Source: Planctomycetota bacterium (GTDB taxonomy: Bacteria > Planctomycetota > UBA8742 > UBA2392). Taken from it: DNA of 60,360 nucleotides. The DNA is taken from positions 1-60,360 of the forward strand of contig JADZFR010000026.1 of NCBI GenBank assembly GCA_020849795.1. Direction: 5' to 3'. The notes beneath the pieces were generated by a model, which worked only from the letters and a program-made list of their open reading frames with translations, was not told the DNA's origin and made no database searches. The position numbers and the translations under genes are program-made. Below, piece after piece: positions 1 through 60,360 of the stretch. Within the stretch, counting starts at the first letter, position 1; every line of letters begins with the position of its first letter.

Positions 1-236
1 AAGGGGGCGGCATGCAGTGCCGGAGTGTGCCGCCCCTCCGGGGCTCGCAAACTCTCGCGTCGAGATTCCCGGCCCTTACGGGCCGGGCTAACTTATGCCG
101 CGCCCGTCCCGGGCGCTAAAGCGGGCGAGGCGCCCACAACACTTGCGGGCACTTACGCGCGAAAAATAATCTTGGATTGATGGGACAAGAAGAGCCCCCG
201 GCGTACGCCAGGGGCTCATGCGGTAGGGGTGAGTGC
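1..236. other. non-coding leader of window with two hairpins
   Basis: I see no supported gene here. A perfect 8-bp hairpin (cccggccc, loop ttac, gggccggg) lies at 68-87 and could be the terminator of a gene to the left. A second hairpin at 192-217 is listed separately as the terminator of the leftward gene that follows. Confidence 0.5.
192..217 (-). terminator. terminator of the Ig-fold lipoprotein gene
   Basis: The arms gagcccc (192-198) and ggggctc (211-217) pair perfectly. On the minus strand the hairpin is followed by a T-rich stretch, 20 bases past the stop of the leftward gene ending at 237. Confidence 0.6.
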
Positions 237-686
237 TTAACCCTCTTCTTCGAGCACGTCGTAGATCTTTATCTCGAACTGGGTGTAGTACCACAAGCCT
301 TTTGCGCCGTCCGGGTCGTCGTGCGTGCGCTTGACCCGGTCGCGATAGCGGATCTTGATGTTGTAAAAGCCGGCTTGCGTCGGCGTGCCTTCCAACATGC
401 CGGTGCCAGTGTTGAACGTGATGCCCGGCGGCAGCTTGCCCTTGTTCTCGCCGCTGTGGTCGTACCAGGGCTCATACTCGAGGTCGGTGATGTAGTTCGA
501 GTGCACCAATACCTGTGCGCTGAAGTACTTGTTGACCATGCCCTTTTGGCGGCTGATCGATGCGCTTGCGTAGGGAGCTGTCGGCCCGCTGTCCACCTCT
601 TGTGTCTCGGCACAGGCAAGGATCAGCACCGACAAAACCACAATGAACCAGATTGAGCCGACAGGCTTCTGTTCGTGAGCGGTCAC
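237..686 (-). CDS. putative Ig-fold (He_PIG-like) lipoprotein
   Basis: This 149-residue protein has an N-terminal hydrophobic segment ending in a lipobox-like LILAC, so it is probably an exported lipoprotein. The C-terminal half reads LPPGITFNTGTGMLEGTP followed by TQAGFYNIKI. That is the typical He_PIG/cadherin-like Ig pattern 'LPxGlxln...G.isGtPt.aG.y'. Only one Ig-like repeat is present, so it is a small surface protein of unknown ligand. It is transcribed away from the LRR gene and has its own terminator. No specific function can be assigned. Confidence 0.7.
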   Translation of the reverse strand: MTAHEQKPVGSIWFIVVLSVLILACAETQEVDSGPTAPYASASISRQKGMVNKYFSAQVLVHSNYITDLEYEPWYDHSGENKGKLPPGITFNTGTGMLEGTPTQAGFYNIKIRYRDRVKRTHDDPDGAKGLWYYTQFEIKIYDVLEEEG

Positions 687-764
687 GGGGATACTCCGTA
701 GGAAGGGTTATGTGCAAATTGTACGCTGCGGCAACACCTGATCAAGCGCCGCGAGGAGTTTGCC

Positions 765-2000
765 ATGCGCACAATCGCCTTCGTCAGTCTGCTGCTACTG
801 TGTTCGGCGCTGCAGGCGCAACTGCCCTCGCGCGCGGCTTCGGTTGAAGAAATTGAAAAGCTGCCCGAAGACACATCCAGCATCAACCTGAGCAACGTGA
901 GCAACGAAATGCTTGCGGCTGTGTCCCGTTTCAAGGCGCTGCAGCGGCTCAGCTTCAACTCGCGCAACGGCACGTATGACGACGTCGGGCTTGCCCACGT
1001 GGCCAAACTCACCACGCTGATTGAACTGCACCTGCTGGGCAGTGAGAAGTTCACGGACGCCGGCTTGGAGAAGCTGGTGACGCTGATTGAGCTGACCAAA
1101 TTGAAGCTCACGAACGGCACGTTCAGCGACGCGGCGATTGCCAACCTGGGCAAGCTGCCGAAGCTTGAGGAACTTGACCTGACCTTTTGCGACGGCATCA
1201 CCGGCGCCTGCTTCGCCGAATTTCCTGAGTCCCACGCCCTCGAAGACCTCAACCTTACCCGCTGCACCAAGTTCGGCGCCGCGGGCTACAAAGCCGTTGC
1301 GCGCCTTGCCAACCTGGAAGACTTGACCGTGGTCGGCACGCTCGTGACCGCGGACAACGTGGCGGTGCTGGCCGGGGCCGCCAAGCTCAAGCGGCTGGTG
1401 ATTGGCGGCGAAGGCTTCGACGACAGCGTGTGCCCCGCAGTGGCCAAGATTGAGGGCCTGGAGATGCTGCAACTGGGGCAGGGGCACATCACCGATGCGG
1501 GGGCAAAGCACTTTGCCCTGTTGAAGAAGCTGACTTCGCTGACTGCGCCGCTGCAACCTATCGGCGACGGCACGCTGGAAGCCTTCAAGGCCCACGCAGC
1601 CATCCAGACGCTGCTGCTGCGCAGCTCGCGCGTGACGGCCAAGGGGCTGGCGTTCCTGAAGACAATGCCTTCGTTGTTGAGCGTTGACGTCTCGGGCGCG
1701 CAGATTGGTGTGGACGGATGCAAGGCGCTCAGCGAGTGTGCGACACTGGAGCGCCTGACGCTGGAAGACAGCGGCATTGACGACGCGGGCGTTGAGCAGT
1801 TGTGCAAGCTGACCCAACTGCTGTACCTCGACCTGAGCGAAAACCCGTACAGTGCCAAGGTGGCGATGAAACTTGCGGCGCTGACGAAACTGCGCACGCT
1901 GAATTTGAGCGAGAACCCCGAGATCACCGAGGCCGTGGTCAACAAGCTGAAAGAGACGCTGAAAGAAACCAAGATCAGCTACACCAAGCCGCGTCGCTGA
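765..2000 (+). CDS. secreted leucine-rich-repeat protein
   Basis: This 411-residue protein starts with a clear signal peptide (residues 1-19, ending LQAQ) and an SD-like gaggag 8 bases before the ATG. The remainder is about fourteen irregular LRRs of the ribonuclease-inhibitor/AMN1 type, with units such as 'LxxLxxLxLxxt.itDagl..L'. These units predict a solenoid used for protein-protein contacts outside the cytoplasm. No enzymatic domain is visible. The gene converges on the FHA gene with no spacer: stop codons end at 2000 and begin at 2001. Such LRR proteins are abundant in Planctomycetota; the partner is unknown. Confidence 0.85.
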   Translation: MRTIAFVSLLLLCSALQAQLPSRAASVEEIEKLPEDTSSINLSNVSNEMLAAVSRFKALQRLSFNSRNGTYDDVGLAHVAKLTTLIELHLLGSEKFTDAGLEKLVTLIELTKLKLTNGTFSDAAIANLGKLPKLEELDLTFCDGITGACFAEFPESHALEDLNLTRCTKFGAAGYKAVARLANLEDLTVVGTLVTADNVAVLAGAAKLKRLVIGGEGFDDSVCPAVAKIEGLEMLQLGQGHITDAGAKHFALLKKLTSLTAPLQPIGDGTLEAFKAHAAIQTLLLRSSRVTAKGLAFLKTMPSLLSVDVSGAQIGVDGCKALSECATLERLTLEDSGIDDAGVEQLCKLTQLLYLDLSENPYSAKVAMKLAALTKLRTLNLSENPEITEAVVNKLKETLKETKISYTKPRR

Positions 2001-2444
2001 TCAGCTGTCGCGGCGCTTGACGGTGATCTTGGGCTTGGCCTTGGACGGGCTTTTCAGCAGCTCCATCCGGAACGTTTCGTTGGTGCCCAGGCGCAGCTCG
2101 ATCGGGCCTTTCTTCAGGCCGATCAGCTGGTCGCGGCCATCGAGCGCCTTGCCGTCGAGAAATGTGCCGTGCTTGCTGAGGTCTTCGATGAAGATGTGCT
2201 TGGCATCGGCGAAGCTGATTTTCACGTGCTTGCCGCTGACAGTCAGCAGGTGTTTTTCCTTGTCGCCGTGGCCCTTGAAAGGCTTTTCGGCTGGCGGCTC
2301 GCTCAGGTGATCGGGGCCGATGATGCGCAGGCTGGCTTCGCGTGAGCGGCCGATGGTGGCTTCGCCGCCTTCTTCGACGACAAACTCTGTCCCTTTGCAA
2401 AAGCCGGCGATGCCGGTGAACTTGATGGTCAGCACGTCTGCCAT
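2001..2444 (-). CDS. FHA domain protein
   Basis: This 147-residue cytoplasmic protein is almost entirely a forkhead-associated domain. It has the N-terminal strand, 'ATIGRSREASLRI', the 'SGKHVKI' turn with the phosphothreonine-binding Ser and His, and 'DLSKHGTFLDG' in place of the usual 'D.gS.NGtfvNg'. FHA domains bind phosphothreonine peptides, so the protein probably reads out a Ser/Thr kinase. There is an insertion of about 25 residues between the GRS and SGKH motifs. It is the last gene of a leftward run, 18 bases after yebC, with ggcggagaa as SD. No kinase gene is nearby. Confidence 0.88.
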   Translation of the reverse strand: MADVLTIKFTGIAGFCKGTEFVVEEGGEATIGRSREASLRIIGPDHLSEPPAEKPFKGHGDKEKHLLTVSGKHVKISFADAKHIFIEDLSKHGTFLDGKALDGRDQLIGLKKGPIELRLGTNETFRMELLKSPSKAKPKITVKRRDS

Positions 2445-2462
2445 TGCTTCTCCGCCTGCCTG

Positions 2463-3191
2463 TTACGCGGGTTCGTGGTTGGTGTACACATTCTGGACGT
2501 CGCCGTAGTCCTCGAGCGTTTCGACCAGCCGGTTCACTTTCTCGGCGGTTTCGGCGTCGACTTCAATCTTGGCCTGCGGGATGTACTCAAGCTGCGCCTC
2601 GAGCCACTCGACGCCCCTGGCGGCCAGCGCTTTCTTGACGTGTTCAAGCTCCGTGGCGGGTGTGGTCACCGTGAACATGCCCTCGCCGGCAACCAGGTCT
2701 TCGGCGCCGGCTTCGGCCACCAGCATCATCAATTCTTCTTCGGGCGGCGTTTCGCCGGTCTGTTCGATGACGATGATGCCCTTGCGGTCAAAGCCGTGCA
2801 TGACGCTGCCCGTGGCGCCCAGGTTGCCGCCCTGCTTGTCGAAGATGTGCTTGATGTCGGGCGCGGTGCGTTTGCGGTTGTCGGTCAGTGCCTCGACGAT
2901 AATGGCCACGCCGCCGGGCGCGTAGCCTTCGTACAGCAGTTCTTCGGGGTCGGCTTCTTTCAGCTCGCCGGTGCCGCGCTTGATGGCGCGATCAATGTTG
3001 CCGGCGGGCATGTTTTCTTTGCGCGCCTCGGCAATGGCGTCGGCAAGCCGGTTGTTGGCGCGGGCATCGCCGCCGCCGATGCGGGCGGCCACGATGATGT
3101 TTTTGGCCAGGCGCGACCAGATTTTGCCGCGCTTCTTGTCCACCGCGGCTTTGCGGTGCTTGATGTTTGCCCACTTGCTGTGGCCTGCCAT
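2463..3191 (-). CDS. yebC: YebC/PmpR (TACO1) family protein
   Basis: The N-terminus MAGHSKWANIKHRKAA and the following RGKIWSRLAKNI are the family signature, and 242 residues is the usual length. Members were long annotated as transcriptional regulators. The TACO1/YebC branch is now tied to translation, helping ribosomes through proline-rich stalls. The three-domain architecture looks complete. The start has a good SD (ggggaaag). The gene sits between lptB (65 bases upstream) and the FHA gene, so co-transcription is likely. Confidence 0.96.
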   Translation of the reverse strand: MAGHSKWANIKHRKAAVDKKRGKIWSRLAKNIIVAARIGGGDARANNRLADAIAEARKENMPAGNIDRAIKRGTGELKEADPEELLYEGYAPGGVAIIVEALTDNRKRTAPDIKHIFDKQGGNLGATGSVMHGFDRKGIIVIEQTGETPPEEELMMLVAEAGAEDLVAGEGMFTVTTPATELEHVKKALAARGVEWLEAQLEYIPQAKIEVDAETAEKVNRLVETLEDYGDVQNVYTNHEPA

Positions 3192-3256
3192 AGCTTTCCC
3201 CCGGAGAGTCGATTCTAGAATTTGTCGGCGTGCGGGTCAGTGGCTGGTTCGTGGCG

Positions 3257-4042
3257 TCAAGGGCCGGAGGTGCCGCCGCGAAACTCAATGTCTTTTCGCC
3301 GCATGAAGTCGGTATCAAGCCTGAAGCGGTCGCCGAGGTATTCTTTGCGCACGACGGGGTCGCCCGCGATTTCGCGGGGCGGGCCCTCTTTGATGACCTG
3401 GCCATCGACGATGATGTAGCTGCGGTCGGTCATGGGCAGCACTTCGCGCACGTTGTGGTCGGTCAGCAAGATCGCGATGCCCTTGGCGGTGAGGCCCAGC
3501 ACCAGCTCGCGCAGGTCTTGAATCGCGATCGGGTCAACGCCGGCGAACGGCTCGTCAAGCAGGATGACCTTGGGGTTGCCGATCAGCGTGCGCGCGATTT
3601 CAAGGCGGCGCTTCTCGCCGCCGCTGCATGAGCCCGCGGGGTTCGTGCGCACCTTGTGCAGGCCGAATTCGTTCAGCAGTTCTTCCAAGCGGTTCTGGCG
3701 CGCGGCTTTGCCCAGGCTCGTGGTCTCAAGGATCGCGAGAAGGTTTTCCTCGACGCTCAGGCGGGCAAAGTAGGTGTCTTCCTGCGGCAGGTAGCCCAAG
3801 CCGTGGCGCACGCGCCTGTGCATCGGCAAGTTGGTGACGTCTTTGCTGTCGAGCATGACGCGGCCGCCGTCGGGCCTGTGCACGCCCATCAGCATTTTGA
3901 AGGTGGTCGATTTGCCGGCGCCGTTGCGACCCAGCAGGCCGACGGTTTCGCCGGCGCGCACTTCGACGTTGACGCCGCGCACGACCGTGCGGCCGCCGAA
4001 GCGTTTGGTCAGGCGGTCTCCGTGCAGGACAAGCTCGGGCAT
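3257..4042 (-). CDS. lptB: LPS export ABC transporter ATP-binding protein LptB
   Basis: This is the ATPase that powers LPS extraction from the inner membrane with LptFG. Starting at MPEL (4042), it shows Walker A GRNGAGKST at residues 38-46, the Q-loop LPQED, the signature CSGGEKRR, Walker B VILLDEPFAGVD and the H-loop LTDHNV. The 'FAGVDPIAI' segment is characteristic of LptB rather than LivF/G. A further upstream ATG (4078) adds 12 non-conserved residues. The C-terminus has an extra tail of about 20 residues (RLDTDFMRRKDIEFR). LptFG and LptC are not in the window. Confidence 0.93.
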   Translation of the reverse strand: MPELVLHGDRLTKRFGGRTVVRGVNVEVRAGETVGLLGRNGAGKSTTFKMLMGVHRPDGGRVMLDSKDVTNLPMHRRVRHGLGYLPQEDTYFARLSVEENLLAILETTSLGKAARQNRLEELLNEFGLHKVRTNPAGSCSGGEKRRLEIARTLIGNPKVILLDEPFAGVDPIAIQDLRELVLGLTAKGIAILLTDHNVREVLPMTDRSYIIVDGQVIKEGPPREIAGDPVVRKEYLGDRFRLDTDFMRRKDIEFRGGTSGP

Positions 4043-4088
4043 GCGTGGATGGTATGAGGCAAAGCAGCCAATTACCACCGGGCCGGCG

Positions 4089-5060
4089 TCACTTGCGGCG
4101 GATCAGGCGGTCTTCGTCCACGCCGATGGCGGCGCGCAGGCCCTGCGTGTCGCCGAGCCAGCGGCGGCCGTCGGAGTAGTAGCCGGCGGTCGGCTTGATG
4201 CTGGCGTCGTGCTGAGCCCACCACTGGTTGAACTGGTGCATGTGCAGCTCGCGGATGTACTTGGCGAACATGCTGGCCAGCGCGATCGGCAAGTGGCGGC
4301 CCTCGCCTTTTTCAATGAACGCGACGAACATGCGCGGCACGCCCTCGACCTCAGGAATCGTCAGCTCGTAGGTGCTCAGCTTGTCGCTTTCGTGCAGGAC
4401 CTCGACCCGCGCCTCGGGAAACTCGTTGTGCAGCGTGCGTGCATAGCGTGTGCGGCCGCCCTGCCGGTCCACCACCACGGCGAGGTTGCGGTGCTGCTGC
4501 CAGAAGCGACCGAGGATGCTTCCGATGCACTCGAACTCGGCGCGGGCCTTGCTTTTCAAGCGCTGAAGCAGCTTGTTGAATTCGCCCTCAAGCAGCGCGG
4601 TGACGCCCAGCCCCGCCAGTTCGATGCCCGCGGCTTCCAGCGCCCGCCGGATCGGTTGCGCGCGCAGGCGCATGCGGGCGGCGTCGGCTTCGAGCGGGAA
4701 CGGCGCCGGTGGCGCACCGTACCAGTCATAGTCCTGCCAGCGCGCGGGCGCGCATACACCGTCGCGAAAGGCCGCATAGTCGTCGATGGTTGCGCCGGCG
4801 ACGCTGGCCCAGCACAGTACCTCTTCTTCGAGCGCCTTGATCTTGCCCGACGTGTAGATCTGCTTGCTGTCGCATACCACGGGCCGGTGTTTGCGCTCGT
4901 GCGGCTCGCGCCCGAGGTTCAGCGCGTCCCACAGGTCCAGCTTCAGCAGCGCGTCAGCCGACAGCGGCCTGGCAAAGGAAAAAGCGGCATAGCCAAGCGT
5001 GAGCGGCCCGAGAATCGGGCCCAGGCCGGCTTCGTCGATACCGAGCAGGACAGGAAACAT
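4089..5060 (-). CDS. RNase HII-like protein, divergent
   Basis: The N-terminus reads GIDEAGLGPILGPL, the RNase HII motif 'GxDEAGRGPxxGPl' with Asp9 and Glu10 kept but Arg replaced by Leu. CDSK (Asp64), VVVDRQGG (Asp198) and LASMFAKYIRE (262-271, cf. family 'AASixAKvxRD') also match the RNase HII core. The protein is 323 residues against about 200 for RNase HII, with inserted material between the motifs. It may cut RNA in RNA:DNA hybrids, or be a repurposed family member. It starts a leftward run of four genes with lptB 46 bases downstream. Confidence 0.7.
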   Translation of the reverse strand: MFPVLLGIDEAGLGPILGPLTLGYAAFSFARPLSADALLKLDLWDALNLGREPHERKHRPVVCDSKQIYTSGKIKALEEEVLCWASVAGATIDDYAAFRDGVCAPARWQDYDWYGAPPAPFPLEADAARMRLRAQPIRRALEAAGIELAGLGVTALLEGEFNKLLQRLKSKARAEFECIGSILGRFWQQHRNLAVVVDRQGGRTRYARTLHNEFPEARVEVLHESDKLSTYELTIPEVEGVPRMFVAFIEKGEGRHLPIALASMFAKYIRELHMHQFNQWWAQHDASIKPTAGYYSDGRRWLGDTQGLRAAIGVDEDRLIRRK

Positions 5061-5129
5061 GCGCGCGGTGTAGGTCGCTGCCGCCCCGGGTGCAACGCGT
5101 GACGGGAGTTTGCGGATAAGTGGACAAGT

Positions 5130-5285
5130 CTAGAGCACTTTCAGGGTTCGTTTGCAGGCTTCCGCTTGCGGCGAGCTTCGCATCTCTTCGTCGCGCTCCC
5201 TCCAGCCACGCCTGCGTCCGCGCTCCTTGATCTGCTTGCTCGGCGCGGCGCGGAATCTCTGCAACAAACCCTGAAAGAGTTCTAG
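5130..5285. repeat. imperfect 155-bp palindromic (MITE-like) element
   Basis: The outer 19 bases (5130-5148) match the reverse complement of 5267-5285 at 17 of 19 positions. Similarity continues inward for about 45 bases on each side, with the central part unpaired. The structure resembles a small non-autonomous inverted-repeat element. Its right end (ctag) supplies the stop codon of the adenosine deaminase gene. No target duplication or second copy is visible in the window. The element fills most of the otherwise empty 5061-5281 gap. Confidence 0.55.
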
Positions 5286-6322
5286 CGAGGGTATTCCACG
5301 CCGCGCGCGGCGCACCAGGTTTTGGCTTCGCGGTCGAAGCGCTGCAACAACCTGGCGCGCAATGCCTCGTCCATGAAGCCGCGCTGAAAACCCTCGCGGG
5401 CGATGCGCACCAGCGTGCTGCAATTGACACCGAGCACTTCGTGGGCGACCTCGTACTCGCGCGTCACGCTGGTGTGGAACATCGCCGGGTCGTCGCTGCT
5501 CAGTACCACAGGCACGCCCGCCGCCAGCAGCCGCGGCAAGGGGTGATCGGCCAGGCGTTTCACGGCGCCGGTGCACTCGTTGCTGACGGGGCAGATTTCC
5601 AGCGCGACGTTGCGCTCGACCAGCAGCTGCATCAGCGCCGGGTCGTGGGCGCTGCGAATGCCGTGGCCGATGCGTTGCGGGCGCAAGTCAAGCGCGTCGT
5701 ACACGTCGTCGGGCGAACTGACTTCGCCCGCGTGCACCGTCAGGTTCAGCCCCATGTCGCGCGCGCGCTGGTACACCCGCCTGAACTGCGGCAGCGGGTC
5801 GGTGTGTTCGGCGCCGGCCATGTTGAACGCGCAGATGTCCACTTCGCCCAGCAGCGGCTCAATGTCGCGCAAGCGGGCAAGCGCGTAATCTGCGCCGTGT
5901 TGCCGTCCCGCGGCCACCTGCATGCGCAGGGCAATGCCGTGCTGCACCTCGGCGGCTTTCAAGCCGCGCCACACTGCACGCACGATGTCGGCGCTGTCGT
6001 GGCCGCCATCGATGACACTGGTGCCCAGGCCGACCATGATCTCGGCAAACAGCACATTCTGGCGCACCAGCGAGCGCGCGACTTCGTAGGCGGCGAACTC
6101 GAAGTCTTCGGCCGATTTCAGAAAGCTGACGGTCCACTTGTAGACCTCAAGAAAGTGGGCGAAGTCGTCAAACTCATAGCGCCTGCGCACATGCTCAAGA
6201 GTGGGGGCCTCAGCCAGCCGGCCGTGTTTCTTGACCAACTCGAAGAGCGCCTCTACGGGGATGGAGCCCTCCAGGTGCAAATGGAGTTCGGTCTTGGGAA
6301 GGCTGGAAAAGTCAATCGGCAA
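5282..6322 (-). CDS. add: adenosine deaminase
   Basis: This TIM-barrel metal hydrolase converts adenosine to inosine. Visible family residues are the Zn-binding HLH in TELHLHLEGS (14 and 16 from the chosen start), VHAGE, the S-N-E-C-T segment and SSDDPAMF. The open frame has no ATG near the domain start. I place the start at a TTG (6322) just before PIDFSSLPK, which gives 346 residues, the normal size. The frame continues upstream only as an artefact under the next gene. The start has no clear SD, so it is uncertain by a few codons. The stop codon is contributed by the 5130-5285 repeat. Confidence 0.9.
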   Translation of the reverse strand: MPIDFSSLPKTELHLHLEGSIPVEALFELVKKHGRLAEAPTLEHVRRRYEFDDFAHFLEVYKWTVSFLKSAEDFEFAAYEVARSLVRQNVLFAEIMVGLGTSVIDGGHDSADIVRAVWRGLKAAEVQHGIALRMQVAAGRQHGADYALARLRDIEPLLGEVDICAFNMAGAEHTDPLPQFRRVYQRARDMGLNLTVHAGEVSSPDDVYDALDLRPQRIGHGIRSAHDPALMQLLVERNVALEICPVSNECTGAVKRLADHPLPRLLAAGVPVVLSSDDPAMFHTSVTREYEVAHEVLGVNCSTLVRIAREGFQRGFMDEALRARLLQRFDREAKTWCAARGVEYPR

Positions 6323-6422
6323 CGCGGCGTCCCAATCCGGTCTTGCGTGGGGTGGTGTAAAGATTCGGGTAAGGATACGGCATGGATTCGCCGCGTGCCA
6401 ACCGCGATTTAAACTGGCCGCG

Positions 6423-6806
6423 TCAGGACTTGTCGATCGGCTGGCCGAAGACCAGCAGGTGGCCGTCGGGGTCAGGCATCTCGAACTCGCGCATGCCGTG
6501 CGGTTGATCCACGATCCCCGTGGGTTCATAGCCGGCAGCCAGCACCTGCTCGCGCATGGCGTCAAGGTCGTCGCTGTAGAAGTAGTACTGGGCCTGGAAG
6601 TAGCGGTCCTGCACCTTGGGCGCATCCGGGAAGTAGTGCGGGCTTGCCAGCATCAGCTTGACGCCGTTCTTCTGCATCATCGCCCAGCCGGATTTGCCGA
6701 CGTCATCCATGCGGTCGGCGACATCCAGGCCGACCACGTCGCTGTAGAACTTGATCGACGCCTGCACGTCGGCGCAGATCAACATCGGAATCATGCCTGT
6801 CAGCAT
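6423..6806 (-). CDS. VOC (glyoxalase/bleomycin-resistance) superfamily protein
   Basis: This protein of about 127 residues has the two beta-alpha-beta-beta-beta modules of the vicinal-oxygen-chelate fold. The first is IPMLICADVQASIKFYSDVVGLDV. The second ends in FEMPDPDGHLLVFGQP, a very common VOC C-terminal signature. A Glu in REFEMPDPDG could be a metal ligand. The substrate cannot be inferred. The start at 6806 is favoured by the gggggg run upstream. It lies 100 bases before add on the same strand. Confidence 0.85.
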   Translation of the reverse strand: MLTGMIPMLICADVQASIKFYSDVVGLDVADRMDDVGKSGWAMMQKNGVKLMLASPHYFPDAPKVQDRYFQAQYYFYSDDLDAMREQVLAAGYEPTGIVDQPHGMREFEMPDPDGHLLVFGQPIDKS

Positions 6807-6869
6807 GGCTGGCCCCCCGTGGTACACGGCCCATACTTAACTCACGCGGCGGCACGGCGCCACGGCCAA

Positions 6870-7982
6870 CTACTGGCGAAAGAACTTGCTCAGGCGCGGG
6901 CCGCGCTGCTGGGCGTAATTGCTTTGCAGGCCCACTCCGTACAGCTTGCTCGGCCTTACGCTCAGCTTCTCGTAGGCCATTTTGCAGACCGGCTGGCGGT
7001 GGCGCACAATCAAGTCGTCTTCGTAGGGCCGGACCTCAAGCACCGCGGGCGTGCCCTTAACTTCGCCCTTTTCGCCAAAGCCGAATCCGGGGTCGAAGAA
7101 GCCCGCATAGTGCGCGCGAAACTCGCCAGCGCTGGTGTCGTAGGGCAGCATCTCGACGGCGTAATCCGGCGGCACGCTCACGTACTCGCAGGTGCTGAAG
7201 ATGTAGAACGCGCCCTGGCTCAGAAACAGCGTGCCGTCTTTCGGGCGCATGATCGGCTCAAAGTACTCGTTGGCGTCGTGCTCGCCGATGCGGGCCAAAT
7301 CGACGGGCCGAAAGTTCTTGCGCGAAACGTAGCCGGCAATCGGCTGGTCAAGGTCAAGCGTCATCAGCAGCGCTTCGCCTTCGCCGCCGTCGTACAGGGC
7401 GTCGGTCATCGGCACCGGTTTGCCGCCCTGCTGCCACAGCAGCGGCGACTGCGCGTACAGCGCGCGCATCTCGTCGCCCGAAAGCAGCGAACGGTCGGCA
7501 TAGAAGATGGTCTGGTTCAGGCTGTCGCCGGCGCGCACCTTGACGTCGAAGCTCTTGGGAATCACCTCAAGCCACAACTCGCCGCTGTAGCCTTCAGGGA
7601 TCTTGTCGTAGCGCGGAGTGCCGTCGGCCAGCACGCGCGTTTGCAGGTCAATGCGGCCGGTGCTGCTTTTGTTGTTGGCGTATGCGCCGACGCCGTCGGG
7701 CAGCGCAAAGCGCTCGGCCAGCAGAATCAGGTACACGTTGTCGCGCACCAGCACGCCCGGTTCTTTCAGGTCGATCGGGTAGCGCGAGTAGCGCTCAATC
7801 AGGTCGGTCACGCGCTCGCCGGCCAGCGGCATCAGGCTGCCGGGCATCGAAAACGCGCGGCGCGAAAGCGTAAGGTCCAGGCTGCTGGGCTGGATCTGCT
7901 CGGGCTTGATGGCGGCGCTGCTGATGACACAGCCGTCGGCAATCAGCTTCTCAATCGACTGTGAGGGCAGGGTGCCGCGCAT
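6870..7982 (-). CDS. dcd: dCTP deaminase / dUTPase-fold protein, double-length
   Basis: Residues IQPSSLDLTLS and the later 'GRIDLQTRVLADGTPRYDKI' belong to the 2'-deoxycytidine 5'-triphosphate deaminase family, which turns dCTP into dUTP for dTMP synthesis. At 370 residues it is about twice the size of E. coli Dcd. It matches the long alphaproteobacterial-type form with two tandem dUTPase-like folds; the second is around DYAVEMLPYDTSAGEFR. Start choice: MRGTLPSQSIEKL at 7982. An ATG at 8018 abuts a terminator and is less likely. No partner gene is adjacent. Confidence 0.85.
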   Translation of the reverse strand: MRGTLPSQSIEKLIADGCVISSAAIKPEQIQPSSLDLTLSRRAFSMPGSLMPLAGERVTDLIERYSRYPIDLKEPGVLVRDNVYLILLAERFALPDGVGAYANNKSSTGRIDLQTRVLADGTPRYDKIPEGYSGELWLEVIPKSFDVKVRAGDSLNQTIFYADRSLLSGDEMRALYAQSPLLWQQGGKPVPMTDALYDGGEGEALLMTLDLDQPIAGYVSRKNFRPVDLARIGEHDANEYFEPIMRPKDGTLFLSQGAFYIFSTCEYVSVPPDYAVEMLPYDTSAGEFRAHYAGFFDPGFGFGEKGEVKGTPAVLEVRPYEDDLIVRHRQPVCKMAYEKLSVRPSKLYGVGLQSNYAQQRGPRLSKFFRQ

Positions 7983-8023
7983 GGCGGGTTTATAGACCAG
8001 CGCTTGAGCGCTTGGCAATGGAA

Positions 8024-8047
8024 AGCCCGCGACGGAAGTCGCGGGCT
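8024..8047 (-). terminator. strong terminator after the esterase lipoprotein
   Basis: The 10-bp perfect stem agcccgcgac/gtcgcgggct has a 4-base loop. On the minus strand it lies just past the stop at 8066 and ends in a short T run. Confidence 0.8.
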
Positions 8048-8065
8048 CTTTGCGGCGTGCGTTGA

Positions 8066-11000
8066 TTACTCAAAGCGTGTGTCGTCGAAATAGAGCTGGC
8101 GGCTTTGACCACTGTTGCCCGCGGTAAAGATGAACTGCACCTGTGTCAGTTGGTTCAGGTTCAGCGCGGGGTTTGCAGCCGTAAATGCGCTCAGCATGAC
8201 GCTGGCTTCAACAAAGCGGTCGTACACGTTGTTGCCGCTGCCGGGGTGGTCAGGCAGGTAGGTGGTGGTGGGGGCCGAGGGGTTGAACAGCGTAATCGTG
8301 GCCTGGTCGTTCTGCGCGTCGGTCAGGCGCACCTGCACATTCACCCAGTCGAAGCCCTTCAGGCTGCTGGTGCTGTCCACACTGCCGACTCTGAAAATGA
8401 AGCGGCGGTTGCCGCTCATGTTTTGCTGGGCACCGGGGATGGTGCTGGTGTATGTAGCGGTCGCGTTGTTGGCGATGGTCACGATGTTGTGGCGCAGGCC
8501 CAGTGAAGCCATGTTGCCGGTATTGGGATACAGGCTGGCGGCGGTCGAATAGGTTCCGCCGCTGATGCTGTTGACGCCGCCCAGTGTGTTGGCGGCTGCG
8601 TTGCCGCCCTGGTGATTGTCGAGCATTTTCTGCTCCATCATGTTGCGCCAGGCGGTCACGCCGACTTCGCTGCTGCCCGCGAGCTCGTTGCAGTACAGCA
8701 GGCCCTCAAGCGAGCGGTCGAATGTGGTCCAGCGTTTCATGAAGGCGATGACCAGGTTGAAGATGCGTTCTTTCTGTTCCGGCCCCGTGATGTATGGCGG
8801 CGGCGGCCCGCCAGCCCACCTGCCTTCGTCTGGATTCTGGTCGCCCAGGTAGTTGTGGTTGCCGCCGTAGATCGTGGCAAACGTGGTCGGCCCGGTGGCC
8901 CGGTCAATCAACTGGTCACAGATCGGGTACGTCAGGTCGCCGTCGTTCTCCGATGCGATGATCAGGCTGGGCAGGCGCGGCTGTGCGGTCGGCATGGCCG
9001 AGTACGCGGGCGCCGTGGCGCTGCCTGCGACGAACTGGCTGAAGTTACGCAGGTCATAGGCCATGAAGTAGATGATGCCCTTGAGCTTCAGCGTCACGTT
9101 GCGCAGGTGCGAGTAGTGGGTGGCGCCGCCGCCGCGCGAGTGGCCGGCCATGAAGATGTTGGTGGTGTCAATGCGGTTGAACAGCGCGTCGGCTGACGCC
9201 GCGTTGCGCGCCAGCAGCCGCTCCATTGCAGCTTCCTGAAAGAAACTGGCCGAGCAGTGCGTGCGCGCGATGTCGCCGCCGGCACTGGGGAACGCGTCAT
9301 ACGGTGCATACGGGTAGTACGCGCTGCCCAAGGGCGTGTAGACCGACTGGTAGTCTTCGACGCTCACGAAGATGTAGCCGTAGCTTGCCACGTGCGCGCC
9401 CAGGTTGTCGTAGTCGTCGTACACGAAGCCGCGGCCGCGGTGATGCACCAGCATGGGCGCCGGGCTGGGTGCGGCCGGGCTGCCACTGAAGTTCGGGTAG
9501 TAAATCTGCAGGCGGCAGGCCGGGCGCCCGCTCTGCGGCCATGAAATGCCGTCAAAGCCCGAGGTGAACGTCCACGTGTCAATGAACGGGCCCGAAACCG
9601 GGTACGGCCCTGCGGCCTTGAAGCTCTGGCCGTTGGTGATTTCGGTTTCCGTGGCGCTGAACACTGCCAGTGCGCAGCGAATCGGCTCTGCCGTCGTCGC
9701 CGACGTGTTGGCCTGGATAGTGAACGAGTACGAGCCCGCCACCGTCGGCGTGCCGCTGATCGTGCCGTTGGTGCCATTCAGGGTCAGGCCCGTCGGCAGG
9801 CCGCCCGAAAGCATGGCGTAGCCTGTGACGCCTGAAGGCGCAGCCGACGAAACCGTGTCAGTGTACACGGCGTTGACGCGGCAGGTTTTGAGGGCAACGA
9901 AAGGCCCCGGCTGGTTGACGATGGTGAATGAGGTGACGGTCAGGCCGATTGAGGTGGAATCCACATTGGGCGTGGTGATGCTGCCGGTCAGGGTGTAAGC
10001 GCCCGGGGTGTTGATGGGTGCGGGCGTGACGGGGGCAATGCCCGAGGCGAACGCGACGTTGCCGCTTTGCACCTGGGCCGAGCCTGAATCCAGGACCTGC
10101 CACGCCAGATTGCTGACGCTGCCGGTCCATGTCGCGCTGTTGCCGTCCACGACCCTGAAATTGAATGCGCTCCAGTTTCCGCCGGGCAGGGCAGACGTGC
10201 TGCCCGTGGCGGTCACCTGTAGGTCCACGCCAAACGCGATGCTGGCGCTGGTGACACTGGCGGCGTTGGGCGACGACGCCGTGAACGTCGCGTTGCCCGT
10301 CTGGTTGTAGCGCAAGCCGCTGAAAACCATGGTGTTGCCGCTGCTGTTGGCGGCGCCGCCAGCGGTCAGCGTGCCGCCGCCCGAGGCGACGGTTAGCGTG
10401 CCGCTGATGCCCGGGTTGGGCGCAATCGGGTTGCCGGTGAGCTGGCTGGTCAGGTTCAGGGTCAGCGAGAACGTGCCGTTGACGAGCACACTGGCCGGCG
10501 GCGTGGCAAAGGCCATGACCACGCCGTCCACGGTGATGTTGTTGCTGACCGCGTCAGGAAAGCCGAAAGCGGCCGCCCGCAGCGTAATCTGCCCGACTTG
10601 CGAATAGGTCAAGTTCGGAAAACTCACGCTGTTGCCGGCGACCGGAATGTTCTGCGTAAGCGTGCCGCCTAACGTGCCCGCCCCGCCGCTGGCCAGCGAC
10701 AGCGTCACCGGCAGCGAGTAGCCGGGCGACGCGGGGACTGTCGTGCCCGCGGTCACCGTCTGCACGGTCACGCTGAACACGCGGTTGGTCAGCACCAGGC
10801 TCGGAGTTACCAGAAAGTGCAGGTCAAGCTGTGCGCCGACATTGAACGTCGATGTGCTGGCCGGGCTGGTGGCGTTCGGGCCGCTGAACGTGAGCACATA
10901 GGTGCCGACCGTGTCGAGCACCAGGTTGCTGAACACCAGCGTCGAGCCGCCGGTGCCGGTCTGCGATGTGGTGCCCAGCAGAGAACCCGGGCCTGATGCA

Positions 11001-11257
11001 ACGGTGCATGTCAGCATCTCGCTGGCAATCACGTTGCGCGCGTTGGCTGTGCCCGGTTCAAAGAAGTTCAGCGTGACGGTAAATGGCCGGTTGATCTGCG
11101 CGCCGTTGACCGCCGGGCTGACGACCTGGATGTCGTAGGCTGCCTGGCTGTTGCCGCCGCCGCCACCCGAGCTCTTTGTCGTGCCGCCGCCGCCACCGCA
11201 TGCCGCCAGCGTCAGCAGCAGGACAAGGCACGGCAGAAGTTTCATGTGATTCCGCAT
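8066..11257 (-). CDS. large lipoprotein with Ig-like repeats and an alpha/beta-hydrolase (esterase) domain
   Basis: This is a 1063-residue exported lipoprotein. The signal peptide ends LTLAAC, followed by a Gly/Ser linker. Residues of about 40-450 are Ig-like repeats, each with a 'G...F.nL.y...G..tltas.p' pattern. A He_PIG unit follows (GLPTGLTLNGTNGTISGTP). Around residues 560-860 there is an alpha/beta-hydrolase similar to PAF-acetylhydrolase/chlorophyllase enzymes: nucleophile elbow GHSRGGG, Asp in ASENDGD and His in GGNHNYLG. The last 160 residues look like a beta-sandwich that may bind carbohydrate. Probable role: a surface esterase on an unknown polymer. The SD aagggg precedes the chosen ATG. 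It follows the 11272-11814 gene by 14 bases, so they likely form an operon. Confidence 0.82.
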   Translation of the reverse strand: MRNHMKLLPCLVLLLTLAACGGGGGTTKSSGGGGGNSQAAYDIQVVSPAVNGAQINRPFTVTLNFFEPGTANARNVIASEMLTCTVASGPGSLLGTTSQTGTGGSTLVFSNLVLDTVGTYVLTFSGPNATSPASTSTFNVGAQLDLHFLVTPSLVLTNRVFSVTVQTVTAGTTVPASPGYSLPVTLSLASGGAGTLGGTLTQNIPVAGNSVSFPNLTYSQVGQITLRAAAFGFPDAVSNNITVDGVVMAFATPPASVLVNGTFSLTLNLTSQLTGNPIAPNPGISGTLTVASGGGTLTAGGAANSSGNTMVFSGLRYNQTGNATFTASSPNAASVTSASIAFGVDLQVTATGSTSALPGGNWSAFNFRVVDGNSATWTGSVSNLAWQVLDSGSAQVQSGNVAFASGIAPVTPAPINTPGAYTLTGSITTPNVDSTSIGLTVTSFTIVNQPGPFVALKTCRVNAVYTDTVSSAAPSGVTGYAMLSGGLPTGLTLNGTNGTISGTPTVAGSYSFTIQANTSATTAEPIRCALAVFSATETEITNGQSFKAAGPYPVSGPFIDTWTFTSGFDGISWPQSGRPACRLQIYYPNFSGSPAAPSPAPMLVHHRGRGFVYDDYDNLGAHVASYGYIFVSVEDYQSVYTPLGSAYYPYAPYDAFPSAGGDIARTHCSASFFQEAAMERLLARNAASADALFNRIDTTNIFMAGHSRGGGATHYSHLRNVTLKLKGIIYFMAYDLRNFSQFVAGSATAPAYSAMPTAQPRLPSLIIASENDGDLTYPICDQLIDRATGPTTFATIYGGNHNYLGDQNPDEGRWAGGPPPPYITGPEQKERIFNLVIAFMKRWTTFDRSLEGLLYCNELAGSSEVGVTAWRNMMEQKMLDNHQGGNAAANTLGGVNSISGGTYSTAASLYPNTGNMASLGLRHNIVTIANNATATYTSTIPGAQQNMSGNRRFIFRVGSVDSTSSLKGFDWVNVQVRLTDAQNDQATITLFNPSAPTTTYLPDHPGSGNNVYDRFVEASVMLSAFTAANPALNLNQLTQVQFIFTAGNSGQSRQLYFDDTRFE

Positions 11258-11271
11258 GTTCGCCCCTTGTC

Positions 11272-11814
11272 CTATATGCCTGCGAAGTGCCAGCCATTGC
11301 CGACACGGCAGAAGTTGTAAGTGATGGTACCGGCGGCGCCGCCGACATGAAACGCGACCGTCGCGGAATCACCTTCATAGCTGACGTCGTAGGCACGCGC
11401 GTCCCACGCGGCGCGCAGCCTGCTCCATAACGGCGCGGCGCTGCGCCACAGAAAGTTTCGGTATGCTGCGTGCAGGTCGTCTTCAGTCAGCCCGCGGCCA
11501 TGGGTGCTTTCCAACGTACGGGCCAGCCAGTTGCGGTCGCCCCGTTCAATCGCCGGGAACACGCCGGCCAGCAGGTCTTCGACCGAGTTGTTGCTGAAGC
11601 GCTCAGCGGATTCAGGAGCAGGAGGCGACACGTTCGGGCCCTCGGGTGCTGCCGGCGCCGGGTCCGGCTGCTGGATGGCTGTTGCGGGCGCGTGAGCAAC
11701 CGGCACTTCGGCGGCGACTCCGCGCGAAGCAAGGGTCAGGGCAAAAATGCCCGCGGCTGCCAGCATGCCGGCGACAATGCCGACAGCCACAACCGGTGCG
11801 TGGGGCTTTTTCAT
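11272..11814 (-). CDS. membrane-anchored hypothetical protein
   Basis: This 180-residue protein has one N-terminal transmembrane segment (about residues 8-30) and a Pro/Ala-rich linker. A C-terminal globular part of about 110 residues ends in 'YNFCRVGNGWHFAGI'. The final 'G.W.f.g' pattern resembles the DUF4878/NTF2-like 'vdgkWki' ending. I do not recognise the family with certainty. It sits 14 bases ahead of the esterase lipoprotein gene and probably shares its transcript. Confidence 0.65.
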   Translation of the reverse strand: MKKPHAPVVAVGIVAGMLAAAGIFALTLASRGVAAEVPVAHAPATAIQQPDPAPAAPEGPNVSPPAPESAERFSNNSVEDLLAGVFPAIERGDRNWLARTLESTHGRGLTEDDLHAAYRNFLWRSAAPLWSRLRAAWDARAYDVSYEGDSATVAFHVGGAAGTITYNFCRVGNGWHFAGI

Positions 11815-11937
11815 GGGTACTCCTGCGTTGGCGTCACTAATCTGTGGCCCGAATACTAATGAAGTTACGTCACAAGACTGTCAGCGAACATGATATTTTC
11901 ACAGAGTTCGGCGTTCGAATCTGCCGCTGGAGCCGCC

Positions 11938-12372
11938 ATGACCATCACTGTTTCAGGCGAAGTTGAGCAACTTTGCGCATTCAGTTACACAGCCCTGCGC
12001 CAACTGCCCCAGGTTGCAGACGTCAGCCGCGAAGTGCAGGGCCGCCAGGGCACGGCTGTCCGCCTGCGCGAGCTGCTTGCGCGCTCTGGTGTCAAACCCG
12101 GCGCGACCCATGCCACCCTGGCCAGCAGCGACGGTGAGTTCACAGCCAGTGTGCCGCTGGACGAAATCCAGGACGCGCTGCTGGTGTATCGCCTGGGCGA
12201 TGAGCCGCTGCCGGCGCACCTGGGCGGGCCGGTGCGCTTTCTGATACCCGACGCCAAGGCCTGCCACAGCGGCGGCGCCGACACCTGCGCCAACGTCAAG
12301 TTTCTGGCCAGCATCGTGTTGACGATCGGCGAACAACACGACAGCCGCGCCGACAAGACGCCCCATGCCTGA
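11938..12372 (+). CDS. oxidoreductase molybdopterin-binding-fold protein
   Basis: This 144-residue protein resembles part of the sulfite-oxidase/YedY molybdopterin-binding fold (PF00174 type). It has VSGEVEQLCAFSYTALRQLPQ, 'GTAVRLRELLARSGVKPGA', 'DEIQDALLVYRLGDEPLPAHLGG' and 'RFLIPDAKACH'. It is shorter than a full catalytic domain and has no signal peptide. It may therefore be a degenerate or accessory version rather than an enzyme. The ATG at 11938 follows ggagccgcc; an ATG at 11890 would add 16 residues. It stands alone between divergent and co-directional genes. Confidence 0.65.
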   Translation: MTITVSGEVEQLCAFSYTALRQLPQVADVSREVQGRQGTAVRLRELLARSGVKPGATHATLASSDGEFTASVPLDEIQDALLVYRLGDEPLPAHLGGPVRFLIPDAKACHSGGADTCANVKFLASIVLTIGEQHDSRADKTPHA

Positions 12373-12443
12373 TGCCCGGCGCAACGTTGCAACGGCAACA
12401 AACTTAGGCAGACTGCCCCGTCTAATCCGGAGGAGAGAGAGCC

Positions 12444-13061
12444 ATGAAAACACTGATCGCACTATTCACCGCGCCCGCGCTGCTGCTGCTGCTCAGCCTG
12501 GTGCCGATTCTGTCGCAGGACAAGGGCAGCACGCCCGAGGAAGAGGTTGAGGCGTGGGCCAAGGTTCATCTGCCCGGCGACGAGCACAAGATGCTGACCA
12601 GGTACGCCGGCGACTGGGAACTCGAGATTGCGCTGACCTTCACACCCGGCAGCGACCCCGTGAAGGTCAAGGGCGCCAGCAAGCTCGAAAGCGCCATGGG
12701 CGGCCGCTTTCTGCACGAAAGCTACGACATGAAAGAAGGCCCGATGGCCCACACCGGCGAAATCTGGCTCGGGTTCGACAACGTGAAAAAGAAGTACCAG
12801 TTCAGCCAGCTCACCAGCATGGACACCGGCATGAAGCTGTTCGAGGGCGACTACGACGCCAAGACGAAAAAGCTGACGCTGGTTTCAAAGTACACGCTGG
12901 CCATGGGCGAGCAGAAAATCGAAACCACCCAGCGCAACATCTACCACTTTGAGTCCGACGACAAATTCTCGCTCACGATCATGAGCCACTACGCCGGCTT
13001 TCCCGACATGCCCGAAGAAGGCGTAAAAGAAGTCGAAGTCCTGTACACCCGCAAGAAGTAA
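12444..13061 (+). CDS. exported DUF1579 family protein
   Basis: This 205-residue protein has a signal peptide (residues 1-24) and a very good SD (ggaggagagag). The mature part matches DUF1579: 'HKMLTRYAGDWELEIAL', then 'GGRFLHESYD' and 'GEIWLGFDNVKKKYQFSQLTS'. This is a lipocalin-like beta-barrel of unknown function common in Planctomycetota. The gene ends in a strong terminator shared with the convergent cytochrome gene. Confidence 0.88.
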   Translation: MKTLIALFTAPALLLLLSLVPILSQDKGSTPEEEVEAWAKVHLPGDEHKMLTRYAGDWELEIALTFTPGSDPVKVKGASKLESAMGGRFLHESYDMKEGPMAHTGEIWLGFDNVKKKYQFSQLTSMDTGMKLFEGDYDAKTKKLTLVSKYTLAMGEQKIETTQRNIYHFESDDKFSLTIMSHYAGFPDMPEEGVKEVEVLYTRKK

Positions 13062-13077
13062 CGCCGCCGCGCGACGC

Positions 13078-13110
13078 AACGGGCCGGGCGTTTGCCCGGC
13101 CCGTTGGTTT
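13078..13110. terminator. bidirectional terminator
   Basis: The 11-bp stem aacgggccggg/cccggcccgtt (13078-13088 and 13095-13105), loop cgtttg, lies between the convergent stops at 13061 and 13109. It has T-rich flank on the right. Confidence 0.82.
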
Positions 13111-13771
13111 ACTTTGAGTAGGCGCCGGGCGGCCCGAACATGCGGCTTTCGCCTGCATCCACATGGCAGCCCATGCACGACTTCATCTTGCCCGCGCCCG
13201 TGACGGTGCTGCCGTCCGCGTCCAGCGTGCCGTACACCCAGCCGTTGTCCGTGCCCTGGGTCGCCGGGTCAAGCCGCAGCATCACGAACAGCGCCGACTT
13301 GTCGCCCAGCTCGCGCGACTGCTTGTCGGAACCCGCCTTGGGATGAAAGCTCTCTTTCACGAACACCTGGCCGACCGGCTGCACCGGCATCTTGCGCGCC
13401 GGGCCGCCGTCTTTGTCCAGCGTGCCGTCTTCGGTCCAGTTGTAGGTGTCAGCGTGCTTGACCCACAGAAAGTAGAGCTTGCGCCCGTGGGCCGACTTCT
13501 GCTCGGCCTCGCTCAGGAATGCTTTGGTCGGGTTTGGCGCGCGGCACATCTCGGGCGCGTACGCGGGGTCGTCGGCCAGGCGGGTGTAGCCGCGGTACTC
13601 CTGCGCGACGGCCAGCAGTTGATCGCGCCACAACTCGATTTCGTCGGGCTCAGGCGCAGGGTCAGGTTTGGCCTCAGGCTGCGGCTTGGCGGGCTCGGGC
13701 TCGGGTTTGGCTGCGCACGCGGCAATCGCGCACAGGGCGCAGGCGGCAATCAGGCAATACGTCAGGCGCAT
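13109..13771 (-). CDS. cytochrome P460-like lipoprotein
   Basis: This 220-residue protein has a signal ending in IAAC (lipobox Cys19) and a Pro/Glu/Lys-rich spacer. The mature domain ends with a c-type haem site, CMGCH, in KMKSCMGCHVDAG, about 20 residues from the C-terminus. 'YNWTEDGTLDKDGG', 'ALFVMLRLDPAT' and 'GWVYGTLDADG' match the cytochrome P460 fold, whose founding members oxidise hydroxylamine. The cross-linking Lys cannot be identified by eye, so redox substrate and activity are open. The SD is aaagga ahead of the ATG at 13771. Confidence 0.78.
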   Translation of the reverse strand: MRLTYCLIAACALCAIAACAAKPEPEPAKPQPEAKPDPAPEPDEIELWRDQLLAVAQEYRGYTRLADDPAYAPEMCRAPNPTKAFLSEAEQKSAHGRKLYFLWVKHADTYNWTEDGTLDKDGGPARKMPVQPVGQVFVKESFHPKAGSDKQSRELGDKSALFVMLRLDPATQGTDNGWVYGTLDADGSTVTGAGKMKSCMGCHVDAGESRMFGPPGAYSK

Positions 13772-13884
13772 GGTGGGTCCTTTCCGGGGCCTGCCCATAG
13801 TACGACCGAGAGCGGGCGTGTGTGTAAGCCCCGTGTAACAACGCGGTCCTTGCCCGTTGTCGCGCCGCGCGGCAAAGTTGGGCG

Positions 13885-15204
13885 ATGCACCGAGGCATCG
13901 TGATCATTGGCGGCGGCTTTTCCGGCACCATGACGGCGGTGCACCTGGCGCGCCTGGGCGTGCGCGGCATTACCCTGCTTGAGCGCCGTGAACACCCCGC
14001 CCGCGGCGTCGCCTACGGCACCGAGCACGCCTGCCACCTGCTGAACGTGCCTGCCGCCAAAATGAGCGCCCTGCCCGACGAACCCGACCACTTTCTGCAG
14101 TGGCTGACCAGGCACGAGCCCGCACACGCCCAGCCGAGCGCGTTTGTGCCCCGGCCCTTCTATGCGCGCTACCTGCAAGCGCTGCTTGACGAGTGCGCCG
14201 GCGCCGTCGTCACACTGCGCGACGAAGCCATCGCCATCTCGCCCGACCGCGGCGGCCTCACGGTCGAGACCCGCGGCGGCAAAGCCCTGCCTGCCACCCG
14301 GGTCGTGCTGGCGCTGGGCAACTTTCCGCCCGGCAACCCGCCGATTGCAACGCCCGGCTTCTATTCCAGTCGCAGATACGTCCAGTGGGCCTGGGCGCCG
14401 CACACGTTTGAGGGCATGCAGGACGCCGACGCCGTGCTGCTGGTCGGCAGCGGCCTGACTACCGTGGACAAGGCGCTGGTGCTGTTGCAGCGCGAGCACA
14501 AGGGCGCGATCCATGTGCTAAGCCGTCGCGGCCTGGTACCCCAGCGCCACGAGCCCGCCGACGCGCTGCCCCCCGTGCTTGACCCCGCCCACGCGCCGCG
14601 CACCACGCTGGGCCTGCTCAAGGCTGTGCGCGCAGCCACCCGCAGCCACAAATGGCGCGCCGTGATTGACAGCCTGCGGCCGGTGACCCAGGAGCTGTGG
14701 CAGAACCTGCCTGTGGATGAAAAGCGCCGTTTCATGCGGCGGCTGCGCCATTTCTGGGACGTGCACAGGCACCGCGTTGCACCGCAGGTAGCCGAGCAGT
14801 TGCAAGCCGCAATCGACGCGGGGCGCATCATCGTGCATGTGGGCAAGCTGCACGGCTTTCACGAAGATGACAGCGGCGTCGACGCGCTGATTGACACCAG
14901 CCAGGGCCGCCAGAAGCTGCATGTGCAGCGGGTGATCAACTGCACGGGCCCCGAAAGCAACTACCGCAACCTGCACCACCCGCTGGTGGCAAGTTTGCTG
15001 GAGCAAGGCCTGGCGCGCACCGACGCGCTGGCGATGGGCCTGGACACAGACGACCGGGGCGCGCTGATCGGCAGCGACGGCAAAGCCAGCCAGGTGCTGT
15101 TCACGCTGGGCCCGGCGCTAAAGGGCAAGCTATGGGAAACCACAGCCGTCCCCGAACTAAGAACCCAAGCCCGCGACCTGGCCCTCAGGCTGGCAAGTAA
15201 CTGA
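13885..15204 (+). CDS. FAD/NAD(P)-binding oxidoreductase (PF13454-like)
   Basis: This 439-residue protein begins with a Rossmann dinucleotide motif GIVIIGGGFSGTMTAVHLAR. It contains 'ARGVAYGT..HLLNVPAAKMS', the signature of the FAD-NAD(P)-binding family typified by E. coli YdhS. A second nucleotide motif (VLLVGSGLTTVDKAL) lies near residue 195. Near the end 'VINCTGPESNYR' and 'TLGPALKGKLWETTAVPELR' match the same family. The substrate is unknown. The 15.2-kb repeat tract begins about 70 bases after the stop. Confidence 0.85.
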   Translation: MHRGIVIIGGGFSGTMTAVHLARLGVRGITLLERREHPARGVAYGTEHACHLLNVPAAKMSALPDEPDHFLQWLTRHEPAHAQPSAFVPRPFYARYLQALLDECAGAVVTLRDEAIAISPDRGGLTVETRGGKALPATRVVLALGNFPPGNPPIATPGFYSSRRYVQWAWAPHTFEGMQDADAVLLVGSGLTTVDKALVLLQREHKGAIHVLSRRGLVPQRHEPADALPPVLDPAHAPRTTLGLLKAVRAATRSHKWRAVIDSLRPVTQELWQNLPVDEKRRFMRRLRHFWDVHRHRVAPQVAEQLQAAIDAGRIIVHVGKLHGFHEDDSGVDALIDTSQGRQKLHVQRVINCTGPESNYRNLHHPLVASLLEQGLARTDALAMGLDTDDRGALIGSDGKASQVLFTLGPALKGKLWETTAVPELRTQARDLALRLASN

Positions 15205-15276
15205 AAGGCGCAGGAAGCGCCTGCAACGGCATTGTCGGAACGCCAACGTCAGCCCGCGCAGCGCAGCCGCGGGCCG

Positions 15277-15421
15277 CTTGCTTATGCTTCGCGCTCTTTG
15301 CCGCTTGCTTGCGTTTCGCGGTCTTTGCCGCTCGCTTACGCTTCGCGCTCTTTGCCGCTTGCTTGCGCTTCGCGGTCTTTGCCGCTCGCTTACGCTTCGC
15401 GCTCTTTGTCGCTTGCTTATG
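15277..15421. repeat. 27-bp tandem repeat array (5.4 copies)
   Basis: Five complete 27-bp units begin at 15277, 15304, 15331, 15358 and 15385, with a partial sixth. The units alternate between two variants (cttgcttgcg... and ctcgcttacg...). There are no spacers, so it is not a CRISPR. The core 24-mer also occurs inverted at 21971-21994 and 22038-22061. Read on the minus strand the array would encode a Lys/Ala-rich histone-H1-like run, which I treat as a by-product of the repeat. Confidence 0.9.
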
Positions 15422-15479
15422 GTTGGGTTGGGGTGGCGACTCTGGCGCTTCTGTGGCTATATTGCCGGCTGGGGGTTCC

Positions 15480-16406
15480 ATGGCTGACAAGTACAAGCTG
15501 ATCACGCGGTCTGACTTTGACGGGCTCATGTGCGCGGTGCTGCTGCGTGAACTGGACATGATTGAGGGGTTGGAATTCGTCCACCCCAAAGACATGCAGG
15601 ACGGCAAGGTCACCGTCACCAACGGCGACATCACCGCCAACCTGCCCTACGTGCGCGGCGTCTACCTGGCCTTTGACCACCATGCCAGCGAGGTCACCCG
15701 CGTCGGCCGCCCCGACAACTACATCATTGACCCCAACGCGCCGTCCGCGGCCCGCGTGCTGTACAAGCACTACGGCGGCGCCAAAAAGTTCCCCAAGATC
15801 AGCGAACAGCTCATGGCCGCCGTCGACAAGTCCGACAGCGCCCAGTTCACCAGGGAAGAAATCCTCGACCCCCAGGGCTGGGTGCTGCTCAGCTTCATCA
15901 TGGACGCCCGCACCGGCCTGGGCCGCTTTCACGACTTCCGCGTCAGCAACAAAGAACTGATGCGCGACCTGATTGACCTGATTCGCGAAAAACCACTCGA
16001 GGACATCCTGACCCACCCCGACGTCGCCGAACGCGTCGAGATGTACCGCCGCCACCAGGTCATCAACGCTGAGCAGATCGAGAAGTGCGCGCGCGTGCAC
16101 AAAAACCTCGTCGTGCTTGACCTGCGCAAAGAAGACACCATCTACGCCGGCAACCGCTTCGTGGTCTATGCGCTGTACCCCCAACAGAACATCAGCCTGC
16201 ACGTCATGTGGGGCAAAGACCGCCAGAACGTCGCCATCGCCTGCGGCAAAAGCATCCTCAAGCGCGACAGCAAAACCAACGTCGGCGAACTGATGCTCAA
16301 GTACGGCGGCGGCGGACACAAAGCCGCCGGCACCTGCCAGCCGCCCACCGACCAGGCCGAAAAGGTGCTGGCCGAAATCATCGAGCAGATCACGACCGAC
16401 GGCTGA
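15480..16406 (+). CDS. DHH/DHHA1 family phosphoesterase
   Basis: This 308-residue protein of the DHH superfamily has 'TRSDFDGLMCA' (metal-binding Asp pair), 'AFDHHASEVTR' (the DHH motif) and a C-terminal DHHA1 'GGGGHKAAGTCQ' substrate loop. Relatives hydrolyse nano-RNA, pAp, cyclic dinucleotides or polyphosphate; the exact substrate cannot be read from sequence. The ATG at 15480 has a gggggtt SD. The frame stays open upstream through the tandem repeat array to 15309, but that part is low-complexity and I exclude it. Confidence 0.88.
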   Translation: MADKYKLITRSDFDGLMCAVLLRELDMIEGLEFVHPKDMQDGKVTVTNGDITANLPYVRGVYLAFDHHASEVTRVGRPDNYIIDPNAPSAARVLYKHYGGAKKFPKISEQLMAAVDKSDSAQFTREEILDPQGWVLLSFIMDARTGLGRFHDFRVSNKELMRDLIDLIREKPLEDILTHPDVAERVEMYRRHQVINAEQIEKCARVHKNLVVLDLRKEDTIYAGNRFVVYALYPQQNISLHVMWGKDRQNVAIACGKSILKRDSKTNVGELMLKYGGGGHKAAGTCQPPTDQAEKVLAEIIEQITTDG

Positions 16407-16542
16407 AGCGCCCATTGCAGATTGGCGACAAGTGCGCGTCTTGTGCACTCATTGGCAATAGCTTATTCGCAAAGACCTGTTCCGGGGTGCGGGTGGGCTT
16501 ACTCTGGCTGGCGTAGCAAACGCCCCAACCCGGAGCCCCGCC
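16407..16542. other. intergenic spacer
   Basis: This 136-base spacer ahead of the toroid-fold gene shows no gene or clear structure. Its last 15 bases carry the SD ggag for the next start. Confidence 0.4.
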
Positions 16543-19299
16543 ATGACCAGCCTACGCCACGTTCTTGTCTGCGCCGCCCTGGCAGCCCTGCTTGCGCAGG
16601 CCTTTCACGTCCAGGCCCAGAAGAAAACCGACAAGGACGACCCAAAGCCCGCCGAGCAAGCCAAACCCGCGCCGCGCAAGTTCACCGACAAGGAAGTCGC
16701 CGACGCCCACAAGGCGCTGGAGGGACTGGACGGCGAACAGGTAATGATGCTCAACGGCCTGCGCTTCCTGATGCGCCCCGCCGCCGAGGAAGCGCTGATG
16801 ACGCGGCGCTTTTATGTGCCGAGCCCGCTGCCCAGCTACGACGCCGACAACAAGAAGCTGATGACCCCGCTGGAAGTGTTGCGGCTGTGGGTGATTCTTG
16901 AGTCGGGCATGCCCGTGGACGATCACCTGAAGCGCGAGCTGAACCGCTTTCTGAAAATCGTCGAGCACAAGCGCTTTAACGACAGCCTGGCGGCGTACGC
17001 GGTGCCGCTGATGGTGTGCCGCGCGGCGCAGATGCGCAGCGAGTTCTCGGAAGACAAGACGATCTCGCGGACGCTTGAGAAGCTGGCCAAGGCCCTGAGC
17101 GAGCTTGGCACGCGCCCGCGCGAGTTAACCGACGAGGTCTCGCCGCTGATCAAGGGCAAGACGATCGCGCCGATGTGGTACGCCAACCACCTGTGGCGCG
17201 GCGTGATGACGCGCGCAGCCGTCGAGATGAACATCGACGTGAACGAAAAACTCTGGGAGACCGACCTCAAGAACCTGGCCTACAACGCCAACGACAAACT
17301 GGGCTGGGTGACGGGCGCGTCGGGCTTCACCGCCGGCACCGACCTGGACACCAACCTGATGGCGGCGGCTGCGTTCACGCTGGCGCTGCAGGCGTCGCGC
17401 AAGTCGGTCGGCAGCAGCACGCGCAACGCGATTGAGAAGAAGTTCGACCCGGCGGCGCTGTTCACGCGCCTGGAGAAGGACTGGAAAGACGAGCTGTTCA
17501 TGGGCGCGCGGCTTTGCCTGGTGCGCAGCAGCGACCCCAACTATGCGCCGCAGGGCAAAGACGGTTACGACTGGCGCCACGCCATGCGCGAGCGCGCCGT
17601 ATACGAGCAGATGGCGTCGGGCGTGATTTACACCGAGCGCGCCCTAGCCTTCGACCTTGGCCTGTGCGGGATCACGCCGCTGAACGCCGCGCGCGACACG
17701 GTGGAAACCGCGCTGCACTGTCTGTCCATGTGCGGCGGGCTGTTCCGCGCCAAGGACTCGCCGATCGAGCCGCCGCTCAAGGGCCTGTCAACCGAGCGCA
17801 TCAAGGCTGCGATCGCGGCGCTGTCGCTGCTGCATGCCTACGTCGCGCCGCCGCTGGCCGACGGCGTCGAAGACCCGGTGCTGGAACTGCGGGTAAACGA
17901 GGCGATCGACAAGGGCGTGGCCTGGCTGAAGGAGTACCAGGAAAGCAACGGCACGTTCGACCCGACCTTCATCGGCATCACGGCCATTGCGCTGACAGCA
18001 ATGATGGACGGCGGCATCAAGCGCGACGAACAGTGCATCCAGCAGGGCATTGGTTTTGTGGTCAAGACGCTGCCTGACCGGCTTGCCAACCCGCGCGGCG
18101 ACGGGGTAAAGGCCAAGCTGAACGCCTACGAAGCCGGCATGCTGCTGGTGATGTTCCTTGAGTACTACGAAGAAACGGTGATCGGCAAAGGTGTCTTGAA
18201 GTCCGAGACCTCAAACCAGGCAATTGCCGCCCGCAACGCCGTGTGGAACGTGATACCGCAGGTGCACCGCGACCTGATCCAGAAACTCGTGGACTATCTG
18301 GACCAGTGCTACGCCGGCATGGAGCAAGGCGGATGGGGCTATTACCCCAGGAGCGGCCCCACAGGCCACAGCGACAACTCGATCAGCCAGTACGCCGGTT
18401 GCGGGTACAAAGCCGCCAGCCTGCTGGGCGCAAAAGTAGACGTGAACATCTTCGAAGCCGAGGCGCTGACGCTCATCGGCCAATACGGAATTGAAGCCAA
18501 CTCGAAGAAGCTGCCATTCCGCATTTTCTGGGAGCCGCCGGAAGAGGACGAAAAAGTCAAAGCCGCCCGCTACCTCAAGGGCGGGGTCTGGGCCCCGCGC
18601 CTGTGGAAGAGCAGCATCAACCCCGGCGGTTGGAGCTACGGGCGCTCAAGGACGCCGGCCAAGGGGCAGGCCGGCGCATCGGCAATCCAGTACGTCGGCA
18701 CGGGCATGGCGCTGCTGGCTATGGCCAAGGATGAGCTTTGGGCGCGCGGCAAGCTGAAAGACGATCTGCACGAAAAGATTGACCTGCACATCTTCGGCGC
18801 GCAGGCGTGGCTGGCCACGCGCGTTCCCGACGTCTCCGAGCCGCTGGATCAACCGCGTGACCCCAACGCCGAGGACAAGAAGCCGCAGGGCCAGCACGCC
18901 CGCGCCGATTGGACGCACGGGTGGGGCGGCAACTACAACCTGTACGCCCTTGAGCGCGGCTGCGTGATGGCCAACATCAAGAAGCTCAATGGTGAAGTTG
19001 ACTGGTATCGCTCGGCGGCGACCATCCTGTGCAACGCGCAGGCCGACGACGGCAACTGGGGCGACCCGCTTTCCACGGCCCGCGCCATCCTGATTCTGCG
19101 CCGCCACGCGCCGCCAATGGTCACGCAGCCGCCGCCGCCGCCGCCGCCGCGCGACAAGCCGCGCAACCCGACCACGGGCGACCCGCCGCTGAAGCAGCCC
19201 AAGTCGCCGATCACGCCGGGCCCGGTCAAGCGCGAGCCTAAACCCGCCGAGCCGCGAGCGCCGGTGACAGGCCCGGGCGAAAACCCGGAGTCGCGCTAG
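16543..19299 (+). CDS. secreted prenyltransferase/squalene-oxidase-repeat (alpha-alpha toroid) protein
   Basis: This 918-residue protein has a signal peptide (1-26) and a Lys/Pro linker. Two regions hold terpene-cyclase-like QW/toroid repeats: about 430-600, for example 'GVAWLKEYQESNGTFDPTFIGITAIALTAM', and about 570-870, for example 'MEQGGWGYYPR', 'GGWSYGRS..PAKGQAGASAIQYVGTGMALLAM' and 'ADDGNWGDPLSTARAILIL'. The DXDD motif of squalene-hopene cyclase is not evident. It is probably one of the non-enzymatic or unknown exported toroid proteins typical of Planctomycetota. The C-terminal 60 residues are Pro/Lys-rich. It has its own terminator. Confidence 0.85.
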   Translation: MTSLRHVLVCAALAALLAQAFHVQAQKKTDKDDPKPAEQAKPAPRKFTDKEVADAHKALEGLDGEQVMMLNGLRFLMRPAAEEALMTRRFYVPSPLPSYDADNKKLMTPLEVLRLWVILESGMPVDDHLKRELNRFLKIVEHKRFNDSLAAYAVPLMVCRAAQMRSEFSEDKTISRTLEKLAKALSELGTRPRELTDEVSPLIKGKTIAPMWYANHLWRGVMTRAAVEMNIDVNEKLWETDLKNLAYNANDKLGWVTGASGFTAGTDLDTNLMAAAAFTLALQASRKSVGSSTRNAIEKKFDPAALFTRLEKDWKDELFMGARLCLVRSSDPNYAPQGKDGYDWRHAMRERAVYEQMASGVIYTERALAFDLGLCGITPLNAARDTVETALHCLSMCGGLFRAKDSPIEPPLKGLSTERIKAAIAALSLLHAYVAPPLADGVEDPVLELRVNEAIDKGVAWLKEYQESNGTFDPTFIGITAIALTAMMDGGIKRDEQCIQQGIGFVVKTLPDRLANPRGDGVKAKLNAYEAGMLLVMFLEYYEETVIGKGVLKSETSNQAIAARNAVWNVIPQVHRDLIQKLVDYLDQCYAGMEQGGWGYYPRSGPTGHSDNSISQYAGCGYKAASLLGAKVDVNIFEAEALTLIGQYGIEANSKKLPFRIFWEPPEEDEKVKAARYLKGGVWAPRLWKSSINPGGWSYGRSRTPAKGQAGASAIQYVGTGMALLAMAKDELWARGKLKDDLHEKIDLHIFGAQAWLATRVPDVSEPLDQPRDPNAEDKKPQGQHARADWTHGWGGNYNLYALERGCVMANIKKLNGEVDWYRSAATILCNAQADDGNWGDPLSTARAILILRRHAPPMVTQPPPPPPPRDKPRNPTTGDPPLKQPKSPITPGPVKREPKPAEPRAPVTGPGENPESR

Positions 19300-19310
19300 A
19301 GACTGCGCAA

Positions 19311-19341
19311 CGTCCCCGGCCATGCCGGGGACGGCTGTTTT
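19311..19341 (+). terminator. terminator after the toroid-fold gene
   Basis: The 10-bp stem cgtccccggc/gccggggacg (19311-19320 and 19324-19333), loop cat, is followed by gctgtttt. Confidence 0.88.
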
Positions 19342-19403
19342 CAGCGGTCGCGGCTCGTATGCTCCGCGCCGTGAACGCGCCCGTCAAAACAGTGCAGGGG
19401 CCG

Positions 19404-20285
19404 ATGACCGCCCGCGAGTGGGGCGGCCTGCTGCTGCTGAGCGTGCTGTGGGGCGGCTCGTTCTTCTTCATCGAGATCGGCTTGCGCGCGTTTGCGCCGC
19501 TGACGCTGGTGTTCGCGCGGCTGGCCCTGGCGGCGCTGGCGCTGCACGGGCTGCTGCTGTGCCTGCGCGTGCGGTTGCCGGGCGGCCGCATGTGGGGCTG
19601 GTACCTGCTGCTGGGCCTGTTCAATAACGCGCTGCCGTTTGCGCTGATGTTCTGGAGCCAGACCCGCATCGGCGGCTCATTGGCCAGCATGCTGAACGCC
19701 ACCACGCCGTTGTTTACGGTTGTGCTGGCGCATTTCTTTACGCGCGACGAGCCGATGACGCCGCTGCGCGTGACCGGCTGCGTGCTGGGCGCCGTGGGCG
19801 TTGCGGTGATGGTCGGGCGCGAGGCGCTTACGGGCGACGGCGAGGTGCTGGCGTACGCGGCAGTGCTGGGCGCCGGCCTGTGTTATGCCATCGCCGGCAT
19901 TGTCGGGCGCCGCGTGCGGGAGACGCCGCCGCTGGCGCTGGCCACGGGGCAACTCACGGCGGCGGCGCTGGTGGTGCTGCCGCTGTCGCTGTTGGTTGAT
20001 CAGCCCTGGCAATCCGCCGCGCCCGGGCTGGAACCGCTGCTGGCGCTGTGCGCGCTGGCGCTGGTCAGCACCTCGCTGGCATACGTGTTGTACTTCCGGC
20101 TGCTCAAGAAGGCGGGCGCGACGAACATCCTGCTGGTGACGCTGCTGATCCCCGTAAGCTCGGCGCTGCTGTGCGTGGGCCTGCTGGATGAAACCCTGAA
20201 CTGGCGGCAACTCGCCGGCATGGCAGTGATCGCCGCCGGCCTGCTGCTGGTAGACGGCCGCCTGTTCAGGCGCAAGCGCGGCTAG
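19404..20285 (+). CDS. EamA/DMT-family transporter
   Basis: This inner-membrane protein of about 293 residues has ten predicted hydrophobic helices in two EamA repeats. The first begins GGLLLLSVLWGGSFFFIEI. The second ends with STSLAYVLYFRLLKKAGAT and LLIPVSSALLCVGLLDETL, hallmark segments of the drug/metabolite transporter superfamily (RhaT/YdcZ type). The substrate is unknown. Start: the ATG at 19404 is preceded by caggggccg; an ATG at 19359 would add 15 residues. Its stop overlaps the stop of the convergent zinc-ribbon gene. Confidence 0.88.
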   Translation: MTAREWGGLLLLSVLWGGSFFFIEIGLRAFAPLTLVFARLALAALALHGLLLCLRVRLPGGRMWGWYLLLGLFNNALPFALMFWSQTRIGGSLASMLNATTPLFTVVLAHFFTRDEPMTPLRVTGCVLGAVGVAVMVGREALTGDGEVLAYAAVLGAGLCYAIAGIVGRRVRETPPLALATGQLTAAALVVLPLSLLVDQPWQSAAPGLEPLLALCALALVSTSLAYVLYFRLLKKAGATNILLVTLLIPVSSALLCVGLLDETLNWRQLAGMAVIAAGLLLVDGRLFRRKRG

Positions 20286-20924
20286 ACTTTCATGTCGATG
20301 ACTTTGGCGCGGTGGCCGCACGCGCCGCAGCGGGCCTCCAGCTGATACATGGCCATGCCGTCGGTGCCCACTTCTTGCGGCGTTTCGGTACCGACGAAGT
20401 GTTGGCGCTTTGCACTTGGGGCACACCATGCTCTCGATCGCGTCGGCCAACTGCTGCGCAGCCGCCGAGCGATAGCGCAACTGCGTCGCGGTTTCGGACA
20501 GTGCGGGCATTTCGGAAGTGCCGAACCGGGGCAACTCGTCGGTGCCGATGCCGCCTTCGGCTTCGGGCGCGCCCAGCTCAGGCATCATATCCGTCATGCT
20601 GGGTTGCAGTGCCTGTGCCATCAGGGTTTCGGGTTTCTTGTCTACGGCTTCGGGCGCGACCAGCTCGGGCATCATGTCGGTCATGCTGGGCTGCAGCGCC
20701 TGCGCCTCAAGGGTTTCGGGCTTCTTTGCGGGTGCGGGAGGCGCGGGTGCCTGCGGTGCGGTCGGTGGTGGCGCAGCCGGCGGCGCCGCTTGTGCCGGGG
20801 GCATTTGGGTCGCGGCCTGGGGCGGGGTGGAGCCGTCGCCTTTCTTGCTGACCGCCACTACCACGGCGACGACGATCACGACCAGCACGAGCACCACAAT
20901 GATTGCGATTACAAAGACCGGCAC
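20282..20924 (-). pseudogene. membrane-anchored zinc-ribbon protein with a frameshift
   Basis: An N-terminal membrane segment (residues 4-25) is followed by an Ala/Pro-rich stretch. Two near-identical repeats come next (KKPETL.AQALQPSMTDMMPEL). The first half of a zinc ribbon, MVCPKCKA, then appears. After CKA the frame runs into nonsense under the EamA gene. The -1/+1 neighbouring frame carries the natural ending instead: 'ETPQEVGTDGMAMYQLEARCGACGHRAKVIDMKV' in pieces, with the second CGAC knuckle and a TAG at 20282. One extra base near 20401-20412 explains this. It is either a real inactivating frameshift or a sequencing error. Confidence 0.72.
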
Positions 20925-21032
20925 GCGAGCCCCCGTTGCTGAGTTGCGCCAACTTTAGGCTATGGCGCTGCGGACCACAACGGGCTCGCCCCGCTTGCCG
21001 CCGCGATGGCGGCTGCTATGGTTCTGTGCGCT

Positions 21033-21962
21033 ATGACCAACCTCACCTGCAAGCACACATTGCGCGGGCACCGGGGCACCGTGTTCGCGCTCTCACTGTC
21101 AACGGACGGCAAGACGCTGGTCACAGCCAGCAAAGACGCGAAGCTGCGAGTCTGGGAAGTCGCGTCGGGCAAGCTGCTGCGCACGATTGAGGGCAGCAAG
21201 TCGCCGCTGCTGAGCGTGGCGCTGAGCCCCGACGGCAAAATCGCCGTCACGGGCAACACCACCAACAGCGTGCAGTTCTGGGACGTAGAAGCCGGCAAAG
21301 AGGGCGCCAAGTACACCGGCGGCACCGGCCACCACGGCACGGTCAACGGCATCGCGTACGCCCACGACGGCAGCTTTGCGCTGAGTGTTGCCGACGACCG
21401 CAAAGTCATGAAGTGGGACCCGGTCAAGGCCAAGCAGCGTACGGTGATGAACAAGCACGAGGCGCCGGTGCTGTGCGTCGCGATCAGCCCCGACAACAAG
21501 CGCTGTGTCTCGGCGGGCAGCGACGGCACAGCGCGCATCTGGAACCTGGACAGCGGCGAACAACTGCAAGTCATCAAAGCCGGCCCCGAATCCGTGATGG
21601 CGGTGGCCTGGAGCGCCGACGGCAAGGCGATCGCGACGGCGGGCAATGAAGAAGAGATCAGGCTGTGGAACCCAGACACGGGCGCGGCAGTGAAGGCAAT
21701 TGCGACGGGTGTGCAGGCTGTGAATGCGATTGCGTTCAGCCCGGACAGCAAGTGGATTGCAGCGGGCGGCACGGACAGCAACTTGTTTCTGTGGGAGATC
21801 GAGAACCCGCCCCCGCCGCCGGCACAAAGCGACCCTGCCAAGGGCGACCAGAGGGTGCAGTTCAAGGGCCACGCCAACAGCATTCACAGCATAGCCTGGA
21901 GCAAAGACGGCAAGGCAGTGGTCACCGGCAGCAAAGACGAAACCGCCCGCGTGTGGGTGTAG
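21033..21962 (+). CDS. WD40 repeat protein
   Basis: This protein of about 309 residues is composed of seven WD40 blades, for example 'HTLRGHRGTVFALSLSTDG' and 'LVTASKDAKLRVWEV'. It closes with 'FKGHANSIHSIAWSKDG' and 'VVTGSKDETARVWV'. There is no signal peptide, so it is probably a cytoplasmic scaffold. I chose the ATG at 21033 because the conserved propeller begins there; an in-frame ATG at 21006 adds nine residues. No SD is obvious. The two copies of the dispersed 24-mer repeat follow its stop. Confidence 0.85.
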   Translation: MTNLTCKHTLRGHRGTVFALSLSTDGKTLVTASKDAKLRVWEVASGKLLRTIEGSKSPLLSVALSPDGKIAVTGNTTNSVQFWDVEAGKEGAKYTGGTGHHGTVNGIAYAHDGSFALSVADDRKVMKWDPVKAKQRTVMNKHEAPVLCVAISPDNKRCVSAGSDGTARIWNLDSGEQLQVIKAGPESVMAVAWSADGKAIATAGNEEEIRLWNPDTGAAVKAIATGVQAVNAIAFSPDSKWIAAGGTDSNLFLWEIENPPPPPAQSDPAKGDQRVQFKGHANSIHSIAWSKDGKAVVTGSKDETARVWV

Positions 21963-21970
21963 GCCAAAAG

Positions 21971-22061
21971 AGAGCGCGAAGCGTAAGCGAGCGGTCGCCA
22001 AAGGCGACAAAGCAGTGAACAACCGACCCCGCGCGAGAGAGCGCGAAGCGTAAGCGAGCGG
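21971..22061. repeat. two copies of the dispersed 24-mer repeat
   Basis: The 24-mer at 21971-21994 and 22038-22061 is the reverse complement of the core unit of the 15.3-kb tandem array. Each copy is followed by a small hairpin (tcgcc-aaa-ggcga; ggcac...gtgcc). They fill the spacer between the convergent WD40 and acyl-CoA dehydrogenase genes and may contribute to termination. Confidence 0.85.
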
Positions 22062-22077
22062 CACCAAAGGCGTGCCA

Positions 22078-23283
22078 CTACACCCCGCGGAGGTCGCCCA
22101 GGATTTGGCGGCTTATCACCAGGCGCTGCACCTCTGAGGTGCCTTCGCCGATTTCGCACAGCTTGGCGTCGCGGTACATGCGCTCTACGTCGTACTCGCG
22201 CGTGTAGCCTACCCCGCCCAGCACCTGGATCGCGTTGGTGCACGTCTTCATCGCCACTTCACTCGCGTACAGCTTGCCCATGCTGCCCGCCAGCGCGAAG
22301 TCGCGGCCCGCATCGCGCAGCCGGGCTGCGTGATAAATCAGGTGCCTGGCGGCTTCGATTTCCATGTGCATGTCGGCCAGCATGAATGCCACGCCCTGGA
22401 AGGTGCCGATCGGCTTGTTGAACTGCTTGCGCTGGCGCGCGTACTCGAGTGCTTTTTCGTAGGCGCCTTCCGCAATGCCCAGTGCCAGCGCGCCGATGCT
22501 GATGCGCCCGCCCGCCAGCGTCTTCATGAACTTGGTAAACCCGACATCCACCTGCGCCTCGCCGCCGGCCACGGCGTCCAGCGGCAGCTTCATGTCCTCG
22601 AACACCAGTTGCGCGGTGTCGCTGCTGCGCATGCCCAGCTTGTTCTCTTTCGCCTCGACCTTGAAGCCGGGGGTGTCCAGCTCCGCGATGAAGGCGGTGA
22701 TGCCCTTGCCGTCTTTCGGGTTCTGGTTGGTCTTGGCGGTGAAGATGCAGGTTTTGGCGTAATGCGGGTTGGTGATCCAGGCTTTGCGGCCGTTGACCAG
22801 CCAGTGGTCGTTCTTGCGCTCGGCGCGGGTTTTGGTGCCGCCGGCGTCGCTGCCGGCACCCGGCTCAGTCAAGCCGAAGCAGCCAAGGGTCAGGTTGCCG
22901 TTGTCGTCCACGCCCTTGCACAGTTGCGGCACGTACTTTTCGCGCTGCGCCTGTGTGCCGAACAGGTTGATCGGCGTGACGCCAAGGCTGACGTGGGCCG
23001 CGTAGCCCAGGCCCGTGCTGCCGCAGACCTTGGAGAGTTCTTCGACCACGAGGATATAGCTGAGCGTGTCAAATCCGCTGCCGCCGATGTCTTCGGGAAT
23101 GCTGAGGCCGAGAAAGCCAAGCTCGGCGAGGCCCTTGAAAATGTCTTGCGGGAACTCGGCTTTTTCGTCGAGTTCCTGGGCGCGCGGTGCGACCTGTTCG
23201 CGCGCGAACTCGCGCGCGGTTTTCTGAATCTGCTGCTGGTCTTCGGTGAGGTCGAAGTTCGTGGCCTGCGTATCGGTGATCAT
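22078..23283 (-). CDS. acyl-CoA dehydrogenase
   Basis: This 401-residue FAD enzyme carries out the first step of beta-oxidation or branched-chain acyl-CoA breakdown. It shows the family signatures 'LGCFGLTEPGAGSDAGG' (ACAD motif 1) and 'QVLGGVGYTREYDVERMYRDAKLCEIGEGTSEVQRLVI' in pieces (motif 2). The Glu in the 'IGEGTSE' loop region is normal for short/medium-chain members. The overall length is standard. The SD ggggaaag precedes the ATG. No electron-transfer flavoprotein gene is adjacent. Confidence 0.93.
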   Translation of the reverse strand: MITDTQATNFDLTEDQQQIQKTAREFAREQVAPRAQELDEKAEFPQDIFKGLAELGFLGLSIPEDIGGSGFDTLSYILVVEELSKVCGSTGLGYAAHVSLGVTPINLFGTQAQREKYVPQLCKGVDDNGNLTLGCFGLTEPGAGSDAGGTKTRAERKNDHWLVNGRKAWITNPHYAKTCIFTAKTNQNPKDGKGITAFIAELDTPGFKVEAKENKLGMRSSDTAQLVFEDMKLPLDAVAGGEAQVDVGFTKFMKTLAGGRISIGALALGIAEGAYEKALEYARQRKQFNKPIGTFQGVAFMLADMHMEIEAARHLIYHAARLRDAGRDFALAGSMGKLYASEVAMKTCTNAIQVLGGVGYTREYDVERMYRDAKLCEIGEGTSEVQRLVISRQILGDLRGV

Positions 23284-23584
23284 CTCTTTCCCCTGTGTCT
23301 TCCTTATAAACGGTTGACGGCAGGCGTCGCAACCCGCCTTCGCCCAAAAGGGCTACGGCGGGCAGGCCCGCCTGCATGTGCGAGCGGCGCTGTGACGCGT
23401 GCGGTGGCCGCCCGACACCCTTTGCGGTTTCGTGAAAGGCGCGTTGCCGGTTGATCGTTCGCGCTATGCGGATATGCATAGCGCATGAAAGCCTTGCCCG
23501 ACAGGGAAGCGACCTGCCTTGCGTGCTGTCAGTCGCGCGCGCCGCGCATTATCACTGGTGCAGCAGCACACACCGGAGCCCCGC
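23284..23584. other. divergent intergenic region with a palindrome
   Basis: This 300-base spacer lies between the divergent acyl-CoA dehydrogenase and PD40 genes. Its only clear structure is the 9-bp perfect inverted repeat at 23461-23484, listed separately. The remainder (23300-23450) is GC-rich with no gene I can support. Confidence 0.5.
23461..23484. promoter_or_regulatory. candidate operator palindrome
   Basis: The arms gcgctatgc and gcatagcgc are perfectly complementary around ggatat. The 24-bp dyad lies in the divergent region ahead of the PD40 gene and acyl-CoA dehydrogenase. Its size and symmetry fit a dimeric repressor site such as TetR/FadR-type; no regulator gene is nearby. Confidence 0.4.
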
Positions 23585-25645
23585 ATGACGCCCTTTCGCC
23601 TTCTGCTGATCGCCCTGCTGGCTGCCCCCGTGGCGGCACAAGTGCTTGACCGCGGCTATGTCTCGCACCGTGCGGGCGTGCCGGGCAACACCGGCAACGC
23701 CAGCAGCCAGTTCAACACCCTCATGGAACCCGGCCTGCGCATGATCAGCGACGACGGCCGCTACAGCGTGTTCAGCAGCCACGCCACGAACCTGGTCGCC
23801 GGGCAGGTGGACGTGTACAACACGATCGATGCCTTCTGGCATGACCGCGCCACCGGCCAGACCAAGCTGGTCAGCCACAGCGCGATTTCGCAGGCGACCA
23901 GTGTGGGCGGCGCCAGCGTCTCAATCAGCGCAGACGGGCAATGGGTGTCGTTTGTCAGCGCCGGCAGCGCGCTGATGCAGGGGCAACTCGACACCAACAA
24001 CGTGGGCGATGTCTTTCTGTGGGAAGCCGCGACGGGCGAGATCACATTGGTCAGCCACGCCGCCGGCGACCCCTTCACCGCGTGCAACAACGCCTCGATC
24101 TGGCCGGCGATCAGCGCCGACGGCAACACCGTCGCCTACGTCACCAGTGCCACCAACCTGCAAAGCGGTGTCAGCGACAACAACTCAACCTACGACCTGT
24201 ACGTGTTCGACCGTGTCAGCGGCAGTAATACGCTGATCAGCCACATCCAGGGCGACCCGTTGACCAGCGCCAACGGCTGGTCGTCGCGCCCGGTGATGAG
24301 CGCGAATGCGGCCAAGATCGCGTTTGCCAGCAAAGCCACCAACCTGGTGAGCGGGCAGGTGGACACGAACAACGAGTGGGACGCTTTTCACTATGACCGC
24401 ACGACGCAGACCGTTGCGCTGATGAGCACGTCGATTGCCGGGCCCTCGCTGGCGGCCGGCAATGCGCCGGCGTACCTGCTGGACATCAGCGACGACGGGC
24501 GCTACGCGATTTTTGTGTCGATCGCCGACGACATTGCCGCGGGCGTGACGGACGCAAACACCGAGGACGACCTGTTCCTGTACGACGCGAACTCTGCAAC
24601 CGTGGTCATGATCACGCGCAGCTCAGCCAACCCGACGCAGTCGATGAGCGTGACGCCGTCAAGCTCGCTGGCGGTGTCGCATGCGCGGCTTTCGCGCAAC
24701 GGGCAATGGGTCGCGTTTTCGTGCCGTGACAGCGACGTGGCGGTCGGGCTGATTGACAACAACGATGCCGAAGACGTGTTTCTGTACGACGTGGCAAGCG
24801 GCACGTCCGAGCTTGTGTCCAGGCGCCCCAACGGAAGCCCGGGCAACGGCGCCAGCACAGTGTGCGAGCCCAGCGCCGACGGGCAGACCGTGATGTTCCT
24901 GTCGCTGGCGCAGAACCTGGTCTATCCGCTGTGGGACAACAACGCCAGCAACGACGTGTACCGCTGGAACCGCACCACCGGCAGCATGCAACTGCTCAGC
25001 GGTTACGACGCATCCCACACCGGCCTTGGCCCGTGCTTCTTCGCGTTCATGAGCGCCGACGGCAGCACCGTGGTGTTCAACACCAACTCGCCCGACATCA
25101 TTGGCGGTGACGGCAACGGCGCCAGCGACGTCATCTTCGTCGCGAACTCCACGACACCCCGGCTGAATGTGAGCCGCGATGGCGTTGCCGTTGCGCACAA
25201 CTCGGTGGACCAGAACCCGCCCGGCCTGGTCACAGGCATCACGCTGACTTACAGCATCGAAAACAGCGGCGGCGGCACGTTGACGCTGACCGGCAGCCCG
25301 CACGTGGAAATCGCCAACACCACCAACTGCATCGCCACCGTGACGCAGGCGCCCGCATCGCAGGTTGCCACGCTGGGCAGCACGACGTTTCAGGTGCTGG
25401 TGATGCCGCAGAGTGAGGGCATCTGGTCGTTGAACATCACGATCTGGAGCAACAGCACCGGCCCCAACCCATACGCGTGGCTGGCGCGCGGCAGCGTGGC
25501 ATCAGCGGGCACGCCGGTAGATGAAAAAGACGACGGCGGCGGTTCAGACGGCGGGGGGTGCGTGGCGGCGGGTGGCTTGGTGCCAGTGTTGCCGGCATTG
25601 TTGGCCGTGCTGCTGTACCGGCGCCGCCGCAGGATTTGCGTGTAG
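23585..25645 (+). CDS. exported TolB-like/PD40 repeat protein with CTERM-like tail
   Basis: This protein of about 686 residues has a signal peptide ending VAAQ. Residues of about 40-520 are repeated beta-propeller units with the pattern 'iSaDGr.vaF.S.AtNLv.gqvDtNn..DvFl.Dr.tg...lvS' (PD40/TolB-like). Then comes an Ig-like choice-of-anchor-D region ('LTYSIENSGGGTLTLTG'). The C-terminus is a GGGC motif, a hydrophobic helix and RRRRR, which looks like an SYNERG/MYXO-CTERM sorting tail that is cut or lipid-linked. The SD is ggag, 11 bases before the ATG. It is probably anchored at the cell surface. Confidence 0.82.
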   Translation: MTPFRLLLIALLAAPVAAQVLDRGYVSHRAGVPGNTGNASSQFNTLMEPGLRMISDDGRYSVFSSHATNLVAGQVDVYNTIDAFWHDRATGQTKLVSHSAISQATSVGGASVSISADGQWVSFVSAGSALMQGQLDTNNVGDVFLWEAATGEITLVSHAAGDPFTACNNASIWPAISADGNTVAYVTSATNLQSGVSDNNSTYDLYVFDRVSGSNTLISHIQGDPLTSANGWSSRPVMSANAAKIAFASKATNLVSGQVDTNNEWDAFHYDRTTQTVALMSTSIAGPSLAAGNAPAYLLDISDDGRYAIFVSIADDIAAGVTDANTEDDLFLYDANSATVVMITRSSANPTQSMSVTPSSSLAVSHARLSRNGQWVAFSCRDSDVAVGLIDNNDAEDVFLYDVASGTSELVSRRPNGSPGNGASTVCEPSADGQTVMFLSLAQNLVYPLWDNNASNDVYRWNRTTGSMQLLSGYDASHTGLGPCFFAFMSADGSTVVFNTNSPDIIGGDGNGASDVIFVANSTTPRLNVSRDGVAVAHNSVDQNPPGLVTGITLTYSIENSGGGTLTLTGSPHVEIANTTNCIATVTQAPASQVATLGSTTFQVLVMPQSEGIWSLNITIWSNSTGPNPYAWLARGSVASAGTPVDEKDDGGGSDGGGCVAAGGLVPVLPALLAVLLYRRRRRICV

Positions 25646-25668
25646 GCATCTTTTCCCCGAGGTAGACT

Positions 25669-26316
25669 GTGAAAATGCGAACCCTGGCCCTGCTGATACC
25701 GCTGTTGCTGCTTGCGGCGTGCGATTCGGACGGCAAAGGGAAGCCCGGCAAGTTGACGATCAAGGCCGACGTGGACACGGCCGTGATTGAGGGCAACTCG
25801 ATCCTGTGGGAGGCGCGGACGAATTTCGGCGCCAATGCGCACCATGTGTGGTCGATTGAATCCGGCTCGCTGCCCTCAGGCTTCACCATGACCCCGGCGG
25901 ACAACACACTGACTGTCTCGGGCAGCAGCAGCGTGCCGGGAGATTATCCCGTCACTCTGCGTGTGGAAGTCGACGACCGGCATGACAGCCACGCTGTGAC
26001 GTTCAGGGTGGCGCCGCTGACCGGCCCGCTCACGATCTATACCACGGTGGTGCCGGACTCGTTTGACGCATCACCGTATAGCCATGACATCGTGATCACC
26101 GGCGGCACGAACTCGGGATACACATTCGCCGTGATTGCGGGCAGCCTTCCGCAGAATTATGCGATCACGGCTGGGCCAAGTGGAGCACGGCTGACAGGCG
26201 CTCCGTCACCGCACGGCAGCTACACGTTTACTCTTGAGGTGACGGATTCAGGCGCCAACGTCGCTTCCGCGACGTTCAGCTTCACGCTGAAGGAAAACAT
26301 TTTCGGCCCGGCTTAA
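25669..26316 (+). CDS. lipoprotein with two putative Ig (He_PIG) domains
   Basis: This 215-residue protein has a signal peptide ending LLLLAAC. Two He_PIG-type units follow ('IESGSLPSGFTMTPADNTLTVSGSSS', 'AGSLPQNYAIT..GARLTGAPSPHG'). The start is either GTG at 25669 (shown) or ATG at 25675, two codons inside. The gene follows the PD40 gene by 23 bases on the same strand, so the two surface proteins may be co-expressed. The ligand is unknown. Confidence 0.78.
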   Translation: MKMRTLALLIPLLLLAACDSDGKGKPGKLTIKADVDTAVIEGNSILWEARTNFGANAHHVWSIESGSLPSGFTMTPADNTLTVSGSSSVPGDYPVTLRVEVDDRHDSHAVTFRVAPLTGPLTIYTTVVPDSFDASPYSHDIVITGGTNSGYTFAVIAGSLPQNYAITAGPSGARLTGAPSPHGSYTFTLEVTDSGANVASATFSFTLKENIFGPA

Positions 26317-26376
26317 GCCCGAAGATCGCGGCTGGCGTGCCAGCCGTAGCGCCGGGCATTGAACCGGCGCAAAGGC

Positions 26377-26461
<85 letters not shown>

Positions 26462-26509
26462 ACATGTTTCCGGCGGCTGGAAACCGCTGGAACGACATGG
26501 CCATGCCGC

Positions 26510-27703
26510 CTAGAACTCTTCTTCTTTCTTTTCGTCTTTGTCTTCTTTGCGGCCCGGGGTGTCGCCCTTGGGCTCGCGCTTTTCGCTGCTTTCGTCCTTC
26601 TTGGGCTCCGCTGCCTTGAGGCGCTTGCCGCTTCGGTCGAACACCGGCGAGTATTCCTCGTCGGGGTCAACCTTGGCGTCGCCGGTCCAGACGCGCGGTT
26701 CATGAACGTGGCGGCCGTCGCTGTACTTGCCCATGAAGCGCTGCTGCGGCGTGTTGCCGAGTGCATACTCGCGGTTCTTGCCGTAGAACGCCGCGTCGGT
26801 CAGCCCGTCCAGCAGCTTCCAGTACCCGTGCCAGTCCCACGCGTCGGCAGTGCCCTCGGGCGCCGCGGGCGTAAAATGCCCGGCCACCAGCGCGGTGCGG
26901 CAGTAATCGCAACTCACGAACTCGATCAGGTTCTTGTTCTCTTTCTTCACCTTCGTCGCGTCCATGAAGTACTTCTTGGCACAGTAAGAACCGACCGTCG
27001 TGTCGCTGTCGCCGAACACCGGCAGCAGCAGGCAGTCTTCCGGGATATTGCTGAAATCACTGTGCGGGATCAGCCCCGACGCCTGCGCCTTGGATTCATA
27101 GCTGAACGCACGCCCCGGCTGCACCGGCATGGCGGCGCGCGGCTTGGGCAGTTTCAGCGTTTCCCAGTCCGCAGCCAGATTGGCCGTCGTGACCCCGCCC
27201 GCCGAGTGCCCGGCGATGGCAAACTTGTCTTTCAACGGCTGCACGCGCTTTTTGTCTTCTTCAAGCCACGCGATGGCGTCGTTGATTGCATGGGCCGAGT
27301 TGGGCGCGTAGTTGATCGTGGGCTCAAGCCGATGCTCCTGGTACAGCGGGTAGACCACGATGTTGCCGCGCTTGCACAGGTGGTGCAGCCATTCAATGTA
27401 GCCATCGGGCGTGAACGCACCGTAGCCGTGGATGAACGCGACGACTGGTGCGTTCTCGGGCGCGGGTTCGGCGGGTGTGTACAGCCAGTACTTCTTGCCC
27501 TTCTCGCCGCGTTCGGTGACTTCGACTTTCTTGTGCGCGTAATCGCTGCCGCCGGGGCCTTTCTCGGGCTGCTTGGCGGGCAGGGTGGCTTCGGGGTTCT
27601 TGTCAGGGAACACCTGCTCGGCCTCGGCCTTCTGGGCCAGTGCCGGGGCAAAGAACGCCGGCGCGGCCAGCAACAGCGCGAACACCCAGATCAACTTTCG
27701 CAT
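26510..27703 (-). CDS. exported alpha/beta-hydrolase
   Basis: This 397-residue protein has a signal peptide ending PALAQ. The alpha/beta-hydrolase domain shows 'VVAFIHGYGAFTPDGY' (oxyanion strand) and the nucleophile elbow 'IAGHSAGGVTT'. The acid lies around 'VFGDSDTTVG' and the His near 'GRHVHEP' or 'VAGHFTPAA'. It is closest to chlorophyllase/dienelactone-type esterases; the substrate is unknown. The last 50 residues are charged and low-complexity (KKDESSEKREPKGD). The start at 27703 has SD caggag. Confidence 0.82.
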   Translation of the reverse strand: MRKLIWVFALLLAAPAFFAPALAQKAEAEQVFPDKNPEATLPAKQPEKGPGGSDYAHKKVEVTERGEKGKKYWLYTPAEPAPENAPVVAFIHGYGAFTPDGYIEWLHHLCKRGNIVVYPLYQEHRLEPTINYAPNSAHAINDAIAWLEEDKKRVQPLKDKFAIAGHSAGGVTTANLAADWETLKLPKPRAAMPVQPGRAFSYESKAQASGLIPHSDFSNIPEDCLLLPVFGDSDTTVGSYCAKKYFMDATKVKKENKNLIEFVSCDYCRTALVAGHFTPAAPEGTADAWDWHGYWKLLDGLTDAAFYGKNREYALGNTPQQRFMGKYSDGRHVHEPRVWTGDAKVDPDEEYSPVFDRSGKRLKAAEPKKDESSEKREPKGDTPGRKEDKDEKKEEEF

Positions 27704-27731
27704 GGCGCACTCCTGTGCAATATTCAACGCA

Positions 27732-27760
27732 TGATACCCCGAGAAACACTCGGGGTATCA
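27732..27760 (-). terminator. perfect 12-bp hairpin after the toxin gene
   Basis: The arms tgataccccgag and ctcggggtatca pair fully around aaaca. The hairpin lies between the toxin stop (27823) and the hydrolase start (27703), where it should end toxin-antitoxin transcription. Confidence 0.75.
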
Positions 27761-27822
27761 GATAGTCGCCGCTGCCGGTCAAGTCTCACGCGCCGCGCAC
27801 GGCCGCTCGGCATCAGTGGAAG

Positions 27823-28155
27823 CTAGGATTCGAGACACCCTCGAATTGCTTCCAGTATGTGTTCGAATCTCGTGCGGCCAAGTCGCCCGCACGGTTTCTC
27901 CTCCATCAACTCGCGGTGGAGGGTGAAGATCTTCTTCGGGTTTGCCGCACGCGTAGCTTCGAGACGTCCCCATTCAAAATCGCCGTCACCCAGATCTATG
28001 AAGTGGGTGCCGTAAGGCTTACTCGTTAGCTGGCACATGAGGTAGTCCGTGTCGCTTAGCTGCGCCAAAACCAGGGCGGGACGCCACTTGGTCTGGGTCA
28101 TGTCGGTGTATGGAAACTCAGTCCACACTACGTCCCGGGGCGAGAGCGGCGACAA
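27823..28155 (-). CDS. PemK/MazF-family toxin
   Basis: This 110-residue protein opens with 'LSPRDVVWTEFPYTDMTQTKWRPALVLAQ', the PemK/MazF pattern 'G-D-V-W...Pf......K.RPalVl'. 'YLMCQLTSKPY' corresponds to the second conserved strand. Members are mRNA interferases neutralised by a small antitoxin. I place the start at a TTG (28155) because aggagg lies at ideal distance upstream; an ATG at 28182 has no SD. The start overlaps the end of the antitoxin gene by 28 bases, typical for coupled type II pairs. Confidence 0.8.
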   Translation of the reverse strand: MSPLSPRDVVWTEFPYTDMTQTKWRPALVLAQLSDTDYLMCQLTSKPYGTHFIDLGDGDFEWGRLEATRAANPKKIFTLHRELMEEKPCGRLGRTRFEHILEAIRGCLES

Positions 28156-28430
28156 GCTTCGTCCTCCTCGGGACGATCCCATTCTTCTGCTAGGCTCTTG
28201 GCGGAAGCCAAGCCGGATTTCGCCCTGAGGGCCGCTGCCCGTATGACCGGCAGCCGGGACTTCTGCAACGCTTCGATCAATCTGTGTCGATCCTGAACGG
28301 GTACGCGACTTGTCGGAACCTCTTCATACGTCACTTCCATTCGAAGTAGAGCCATTTCGTTTCTGCTCACTTCGGCCTCGACCACATTAGGTGCTTCGAC
28401 TTTGGTTGGATCTATGATCGCGGTTGACAT
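28128..28430 (-). CDS. probable antitoxin of the PemK/MazF pair
   Basis: This 100-residue protein is immediately upstream of and overlaps the PemK-like toxin. The C-terminal part is highly charged (AEEWDRPEEDEACRRS), suited to wrapping the toxin. No AbrB or MazE DNA-binding motif is obvious by eye. Its identity as antitoxin rests on size, position and overlap. Confidence 0.62.
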   Translation of the reverse strand: MSTAIIDPTKVEAPNVVEAEVSRNEMALLRMEVTYEEVPTSRVPVQDRHRLIEALQKSRLPVIRAAALRAKSGLASAKSLAEEWDRPEEDEACRRSRPGT

Positions 28431-28440
28431 CTAAGAACTC

Positions 28441-28896
28441 CTATGCGCTTGGCAACTGCACGGCGCGAATCGAAGAGAAACCCACGAACTCATTGTTGAT
28501 CAGCACGTTTACATCGTAGTCACCGGACTCGGGAAACTCTATTGCCGTAGCTTTTCCGGATCCATCTGGTTTGACCACCGGGATTGCAAAGTTCAAAGGG
28601 ATCAACTTCCCGCCGCTGGGGACCATTTCCGGCGGAGAAATCTTGACCTCAGCCGACCACAAAGGGCTCGCTCGCATGTTCCCTTCAACATCAGCACGGT
28701 TGTCAACAATCTCCAATCTCACCGTCGATACCGTGTCTATCCGGAAGTCGCGGATTGACACAAACATCCAGAACACTCCAACTCTCGCAGGAAATGACTT
28801 CGCCTGAACATGAGTGAACACACCAACCAGGCTCCATTTGCCTGTTGCCTGAACTGCACCATCACACAACAAGACAGTTACATGACTTGGGCTCAT
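28441..28896 (-). CDS. DUF6941-like hypothetical protein
   Basis: This 151-residue protein begins MSPSHVTVLLCDGAVQATGKWSLVGVF, resembling the DUF6941 opening 'llCd.a..d..gKlnliGvf'. The rest is beta-rich, with 'TVRLEIVDNRADVEGN' and 'FPESGDYDVNVLINNE', which matches a C2-like sandwich. Its function is unknown. The frame is open further upstream, but the conserved part starts at 28896. It has lower GC than its neighbours and lies between the toxin pair and the phage-like block. Confidence 0.65.
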   Translation of the reverse strand: MSPSHVTVLLCDGAVQATGKWSLVGVFTHVQAKSFPARVGVFWMFVSIRDFRIDTVSTVRLEIVDNRADVEGNMRASPLWSAEVKISPPEMVPSGGKLIPLNFAIPVVKPDGSGKATAIEFPESGDYDVNVLINNEFVGFSSIRAVQLPSA

Positions 28897-28976
28897 GGCG
28901 GTTTGCTTCCCTTGCCACCCGGATGGTGGACAATTTGTGAATTGTAGCTCCCTGCGGCAGCGCGACAACTGCTTGG

Positions 28977-29573
28977 CTACGCGCCGCGCAGGGCGTCTCG
29001 TTCCTGGGCGCTGGGGAGGCTTTGGTTGGCGATCTTGACCAGGTCGGCCAGATAGCGGGGGTCGGCAAAGCTCGCGCCCTGCCTGCGCACCCACTGTTGC
29101 ACTTCTTTCAGGCTCACGCGGCCGTCTTTGTTCGCGTCCACCGCCTCGCCCTGCTTGATCCTCTCGATCATCCGCAACGCAAACGTCAGCGCGCTGCCCG
29201 TCAGGTCGAGTTGTGCCTCGGCTTGCCGGCGCATGCCCGCCTCGCGCAGCCGTTGCCGGTTGCGGGCGCGGGCGTACGCGCCCGCCGCAAACGTCGTGAT
29301 TGCGCCGGCCAGGGCACCCCAAGGGCCCAGCAGCGCCAGCCAATCTGCCGCAGACTGCGCGCCTTGCGGGTTCACCAGCGCCACCGTGCGCGGCGGGTTG
29401 GGCAGGCCCGTGGCCTGATCGACGGCATCAGTGGTGGGGTCGCCCTGCGCGTTTTCAAACAGCGGCCGGCCGTGTTCGTCGGTGGCCTGCACCGTGGTTT
29501 CGCCCAGCAGGCTGTCGAGCAGCGCGCAGCCGGGCAAAGCGAGCACGCAAAGCAGCAGAAGAATGGTTCGCAT
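28977..29573 (-). CDS. lipoprotein with EF-hand, last gene of phage-like block
   Basis: This 198-residue protein has a lipobox (VLALPGC), a glycine/alanine-rich transmembrane segment (WGALAGAITTFAAGAYAR) and a Ca-binding EF-hand loop DANKDGRVSLKE near residue 150. It is the terminal gene of the leftward portal-to-fibre run, with SD ggagaa. By position it could be a lysis or envelope-interaction protein, but it resembles no known spanin. The start at 29573 is chosen for the SD and signal peptide. Confidence 0.7.
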   Translation of the reverse strand: MRTILLLLCVLALPGCALLDSLLGETTVQATDEHGRPLFENAQGDPTTDAVDQATGLPNPPRTVALVNPQGAQSAADWLALLGPWGALAGAITTFAAGAYARARNRQRLREAGMRRQAEAQLDLTGSALTFALRMIERIKQGEAVDANKDGRVSLKEVQQWVRRQGASFADPRYLADLVKIANQSLPSAQERDALRGA

Positions 29574-29595
29574 GGTGTTCTCCGGGAAGTGCCGT

Positions 29596-29829
29596 TCAGC
29601 GACGGCTGGATTCAAGAGCGCTGATGCGCTCGGCGTGTTCAACGTGGGCGGCGCGCATCGCGCGCAACTCGCCGCGGTGGCGGTTGACTTGGGCGTTCAG
29701 GCCTTCCACCAGCACGGTCAGGCGCGCGACGGCTGTGTTCAGTTTCAAGCCGACTTTGATCAACCCGATGCCGATTGCGCCGACCCACATGCCGGCGACG
29801 CTGAGCGCGAGTGTGTGCAGCGGATCCAT
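29596..29829 (-). CDS. small membrane/coiled-coil protein (holin-like position)
   Basis: This 77-residue protein has one hydrophobic segment (about residues 8-28) and a coiled-coil C-terminus (LVEGLNAQVNRHRGELRAMR..HAERISALES). Small one-TM coiled-coil proteins of this kind often stand near lysis genes of phages. No functional motif proves it. It lies nine bases after the 1195-residue gene with SD aaggcag. Confidence 0.6.
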   Translation of the reverse strand: MDPLHTLALSVAGMWVGAIGIGLIKVGLKLNTAVARLTVLVEGLNAQVNRHRGELRAMRAAHVEHAERISALESSRR

Positions 29830-29838
29830 GTTGCTGCC

Positions 29839-32800
29839 TTAGATGGGGGTCCCGACCACGATGGCGCGGTACGTGGCGCCGCCTGCGTTGACGCTGGCGT
29901 CGGTCGTGTTCAGGGTCAGCACCTGCGACGTGCCGGCAGATTGCGCCCCGAAACTGACGTCGGCGGCTGCGCTGCCATCGCCGGTGCGGCGCAGTTGCGT
30001 GCCGGTAGCGCCGGCTGGACAGAGAAATGCGAGCTGTGTGGTGGTGGTGCTGTCCGTGCGCATTACCACCATGGCATGCGCGCGGTTGACGCCAGTCAGC
30101 CCGACCGCAAGGCCGCTGGTGCCGTTTCCCGTCCACTCGATCACGCGCACCGCCGCGATGTCGGCCAGCATGGCCAGGCGGGCCGCGCCATACATCAATG
30201 CACCGGCGCCGCTGTCTTCCCACAGGGTGCTGGGGCCGCCGGGGTTGGCGGTTTGCGGGTCAAGCGTCAAGCCGGTCGGGTCAATCAACCCCGCAACCGT
30301 GAGTTTGCCGCCGATGCTCAAGTCCCCCGGCGTCGCCAAGCCGCCTTCTGCGCCACGATGCAGCAGCGTGTCATCGCCGAATGCGATGCCGTCGGTTTCG
30401 TCTTCGCCCAGGCGAAGCGCGCCCACCCCGGCAAAGGTCGCGTCGGGACGCCCCAGTTGCATGTGGCCGGTGACGCGCAGCCCGCGCGAGTTGTCGTCGA
30501 CGGCCGCGCCGTCCGCATCGTGCGGCGTCAGCAGAAGGTGGTGACCGCTGGTTGCCAGCTGCATGACCCAGCCTTGCAAAACACCGGCGGCGCCGGCCAT
30601 TGCCGGCGAGCCGAACGCCAGCGAGACCTCGGGGTGCAGCAGCATCCACGTGTTGCGCGTGCCGCCGTCGGTGCTCGCGGCGTTGAGGCTGCGCAGCGGC
30701 GGCAGAAAGATGCACCCGCCGCCGAGATCACAGTCCGGGACGCCGTTGACCTCACCGGCCCAGCCCTCGCTCTTGATGCTGGGGCCGGGAAACGGCACTT
30801 CGCGGTCGGCTTGCCGGTCGCTGGGGGCCGGCACCCAGTCGTGGCTTGGCGCCCACAGCTCGTGCTCGCTGACTACCCCGCGCACATCATCAGGCGCGGT
30901 GACGCAGATGGGCACCACCACGCGCGGCGGGTCATCCATTGGCGGGTCGTCCACGGGCGGCTTGGTGGGGGGCTTCCACGTCGGCGGAATCTCGGGCAGG
31001 AAGGGCACGCGATACTGGATTTTCCAGCGGCCGGGGCGCGTCTTGCCATCCCACTGGTGCGTGCTGCCTTCGTGGTACTTGATCTGCGCCTCGTAGGGCG
31101 GCCACGGCGGCACCGCGCCGACAAACGGCTCGGGGTAGAACGTCAGCGGCGCGTCGTGGGCCGGGTCGCGCGGCACCTTGAAAAACGCCTCGGTGCTCAG
31201 GTGGCCCGCGCTTTCGCGGTACACGCCGTCGTCGTCTGCGGCGCTGCCGTACAGGTGTTTGCTGCAATGTGCCGAGTCCGCGAGCACCGGCCCGCCGTTG
31301 CCTGTCGCGGCAAGTCGCCCCAGGTCGCGCCCCGCGCCCTCGGCAAACAGCCCGCGACCGCTGGCGGCATGGTTGCCGGTCGTCCCGTCGCGCAGGTTCA
31401 ACACCGGCACCCAGCCCGGCGCGCCGCCGCCCACGCCTGCCTTGCGGTGCATCGGGCTCAGCGCCAGCACGGTCAGGAATTGCAGCCCGCCGCGCTTGCC
31501 GACACTCAGTCTTGACCCGTCAAGGTCTGCGATCAGGTTGCTGGCATCGCCCCGTGTGGCACCGCGGGCGTCGCTGACCAGCGGGCCGGCATCCACAAAC
31601 TCGGGCTCGCCGCCCAGGCTCACCAGCAGTCCGCGCAGACCCTCAGGCCGTGCCTTGCGCACACCGCCAAAGTCTGCGGGCGCAAGCTCGGCGTGGCGGT
31701 CGTCGGGCCCGAGCACGCGCACGCGGCCCTGCGCGGTGCTTTCGCAGCCGACCACAAAGAACCAGCGCCCGAAGTGGGCGGCATCGTCGCTGGCGAGAAA
31801 GTACGGAAACGCGAACGCGCCCGGGTGTTCAAGCGAAAGCGCGCCGGTGCGGCCGTCGATTGCCGTGGCTTCGCTGGCGACGACCGATTCGCCCTCGGGC
31901 ACGTTGCCGCTTGCCTTCACGACCAGCGGGCCGGCACGGTACGCGTTCAGCGGCTGGTGCAGCGGCAGATCGGGCTTCACTGCGCCGATGCGATGAGCCG
32001 GCATCAGCGCGGGGGGCAGCGGCCCCGGCACGGTGGGCTCCTGCACGATTGTCGTCAGCAGCCCGCGCGGGTCGGCCTCGCAGGTGACGCTCGCCACGGC
32101 CCCGGCTGCTGATGCGCCGGCGATGCCGACCAGGAGTTGCGTGACACGCGGCGGCGTGTGGGCCAGCCCGGCGGTCAGGCGGCGGGCTTGCGCCGACAAC
32201 GCGGTTGCGTTCAGGGACGCGCCGTCTTCGTCCAGCACGGCAACCAGGTGCGGCGCCTCGAGCACGCGTGCCGGGCCATCGCCGCCCAAGCGCCGTACGT
32301 GCTGAAACGGTGGGGCATCGGCGGGCAGGGCAATCGTCAGCGCGATTCGCGGCTCGCCGGCAATGCGGCGCGACTGGCGCGTCGGGTCGTCTGCGGCTTC
32401 CAGCAGGTATGGCGGTTCGTTCAGGGCCAGCAGGCCGCGCTCAAGATCAAGCTCAAACGCATCCAGCGCCGGCGACCACGATTCGGGTTCAAAGGCGTCG
32501 GCCGACGGATGGGCAGGTGCGACGCCGGTGGCGCGGCTTGCGCTGACTTGAAGACGCGGTGGAAGAAGCGTGCCGTCAGCCGTCACGCCGCCGACCGGCA
32601 TCCAGCCGCCGTGTGCCGCCCGGAACAGGCGAAACGCGTAGCGTCGCAACAGGGCATCGCGCGCCGCGGCGTCGGGCGCCGTGCCCACGAGTGCGCGAAA
32701 TCCGCCCTCGGTAAGGCATGCGCGGCGCGCGTCGCGCTCGGCAATGCCCCATTGTTGCAGCTGCGCCGACAGCGGATGCAGTTCGCCATCGGCGTCGGGT

Positions 32801-33426
32801 AACACCGCCACCCAGTCGTCGCGCAGGGTGACAAGCCGCAGTGTCGGCCCGCCCTGCACGGTGATTTCTGCGGGCGAGAAATCTTCGGTGTGTGATTCGA
32901 CCAGCGCTGACTCGTCGATGGCGGCAGGCTGCTGGGCGGGCCGGGTCAGCCACTCGCCATCGTCGCCGATCGTCAACGATTCGCCGGCGAAGGCGCAGAG
33001 TTGCTGCACCAGGCTCGTCAGCGGCCCGCTCAGCGGCGGAAGCGGCGGCAGGACACCGGGGGGTGTCGGCGCATCATCGGCCGACAACCCGGCCGACACG
33101 AACAGCCGGGCAAGCGCGTCCGAAAGCGATATACCGTCCGTGACTGGCAGATTGGCCCGCCGGCTTGCCCATTCGCTGCGCCGATCGGCGCCATGCACGA
33201 TCAGCCGCCCGTCGCCGGACTGCTGTGTGCGCGTGCACATGAACTGGCGAAACGTGCGCCGGGTTGCGTTGTCGCGCAGCTCGATGGTCAGCGGATCTTC
33301 GGCTTGCGGCGCACTGCCCGGCGGCAGCGTGATCGTGCAAGTTGAGGCTTCTGCGCCGCGGCGCAGTTCGATGCGGGCAGCCAGCGACGGTGCCCCGTTC
33401 AGCGATGCAATTACGTGCTCGGTCAT
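29839..33426 (-). CDS. large phage-tail/fibre-like structural protein
   Basis: This 1195-residue protein has an N-terminal 400 residues that resemble a baseplate-hub or tail-associated protein: 'ISLSDALARLFVSAGL', 'TSLVQQLCAFAGESLTIGDDGEW'. A central Pro-rich segment (about 870-900) leads to a C-terminal fibre-like part that ends in beta-rich low-complexity repeats. No peptidase or glycosidase motif is visible. It starts with a 4-base overlap (ATGA) with the preceding 370-residue gene and a good SD (ccggaga). Confidence 0.6.
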   Translation of the reverse strand: MTEHVIASLNGAPSLAARIELRRGAEASTCTITLPPGSAPQAEDPLTIELRDNATRRTFRQFMCTRTQQSGDGRLIVHGADRRSEWASRRANLPVTDGISLSDALARLFVSAGLSADDAPTPPGVLPPLPPLSGPLTSLVQQLCAFAGESLTIGDDGEWLTRPAQQPAAIDESALVESHTEDFSPAEITVQGGPTLRLVTLRDDWVAVLPDADGELHPLSAQLQQWGIAERDARRACLTEGGFRALVGTAPDAAARDALLRRYAFRLFRAAHGGWMPVGGVTADGTLLPPRLQVSASRATGVAPAHPSADAFEPESWSPALDAFELDLERGLLALNEPPYLLEAADDPTRQSRRIAGEPRIALTIALPADAPPFQHVRRLGGDGPARVLEAPHLVAVLDEDGASLNATALSAQARRLTAGLAHTPPRVTQLLVGIAGASAAGAVASVTCEADPRGLLTTIVQEPTVPGPLPPALMPAHRIGAVKPDLPLHQPLNAYRAGPLVVKASGNVPEGESVVASEATAIDGRTGALSLEHPGAFAFPYFLASDDAAHFGRWFFVVGCESTAQGRVRVLGPDDRHAELAPADFGGVRKARPEGLRGLLVSLGGEPEFVDAGPLVSDARGATRGDASNLIADLDGSRLSVGKRGGLQFLTVLALSPMHRKAGVGGGAPGWVPVLNLRDGTTGNHAASGRGLFAEGAGRDLGRLAATGNGGPVLADSAHCSKHLYGSAADDDGVYRESAGHLSTEAFFKVPRDPAHDAPLTFYPEPFVGAVPPWPPYEAQIKYHEGSTHQWDGKTRPGRWKIQYRVPFLPEIPPTWKPPTKPPVDDPPMDDPPRVVVPICVTAPDDVRGVVSEHELWAPSHDWVPAPSDRQADREVPFPGPSIKSEGWAGEVNGVPDCDLGGGCIFLPPLRSLNAASTDGGTRNTWMLLHPEVSLAFGSPAMAGAAGVLQGWVMQLATSGHHLLLTPHDADGAAVDDNSRGLRVTGHMQLGRPDATFAGVGALRLGEDETDGIAFGDDTLLHRGAEGGLATPGDLSIGGKLTVAGLIDPTGLTLDPQTANPGGPSTLWEDSGAGALMYGAARLAMLADIAAVRVIEWTGNGTSGLAVGLTGVNRAHAMVVMRTDSTTTTQLAFLCPAGATGTQLRRTGDGSAAADVSFGAQSAGTSQVLTLNTTDASVNAGGATYRAIVVGTPI

Positions 33427-34535
33427 GGTGTCTCCGGTACTTTGTGCAGCACCGCGCCGCGCGTGCGCGATTCATAGCGCCAGCTTGTGAGCCAGCGCTT
33501 CTGGGGTGGCAGCCAGGGGTGCGGCACCGAGTAATCCACGTGGCGCTCCAGCAGGTCGGCCAGGTAGCGTGGCGCGGGCGGCGAGGCGTGGCGGCCATCG
33601 CCGATCGCGCTGCCCTGCTGGACAATGCGGGTTTGTGCGGCACCGATTTCCTGCCGCCAGGCGGGCGCTCCCGCGGCCAGCAGCGGATGGTCGACCACCC
33701 GGCGCGAGGTGGTGAACGCCAGCGTTTCGGTAAGCGCCACGTGCCCCGCAGCGCCTGCAAGCACTTCGCGAAACTCAAAGTCAACGCGCCGCGTGAACGG
33801 GTTCTCGCGAATCATGCGCTCGCCGCCGCCTGCCAGCGCATGCGCCTGTGCCAACGCGCCGGCGCCGACAAAGAAGCCCGCCACCGTGCGCACGAGCCGG
33901 CCGTCAGCGTCGACGGTGTCGCTGATCGCGTAGTGGCCGTCATCCACGCCGGCGGGCAGCGGGGCGAACACCTGCTCGTCTTGCACGACGTAGACCAGCG
34001 AAGGCTCAGCGGCGTCGCGCGTGGTGCTGGTATGGACGCGTCGATAGCCAGGCTGCACGGCCGGCAGCAACGCGTCTTCATGGGCAGCCGGGTCTTCTCC
34101 GCGCCGCAGCACCGCGCGCCCTTGAAAGCGCACGTGCTGGGCCGTACCGGCGTCGCTGCTGACGCTGACGGTCAGGGTGTGCTGCTGCACGGCGCTGTCG
34201 GGGTCTTGTCGCGTGGCTGTGAAGGTCAGGCGCACGCGACGCGCGCCGTGGGCATCGCCTGGCCCGGGGTCGAACTCGTTCATGCCCGCGAACACGGGGC
34301 CGGTGCGGCAGTCTGCCGTGGACAGTTCGCGCACAGCGGTACCGCCGGCACTCAAGGCCAGGTCGCCCGTGGCGCCAATGGCGCCGCGCAAGCCTTCCAG
34401 CGCCTGTTCGAGCAATGCCGCCGTTGCCGCCTGCACTTGCAGCGTGGCATGCCAGTACTCGGCATCGTGCTCGCGCGTGATTTCAAGGGCGGCTGCCGCG
34501 CCCAGCACTTCGTCGTTGAACTTGAGCGTCAACAT
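33423..34535 (-). CDS. phage-like structural protein, unknown
   Basis: This 370-residue beta-rich protein begins MLTLKFNDEVLGAAAALEITREHDAEYWHATLQ. 'ALEGLRGAIGATGDLALSAGG' and a later 'RRVRLTFTATRQDPDSAV' suggest a tail or neck-type beta-sandwich. I do not recognise the family. It is co-directional and closely spaced (two bases) with the 435-residue gene upstream, with SD gcggagtag. Confidence 0.55.
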   Translation of the reverse strand: MLTLKFNDEVLGAAAALEITREHDAEYWHATLQVQAATAALLEQALEGLRGAIGATGDLALSAGGTAVRELSTADCRTGPVFAGMNEFDPGPGDAHGARRVRLTFTATRQDPDSAVQQHTLTVSVSSDAGTAQHVRFQGRAVLRRGEDPAAHEDALLPAVQPGYRRVHTSTTRDAAEPSLVYVVQDEQVFAPLPAGVDDGHYAISDTVDADGRLVRTVAGFFVGAGALAQAHALAGGGERMIRENPFTRRVDFEFREVLAGAAGHVALTETLAFTTSRRVVDHPLLAAGAPAWRQEIGAAQTRIVQQGSAIGDGRHASPPAPRYLADLLERHVDYSVPHPWLPPQKRWLTSWRYESRTRGAVLHKVPETP

Positions 34536-34537
34536 GG

Positions 34538-35845
34538 CTACTCCGCGAGGCTGTCATCAACGGTAGGCGATGCATCACTGGGCAGCGCAATGCCAAGGCG
34601 GTCGCGCGCGAACGTCTGGAACGCGCCGGCGTCGTCGCTTGACGTGTCAATCGTGTAGCGATCGACGATTGCGCCGGTCTGCGGCGCGAGCGCGCCCTGG
34701 AACAGCGCCACGCGCACACCGGCGTGGGGCACCTCTGTGGCCGGGGCCAGGCTGGCACCATCGACGTGCACAACGCCGTCAAAGTCGGCGCTGCAGCGCA
34801 CACGCACGATGACCTTGTTCGGGAAGCTCGCGCGCGGCAGGTATTCGAACCCGCCCAGGTGAAGCCACTCTGCGGTCGGAGTTGAACCGTTAATGGTCAG
34901 GGCCAGCGTAGAGGCAATGCCGTTGACCAGCAGATCAACCGTCACGCTGCCGGCGGTATGACTGGCCACGTAGAACCATGCGCCCAGGGCGAAGGATCGG
35001 CCGGACTCGATGGCGGGGCTGCGCTCCGCGAGGTCCTGTCGCAAATCGCCCGCAGTGCCGCCATCGCCGGTGAGTTTCAACGAGCCGGTGCCGAACAGCT
35101 TCTCGCCGGTGTCGCGGCTGAACACGCCGCCGCCCGCTTCAACGCTCCAGTGGGCAAAGCCCGCGTCGTAGGCTTCGAATGCGCCGTCGAGCACGGCGTT
35201 GCGGGCGTCTGCAAAGGCGCCGCTGGTCACGGGGATGACGCGGGTGTGCACGGCGCGACCATGCTCGGGGCGAATGCGAAACTCTTCCTGGCCGACGGGC
35301 ACGCGGTGGTGGGCGTTGTCGCGCACGCATTCGATGGCGATGCGCTGTGTGCGGATTCGCTGGTCGTCGATCACGCTTTCGGCTGCATCCACGGTGCTGC
35401 CGCTGGCATAGCAGGCGGCATCACCGGCACTGCCCGCGTCGGGGGCAGGGGCGCCCACACTCACGTCGTTGGGCGTGACACTCTCGGCGTCGGCCAGCAT
35501 CGCGCGTGTCAGGCCATGCAGCAGCTCTTCGCGCGAAGCACCCAGGGCGTTGAGCTCGGGGGCCAGCGCGGCGGCAAGCCACGCATCGAGCGCGGCATCC
35601 AGCGGCACGGCCCAGCCGCGTGCGGTTTCGGCGGCGGTGTTCAGCAGCGCGATGACTTGCAGGGTGTCGCGCTCGGCACTGGTGTCATTGAGTACTTCGA
35701 TGAACTGTTTGCGCAGGCGATCAAGCGAGCGAAAGGTCTGGCCGCTTTGCGTGATCTCAACGTCACGGTCGGCAAGGTTGTCGATCTGCTTGAATGCGCG
35801 GGCGAACATGCCCAGCGCTTCAAAGATGCTGGTGTAGTCAGGCAT
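34538..35845 (-). CDS. phage-like structural protein with lectin-like fold
   Basis: This 435-residue protein has a helical N-terminal 150 residues. A beta-sandwich part follows, around 'AHWSVEAGGGVFSRDTGEKLFGTGSLKLTG' and 'SFALGAWFYVASHTAGSVTVDLLVNG'. That part looks like the carbohydrate-binding CBM4_9/concanavalin-like modules of phage fibres. Position in the block supports a virion role. SD aaggag precedes the ATG. Confidence 0.58.
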   Translation of the reverse strand: MPDYTSIFEALGMFARAFKQIDNLADRDVEITQSGQTFRSLDRLRKQFIEVLNDTSAERDTLQVIALLNTAAETARGWAVPLDAALDAWLAAALAPELNALGASREELLHGLTRAMLADAESVTPNDVSVGAPAPDAGSAGDAACYASGSTVDAAESVIDDQRIRTQRIAIECVRDNAHHRVPVGQEEFRIRPEHGRAVHTRVIPVTSGAFADARNAVLDGAFEAYDAGFAHWSVEAGGGVFSRDTGEKLFGTGSLKLTGDGGTAGDLRQDLAERSPAIESGRSFALGAWFYVASHTAGSVTVDLLVNGIASTLALTINGSTPTAEWLHLGGFEYLPRASFPNKVIVRVRCSADFDGVVHVDGASLAPATEVPHAGVRVALFQGALAPQTGAIVDRYTIDTSSDDAGAFQTFARDRLGIALPSDASPTVDDSLAE

Positions 35846-35891
35846 GGGGCTCCTTGGTGGTCATGGCGTGCGAAAGGGTGTGACCGCCGCG

Positions 35892-36548
35892 TCAGGTGCG
35901 GATCAGTCGGGGCACGAAAACCTGCTCGGCGCTGCCGCCCAGCGGCAGGCGGATGCGCGAGAGTGATTCTCGCGCGGCATCTCTCCAGCGCAGGGCAAGC
36001 TGCGCGGCGGGGTCGTCGGCGCGGGTGCTCAAATAGTCGAACAGGAACTGCAGCGCGTACAGCGACGTGGCCTCGGTCAGCGGCGCCAGCTCGTCGGCGA
36101 GCCAGCCGGCCGGCAAGCGCGCGTTGATCAGCGCGTCGATCAGGCGCTTGGCGCGCAGGCATGGTTCGCTGAAGCCCTCGCGCCCGGCGAAGTTGCCGTC
36201 ATCGAGAAAGGCCGCCAAGCCGGCATGGCGGACCAGCAGGTCGGCGTCGCAGGCGTAGAAAATGTCGATCACTGCGTCCCCTGCCACGGCGTCGTGCAGG
36301 CGCACACTGCCATACAGTCCGCTGGCATTGAGAGCCGCCAGCGCCAGCTCGCCACTTGACGAGTCAATGGTGCCGGCGGCGACAGCCCGGGTGCGCAGCG
36401 CGTCGCGGTACAGGGTGACCGTGTGGTCGTTGCCGTCGCGCGAGAGTCGCAGCCAGGCGCGGCCGTTGTCGGTGTTGTCGCGGGAAGCGCCGTGCAGGTC
36501 CCAGCGGGTGAGTGCGGGCGCGCCGTGCGTGGTGACGTACTCGATCAT
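35892..36548 (-). CDS. gp36/DUF1320-like head-tail adaptor candidate
   Basis: This 218-residue protein has a second half reading 'EGFSEPCLRAKRLIDALINARLP', then 'LTEATSLYALQFLFDYLSTRADDPAAQLALRWRDAARESL'. That resembles the helical Mu gp36/DUF1320-type adaptor ('A...IDaYL..RY.lP...P..L...a.diA.y.L'). The N-terminal 100 residues are beta-rich and unlike gp36. It directly follows the capsid gene, the usual place of adaptor proteins. Confidence 0.5.
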   Translation of the reverse strand: MIEYVTTHGAPALTRWDLHGASRDNTDNGRAWLRLSRDGNDHTVTLYRDALRTRAVAAGTIDSSSGELALAALNASGLYGSVRLHDAVAGDAVIDIFYACDADLLVRHAGLAAFLDDGNFAGREGFSEPCLRAKRLIDALINARLPAGWLADELAPLTEATSLYALQFLFDYLSTRADDPAAQLALRWRDAARESLSRIRLPLGGSAEQVFVPRLIRT

Positions 36549-36571
36549 GGTGGTGTCCGTTGAGGGAAGGG

Positions 36572-36601
36572 GCCTGGGCGGACGGGCCCGCCCGCCCAGG
36601 C
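36572..36601 (-). terminator. intercistronic hairpin after the capsid gene
   Basis: The arms gcctgggcg (36572-36580) and cgcccaggc (36593-36601) pair perfectly, between the capsid stop (36617) and the next gene. No T tract follows, so it may act as an attenuator or 3'-end stabiliser that keeps capsid mRNA in excess. Confidence 0.5.
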
Positions 36602-36616
36602 TTGGTGGGTCCTGAA

Positions 36617-37762
36617 CTAGCTGGTCGCAAGCGCGGTGATCAGCCCGTGCCCGCCGTCGCCGCCGTTCAGGATTTCGAGGGTGTACTCGCCGATGATCTG
36701 TGCCTTGCGGAAGTCGCCCGACTCGGCCAGCGCCTTGACGAAGAAGCTGCGGCCCTGCAACGGCAGCACCTGCAACTTGTCGAGGTCAAGCAGCAGTACT
36801 TTGTCGGCCGGCACCCAGCGCGAAAGGATCACGCGCTGCACGCCGAAGTCGCTTTCGTAGACATCGACCAGGTTGCGCAGCGCCGTGGTCTCGGGCTCGT
36901 AGCGCCGGGCACTCTGGATGAAGCTGCTGATCTTGCGCTTCTGGAATCCGTTGCAGACGATGGCGTTGGGGCGCCCGCCGGCCTCCCAGCATGCGCGCAA
37001 TGCTGCGTTCAGCATCGGCTCGTCCAGGTCGGCGCTGCCGGCGTCGCTGACCGCGGCGTCAACACCGCTGATGAATTGAAGCAGCCCGCCCATCGTGCGG
37101 CGAATGCTCGCGCTGCCCTGCGGGTTGGCAGCCGCCTTGAACCCGCAGATCACGGTCTGTTCAAGGCTGCGCAGCAGCTCGCGCAGGCGCTGGATGACCT
37201 GGTAGTCGAACTCGCGATCGACGGCGTGCAGGCCCACGGCGTCCATGCTGCCGCTGATGCTCACGGTCTCGGTGAAAATCTGCGCGTAGTTTTCTTTGCG
37301 CACGCGGTTGCGGTAGCGCGCCGCGGCCGCGTCTTCGCCCTCCAGCGCCGCATGCCCGATCACCACCACGCGCTGGTTGTCAGCCACCGCTGCCGCCGTG
37401 CTGCCGCCGTAGCCGCGGGTGACGGTCAACGTGTGGGTGCTGATGCCTGTCACCTGCAGGACTTCTTCGCTGCCGTCGGGCTTAAGGATGTCGCCGACTC
37501 GAAACGCCGCGCCGTCGTCGACGATCATGCTGGTGTCGTCGTCGTCGTAACCGCCGGCATTGTTGATCGCCGAGAAGTTGGCGTTCAAGCGGTCCTCGAA
37601 CCATTCGTGGCGCGTGGACTTGGCGGCATAGCGCGGGCTGCCGATGGCATCCAGCAGCGGGGTGTCGAACGGCGAGATGAGCCCGACCAGGTCGCTGACG
37701 TCATCGACCAGTTCGGGCAGCGTTGCACCCGCGTCGTAAGTTGCCTTGCCTGTGAAACTCAT
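36617..37762 (-). CDS. DUF5309/SU10-type major capsid protein
   Basis: This 381-residue protein matches the SU10 major capsid family (DUF5309): 'LISPFDTPLLDAIGSPRYAAKSTRHEWFEDRL', 'VTRGYGGSTAAAVADNQRVVVIGHAALEGED', 'RNRVRKENYAQIFTETVSISGS' and 'ILSRWVPADKVLLLDLDKLQVLPLQGR'. This HK97-fold protein builds the virion shell. The sequence looks intact. SD aaggag precedes the ATG. A scaffold-like gene lies upstream and a portal gene precedes that. Confidence 0.88.
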   Translation of the reverse strand: MSFTGKATYDAGATLPELVDDVSDLVGLISPFDTPLLDAIGSPRYAAKSTRHEWFEDRLNANFSAINNAGGYDDDDTSMIVDDGAAFRVGDILKPDGSEEVLQVTGISTHTLTVTRGYGGSTAAAVADNQRVVVIGHAALEGEDAAAARYRNRVRKENYAQIFTETVSISGSMDAVGLHAVDREFDYQVIQRLRELLRSLEQTVICGFKAAANPQGSASIRRTMGGLLQFISGVDAAVSDAGSADLDEPMLNAALRACWEAGGRPNAIVCNGFQKRKISSFIQSARRYEPETTALRNLVDVYESDFGVQRVILSRWVPADKVLLLDLDKLQVLPLQGRSFFVKALAESGDFRKAQIIGEYTLEILNGGDGGHGLITALATS

Positions 37763-37785
37763 GGTGTCTCCTTGGAGGTGTCGTA

Positions 37786-37831
37786 GCGCAGGCGCTTCGC
37801 CTGCTTCGGTGCGGGCACCATGCCCGCGCCG
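37786..37831 (-). other. two tandem hairpins ahead of the capsid gene
   Basis: gcaggcg-ctt-cgcctgc and gcgggca-cca-tgcccgc are two perfect 7-bp hairpins in the leader between the scaffold-like gene and the capsid gene. They may influence capsid translation or mRNA stability. Confidence 0.45.
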
Positions 37832-37843
37832 CGGGGTTGCGGT

Positions 37844-38269
37844 TTATCTGCGTGTCAGTGCGTCGCGCGCGATCTGGACTTGACGTGTCAAGCCACCGGC
37901 TTTCCATGCCTCGCGCAGCTTGTCGTGCTCGGGCTGGCGCGACGCCAGCTTCTCGGGCGCTGCGGCCTGGCGCGCGAACAGATAGGGGCGAGCCGCCCTG
38001 AGCTCGCGGTAAAGCTGATCAAGCCCCTTGTCGCTCTGCAGCTCGGCGCTTACGTCTTCCAGCTTCAGCGCGTCGCCGGGGTACAGCAGGCCCTCGCGGG
38101 GCGCGCGCTCCAGAAAGCGACGTTCGAGTTCGTGGCGGCGGTTGGCCACGCTGTGCTCGGCCTCGAGTTTCGCGACCTGTTGCAGCGCGCCCTCAAGCGC
38201 GGGGTCCTGCCGCAACGCCTCTGGCAGCGCGTTGCGAAGACTTGCGGCGATAGAATCTTTGTCGGACAT
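37844..38269 (-). CDS. scaffold-like small helical protein
   Basis: This 141-residue protein is charged and mostly helical ('LQQVAKLEAEHSVANRRHELERRFLER'). It sits between portal and capsid genes, the conserved place of phage scaffold proteins. There is no sequence hallmark beyond helical and charged character. SD aaggag precedes the ATG. Confidence 0.6.
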   Translation of the reverse strand: MSDKDSIAASLRNALPEALRQDPALEGALQQVAKLEAEHSVANRRHELERRFLERAPREGLLYPGDALKLEDVSAELQSDKGLDQLYRELRAARPYLFARQAAAPEKLASRQPEHDKLREAWKAGGLTRQVQIARDALTRR

Positions 38270-38293
38270 GGCTCTTCTCCTTGGCTGAACCGC

Positions 38294-39619
38294 TTACGCG
38301 GTGGTCTTTGACACGTTGGTTTCCCAGGCGGCCCGGGCTTGTTCGGGCGAGTCGTAGCGGTCGGGGTTGTCGCGCAGCATCAGTTCCCAGGGCGTGACCA
38401 TGCCGTGGCGCAACCGGAACTCGTCGGCCTGGATGCGTTCGGCGACGCTTTGCTCAAGCTCAGGCTCGGGGTAATCCAGCGCAAACTGCGCATCCGGTTG
38501 CGGGCCCTCGTGGGCGCGCAGCACCGCCTGCGTCACCTCAGCCAGGTCGTGTTCAAACGCCCGGAACACCTGCTGCCGCTCAATGCGGTCTTCCAGCACC
38601 GGCGTCTGCTGCGCCAGGATGCTGATGCCGCTGAGGTTGCTGACCGGCTGAATGCTGAGCAGCGACTCGGGCACGCGCTGGGTCTTGAGCAGCGTTCGCA
38701 GCAGGAACTCAAGGTCCGCAATCAGGTCGGCAATCGGCGCGCCGGGCGCCTTGAAGTTCACGCCAAAGGGCTCATTGCCCGAAACGTGAAAGCGGATTGC
38801 CCGGGCCGGCCCCACGGCAATGTCCTGCGCCGGGTCAGGGTTGACGATTTCCATTACGCCGAAGCCCTGCATCGCCACGGTGTGCGCCAGCGCCGACAGC
38901 TTGGCGTTGAACTCGTTGTTCGCCCACGCCAGCGATCGGCCGCGCCCCTCGACCCAGAAACCATCCACGGGAAGCCGGTCATGGACGAAGGCAAACGGAA
39001 CGCGGCCGTAGCTGTGGGCGTGCTCACGGATCACACGGCCGCCGGCGACGGTGGCGAACGACTGGGGGTCCCACACATGGGCAAGGGAGCCGTCGCCGGC
39101 GGCAAAGGCAATCACGGCTCGCGGCTGGTCGGGGCGCAGGGCGTCGGGCAGCACGAGCATGCGGTGCGCGGGCCAGGGCCAGTAGCGCACGTCGTCGCCC
39201 TCGTGGCTGACGCAGACGGCGGCGACGCCGTGCAGGCGTGCCAGGCGGTCAACGCCCAGCATCAGGCGATCCATGGGGTTGCGGGCATGGACGCGGGCGA
39301 TACGCTCGCTGGCGCGGCGTTCGACGGGCCGGCGGTACAGCTGGGAGAGCACGTCGATGACGACGCGGGTGATGTTGAGAAAGTGCTTGTGCGGGCGGCG
39401 CGAGAACTCGAGCGCCGATTCGCCGGGCAGGCGGGGGATGTAGCGAAGCTGGTCGCCGGTGTACATGTCCCAGCACAGGCGCGCCTCGGCAATGCGGCGC
39501 GATTCGCCGTCGGCGGTGAACAGCGCGAACAGCTCTTCGTTGGTGCGGGGCCGAAAGATGCGGGGTTGAGCCGTGTGCTCAATGGCAAGGGCCAGCGCTT
39601 CGTGGTATGCATCGTTCAT
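38294..39619 (-). CDS. phage portal protein
   Basis: This 441-residue protein has 'RLCWDMYTGDQLRYIPRLPGESALEFSRRPHKHFLNITRVVIDVLSQLYRRPV' and 'NVSKTTA' at the end. Between them are the conserved 'RYWPWPAHRMLVLPD' and 'LEFLLRTLLKTQRVPESLLSIQPVSNLSGISI' segments. These are typical of SPP1/Gp6-like portals that form the DNA entry vertex. It is the first gene of the leftward block, divergent from argS. No terminase gene precedes it. Confidence 0.82.
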   Translation of the reverse strand: MNDAYHEALALAIEHTAQPRIFRPRTNEELFALFTADGESRRIAEARLCWDMYTGDQLRYIPRLPGESALEFSRRPHKHFLNITRVVIDVLSQLYRRPVERRASERIARVHARNPMDRLMLGVDRLARLHGVAAVCVSHEGDDVRYWPWPAHRMLVLPDALRPDQPRAVIAFAAGDGSLAHVWDPQSFATVAGGRVIREHAHSYGRVPFAFVHDRLPVDGFWVEGRGRSLAWANNEFNAKLSALAHTVAMQGFGVMEIVNPDPAQDIAVGPARAIRFHVSGNEPFGVNFKAPGAPIADLIADLEFLLRTLLKTQRVPESLLSIQPVSNLSGISILAQQTPVLEDRIERQQVFRAFEHDLAEVTQAVLRAHEGPQPDAQFALDYPEPELEQSVAERIQADEFRLRHGMVTPWELMLRDNPDRYDSPEQARAAWETNVSKTTA

Positions 39620-39716
39620 ACGTTGATTCCTTGGGCAGGGCTTTTCTCTCGCCCTTCACCCCCAGGAATCGGCGGACACACGTCGCGACGGAATTCGCGA
39701 AAAACCAGAGACGCAG

Positions 39717-41687
39717 ATGGGACTGATTGAGAAACAGGTAGCGGCGGAACTGGCGGAATGGCCGGGGTTTAGGTCTCGCGGCCTGGGCGCGGAAAAAATC
39801 TGCGAAAATCTGGTCCGACCGCCCAAAGACGACATGGGCGATCTCGCGTTCGCCACATTCAAGCCGGCCAAAGAGGCCGGCAAGCCACCGGCGCAACTCG
39901 CGCTGGAACTGGTGGCGGGCCGCGACACAGCCAGCATCAGCAAGCGGCTGCGGAAAGTAGAAGACGACGCGCCCGATGTGCCCAGCCCGCGCGCGGCGCT
40001 GGTGGTCGCGGTGGGAACCGCGGGCCCGTATGTGAACATCCGCCTGAACCGCGCGGCTGTAAGCGCGCTGCTGTTGAAAGAGATCGAGAAGCAGGGCCAG
40101 GCCTACGGCAACAGCAAAGCCGGCAAGGGCAGGACGCTGGTTGTTGACCTGTCAAGCCCGAACATCGCCAAGCCGCTGGCGGTGCATCATTTGCGTTCAA
40201 CGATGATCGGCTACAGCATCAAGAAGATCCGCGAAAGCCAGGGCTGGCGGGTGGTAGGCGTGAACCATCTCGGCGACTGGGGCACCGGCTTCGGAAAGCT
40301 GATTGCGGGGCTGAAGAAGTACTTTCCCGAGGTGGAGCAGCGCGCCAAAGCTGGTGACGAACAGCCGCTGGGCAACATGAGTGTGCAGACGCTCAATGAG
40401 ACCTACTCGCGCTTCAACAACGAAAGCAAGGGCGACGACGACCTTGCTGACGCTGGTCGCAGTGAGTTCGCGCTGCTTGAGCAGCACATTGAAGCGCTGG
40501 TCAAGGGAGAGCAGACAGCGGCGGGTGCTGTCAACTTTCGTATCTGGCAGCACACGCGCGAAATCAGTCTCGCCGAGTTCGAGCGCATGTATGCGCACCT
40601 TGGCCTGAGCTTTCACCTTTGGCCCGTCGTCGATCTGCAACTCAAGAAAGTCCTGACCGAAGAGTCGGAGACATTCTATCGGCAGCACTGCCTGTATGTC
40701 GGCGAGAGCTATTACGTCACCGCCGAAGACCTTTGCCGGCGCATCATCGTTGACGCAGTCGAAAACAAAGTCGCCGAGGAAAGCGAAGGCGCAATCGTCA
40801 TCTACACCCACGGCAAAGACAAGCCGCCGCTGATGCTGGTCAAGAACGATGGCGCGACAAGCTATCACGTGCGCGACCTCGCGGCGGCCATCTACCGCCA
40901 CCGGCACTGGCAGGCGAGCGAACTGACGTATGTCGTCGGCGGCGAACAGAAGTGGCACTTTGAGCAACTGTTCAAGGCGCTGGACATGCTGGGCCATCAG
41001 TGGGCGCGGGGATGTTCGCACACCGAGTTCGGACTGATGCTGTTTCAGCAGGCCGACGGCAAGTGGGCGAAAACCAGCACGCGGCGCGGTACGGCAATCA
41101 TGCTGGAAGACCTGCTGGACGAGGCGATCAAGTCGGTGCGCGAGATCATGGCGGCCAAGAACCCGGAACTTGCGTCCACGCCTGAGGGCGAAGCTGTCGC
41201 GCACGCCGTGGGCGTGGGGGCTGTCGTGTTCAACGACCTCAAGGCCGGCCGGCGCAACAACGTCAAGTTCGACTGGGACGCTGTGCTTGACTTTGAAGGC
41301 GAATCCGGCCCGTACATGCTGTACCAGTACGTGCGCATGGGCAGCGTGACCGAAAAGTACCGCGAGGCATACGGTGAGCCCGACTTTGCTGCCGGCGATG
41401 CCGCCCGGCTGAACCTCGACGAGGAATGGCGCATCCTGAAACTGCTGGCCGACTTTCCCGATGCCGTCGCCAAGGCCAGCGACGAGTACGAGCCCTCGGT
41501 CGTCGCCCAGCACCTGATCAAGCTGGCCAGCGCGACCTCGACCTGGTGGGTCGCCACACGCGACTCGCGCATCGTCGGCGACGACAGGGACCTCAGCCTC
41601 GCGCGCGTAAGGCTGGTCAACGCCATCCGCACCACACTCGGAAAGGGTTTGACACTGCTCGGCATGAGCCCCGTTGACCGCATGTAG
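39717..41687 (+). CDS. argS: arginyl-tRNA synthetase
   Basis: This 656-residue class I synthetase charges tRNA-Arg. It has the N-terminal additional domain and the 'SSPNIAKP...HLRST' catalytic entrance. 'VNHLGDWGTGFGKLIAGL' and 'YVVGGEQKWHFEQLF' follow, then the C-terminal DALR-type domain. The HIGH box is unusual: residues 155-158 read AVHH instead of HxGH, so the first His is Ala and Gly is His. In place of KMSKS there is 'KTSTRRGT', as in many ArgRS. The frame is otherwise intact. Confidence 0.95.
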   Translation: MGLIEKQVAAELAEWPGFRSRGLGAEKICENLVRPPKDDMGDLAFATFKPAKEAGKPPAQLALELVAGRDTASISKRLRKVEDDAPDVPSPRAALVVAVGTAGPYVNIRLNRAAVSALLLKEIEKQGQAYGNSKAGKGRTLVVDLSSPNIAKPLAVHHLRSTMIGYSIKKIRESQGWRVVGVNHLGDWGTGFGKLIAGLKKYFPEVEQRAKAGDEQPLGNMSVQTLNETYSRFNNESKGDDDLADAGRSEFALLEQHIEALVKGEQTAAGAVNFRIWQHTREISLAEFERMYAHLGLSFHLWPVVDLQLKKVLTEESETFYRQHCLYVGESYYVTAEDLCRRIIVDAVENKVAEESEGAIVIYTHGKDKPPLMLVKNDGATSYHVRDLAAAIYRHRHWQASELTYVVGGEQKWHFEQLFKALDMLGHQWARGCSHTEFGLMLFQQADGKWAKTSTRRGTAIMLEDLLDEAIKSVREIMAAKNPELASTPEGEAVAHAVGVGAVVFNDLKAGRRNNVKFDWDAVLDFEGESGPYMLYQYVRMGSVTEKYREAYGEPDFAAGDAARLNLDEEWRILKLLADFPDAVAKASDEYEPSVVAQHLIKLASATSTWWVATRDSRIVGDDRDLSLARVRLVNAIRTTLGKGLTLLGMSPVDRM

Positions 41688-41749
41688 CCCGCGGCATTGC
41701 CGCGCAACCGCTGCGCGTTAGCATGCGGCCCGCCTTTTGAGGAACCCGC

Positions 41750-43435
41750 ATGTCTGAAGCCAACGAATACCGGCAAGCCCGCGAGGCCAAGCGCGACGCG
41801 CTGGCGGCCCTGGGCGTCAACCCCTACGAGGTGCGCACACCGGCACGCGCGCTTACCAGCGTGCTCAAGGCCGCTTTCGAAGCCGTAGAAGCCAAAGGCG
41901 CAGAAGGCGCGAAGGTCGAAGGCCGCGCCATTGCCGGGCGCGTGCTGGCCAATCGCAAGATGGGCAAGGCTGTGTTTCTGGACGTGTACGACGGCAGCGG
42001 GCGCATGCAGGTGTACCTGAACGCCAAGGGCGTCGGCGAGCCGGGGATGAAGATTCACGAGAACCTCGACCTGGGCGACTTCATCTGGGCGCGCGGCGAT
42101 GTGCAGCGCACGCGCACCGGCGAAGTCACGCTGTTCGCGAGCGAGCTGCGCTTCCTGACCAAGGCGCTTTCAGTGCCGCCGCTGCCGCGCGAGTTCACGG
42201 ACGAGGCGGGCGTGAAGCAGTCGATTGACGCGCTGACCGACCCCGAGTTGCGCCACCGCAAGCGCTATCTTGACCTGATGGTGCACGCCGACGTGCGCGC
42301 GCGCTTTGAAAAGCGCAGCGTGGTCGTGCGCGCCGTCCGCCGCTTCCTTGAGGAACAGGGCTATCTCGAAGTCGAAACGCCGATGATGCACCCCATACCG
42401 GGCGGTGCCCGGGCGCGGCCTTTCATCACTCATCACAACACGCTGCACATGAACCTGTACCTGCGCATCGCGCCGGAGCTTTATCTCAAGCGGCTGCTGG
42501 TGGGCGGCTTTGAACGCGTCTTTGAAATCAACCGCAATTTCCGCAACGAGGGCATCGACCACACGCACAACCCCGAGTTCACCATGATGGAGCTGTACGA
42601 GGCCTATGGTGACTACGAAAGCATGATGCGCATCACCGAGGGCATGTTCCGCGAATCCGCCCGCGCCGTGCGCGCCTTTGAACGCGGCGTTGACCCGTCG
42701 CAGGTTGCCGACAGCGACCTCGTCTTCCAGTGGGGCGGCCGCTCTCTCGACCTGGGCAAGCCCTTTGCACGCCGCAAGTATGCTGACCTGCTGCGCGAGT
42801 ACGCGGGCGTTGATCTGCACGCCGCCGCCGGCGTGCGTGCCAAGGCCGAAAAACTCGGCCTTGAGCTCAAGGAAGACCACTACATGCTTGCCGACGCGGT
42901 GCTTGAAGCAACCGTGCAGGACAAGCTGGTGCAGCCGACATTCCTGATTGACTACCCGACCGCCATCTGCCCGCTGACCAAGGCCAAGCCGGATGACCCG
43001 CGGATCTGCGAGCGCTTTGAACTGTTTATCTGCGGCGTGGAGTTCGCCAACGCGTTCAGCGAGCTGAACGAGCCGGTCGAGCAGCTCAAGCGCTTCAAAG
43101 AGCAGGTGGATGCGGGCCTGAAGTCCGAAGACCTCGAAGCGCCCAAAGAAATCGACCACGACTATGTCGAGGCGCTTGAGGCGGGTATGCCGCCGGCGGG
43201 CGGCTTGGGCGTCGGCATTGACCGCATGGTGATGATGCTGACCGACACCGACAGCATTCGCGAAGTCATCCTATTCCCGCACATGCGGCGCGACCACGCC
43301 GACGCGGCGGCAGCCGCCACGCAACGTGCCCGAATCGCCGCAGAGACGCTTCTGGAAGAGTTGCAGTCGCCCGAGCTTCGCAAGCACAAAGACCTGGTCG
43401 AACTCGCCGAGAAGGCCCGCAAAGCATTGGGTTGA
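41750..43435 (+). CDS. lysS: lysyl-tRNA synthetase, class II
   Basis: This 561-residue protein has an OB-fold anticodon-binding N-terminus ('IAGRVLANRKMGKAVFLDVYDGSGRMQVYL') and class II motifs. Motif 2 is 'FEINRNFRNEGIDHTHNPEFTMMELYEAYGDYESM' in pieces; motif 3 is 'GLGVGIDRMVMMLTD'. The C-terminus carries about 50 extra residues beyond the usual end. SD gaggaa precedes the ATG. It is followed by a terminator. Confidence 0.97.
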   Translation: MSEANEYRQAREAKRDALAALGVNPYEVRTPARALTSVLKAAFEAVEAKGAEGAKVEGRAIAGRVLANRKMGKAVFLDVYDGSGRMQVYLNAKGVGEPGMKIHENLDLGDFIWARGDVQRTRTGEVTLFASELRFLTKALSVPPLPREFTDEAGVKQSIDALTDPELRHRKRYLDLMVHADVRARFEKRSVVVRAVRRFLEEQGYLEVETPMMHPIPGGARARPFITHHNTLHMNLYLRIAPELYLKRLLVGGFERVFEINRNFRNEGIDHTHNPEFTMMELYEAYGDYESMMRITEGMFRESARAVRAFERGVDPSQVADSDLVFQWGGRSLDLGKPFARRKYADLLREYAGVDLHAAAGVRAKAEKLGLELKEDHYMLADAVLEATVQDKLVQPTFLIDYPTAICPLTKAKPDDPRICERFELFICGVEFANAFSELNEPVEQLKRFKEQVDAGLKSEDLEAPKEIDHDYVEALEAGMPPAGGLGVGIDRMVMMLTDTDSIREVILFPHMRRDHADAAAAATQRARIAAETLLEELQSPELRKHKDLVELAEKARKALG

Positions 43436-43442
43436 AACCGGC

Positions 43443-43470
43443 AAAGCCCCGCCCCTGCGCCGGGCTTTGT
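43443..43470 (+). terminator. terminator after lysS
   Basis: The arms aaagccc and gggcttt, 7 bp, with a 12-base GC-rich loop, are followed by a T-rich flank, just past the lysS stop. Confidence 0.65.
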
Positions 43471-43539
43471 TGCTGATTCCTGCGCGTGCGCGCGTATAAA
43501 CCTTCCGATACTGAACAAGGAAGGTTTCGGGCCTGCCTG

Positions 43540-46500
43540 ATGATTGCTTTCCGTGGCATTGCGTTTCTGTTCTTCCTGGTGCTGGCGGCTGGGATGGTGG
43601 TGTGGCAGGTCGCGCACCTGCGGGGCGACTTGGCCACAGCGGCGTCGCCGACGATCACTGCGATCGCGCTGCTGCTTGGCGCCACGGTGGTGGGCGCGCA
43701 GTTCGTTGCGCTGCGCATGGCGGGAAAGGGCGACCATCGCAAGTGGCTCGCGGTAGCGGGCATCCTGGTGCTGCCGGCGACGCTGGTCGTGGGCGGAGTG
43801 ATCAGCGCCATCCAGGCACGCGGCGGCAATCACCGGCGCATCTGGGAAGGCGTGCTGATGGTCGGCGCGCTGGTCGGGCTGAACGTGGCGTTGCCAATTG
43901 CCCTGGGGCTTGTGCTGGTGCCGGGTTCGCCGGGGCTGCTTGCGGCATGGACGGCGATCAAGCTTGAGTTCTTCCTGATCGTCGATTACTTCCTGGGCCG
44001 CTCGATTATGCACTACTTCAGCAGCGGCGCCTCGGCGTTTGTCAGCCTGCGCTATCTGCGCCGCCGCGTGATGAGCCTGCTGAGCGTCTTTGGCGTCGGC
44101 CTGGGCGTGTGCGCGCTGATTCTGGTCAACAGCGTGATGCAGGGCTTCCAGAAAGACTTCCGCGAGCAGATGCGCGGCAGCCTCAGCCACGTGCTGGTCA
44201 AGTTCGATTCCGGCACCGTGCAGACACTGGTAGACGAGCTTGCCCAGCGCGAAGCCGAATGGGGCGCCTGGGTTGCCCGCATTGAAGCCGACCCCAACCA
44301 GAAACCGGACTGGGACGCCGCGCTTGAGCAGGCCCTGCAGCGCTGGCGCGCCGGTGGCGGCAAACAGGAAGACCGGTTGCCCGACAGCGCTGACTTCGCG
44401 CCCGCGCAACCGGCGCAGCCGGATGCGCCCAGGCCGGAGCTCACGCCGGCCGAGCGCGCATTCATGGCGCGGCTTCGCACCGGCAAGGGCATCACGCGCC
44501 TGGACCGCGAGTGCCTGCGCGACGACGACATGGTGGTCACGCCGCGCCAGTTTTACCTGTCACGCATAGCCAATGCGGCCACAGAAGAGGGTCGCAACCT
44601 CGCGCGCGTCACGGAAGACACGGTGCGGCGCGACTGGTACGCCCCGCTGTTCCGGCGCACGTTGCAGGACCAGTTCAACCGCGCCGAGATCGCGCTGGAA
44701 AAACACACCGACCCCGCGGGCAACCCCGACGTGAAAGGCGTGTCGTGGCGCATTGCGACCAAGACTCTGCTGACTCCGCGCACGGGCGCGCGCGAGTTGA
44801 ATGACGCCGAGCTTGTCGGCATCGACATAGAACACGAACCCGAGATCAGCAACCTGGGCCAGTACGTCGCGCACGCCGAACTGAACATGTTCCGCGAGCA
44901 GTACGTGCTGGGCCCGTTGACCAATGTGCTGGCCGCCACCCTGGGCTGGGAGCACCCCGACAGTATCGAAGCCGCCAATGTACCGGCGGTGCTGCGCTTT
45001 TCCGAAGACGGAAAGGGCGTTGCGATGGACGGCATACCGCGCAGCCTGTCACGCTACCTGATGGTGCGCGGTTTCACGCGGGCCTCGGGCAAGATTCGCT
45101 GGGGCGAGTTTGACCGCGTCGAGTATCTTGAGTTCAGCCCCGGCCAGCGCATTTACGACCGCGTCAAGGATGCCCACAAAGACGCGTCGCGCACCGACGA
45201 CTTGGCCGAGTTGGGCACGATCCTGGCTTCCTGCGAAGCCGACGTGCGCGCGATTCTTGAGCCGCTGGCGCTTGCGCCCGCCGCGGAGCGTCACGAGGCG
45301 GTCAACCGCACCGGCGCGCGCATCATCATGTTTGAGTACATGACGGGGCTCAGCGCCGCGGTGTTCGAGATCAAGGCGCTGTATCGCGACACCGCCGAGC
45401 CGCTGACCGCGTTTCGTGAAGACGGCACGGGCACGCTCAGCGCCGAGGAAAAGGTGCAGTTGAAGTCGTTGCAGGACCGGCTGTACGCGCACGCGCTGGC
45501 GGCGCAGGACATCTGCGAAGACCTCAAGTTGACCATGGCTCAGCGCGAAGAAGCCATCGGGCGCATGGCGCGGGCCTATCTGCATGAAACAGACGCCGCG
45601 ATGAAAGAAGCGGCAGACAAGAAACTGACCGGCAACACCGAGCGCCTGCGCCAGTTGCGCGCGGCACTGCCTGAGCCCGAGATGCTGTCGCCGATGCGCA
45701 CGCGCCTGCGCAACCGGATGGCGCTGCCGCTTTCGTACGCAGTCGAGCGCTACCAGACCGGCGCTGACAGTACCCGCGCCCGCATGCAGGCCTACCAGCG
45801 CGTGCTGCCGCTGCGGACCACGATGGAAGAAGGCGAGAGCATCGACGACTACATCCGGCGCGCGACCGTGCCAAACCTGCGGCCCGAGCCCGACAAGCCG
45901 GGTATCATCCTGGGCGACGCCTTGGCCGAAGTTGCGCTGGGTGCGGGGGTGGTCGTCGGTGACCACATCGCGATCACGATTCCGCGCATCTACTACGAAG
46001 ACAACCGGTTTGTGCCGCGCACCAGCGAAGTGTGGTTCCGGATCACGGGCTTCTTCCGCAGCGGCCTGTACGAGGAGAACCGCCGACGGATGTATTGCGA
46101 CTTTGAAGAGTTGTCGCGATTGCTGGCAGACACCGAGATTCACTACACGCTCGGAGTGCGCCTTGCGGATTACTCGGTGTACGAGGGCCAGGCCCGCAGC
46201 GATAAGCTGAAGACCGAGTTGCGCAGCGCGATGCAGGACGAAGGCGTGCGCTTTGCCACGGTAAGCGTCTGGGAAGACGAATCACGCACGTTGCTCGAAG
46301 CCGTCAACACCGAACGCACGCTGATCGGGCTGATTGTCAGCTTCATCATCGCGCTGACGGGCGGCGTGATTTTCATTCTGGTCTACCAGCTCGTGAACGA
46401 GAAGGTGAAAGACATCGGCATTCTCAAGGCGCTGGGGTATTCGCCGTGGGGCATCCGCAGCGTGTTCATGTTCAACGCCCTGTTTATCGGGTTGTTCGGC

Positions 46501-46764
46501 GCGCTGGTCGGCGGCGGCATCGGCATGGTGCTGTCGGAATACCTGAACCCGATTGAAGACCTGATCGACGAAACCACGGGCGTGCGGCTGTTCCCGCCGG
46601 ACATCTATTATTTGACGTACATTCCCAGCATCAAGGGTGCCGAACTGTTGGACCTGGCGCTGGATATTGCCGTGCCGGTGGTGCTGTTCAGCTTCCTGTG
46701 CGGGATTTATCCCGCGCTGCTGGCTGCCCGGAAAGACCCGGTTGAGGCGCTGCACTACGAGTAG
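43540..46764 (+). CDS. giant FtsX/LolCE-type ABC permease
   Basis: This protein of about 1074 residues has a C-terminal 150 residues that form a classical FtsX/MacB permease block: 'TLIGLIVSFIIALTGGVIFILVYQLVNEKVKDIGILKALGYSPWGIRSVF', then three helices and 'YPALLAARKDPVEALHYE'. The N-terminus has about four helices not found in normal FtsX members, before 'SLRYLRRRVMSLLSVFGVGLGVCALILVNSVM', the usual first FtsX helix. Between lies an extracytoplasmic insert of about 700 residues instead of 200. No ATPase gene is adjacent. Start: ATG at 43540; a GTG at 43486 is possible. Confidence 0.8.
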   Translation: MIAFRGIAFLFFLVLAAGMVVWQVAHLRGDLATAASPTITAIALLLGATVVGAQFVALRMAGKGDHRKWLAVAGILVLPATLVVGGVISAIQARGGNHRRIWEGVLMVGALVGLNVALPIALGLVLVPGSPGLLAAWTAIKLEFFLIVDYFLGRSIMHYFSSGASAFVSLRYLRRRVMSLLSVFGVGLGVCALILVNSVMQGFQKDFREQMRGSLSHVLVKFDSGTVQTLVDELAQREAEWGAWVARIEADPNQKPDWDAALEQALQRWRAGGGKQEDRLPDSADFAPAQPAQPDAPRPELTPAERAFMARLRTGKGITRLDRECLRDDDMVVTPRQFYLSRIANAATEEGRNLARVTEDTVRRDWYAPLFRRTLQDQFNRAEIALEKHTDPAGNPDVKGVSWRIATKTLLTPRTGARELNDAELVGIDIEHEPEISNLGQYVAHAELNMFREQYVLGPLTNVLAATLGWEHPDSIEAANVPAVLRFSEDGKGVAMDGIPRSLSRYLMVRGFTRASGKIRWGEFDRVEYLEFSPGQRIYDRVKDAHKDASRTDDLAELGTILASCEADVRAILEPLALAPAAERHEAVNRTGARIIMFEYMTGLSAAVFEIKALYRDTAEPLTAFREDGTGTLSAEEKVQLKSLQDRLYAHALAAQDICEDLKLTMAQREEAIGRMARAYLHETDAAMKEAADKKLTGNTERLRQLRAALPEPEMLSPMRTRLRNRMALPLSYAVERYQTGADSTRARMQAYQRVLPLRTTMEEGESIDDYIRRATVPNLRPEPDKPGIILGDALAEVALGAGVVVGDHIAITIPRIYYEDNRFVPRTSEVWFRITGFFRSGLYEENRRRMYCDFEELSRLLADTEIHYTLGVRLADYSVYEGQARSDKLKTELRSAMQDEGVRFATVSVWEDESRTLLEAVNTERTLIGLIVSFIIALTGGVIFILVYQLVNEKVKDIGILKALGYSPWGIRSVFMFNALFIGLFGALVGGGIGMVLSEYLNPIEDLIDETTGVRLFPPDIYYLTYIPSIKGAELLDLALDIAVPVVLFSFLCGIYPALLAARKDPVEALHYE

Positions 46765-46768
46765 CCCG

Positions 46769-47287
46769 CTACTTCCAGCCAATGCCTTCAATCGCCAGCA
46801 GTTTGCGCTTGCGGCCCAGTCCACCGCTGAACCCGCCCAGCCGCCCGTTGGCCGCCAGCACGCGGTGGCACGGAATAATGATCGGCAGCGGGTTTGCGCC
46901 CACGGCGTTGCCCACGGCTCGCGAGGCGCCGGCCTGCCCGATGTCGTCGGCAAGCTCGGAGTAGGTGGTGCTCTTGCCAAAGTGCACGCGCTGCAGGCGC
47001 CGCCACACCGCGCGCTGGAACTCGGTGCCGCTTGACAGGTCAAGAGGTGTCTCGAACTTCTCGCGAACGTTCAGCATGTACTCGGCGACTTCGTGGCAAG
47101 CCTGCTCCAGCACCTCGTGCGGCTTGCAGCGACCGCGGCCGCTGTCGCGCCTGCGCTTCAGCAACTGCGGCAGCACGCTGTCCAGCCCCTTGCCCAGCGT
47201 GATTGTGATCAGGCCGTGCTCGCCAGCCGCCAGTCCCAGCTCGCCCAGCGGGGAATCCACATAAGCGACCGCGAGCTGGTTGTGCAT
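46769..47287 (-). CDS. ogt: methylated-DNA--protein-cysteine methyltransferase
   Basis: This 172-residue suicide enzyme moves O6-methyl groups from guanine to its own Cys. The active-site motif IIIPCHRVLAANG and the helix-turn-helix 'SSGTEFQRAVWRRLQRVHFGKSTTYSELADDIG' are complete. The C-terminus ends GFSGGLGRKRKLLAIEG. Start at 47287 has an ideal SD (agaggaggc). It is divergent from the acyltransferase-like gene. Confidence 0.95.
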   Translation of the reverse strand: MHNQLAVAYVDSPLGELGLAAGEHGLITITLGKGLDSVLPQLLKRRRDSGRGRCKPHEVLEQACHEVAEYMLNVREKFETPLDLSSGTEFQRAVWRRLQRVHFGKSTTYSELADDIGQAGASRAVGNAVGANPLPIIIPCHRVLAANGRLGGFSGGLGRKRKLLAIEGIGWK

Positions 47288-47336
47288 GGTATGCCTCCTC
47301 TGGCAGGATGAGCGCGGCAGTGTAGCCGGAGGTGGT

Positions 47337-48185
47337 GTGTCAGTCGCAAGGGGGAATCCGCAACTGATTGCGTGGGAACAATTCCTGCGCTGGCGAAAAT
47401 TCGGCGAGCGCGCGCCGTCAGAGTTTTCGCTGCGCCAGCGTTTGACCAACGCCGCGGGCGCCATGGGCGCGCGCGTATTCTTTCGCATGCTCAGCGACAC
47501 CTGCGATATCCATATCGAGGGCGATGAGCCCTGGCGCCGACCCGTGCAGAATGCCGGCGGCAACGTGATCTGGCTGTTGTGGCACAACCGCATCGCGTGC
47601 TTTACCGCGCTGGTCGACATTCTGGGCCGGCGCAACCACGCAATACGCGTCGCCAGTATCGTGTCGGCCAGCAAAGACGGAGAGTTGCTGGCGCGCCCGA
47701 TTCGCGAATGCGGCGGCACCGAGATTCGCGGCTCAAGCTCAAGCAACGCCACTGAGGCGCTGCGCGAGGCCGTGAATGCCGCGCGGGCCGGCTACAGTAT
47801 CGGCACGGTCGGCGACGGCCCGCGCGGCCCGCGCTATGTGCTCAAGCCCGGTCCGGTACTGCTGGCCAAGGCCACAGGCGTGCCGATCGTGCTTGGCACA
47901 TGGGCCGGTACCCGCGTCGTGCAATTTCATCGCGCCTGGGACCAGATGATGCTGCCGTTGCCCTTTTCGCGCGTACACTTCAAGTTCGAGGCACCGATTC
48001 ATGTACACCCGGACGCCAGCGCCGACGACATCGCGGCGACGCGGCGCGACCTTGAGGCGCGCCTGATGCGCCTGACCGAGTGGGCCGACGCCAACACCGG
48101 CGTCGCATGGCAGATCCCCAGGCCCAGGCCCGGCGAAATCCTCAAGCGCCGCAAAGCCGGTGCGATTGCCGACAAGCGCCGTTGA
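47337..48185 (+). CDS. DUF374 lysophospholipid acyltransferase family protein
   Basis: This protein of about 282 residues matches DUF374: 'VIWLLWHNRIACFTALVDIL' carries the HN acyltransferase motif. It continues 'ASIVSASKDGELLARPIRECGGTEIRGSSSSNATEALREAV' and 'GTVGDGPRGPRYVLKPGPVLLAKATGVPIV'. Such proteins act like LpxL/KDO-lipid A acyltransferases in envelope lipid assembly. No transmembrane helix is strong. The start GTG at 47337 follows ggaggtggt; there is no ATG in a better place. Confidence 0.85.
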   Translation: MSVARGNPQLIAWEQFLRWRKFGERAPSEFSLRQRLTNAAGAMGARVFFRMLSDTCDIHIEGDEPWRRPVQNAGGNVIWLLWHNRIACFTALVDILGRRNHAIRVASIVSASKDGELLARPIRECGGTEIRGSSSSNATEALREAVNAARAGYSIGTVGDGPRGPRYVLKPGPVLLAKATGVPIVLGTWAGTRVVQFHRAWDQMMLPLPFSRVHFKFEAPIHVHPDASADDIAATRRDLEARLMRLTEWADANTGVAWQIPRPRPGEILKRRKAGAIADKRR

Positions 48186-48245
48186 TCTTTTCGGCCCGGG
48201 CGGCGGCTGGCCGTATGAGTACTGGCCCTGTAGGCTGGTTGCGCG

Positions 48246-50018
48246 ATGGCGATGAACAACAGATACGTGGGGACCGTTGCCGTGCTGCTGGTTGCAGCCG
48301 CATCCGGCTTGCTGGTGTTTTTTCTGCTTGCGGACAGCCCCAAGCCCAGCCCCAAACCCAAAACAGACCCGGACCAGCGCAGCGACACCGGCAAGCCAGA
48401 CCCCGCACAACCGGACAATCCGGGCACGGCACCTGAGAACATTGAACCTGATCCCGTGCGCAACGAGCGCCCGCCGCAGCCCTACGTGCTGCCGTCCGAG
48501 CTGCCGCGCCTGATTGTCGAGGGCCGCGTCGTCGACGGCAACGGCGTGGGCCTGGCTGACGCCGAGGTGCTGTTCACCGGCGACATGGCATTGCGCGGCA
48601 TGCAGGGCGTGGGCTTTACCGACGGCGCGGGCAACTACCAGCTTCTGGCATGGTCCTCGACCAAGCCGGCGGCCGGCACCAGCACCACTCGGCGCGGGAC
48701 CATCTCTGCGCGCAGCGCCGACGGCGGCCAGGGCGTGAGCCCGACGGTGGAGGTCCCGGACGGCGAGTCATTTCTGGCGCCGCCGGTCGCGGTCAACGCC
48801 GGCGGCACGATTGAAGGCGTTGTGCTGAACACCCAGGGTGCGCCGGCCCCCGGTGCCCGGGTCACGGTGCGGTCAGCAACGCCGGTGCCGATGCCTGACT
48901 TTCGCGGCCGCGAGCCGCGCGTGGTAAACCGCCCCCTGGTGCGCATGGTGCAAGCCGACGAACGCGGCCAGTTCAAGGCAGCAGCGTTGCCCGCAGCGCA
49001 ATACCGCGTGACTGCCGACCCCGGCTATTGGGGCCAGAACACGAACGCGGCGACTGTGGACGTCGCCGAGGGTCGCAGCGCCTGGAGCCAGGTGGAGTTG
49101 CGGGCCGAGAACTACATTCGCGGGCGGGTGCTCGACGCGCTTGGCAACCCGGTGCCCGACGCCGTGGTGTTCCTGACGCGGCCGCCCGTCGAGGGCGAGG
49201 CTCCGGCCGACCCGAAAGCGGCAGCCAATCGCATCACGGCTCGCGACCGGGGCGGCGACGTCTCGCGCATCGGTGCCGACACGGCGCGGCGCTTTGATGA
49301 ATCCAGCGCGACCAACTCGCGGCAGATGACCGATGCGCAGGGGCGATTCGGTTTCTTTACCCTAGAGAATGTTGAGTGGACCGTCACCGCGCGCGTTGGC
49401 GCCGTTGAGGCCAAGCTGGAGAAGCACCGGGTCAACCAGCCGGACATCAGCTTGACACTGGAAACCCAGGGCAAGACGCTGGTCAGCGGCCGCGTCACCG
49501 ACGCCGAAACCGGCTTGCCTGTCAGCGCGTTTGACCTGCGGGTGTTCGCCGGCAGTGGCAGTGCGGACCCTGACCCGTTTTCCCGCGTGGCGCCAGACCG
49601 CATGTTCCCGTGGCGGCCCAGCGGCGAGTATCGGCTGATCAACCCGCCCGCCGGCGAGTTTCGGCTGCGCTTCACGGCGCCCGGGTTCGTGCCCCAGTTT
49701 GTTCAGGTCAAGGCATTGGGCGATGGCGAGCACCGCGCCGCCGTGAACGCCGAACTGCTGCCGCTGTGCGAACTTTTCATGACGCCCATGCTGAACAACC
49801 GCCGCTTTGACTTTGAACCGGTGATGCTGATGTTTGACAATCGCATTGCATACCAGGCTTCAACTGACGCATTGGGCAACCTTCGCATCCCCGGTGTGGC
49901 CCCCGGTATGTACCGATTGAAGCTGGTGCAGCGCGACGGCACGGCACTGCAATGCGACGTGGAAGTGCCCGCACGGCGCCGCGCCGAACTGTCGGTCACA
50001 CTTGACCCGGCAGGATAA
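48246..50018 (+). CDS. membrane-anchored carboxypeptidase-regulatory-like domain protein
   Basis: This 590-residue protein has one N-terminal helix (residues 8-30) and a Lys/Pro linker. At least four CarboxypepD_reg-like (CnaB-type) beta-sandwich units follow, such as 'IVEGRVVDGNGVGLADAEVLFTGD', 'IEGVVLNTQGAPAPGARVTVRS', 'IRGRVLDALGNPVPDAVVFLTR' and 'LVSGRVTDAETGLPVSAFDLRV'. It is probably an envelope protein with adhesive or structural role. Its stop codon overlaps the next start by one base (TAATG), so the pair is translationally coupled. Confidence 0.82.
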   Translation: MAMNNRYVGTVAVLLVAAASGLLVFFLLADSPKPSPKPKTDPDQRSDTGKPDPAQPDNPGTAPENIEPDPVRNERPPQPYVLPSELPRLIVEGRVVDGNGVGLADAEVLFTGDMALRGMQGVGFTDGAGNYQLLAWSSTKPAAGTSTTRRGTISARSADGGQGVSPTVEVPDGESFLAPPVAVNAGGTIEGVVLNTQGAPAPGARVTVRSATPVPMPDFRGREPRVVNRPLVRMVQADERGQFKAAALPAAQYRVTADPGYWGQNTNAATVDVAEGRSAWSQVELRAENYIRGRVLDALGNPVPDAVVFLTRPPVEGEAPADPKAAANRITARDRGGDVSRIGADTARRFDESSATNSRQMTDAQGRFGFFTLENVEWTVTARVGAVEAKLEKHRVNQPDISLTLETQGKTLVSGRVTDAETGLPVSAFDLRVFAGSGSADPDPFSRVAPDRMFPWRPSGEYRLINPPAGEFRLRFTAPGFVPQFVQVKALGDGEHRAAVNAELLPLCELFMTPMLNNRRFDFEPVMLMFDNRIAYQASTDALGNLRIPGVAPGMYRLKLVQRDGTALQCDVEVPARRRAELSVTLDPAG

Positions 50019-51064
50019 TGGCGAGCGAGCGTACATTCACCGTCGGCGACGACGAAGCCAACCAGCGCCTGGACCGCTTTCTGCGCAAGCTGCTCGACGA
50101 CGTCAGCTTGTCGGCGATCTACAAGCTCGTGCGCACGCGCCAGATCACCGTCAACAAGCGCAAAACCCGCCCCGAGCACAGACTTGCCGTCGGCGACGTG
50201 ATCACCTTTCGGCAAGCCGCGCAGGACCGGCACCTCAAGCCGAAATTGCGCGAGCGCGCCGAGCAAGGCCTAAGCAGGCGCCGCGACTTCCGAGTTGTGT
50301 TCGAAGACGCGCACATCCTGGTGGTCAACAAGCCCCCTGGCCTGCTGGTGCATGCCGGCGACCGCGGCGACGACCGCGACACGCTGATCGACCAAGTCAC
50401 CGGATACCTGGTGGCGGACAGCGCCGTCCCCGACGCCGGCAACCTGCGCGACTTTGTGAAACCGTCGCCGACTTTTGCGCCCACGCTGGCCCACCGCATT
50501 GACCGCGCAACCTCTGGACTGGTGCTGATCGGCAAGACGCTGGCGGCTTCGCAGGAGCTGGCGGCGCTGATCAAGCACCGCCGCGTGAGCAAGACGTATC
50601 TGGCGCTGGCCTTCGGCGGGTTGCCGCAGCGGCAAGGCACGATCGACGTGCCGCTCGAGCGCAAGCAGGACGCCAAGGGCCGCCGCCGCAAGGTCGAGAC
50701 CGGTGCCGGCCAGCACGCCGTGACGCACTATGTGGTGCGGGCGCAGCGCAGCCACTTTTCGCTGGTGGAGCTGGACCTCGAAACCGGCCGCACGCACCAG
50801 ATTCGCGCGCACCTGGCCCACGTCGGGGCACCCCTGGTCGGCGACCACGAATATGGCGACCGCGAGCGCAACCGCCACGCCGCCGAGAAGCTGGGCCTCA
50901 AGCGCCAGTTCTTGCATGCGGCGCGACTGCAGTTTACGCACCCATTGACAGGTCAAGAACTGGACCTTGCGGCGCCATTGTGGCCCGACTTGATGCAGGC
51001 GCTGGACCGCGCGGGATTTAAGCGCGATGATCTGCCACCATGGTTGCCCGAAGCCACTTCCTGA
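50018..51064 (+). CDS. RluA-family pseudouridine synthase
   Basis: This 348-residue protein has an N-terminal S4 RNA-binding domain ('NQRLDRFLRKLLDDVSLSAIYKLVRTRQITVN') and an RluA catalytic domain. Catalytic Asp is in 'LAHRIDRATSGLVLIGKT', with 'ETGRTHQIRAHLAHVGAPLVGDHEYGD'. It most resembles RluC/RluD rRNA modifiers. It is coupled to the upstream gene by overlap, and its end overlaps the start of the LCAT-like gene. Confidence 0.92.
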   Translation: MASERTFTVGDDEANQRLDRFLRKLLDDVSLSAIYKLVRTRQITVNKRKTRPEHRLAVGDVITFRQAAQDRHLKPKLRERAEQGLSRRRDFRVVFEDAHILVVNKPPGLLVHAGDRGDDRDTLIDQVTGYLVADSAVPDAGNLRDFVKPSPTFAPTLAHRIDRATSGLVLIGKTLAASQELAALIKHRRVSKTYLALAFGGLPQRQGTIDVPLERKQDAKGRRRKVETGAGQHAVTHYVVRAQRSHFSLVELDLETGRTHQIRAHLAHVGAPLVGDHEYGDRERNRHAAEKLGLKRQFLHAARLQFTHPLTGQELDLAAPLWPDLMQALDRAGFKRDDLPPWLPEATS

Positions 51065-52476
51065 TGCTGCTGTGCATGCTCGCCCTGTGCGGCGCGTGCC
51101 AGGTGCCGGACGCACAAAGCGTCCAGGTTTCGCCGGTCCGCGAGTTCCGGCCCGAGCGCCGCTCGATCGTGCGCGAGCCCGTGATCCTGATACCCGGCAC
51201 ACTCGGCAGCCGGCTGTTCAACACTGAAAATGGCGAGATTGCCTGGGGCAACCTGTCGGCGACGATCAGCGACCTGAGCGACGACCTGGACCTGCCGATT
51301 CATCGCAAGCGCCTGGCCGACAACCGCGACAGCCTTCGCGCCTATCGCGTGCTGGACAGCGTCGAGATTCTCGCCCGTGAGGGCAGCGGAGAAGTCGCCT
51401 TCTACGCCGACCTGATCGGGTTTCTGCAGCGCACGCTGGGCTATCGCCCCGCCTATGGCCGCAAGTTCTACCAGGGGCAGGACCTGTTCGTTTTCTTCTA
51501 TGACTGGCGACGCAGCAACGTGGAAGCCGCCGTGCAGCTTGGCGAGTTTATCCAGAGCATTCGACGGGACCTGAATGCGCCGTCGATGAAGTTCACGTTC
51601 CTCGCCGTCAGCAACGGCGGCATCGTCGCCCGCTACTACCTGCGTTTCGGCAGCGACGACCAGGTCAGCGAGAAGGCGCCCGACGCGCCCTTTGCGCCGA
51701 CATACGCCGGCGTGAAAGACTGTGCGCGTCTGATCTGCCTGGGCACGCCCCATGTCGGCACCATCGACGCGCTGCAACTGATTCACGAAGGCTACGCGCC
51801 CAACGTGCTTGCCCGCCGCTATCCGCCCGCAACCATCTTCAGCTTTCCCGCGGCGTTCGAGCTGCTGCCCGACCCCGGCGAAAAGATCTTTGTCGGCGAC
51901 GGCGGCGAAACCCTAGATCTCAACCTGTGGAAGCCCGAGGCCTGGACGACCTACGGCCTTTCGGTCTTCGGCGCCTCCGAGCGCGCGCGGCTGCAACGCC
52001 AGATTGCCTTTAACATCCAGCCGGGCCAGGACCGCGACCAACTGTATGAAGAAGCGGTATCCAACCAGCGCGAGTACCTTGCCACGGTGCTCCGCCATGC
52101 GATGCGACTCAAGCGCGCGATTGCCGGGCCCTGCGAGGTGCCGCTGCACGTCATGCTGGGCACGACCACGCCGACGCTCGCGCGCGTCGGCCTTGAGCTT
52201 GATGGCGACGAGTGGCAGCTCTACTTCAGGCCGCGCGTCGGGTGGGGCCGCAGCGACCCGATGACCGAGGCGATGTACGCGCTGGGCGACGGCGTCGTCA
52301 CGCGGCGCTCGGGCCTGGGCGAGGCGCTTTCCACATCCGACGAACAATTGCTCAAGCAGTCGCAGGCGTTTCGCAACTCGCTGGCGGGCTGGACTTTCAC
52401 GCCGTTCACACACCGCGCGATGTTTGACGATGAGCTGCTGCGGCTGTCTCTTGCCGAGTTGCTTTCCACTCCTTAA
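51040..52476 (+). CDS. LCAT-like lipoprotein lipase/acyltransferase
   Basis: This 478-residue exported lipoprotein has a signal ending ALCGAC. It shows the lecithin:cholesterol acyltransferase pattern: 'PVILIPGTLGSRLFN', 'DLFVFFYDWRRSNVE' and the nucleophile region 'FLAVSNGGIVARYYLRF'. 'ICLGTPHVGTIDALQL' follows. The usual 'GHSMGG' is 'AVSNGG'. An alternative ATG at 51064 overlaps the rlu stop (TGATG), but the 51040 start gives a better signal peptide with Arg and His. The gene may act on membrane or storage lipids. Confidence 0.82.
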   Translation: MVARSHFLMLLCMLALCGACQVPDAQSVQVSPVREFRPERRSIVREPVILIPGTLGSRLFNTENGEIAWGNLSATISDLSDDLDLPIHRKRLADNRDSLRAYRVLDSVEILAREGSGEVAFYADLIGFLQRTLGYRPAYGRKFYQGQDLFVFFYDWRRSNVEAAVQLGEFIQSIRRDLNAPSMKFTFLAVSNGGIVARYYLRFGSDDQVSEKAPDAPFAPTYAGVKDCARLICLGTPHVGTIDALQLIHEGYAPNVLARRYPPATIFSFPAAFELLPDPGEKIFVGDGGETLDLNLWKPEAWTTYGLSVFGASERARLQRQIAFNIQPGQDRDQLYEEAVSNQREYLATVLRHAMRLKRAIAGPCEVPLHVMLGTTTPTLARVGLELDGDEWQLYFRPRVGWGRSDPMTEAMYALGDGVVTRRSGLGEALSTSDEQLLKQSQAFRNSLAGWTFTPFTHRAMFDDELLRLSLAELLSTP

Positions 52477-52488
52477 CGTCTCCCTGTA

Positions 52489-52514
52489 AGACACCAGCCG
52501 GTGTCTGGTTTTCT
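52489..52514 (+). terminator. terminator between LCAT-like gene and purA
   Basis: The stem agacacc/ggtgtct with loop agcc is followed by ggtttt. Confidence 0.78.
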
Positions 52515-52529
52515 GTGCAGGATCAAGCC

Positions 52530-53798
52530 ATGCCGACTACAGCCATTCTCGGCCTGCAATGGGGCGACGAGGGCAAGGGCAAACTCGTGGACTCGCTGAG
52601 CGCGCAGCAGGATTTCTGCGTGCGCTTCCAGGGCGGCGGCAACGCCGGCCACACCGTGTATCCGCCGGGCGGCAAGATCGTACTGCACCACCTGCCGACG
52701 GGCGTGCTGCACAAAGACTGCGTCAACATCATGGCGCAGGGCATGGTGGCGGACCCGTTCAAGCTGCTGGATGAAATCAACGAAGTGGAAGGTCGCGGCT
52801 TCAAGTTGGCCGGCCGCCTGAAAATCTCTGACCGCTGTGCCGTGACCACGCCGATGCACCTGAGCCTGGACGCCGGCCGCGAGGGTGGCGGCTCGGCCAC
52901 CAAGGTCGGCACGACTCAGCGCGGCATCGGCCCGACGTACGCGGACCGATACGACCGCATCGGCGTGCGCATGGCCGACTTGCTCGACGGCACGACGCTG
53001 CGCGAGGCCCTGGCACGCGCGGTCAGTGTGCGCGCCTGCCAGATGAGCGTAGAGCCGAACGTAGATGCGATGCTGAAACCGCTGCGCGAAGCCGGCGACA
53101 AGCTGCGCCCGTACATCAGCGACACGGCGCTACTGCTGGCCGAGGCGATGAAGGAAGAACGGCGCATCCTGTTTGAGGGCGCCCAAGGCGCCATGCTCGA
53201 TGTCTGCCAGGGTACTTACCCCTATGTGACCAGCAGCCACACGACGGCTGCCGGCATTGCCGCCGGCAGCGGGCTGCTGCTCGCGCCGCAGGATGTGATC
53301 GGCGTGAGCAAGGCCTATTGCACGCGCGTGGGCGACGGCCCGTTCCCGACCGAGCTTGCCGACGCCATGGGTGAGAAGCTGCGGCAGAAGGGCGGCGAGT
53401 TCGGCGCGACCACCGGCCGGCCAAGGCGTTGCGGGTGGATCGACCTGTTCGCGCTGCGCTATGTGTGCAGAATCAGCGGCGTGACGCGTATTGCGATCAC
53501 GAAGCTGGATGTGCTGTCGGCGATGGGCGACCTGAAAGTCGGCGTCGGCTACAAGGGCTGGAAAGAACCGGGCTTGCCCGCGGACATCCGCAAGTTCAGC
53601 GGCCTGGCGCCCGAGTACAAAACGTTGCCGGGCTGGGACGAAGACATCAGCAAGATTCGCAGCCTGGGCGAGTTGCCGGCCACGGCGCGGTCATACCTGC
53701 GATTCGTGGAAGAGTATGTGGGGGTGCCGATTGGCATTATCAGTGTAGGCCCTGAACGCGACGCCAGCTTCTTCTCAGAGGGCGCGCCGAAGGCCTGA
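52530..53798 (+). CDS. purA: adenylosuccinate synthetase
   Basis: This 422-residue GTP-dependent enzyme joins IMP and aspartate in AMP synthesis. The P-loop-like 'GLQWGDEGKGKLVD' and 'QGGGNAGHTVYPPGG' are perfect. 'STTKVGTTQRGIGPTYADR'-type segment (here GSATKVGTTQRGIGP), 'GAQGAMLDVCQGTYPYVTSSHTT' and 'TTGRPRRCGWIDL' follow. The ATG at 52530 is preferred over one at 52515 because the conserved N-terminus MPTTAILG begins there. Confidence 0.97.
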   Translation: MPTTAILGLQWGDEGKGKLVDSLSAQQDFCVRFQGGGNAGHTVYPPGGKIVLHHLPTGVLHKDCVNIMAQGMVADPFKLLDEINEVEGRGFKLAGRLKISDRCAVTTPMHLSLDAGREGGGSATKVGTTQRGIGPTYADRYDRIGVRMADLLDGTTLREALARAVSVRACQMSVEPNVDAMLKPLREAGDKLRPYISDTALLLAEAMKEERRILFEGAQGAMLDVCQGTYPYVTSSHTTAAGIAAGSGLLLAPQDVIGVSKAYCTRVGDGPFPTELADAMGEKLRQKGGEFGATTGRPRRCGWIDLFALRYVCRISGVTRIAITKLDVLSAMGDLKVGVGYKGWKEPGLPADIRKFSGLAPEYKTLPGWDEDISKIRSLGELPATARSYLRFVEEYVGVPIGIISVGPERDASFFSEGAPKA

Positions 53799-53952
53799 GG
53801 GGGTGTCGGCCGCCGGCATGCCATTGACAGACTGGGCGGCATCGGTGCCGTGATTGCACGATTTTAGCCTTTTCCGGGATGTGCAGAGCGTGCAAATCCG
53901 TCTAACATAGGGATGCTCACACAGGGCCATGGGGCCCGGTTAGGAACGAACG
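53799..53952. other. intergenic spacer
   Basis: This spacer separates purA and the NIL-domain gene. It is AT-richer near 53855-53910 with a possible -10 (taacat, about 53903), but no convincing -35. No gene is seen. Confidence 0.4.
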
Positions 53953-54180
53953 ATGAATGCCACGATCAGAAAACTTTCGCTCAGCTTCCCGCAGAAGCTG
54001 ATCCGCGAGCCACTGCTGCACAACCTCTCGACGCGCTTTGGGGTCATCTTCAATATCTCCCGGGCCAACGTCACCGACGAGCACGGGTACCTCGAGCTCA
54101 GCCTGGAAGGCGGCATAGAGCAACTGGACCAGGCAATCGAGTACTTGAAAAGCCGCGGCGTAACGGTCGAGCAGTCGTAA
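53953..54180 (+). CDS. NIL-domain protein
   Basis: This 75-residue stand-alone NIL domain, the small ferredoxin-like fold found at the C-terminus of the MetN methionine-ABC ATPase, reads 'RKLSLSFPQKLIREPLLHNLSTRFGVIFNISRANV', then 'HGYLELSLEGGIEQLDQAIEYLKSRGV'. In MetN it binds methionine for transinhibition. A free domain could sense a ligand or support Fe-S or sulfur metabolism. It sits just upstream of tRNA-Arg and may share its transcript. Confidence 0.85.
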   Translation: MNATIRKLSLSFPQKLIREPLLHNLSTRFGVIFNISRANVTDEHGYLELSLEGGIEQLDQAIEYLKSRGVTVEQS

Positions 54181-54226
54181 GCACCCGGATTGACGCGAAT
54201 CAACCGTCCGTTACCCTTGCGGCCAA

Positions 54227-54303
54227 GCGCCCGTAGCTCAGCTGGATAGAGCGACGGTTTCCGGAGCCGTAGGTCAGAGGTTCGAATCCTCTCGGGCGTA
54301 CCA
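54227..54303 (+). tRNA. tRNA-Arg (anticodon CCG)
   Basis: The acceptor arm gcgcccg pairs with cgggcgt and the D-arm starts gctc. The anticodon stem acggt/gccgt encloses TTCCGGA, giving anticodon CCG. The T-arm has agagg-ttcgaat-cctct. CCA is encoded. It marks the left border of the accessory region with RHS, IS and selenoprotein genes. Confidence 0.96.
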
Positions 54304-54311
54304 TCCTAAAA

Positions 54312-54340
54312 GCAGCCTTGGGAAACAATCCCAAGGCTGC
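54312..54340 (+). terminator. 12-bp terminator hairpin after tRNA-Arg
   Basis: gcagccttggga and tcccaaggctgc pair perfectly around aacaa directly after the tRNA. The sequence downstream (ctgtgtttc) is T-rich. Confidence 0.85.
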
Positions 54341-54828
54341 CTGTGTTTCAATCGAGTCTTCGAGAATCTCGTCCGTACACGATTGGGTACACGATTGAGC
54401 TGGCTCGCCGATGCCCAACCTAGGGTGGAGCCAGACGCTGCTTGTCCCGAAGGCCAGTTGCTTGAGCCGCTGGCTAGCTGGTCACCATCATTCAAAAGAA
54501 CGTAGGCACGCTTGCTGACCATCACCGAAGAGGGGAATCGTTGGCTGAACTGACTGGTTGGCTGGAAGTGGGGTGGATCGCTCCCACCCCACTTGCCTGC
54601 TCAGTTTGACGACTAGCGTGTGCTGTCTATTCATTACACGCCAGTGTCAACGGTGCGTCAGATTTCAAGTTTCCATTTGCCGAGGGTTGGGCCACGCCGT
54701 ATGGTTCCTGTCGCAATTCCGGCATCCGACGACCAAGTTCGCGTCCCAGTGTCGCACCCTTTTGTAGCTTGCCGGGGGTCGCGCATGTTGCGCGGTACAC
54801 GAGGCCAAACAAGCATAGGGAACATCCC
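54341..54828. other. gene-poor spacer at the start of the accessory region
   Basis: About 490 bases have no gene I can support. A perfect 10-bp hairpin lies at 54567-54593 (agtggggtgg/ccaccccact). Around 54380-54400 the short direct repeat tacacgattg occurs twice. This may be debris from an element integrated at the tRNA. Confidence 0.45.
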
Positions 54829-56673
54829 ATGAATCCACATCGGGCGGGCAGTACACTTCTATTTGTTTTGGTATTGCTCGCAGCGAGCCTGTCTGCACAG
54901 CCGGCGAGCATCGACACGTTTCCGTACACGCCGGACAACACGGCTGAGGGTGCGGATTTTGTCGCCAACTACGGCACTGGGCCGACGACTAGCGGCTCCA
55001 CTTGGACGCAGGGTTCAGTGTCCAGCCCACGCCAGGGCAGCAGCGGGGCGGGTTCGACAGCTTGGGCTTGTCTTCCAACTTCGAACTACGCGAACAACAC
55101 CGTCACTTGGCTGCACTCGCCGATCTTTGACTTCACTGGCGTGTCCGGCATGCAGTTGCAGTTTGAACTGTGGGTGAAAGTGCGGAGCTACGACGGAGCG
55201 AAGCTGCAAGTTTCGACTAACGGCGGCTCCGCCTGGTCTGACGTGTCGGCGTTGTCGGTCTCTTACAATGGAACGTGCGCGCTCATCGCGACCAAGTTTG
55301 GTGGTTCGAGTAACTGCTGGACGGGCACCGGCCTTGGCGGCGGCAGCGCCAACACATGCTCGGTGAATCTCAACGCGTGGAGCGGGCAGTCGGACGTCCG
55401 GTTTCGTTGGTGCTTTGTAGCCGAGGACACTGAGAAGGCATCTCCCGACAATGGCCCCGTGGTCGACAGCCCGCGCGTTGTTGCCGTTACTTCTTCCGTG
55501 GCATATGCCAACGGCTTTGCCGCTGTGCCGCAGGGCGCAACGGTGGAGGCGACGATTACGAAGGTTGGTGGCGACGACTTTGTTGGAGGCATGACGGTCG
55601 ATGTGGCGGGAACTGGAGTTACCGGCACAGTCACCTCTGTGAACAGCGTCGACGAGATTGAAGTGGACTTTTCCGCCACCCGCGTCGCGGACGTTGGGCC
55701 ACACACGTTCTGGATCAAGAACGGCTCAACAAACATCTGCCAAGGCACGGTCGAGGTCTATCACCCGCACCAGCGCGTGCCTGCGCGCGACGGCTCTGTT
55801 CAGGAACCGCCGCAGAACGCCGCCATGGGCGCCAACGGCGTCTATCTGCACAACGGCGAGTTCCGCCACGACCTGCCGTTCGTTTCCATCCCCGGCCGCA
55901 TGCTGCCGCTTGCTGTCGGCGGTACGTATCGCAGCCGCTACGAGTCCCTTGGCTGGCTGGGCGCCGGCTGGACGGTTTCGTTTGACCAGCGGCTGTACTA
56001 CCATTCAGGAGGCGACGAGATCGATTTGTACTCGGGCAGCGGGCGCATTGACACGTTCGAGCTGGAGTCCGGCGGCACCGCGGGCGAGGGACCGTACGTC
56101 AAAGCCGGCTTCTTCTTTGAGATTGCCCGCGACAACAACGGCACCCAGACCAAAACGGACGATGTCTTCACGATCACCTACGCTCATGGCTCCACGGCGA
56201 CGTTCGAGGCTGTGCATATCGACATTGGCGGCGACTGGGCCTACCGCATCACCGAGTTCGCCGACCGTTACGGCAACGCGGTCGAGTACGTCTACGATGG
56301 CGATGGCTATCTGACCGAAATCCGCGGCGACATGTATGACTCCGGCAGCCCGAGCGTGTACCGCCTCGTCATCGCGTACAATGCTCACGGGCGCGTTGCC
56401 ACAATCACCGACTACGCCGACTATAGCGGCCAGTCGTCAGTGATCGGCGGCAGCTACACCGATGAGCGCGTGTGGGAGTTCATCTACAACAGTGACGCGC
56501 AACTGACCGACATCAAACTGCCGAAGACCGAACGCTACGACAGCGAAACTAAGGGCAGCGACTACCGCACGCGCGTGCAGTTCACGTACGCGTCCTCCAG
56601 CGACCGCATGGAAGAGGTGATCGACGCCCGCCAGGCTGACCTTCCCCCCGATAACTGGTCCGGCCTAAAGTGA
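54829..56673 (+). pseudogene. RHS/DUF6531-type exported protein, truncated by an IS3 element
   Basis: The signal peptide (MNPHRAGSTLLFVLVLLAASLSAQ in pieces, residues 1-24) leads to a beta-rich N-terminal half of about 320 residues. The DUF6531/RHS part follows: 'HNGEFRHDLPFVSIPGRM', 'GGTYRSRYESLGWLGAGWTVSFDQRLYYH', 'DRYGNAVEYVYDGDGYLTEIRG'. RHS proteins are long polymorphic secreted or toxin-delivery shells. Here only 614 codons remain, and the last dozen come from the IS3 left end (56637). The RHS repeats, core cleavage motif and toxic tip are missing. It is therefore most likely a broken gene. Confidence 0.78.
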
Positions 56674-56700
56674 GTCCTGCAGGCCGGGACAGGGGGACAT

Positions 56701-56973
56701 ATGGCTCGAAAGCGTTGGAAACCGGATGAGATCGTGGCGATCCTCCGGGAGGCGGAGCGGCTGGGCAGCATCCAGGAAGTCATCCGTACATACGGCATCA
56801 GCGACCAGACCTTCTACCGCTGGCGCAAGATGTACGGCGGTGTGAGTGGCAACGAAGTCGCGAGGCTCAAAAAGCTTGAAGACGAGAACCGCCGTCTCAA
56901 GCAGCTTGCCGGCGACCAGGCCCTTGCCATCCAGATCATGAGGGAAGAACTGGGAAAAAAGGGCTGGGCTTGA
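56701..56973 (+). CDS. IS3-family transposase OrfA
   Basis: This 90-residue protein has a helix-turn-helix that binds the element's ends ('RKRWKPDEIVAILREAER' and 'EVIRTYGISDQTFYRWRKMYGG') and a leucine-rich coiled coil ('ARLKKLEDENRRLKQLAG'). Near the end a perfect A-AAA-AAG slippery heptamer lies at 56955-56961. It should shift a share of ribosomes by -1 into orfB and create the OrfAB transposase. Confidence 0.95.
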   Translation: MARKRWKPDEIVAILREAERLGSIQEVIRTYGISDQTFYRWRKMYGGVSGNEVARLKKLEDENRRLKQLAGDQALAIQIMREELGKKGWA

Positions 56974-57851
56974 AGCCGATCTTGGCCAATCTTCAAGCCC
57001 GGGGCGTCAGCCAGCGACGGGCGTGCACGGCTCTGCGGTTCAACCGCAGCAGTGCCCGCTATGTTGCCAGCCAGAGCCCGGTCAACGAGGCGATCCGGCA
57101 CGAGCTGCTCACCCTGGCGCGGCGCCATCGCCGCTGGGGCAGCCCGCGGCTGCACGCGGTGATCCGGGACAGCGGCCACGCCGTGAACCACAAGCGCGTG
57201 GAACGCATCTACCGCGAGGCCGGCCTGACCCTGCCCAGACGCAGGCCGAGGCGGAAGCGTACACAGCCGACACAATGCAGGGAGATTGAAGCCAGAGGGC
57301 CGAATGAGGTGTGGAGCTACGATTTCGTGCACGACCGCACCCAATACGGCGAGAAGCTGAAGGTGCTGGTGCTGGTGGACGAGTACACAAGGGAATGCCT
57401 GGAAGTCCGGGTCGAGAAACGACTCCGGGGCCAAGACGTCCTGGAAACGCTGGACGAGGTGATGCACGAGCGTGGAACACCAAGGCACATCCGCAGCGAC
57501 AACGGCTCAGAGTTCCGCAGCCGGGTGTTGAAACGGTGGCTGAAAGAAAAGGGCGTAGACCCGATCTTTGTCGAGCCCGGCAGCCCCTGGCAGAACGGAT
57601 ACGTGGAGAGCCTGAACGGAAAACTGCGCGATGAATGCCTGAACGAGGAAATGTTCTTCAGCCGCGCAGAGGCCCAGACGGTCGTGGACTGGTGGCGGCA
57701 GGTGTACAACGAACAGCGGCCGCACATGTCGCTGGGCTACAAGACGCCCAGAGCGTTCGCGGCCGAGCACGAAGAATCAAAGACAACTGCAAAACGCGGT
57801 CTAGTAAGAATGGAAGGAATGAACGTGGTCACGGACACCGTGGCCGACTAA
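56970..57851 (+). CDS. IS3-family transposase OrfB (DDE catalytic domain)
   Basis: The rve-type catalytic domain of about 293 residues has Asp in 'EVWSYDFVHDRT', Asp in 'HIRSDNGSEFRS' and Glu in 'NGYVESLNGKLRDECLN', the DDE triad. The frame is -1 to orfA and begins before its stop, so it is most likely expressed by frameshifting at 56955-56961. The domain appears intact, so the element may still be active. Confidence 0.95.
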   Translation: MKPILANLQARGVSQRRACTALRFNRSSARYVASQSPVNEAIRHELLTLARRHRRWGSPRLHAVIRDSGHAVNHKRVERIYREAGLTLPRRRPRRKRTQPTQCREIEARGPNEVWSYDFVHDRTQYGEKLKVLVLVDEYTRECLEVRVEKRLRGQDVLETLDEVMHERGTPRHIRSDNGSEFRSRVLKRWLKEKGVDPIFVEPGSPWQNGYVESLNGKLRDECLNEEMFFSRAEAQTVVDWWRQVYNEQRPHMSLGYKTPRAFAAEHEESKTTAKRGLVRMEGMNVVTDTVAD

Positions 57852-57884
57852 CATAACGCCGGACCAGAAAACGGGGGAAGCTCA

Positions 57885-58151
57885 ATGGGTAATGAGGCAA
57901 GGCACGTGACAACCTTTACGACTAGCGGGATGGTGATCCGCAACGGATTCCTGTGAATGGGCTGCCCGGACGCAATTCGGGCGGCCCTGGAGGGGCTTGC
58001 GGGCATCACACAAGTCAGCTTCAACTTGCAGACACGGACTTTCAAGGTGGAAGGTTCGGCGGCCGAGGATCGTACGGCGGTTGAAGCCGCCGTTGCAGCG
58101 GCGGGTAATTTCGCGGTTCTTGATTGGCAGAGTGGCAAGGAGGCGTCATGA
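57885..58151 (+). CDS. selenocysteine-containing HMA-domain protein (UxxC)
   Basis: This frame gives 88 residues when the in-frame TGA at 57954-57956 (residue 24) is read as selenocysteine. The sequence around it, NGFL-U-MGC-PDAIRAALEGL, aligns with the HMA metal-binding loop 'GMxCxxC...V..aL..l', with Sec in place of the first Cys and Cys27 kept. The rest of the domain ('GITQVSFNLQTRTFKVEG' and 'AVEAAVAAAGNF') has the beta-alpha-beta-beta-alpha-beta pattern of MerP/CopZ/Atx1. The ATG at 57885 follows gggggaag in the IS right end. A second in-frame ATG at 57930 could be the original start if the gene was cut by the IS. It ends with ATGA overlap with the next gene. A stem-loop follows the TGA. 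Confidence 0.85.
57954..57985 (+). promoter_or_regulatory. candidate bSECIS of the UxxC HMA gene
   Basis: The UGA is followed by an 8-bp stem: gctgcccg (57961-57968) pairs with cgggcggc (57978-57985), with one G-U pair, and a 9-base loop containing G. The loop begins 15 bases past the UGA, close to the spacing of known bacterial SECIS elements. Confidence 0.6.
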
Positions 58152-58933
58152 AGTGGTTGATTTCGATTTGCGGCTTGCTCGCGTTCCTGACGGCGTGCAG
58201 CAGCCGACAGGAGCAACCCGTTAGCGAAACGGCATGTGGCGGAGCGTGCCGGGGCGCCAACGTGGAACCCGCTGTGGACAACAACGAACAGCCCGCGGAC
58301 CCCGCACCCGCATCGGTGGAGCCTGCCGAGGTCTGGATCGTTGTTGACGGCATGACCAAGGTTCAGGGCATCACGTGAATGGGCTGACCGAACTCGGTCC
58401 AGCAGGCCCTGGAAGGGCTGCAAGGAATCAAGGAAATCGAAACCGACCTGGCGAACGACAGGTTCCGGATTGCCTACGCCGCGGACGTTGTGAGCGTGGA
58501 GAAAATGCTGAGTGCGATCAGCGAGTTGGGCTTCACCGGCAAAGTCGTCGATGAGCCCGCGGAAGCGGCTGCGGTGCCAGGCGTGCGGGTAGACGTCAAA
58601 TCACTGCCTCAACCTCTGAAAGATACGTTCGAGCGCGCGGCAAAGGACGGTCGTCTTGTAATCGTGGATATTCACGGCCCCGGCTGAGCGCCCTGCGCGA
58701 AAATGGAACGCGTGACGTATCCATCAGAAGTTGTGCAGGGAGCGATGGCGGGGCAGTTTGAGCGGGTTGTTCTTGACCTCGATGGTGACGCGGACGCCGC
58801 CGCGCTTTTCAAGCCGGAGGCGATTCCCGTGGCCGTAATACTCGATGCAGCCGGAAATGAGCTCGCGCGAAAGGTTGGGTTCGTCCCGGCGGACGACTAT
58901 GCGGTTTGGCTGAATTCGATCCGACAGAAGTGA
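58148..58933 (+). CDS. triple-selenocysteine lipoprotein: HMA (UxxU) fused to thioredoxin (UxxC)
   Basis: A 261-residue protein results when three in-frame TGAs (58376, 58385, 58685; residues 77, 80, 180) are read as Sec. It begins with a lipoprotein signal (lipobox LTAC, Cys17), then CGGAC (residues 30-34) and a Pro/Ala linker. The HMA domain follows with GIT-U-MG-U-PNSVQQALEGL; both metal-binding Cys are Sec. From about residue 150 a thioredoxin fold follows: 'GRLVIVDIHGPG-U-APC-AKME' holds a UxxC active site in the WCxxC position, and 'EAIPVAVILDAAGNE' supplies the cis-Pro. No other stop occurs in the frame. It starts by ATGA overlap with the previous gene. It is probably anchored to a membrane facing the periplasm, binding soft metals and cycling selenol redox. 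Confidence 0.88.
58376..58403 (+). promoter_or_regulatory. candidate bSECIS of the UMGU pair
   Basis: The stem gctgaccg (58383-58390) pairs with cggtccagc (58395-58403), with one bulged C and loop aact. It begins 7 bases past the first UGA, exactly as in the preceding gene. The second UGA (58385) lies in the stem. A weaker stem (cagc...gctg, 58400-58420) may serve that one. Confidence 0.55.
58685..58714 (+). promoter_or_regulatory. candidate bSECIS of the thioredoxin UGA
   Basis: tgcgcg (58694-58699) pairs with cgcgtg (58709-58714), including two G-U pairs. The 9-base loop aaaatggaa carries GG about 20 bases past the UGA. This fits the bacterial SECIS pattern of a short stem with G in the apical loop. 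Confidence 0.58.
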
Positions 58934-59009
58934 GCTAGAAAGGAATAGCCGGGCTGCGCCACCTGTTTGCGTGCTGTTGCCGGACTCATCGAACTCTTGG
59001 GAGACAAAC

Positions 59010-59471
59010 ATGCGTTACGTTATGGCTTTTGCCCTGTTTCTGCTGCTCGGCGCGGGCATTTCCGCCCCGCTGATGGCGCAGGACACAGGCGAGAAGAAAG
59101 ACGTCGAGAAGAAGGAAGCTGAAGCCAAGCCGGTCACCTACAAGGCAGGCATCGACGGCATGGGCTGAGGCGGGGCGTGACCGCCCAAGGTCGTAAAGAC
59201 CGTAACCCGCCTGGATGGCGTGGAAAAGGCAGAAGCCAGCTTCAAGGACAGCAACGTCACGATCACCATGAAGGCAGGCAAGACACTTACCAAGGAAGAC
59301 CTTGAGAAGGCATTCAAGGACAGCCAGTTCAGCGTGACGTCGTTTGAAACTGTCGCTGAAGAAGAAGAAAAGAAAGAGGGCGACGAGGGCAAGAAGGAAG
59401 ACCCCAAGAAAGACGACGGCTCAAAGAAAGAAGACCCGAAGAAGGAAGAGCCTCCAAAGAAGTCAGACTGA
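59010..59471 (+). CDS. selenocysteine-containing HMA-domain protein (UxxxU)
   Basis: This 153-residue exported protein results when TGAs at 59166 and 59178 (residues 53 and 57) are read as Sec. A signal peptide (residues 1-24) and a Lys/Glu linker come first. The HMA domain reads GIDGMG-U-GGA-U-PPKVVKTVTRLDGV, then 'VTITMKAGKTLTKEDLEKAFKDSQFSV'. The U-GGA-U spacing is one residue longer than CxxC; it parallels CGGAC in the preceding lipoprotein. The last 40 residues are a charged KKEDPKK-type tail. SD gggag precedes the ATG. A strong terminator follows. It is separated from the previous gene by 76 bases. Confidence 0.85.
59166..59201 (+). promoter_or_regulatory. candidate bSECIS elements of the UGGAU motif
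   Basis: After the first UGA, gggcg (59173-59177) pairs with cgccc (59182-59186) with the second UGA in its loop. After the second UGA, ggtc (59189-59192) pairs with gacc (59198-59201) around gtaaa. The loops lie 12 and 15 bases past their UGAs. The stems are short. Confidence 0.45.
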
Positions 59472-59487
59472 TAGAAAGTTCCACCAG

Positions 59488-59517
59488 GCGGGCGGGGGTT
59501 AAAACCCCGCCCGCTTT
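59488..59517 (+). terminator. strong terminator closing the selenoprotein cluster
   Basis: gcgggcgggg (59488-59497) pairs with ccccgcccgc (59505-59514), loop gttaaaa, followed by ttt, 17 bases after the stop of the third selenoprotein gene. Confidence 0.88.
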
Positions 59518-59590
59518 GCGTTGGCCCGGGCATGTGCGCGTTTCCGAGAATGCGTCGTCTCCCTGCGGCGTTTGTTAGCGGGAGGCGAGC

Positions 59591-59800
59591 ATGCGAAACT
59601 TTCTTGATGACAAGTTTGCGATCCACGACGTGGGCGCACCCGCCCTCAAGGGCGGCGTAGTGCCGGGCGAAAAGCTGATCGACCTGGCGAAGCGCATCCG
59701 CAATACCGGCGGCACGAACAACCGCGCCATGCCCGGGTTCCCCGATGACCGCATGCCGCAGCAGGACTTGCTCGACCTCCTGGCCTACTTCAAGCAGTAG
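59591..59800 (+). CDS. haem-less cytochrome-c-like C-terminal domain protein
   Basis: This 69-residue protein has 'PGEKLIDLAKRIRNTGGTNNRAMPGFPDDRMPQQDLLDLLAYFKQ', which strongly resembles the second half of a class I cytochrome c, including the MPGF segment of the axial Met. The CxxCH haem site and signal peptide are absent. The upstream frame has a TAG at 59576, so they are not hidden there. It has a good SD (gggaggcg), which argues that it is translated. It is either a remnant or a non-haem relative. Confidence 0.6.
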   Translation: MRNFLDDKFAIHDVGAPALKGGVVPGEKLIDLAKRIRNTGGTNNRAMPGFPDDRMPQQDLLDLLAYFKQ

Positions 59801-59847
59801 CCCTTCACGGGAACAGAACGAGGCACAACGGTTGTTCAGCCTTTGCA

Positions 59848-60018
59848 ATGATGACCGCGAACGACAACTTTTTCCTCGCCCAGATGAACTGCCCGATGTG
59901 CGACATGATGGTGGGCTGGGGCTGGTTTGGGATGGCTCTGGCTGTCGCGCTTGCGCTGTCTCTGATTGCCGCCCTGCTTGCATTGGTCGTGTTTCTGGTG
60001 CGCCGCAGCGCCGCGTGA
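59848..60018 (+). CDS. 56-residue membrane peptide with CPMC motif
   Basis: The frame encodes an N-terminal 'AQMNCPMCDMMVGW' (Cys15 and Cys18, Met-rich) followed by one long transmembrane helix (about residues 24-48) and an RR positive end. Cys-x-x-Cys with flanking Met near a membrane suits copper or mercury binding. There is no clear SD, so expression is uncertain. Its place right after the Sec-HMA cluster supports a metal-related role. Confidence 0.6.
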   Translation: MMTANDNFFLAQMNCPMCDMMVGWGWFGMALAVALALSLIAALLALVVFLVRRSAA

Positions 60019-60036
60019 AAATCTGAAAATTTCCCG

Positions 60037-60073
60037 TTGCACTTAAAGTGAACTGCGGGTTTAGGATGGTTGC
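60037..60073 (+). promoter_or_regulatory. MerR-type-spaced promoter candidate
   Basis: ttgcac (60037-60042) and taggat (60062-60067) are separated by 19 bases, the long spacing used by MerR-family activators. The spacer holds an AT-rich cttaaagtgaac stretch. A start near 60074 would coincide with the ATG, giving a leaderless transcript. Confidence 0.4.
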
Positions 60074-60337
60074 ATGATCGTGCCGGCGAACATCCTTGCC
60101 GCTGCCCTGATGATCGTGCTGCCGTACCTGCGGCCGTGCGAATGCGGCGTGACCTGGATGTTCTGCACCGGCGAGGAAACTGCTGCTAAGCCCGCGCCGG
60201 ACCACTGCCACGACATGCCCGACGACACGGGCACCTGTCCCTACCGAGAATGCCGTCGGGCACAGTTTGCGTACCGAAACATCCGGGGAGTTTCGACGGC
60301 ACGGCGTAGTATCTTGGCCGGACTCGCTCAGTCTTGA
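60074..60337 (+). CDS. exported Cys/His-rich small protein
   Basis: This 87-residue protein has a hydrophobic N-terminus (residues 5-20), then six Cys: CEC (22, 24), Cys31, DHCHDM (Cys45 with two His) and CPYREC (55, 60). This is a likely metal-binding envelope peptide. No known family is recognised. It lies behind a MerR-like-spaced promoter and ends 23 bases before the window edge, so a metal-resistance operon may continue outside. Confidence 0.65.
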   Translation: MIVPANILAAALMIVLPYLRPCECGVTWMFCTGEETAAKPAPDHCHDMPDDTGTCPYRECRRAQFAYRNIRGVSTARRSILAGLAQS

Positions 60338-60360
60338 ATGTAACCGTCAGGGCAGGCAAA

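Follow-up and report, generated by a model that had tools for sequence, protein, structure and literature searches.

The DNA considered here contains three adjacent genes interrupted by six TGA codons, which raises the question whether these genes encode selenoproteins and what role selenocysteine (Sec) would have in the motifs of their HMA domains.

The three genes and their in-frame TGA codons

The window analysed, i.e. the whole stretch of DNA, is the complete contig C26 (60,360 bp) of a draft Planctomycetota genome (3.97 Mb, 94% complete), and the three genes follow an IS3-type element near the end of this contig (Table 1). Re-reading of the sequence bore out the six TGA positions given in an initial annotation as well as the absence of any TAA or TAG from the three frames. 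Genes 1 and 2 share 4 nt (58148-58151), and a gap of 76 bp separates gene 2 from gene 3. With U read as C, the products of genes 1, 2, and 3 scored 33.9, 46.3, and 30.2 bits, respectively, with the Pfam HMA model (PF00403, cut-off 24.8 bits), and the gene 2 product additionally matched Thioredoxin_7 (38.5 bits). The original description as three adjacent Sec-HMA genes was retained with two amendments: the attribute double-Sec does not apply to gene 1, which has a UxxC motif, and gene 2 encodes an HMA-thioredoxin fusion. The accompanying claim that TGA serves as a normal stop and that no change of code is needed was upheld, as all three genes terminate on TGA and TGA ends 17 of the window's long frames with biased third positions (TAG, 15; TAA, 8).

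The start codon of gene 1 is likely GTG 57906 rather than ATG 57885, since its spacing to the motif equals that from the ATG start of the relative in genome G008; this GTG lies 28 bp from the end of the IS element. Orthologues of gene 1 with the motif FLUMQC precede gene 2 in genomes G006 and G008. As judged by eye, the N-terminal stretch of the gene 2 product, MKWLISICGLLAFLTAC, looks like a lipoprotein signal, and the gene 3 product looks secreted. The IS3-type element is bounded by 32-nt terminal inverted repeats (56645-56676 and 57846-57877, 78% complementary); a clear target duplication was not found in the window. The G+C-rich inverted repeat downstream of gene 3 possibly marks the end of the transcription unit, and a consensus scan gave no terminator call for it.

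Matches to gene 3 were obtained at 24 places in 11 of the 20 class genomes, with two TGAs in 14 and none in 10 of them. Thirteen of the 14 double-TGA places were read, the window included, and all had U-x2-U or U-x3-U motifs, so the second U of UGGAU in gene 3, displaced by one residue, belongs to the motif as well. The initial count of five TGAs at Cys positions of HMA or thioredoxin motifs was therefore correct for those five and incomplete, with the sixth at a motif position too. The Cys paralogues of gene 3 have the motif GMxCxxC. Two of the 14 double-TGA alignments also cross a TAG. Among seven family loci read, gene 3 adjoins genes 1 and 2 only in the window. The same genome contains a further double-Sec HMA gene on contig C37 (lipoprotein-like, motif GMDUGQU), followed by a Cys-HMA gene; Sec relatives of this C37 gene were found in six other family genomes.

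Table 1. Coordinates of genes, repeats, and hairpins at the end of the window.
Feature	Position	Strand	Details
IS3-type element	56645..57877	+	OrfA 56701-56973, OrfB 56970-57851; transposase and rve domains
Gene 1, Sec-HMA, UxxC (UMGC)	57906..58151	+	UGA 57954; stop TGA 58149; Pfam HMA 33.9 bits (frame from 57885)
Hairpin, gene 1, SECIS-like	57983..57997	+	18/18 stem pairs in 3 orthologues; synonymous-codon null 12.0
Gene 2, lipoprotein-like HMA (UxxU)-thioredoxin (UxPC)	58148..58933	+	UGA 58376, 58385, 58685; stop TGA 58931
Hairpin A, gene 2, begins inside second UGA	58386..58399	+	34/35 pairs in 7 copies; synonymous null 22.9
Hairpin B, gene 2, SECIS-like, 3-nt loop	58405..58419	+	42/42 pairs in 7 copies; synonymous null 30.0 (sd 1.9)
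Hairpin after thioredoxin UGA, gene 2, SECIS-like	58703..58724	+	summed MFE z -4.2 versus synonymous null, 7 copies
Gene 3, secreted-looking Sec-HMA, GMGUGGAU, Lys/Glu-rich tail	59010..59471	+	UGA 59166, 59178; stop TGA 59469
Hairpin, gene 3, SECIS-like	59189..59201	+	summed MFE z -3.3 versus synonymous null, 4 sequences
G+C-rich inverted repeat GCGGGCGGGG/CCCCGCCCGC	59488..59514	+	3' of gene 3; from sequence

Selenocysteine machinery, conservation of UGA codons, and downstream hairpins

All four components of Sec insertion were found in the draft genome. The selA gene (C7:13448-14800, 536.8 bits) is located 0.7 kb from a tRNA-Sec gene with the anticodon TCA (C7:15541-15629), selB is present on contig C46 (646 aa, 333.5 bits, cut-off 242.25), and selD on contig C3 (399.5 bits) has an in-frame UGA of its own in the motif GAGUGCK. 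A lack of this machinery, which the initial annotation had named as grounds for abandoning the selenoprotein assignment, thus does not apply. From the sequence data, Sec insertion at all six UGAs appears near-certain.

Gene 2 was searched for in 16 family genomes and found in full length at seven places, spread over six genomes; every one of these places contains three TGAs and is free of further stops. The UGA codons were kept in 21 of 21 cases at pS values of 0.5-0.8 in most pairs. Of 37 residues invariant in the seven copies (Met, Trp, and Sec excluded), 10 were encoded by a single codon throughout. Downstream of the UGAs, dN/dS was approximately 0.2 in the close pair G007/G008b (0.04/0.21 and 0.05/0.26). 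Beyond the family, at least 70 of 392 phylum genomes, scored with up to six candidates each, gave matches at 1e-14, and 29 loci whose matches reached into or across the HMA domain were fetched, leaving aside partial matches covering mainly the thioredoxin part. In 28 of these loci (25 genomes), the protein combines a thioredoxin domain with an HMA domain whose motif contains Sec; this motif is UxxU in 27 loci, and L152 has UxxC. The 29th locus, L175, is a Cys fusion. In total, the HMA site was Sec-Sec in 34 and Sec-Cys in one of the 35 gene 2 copies read, while the thioredoxin site began with Sec in 16 copies and with Cys in 19. In locus L170, the second Cys of the thioredoxin site is replaced by Ser. 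No full-length HMA-thioredoxin orthologue with CxxC was detected among these 35 copies or among the 7,993 best protein-database candidates. The homologues proposed for inspection in the initial annotation, i.e. relatives with UGA or Cys at the motif positions, were thus recovered, so its second ground for abandonment, homologues with frameshifts or stops unrelated to Cys positions, does not apply either. Named records carrying gene 2 were metagenome-assembled Planctomycetota; viral contigs gave no relative of gene 2, and plasmids a single HMA-only match.

Bacterial SECIS elements are spaced approximately 16-37 nt from the UGA. A stem-loop close downstream of the UGA is present in the genes studied here, and in gene 2, the apical loop of hairpin B lies approximately 33 nt past the first and 24 nt past the second UGA. 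The hairpin of the C37-type gene gave z = -6.2 versus the synonymous null; the signal was weaker in two other gene 3 groups (z = -2.4 and -2.0). In the register of hairpin A, four of five pairs were not formed in the three gene 1 sequences. The stem of hairpin B was formed by 135 of 168 pairs in 28 phylum sequences, six sequences with another register included, versus 107.6 (sd 4.2), and four Cys-HMA controls gave 16 of 24 pairs versus 17.0.

Covariation of hairpins A and B was evaluated with 27 of the 35 sequences, which are related rather than independent and six of which derive from the window's own family; L167, L168, L170, L172-L174, L152 (second codon TGC), and the near-copy L057 were left out. 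The first six of these belong to one family, form only one or two of six pairs in the hairpin B register, and have a different hairpin nearby. Seven pairs showed changes on both sides, and the covariation score was 0.226 versus 0.109 (sd 0.013), attained in 0 of 500 shuffles; slid versions scored ≤0.059. RNAalifold predicted the main stem unaided, and Rfam gave no SECIS match at an E value of 1 or better. Folding energies of the 60 nt following the UGAs had mean z values of -0.80 for the HMA site of gene 2 (n = 7), -0.65 for gene 1 (n = 3), +0.31 for the thioredoxin site (n = 7), -0.49 for the Cys-HMA control (n = 6), and -1.13 for the gene 3 and C37 types (n = 27, including seven gene 2 sites and one spurious frame). 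As these energies are only modestly low, the case for SECIS elements rests on the local hairpins, whose scores have to be taken as strong indications rather than clean probabilities because the hairpin windows were picked by inspection and the sequences are related.

MerR-type regulators and metal-related neighbors

In genomes G006 and G008, gene 1 is immediately preceded, on its own strand, by a gene for a MerR-type regulator (Pfam MerR). The open frame of this regulator gene comprises 111 residues and ends on TGA. When this codon is read through, U112 aligns with the first metal-loop Cys of other MerR proteins, and Cys77 and Cys120 are present; positions 77, 112, and 120 are presumably the metal-ligand positions of CueR and MerR. 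The profile matched solved structures of MerR, CadR, and CueR. These regulators share the domain make-up and the two Cys residues with the CueR/ZntR/MerR sensors and differ from them by the UGA at position 112. In 17 C-termini compared (from 19 places in 16 of the 20 class genomes), 14 had Cys at this position, two UGA, and one neither. Among 23 protein-database relatives with Cys77, 20 had Cys and one Trp at position 112, and two ended just before it; the count was restricted to the Cys77 group, as without Cys77 two protein counts (45/74 and 74/74) disagree. One of these two, P0005, is identical to the annotated G008 MerR frame and terminates right at the UGA; the other, P0006 from a metagenome, likewise stops just before position 112.

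In both G006 and G008, the sequence RSGRCxFL follows the UGA of merR, and a hairpin GCAGC-GGTC-GCTGC is identical in the two. Its p values versus the synonymous null were 0.06 and 0.10, so the case for a Sec-containing MerR rests mainly on the alignment. With Cys77, divalent ions would be the better fit, and with Ser77, Cu(I). With the Hg-specific MerR model TIGR02051 (cut-off 150.85 bits), the relatives' regulators scored 113.3 and 106.1 bits, and none of four MerR proteins scanned reached the cut-off of any metal-specific NCBIfam model. In the window, the surroundings of the cluster yielded no MerR motif. Control of the cluster in this contig is probably altered, as the IS3-type element occupies the place that merR has in the two relatives.

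Similar arrangements were observed in further genomes. In G013 and G015, genes for a MerR, an outer-membrane-like protein, a Sec-HMA lipoprotein, a Cys-rich HMA protein, and a gene 3-type Sec-HMA protein form a row; in G011, the last two of these genes are in the reverse order. The term outer-membrane-like is based on weak matches of the C37 relative only. Outside the family, gene 2 stands beside further Sec-HMA genes in L158, L159, L164, and L168 and is fused to one in L160, and MerR genes are located nearby in L156, L159, L171, and L175 (assigned by motif, in L159 by Pfam). Locus L159 (G062) also contains a heavy-metal P-type ATPase and part of a CusA/CzcA pump, and L160 (G069) a CusA/CzcA pump. 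The gene preceding gene 2 in L168 (G249) encodes a CopZ-type/MerT/HMA protein, and in L175 (G319), a single protein combines zf_CopZ, MerT, two HMA domains, and thioredoxin in this order. MerT was found in none of the 16 family genomes and in one of the 20 class genomes; MerA was above the cut-off in none of the 20 class genomes, all of which had sub-cut-off matches. A classical mer pathway was rejected on the basis of the missing MerT and the MerA scores below cut-off.

Proposed function and comparison with known systems

The three predicted selenoproteins are best explained as selenolate chaperones for soft metals that are under MerR control in relatives, a reading to which we assign a probability of about 0.78 from the sequence evidence. 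The selenolates of the HMA domains would likely serve as soft-metal ligands in the cell envelope. Compared with CxxC, the HMA Sec site may bind a thiophilic ion (Hg(II), Cu(I), or a similar one) with higher affinity or at a higher rate, and the thioredoxin domain of gene 2 would keep the Se/S ligands reduced or release the metal, which could then be handed to an efflux pump or held. In relatives, the linkage suggests that the operon would be turned on by a MerR-type sensor, which in two of them is predicted to have Sec at one of the metal-ligand positions. The MerR and MerT links and selenium chemistry would agree with Hg(II), the CusA and ATPase neighbors with Cu(I). From domains and neighbors we infer the dedicated system for soft metals that the initial annotation had postulated. 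Most known functions of selenocysteine are those of a catalytic redox residue. In the proteins studied here, selection appears to maintain it as a ligand for metals, as the HMA site of gene 2 is Sec-Sec almost throughout while the thioredoxin site varies between Sec and Cys. Why a cell bears the cost of selenolate metal sites thereby becomes a directly testable question.

Different readings of the UGA codons were considered. They could encode tryptophan in a code-4-like manner or mark decayed pseudogenes. Used as a single query, gene 2 matched one entry of the protein database, in its thioredoxin part only, and a 16-sequence alignment gave eight matches. The single full-length one among these, P0079 (named copper chaperone CopZ/thioredoxin-related by JGI), shows Trp in place of each of the three Sec residues, as the tryptophan reading would predict. 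This Trp probably results from translation of the contig with TGA as Trp; the database relatives of gene 2 that were retrieved either begin past the HMA UGAs or show Trp at the sites. Tryptophan disagrees with the TGA stops of the very same genes, with the presence of tRNA-Sec, SelA, SelB, and SelD, and with the first residue of the thioredoxin site in the 28 loci outside the family (Sec, 9; Cys, 19; Trp, 0), and decay disagrees with the retention of all 21 UGAs and with purifying selection downstream of them, so both appear hardly tenable. Chance open frames were ruled out by the same 21 conserved UGAs together with the 28 places in 25 other genomes.

If Sec is accepted, the question is what it serves for, and the domain models do not separate metal binding from a redox role of UxxU. 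In the latter case, UxxU would be a diselenide site, and the HMA-thioredoxin protein would not carry metal but act as a thiol-disulfide oxidoreductase or as a reductase for the thiols of metal proteins. The structure predicted for gene 2 with AlphaFold2 (mean pLDDT 76.6) matched the DsbD gamma domain and thioredoxins first, with the HMA7 copper-binding domain at rank 49; the DsbD-gamma-like thioredoxin domain, the Sec or Cys conserved as its first site residue in 35 of 35 copies, and the UxxU motif of Prx-like selenoproteins (excerpt of PMC2398784) agree with such an activity. Genes 1 and 3, however, encode an HMA domain only, and the MerR linkage and the MerT, CusA, and ATPase neighbors of relatives point to metals, which makes a redox role unlikely. 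That the proteins serve selenium itself, in storage or delivery or in handling of selenite or selenide, would account for the fact that small proteins, which are probably exported, contain several Sec residues, gene 2 alone three. This we consider very improbable, given that all six UGAs are confined to HMA and thioredoxin motif positions and that no selenium-metabolism gene was noticed in the neighbor loci read, in which few neighbors were family-scanned.

Single HMA selenoproteins with UxxU are already known (NF041115, UxxU_metal_bind; excerpt of PMC13188914), where the NF041115 family is listed as "putative mercuric reductase" with UxxU and two Sec. The HMA-like domain with a double-Sec UxxU motif is the common feature; NF041115 is a single-domain model of 74 positions and lacks the thioredoxin fusion of gene 2. 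It matched 13 of 16 members of the HMA-thioredoxin alignment at an E value of 1e-5 or better, and genes 1, 2, and 3 scored 22.0, 56.8, and 29.8 bits, below its cut-off of 95 bits. Full-text searches of open-licence PMC papers listed no description of a triple-Sec HMA-thioredoxin family, a tandem Sec-HMA cluster, or a Sec-MerR, which agrees, within these listings, with the remark in the initial annotation that such a cluster had not been seen described; the single UxxU proteins are known members of the theme. MerP and MerT selenoproteins were reported from the Global Ocean Sampling survey (PMC2398784), likewise with Sec predicted in proteins of the mercuric-transport type; in the excerpt, the MerP row of the table gives small counts and no motif. 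With the MerP model TIGR02052 (cut-off 92.55 bits), genes 1, 2, and 3 reached 15.9, 24.9, and 36.1 bits, and with the MerT/CopZ fusion-like selenoprotein model NF045683, gene 2 reached 12.1 of 375 bits, with no match listed for genes 1 and 3.

A mer operon consists of MerR, MerP, MerT, and MerA. The cluster resembles it in the MerR linkage of relatives, the HMA carrier, and the MerT fusion in a distant relative, and differs in the Sec ligands and in a family without MerT and without MerA above the cut-off. The SAO and Tso operons described by Haft and co-workers, as summarised in the excerpt of PMC13188914, likewise encode several selenoproteins, with SAO linked to organometals; their protein families, as given there, differ from genes 1-3, and the thioredoxin domain of gene 2 matched TsoB weakly (27.4 of 805 bits).

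On balance we favor, with less assurance than the chaperone function, a selenium-based metal regulon of Planctomycetota in which a MerR sensor with a Sec ligand would control envelope proteins with a double-Sec and hardly ever a Cys-Cys HMA site, one of them with a Sec-thioredoxin reductant. The Sec-MerR candidate would represent a new kind of metal sensor; if true, neither a Sec-based metal sensor nor a dedicated selenolate metallochaperone pathway would, to our knowledge, have a precedent. Sec-HMA and Sec-MerR proteins are missed by standard gene calling, and Sec-HMA genes were also found clustered elsewhere in the phylum.

In-frame UGA codons outside the cluster

The HMA-thioredoxin proteins of three relatives' loci (L154, L155 and L157) carry a fourth in-frame UGA within the motif IPDT-U-IL, adjoining the cis-Pro. 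This codon is common to the three genera represented, which belong to one family other than that of the window, and the relative at L163 has Arg at the corresponding position; the UGA is thus conserved at a non-Cys position. Upstream of genes 1 and 2 in two relatives, the open frame of a MerR-family regulator ends at UGA codon 112, as does the annotated database protein (P0005), and alignment placed this codon at a metal-loop Cys of other MerRs.

Because further thioredoxin-like proteins, encoded at G000:C36:4289-4603 and in several genomes of the window's family, carry one in-frame TGA, the sequences suggest a sizeable selenoproteome in this family. A full-length gene 2 homologue from a JGI metagenome (P0079) has Trp at all three Sec sites; its contig was probably translated with TGA as Trp, and code 4 may be wrongly assigned to Sec-rich contigs during gene calling.

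Fusion protein and putative exporter neighbors

The 649-aa fusion protein at L175, free of in-frame stops, connects MerT with the HMA-thioredoxin family. A lipoprotein-like Sec-HMA gene of the gene 3 type (motif GMTUGxGU) was present in L118, L119 and L121, adjoined in all three by a putative MacA/MacB-type exporter and in L119 and L121 by a putative catalase-peroxidase (both judged by eye).

Flanking ORFs in the window

The ORF preceding the IS element extends with its C-terminus into the left repeat of the latter and was therefore probably truncated by it. Downstream of gene 3, the cytochrome c-like ORF lacks a heme motif, and a family search with the Cys-rich ORF gave no match over the cut-off.

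Coordinates of additional ORFs and genes
Sequence	Position	Strand	Feature	Remark
Window	54769-56673		ORF	Overlaps left repeat of IS element
Window	59591-59800		Short ORF resembling C-terminal part of cytochrome c	Cytochrome_CBB3, 15.2 bits (below cut-off)
Window	~59850-60018		Small ORF, NCPMC motif	Likely membrane stretch (by eye); between gene 3 and contig end
Window	about 60074-60337		Small Cys-rich ORF	Between gene 3 and contig end
L055	7944-8333	+	MerR-family regulator	UGA at position 112
L053	8378-7980	-	MerR-family regulator	UGA at position 112
L175	5050-6996	-	zf_CopZ-MerT-HMA-HMA-thioredoxin	One protein
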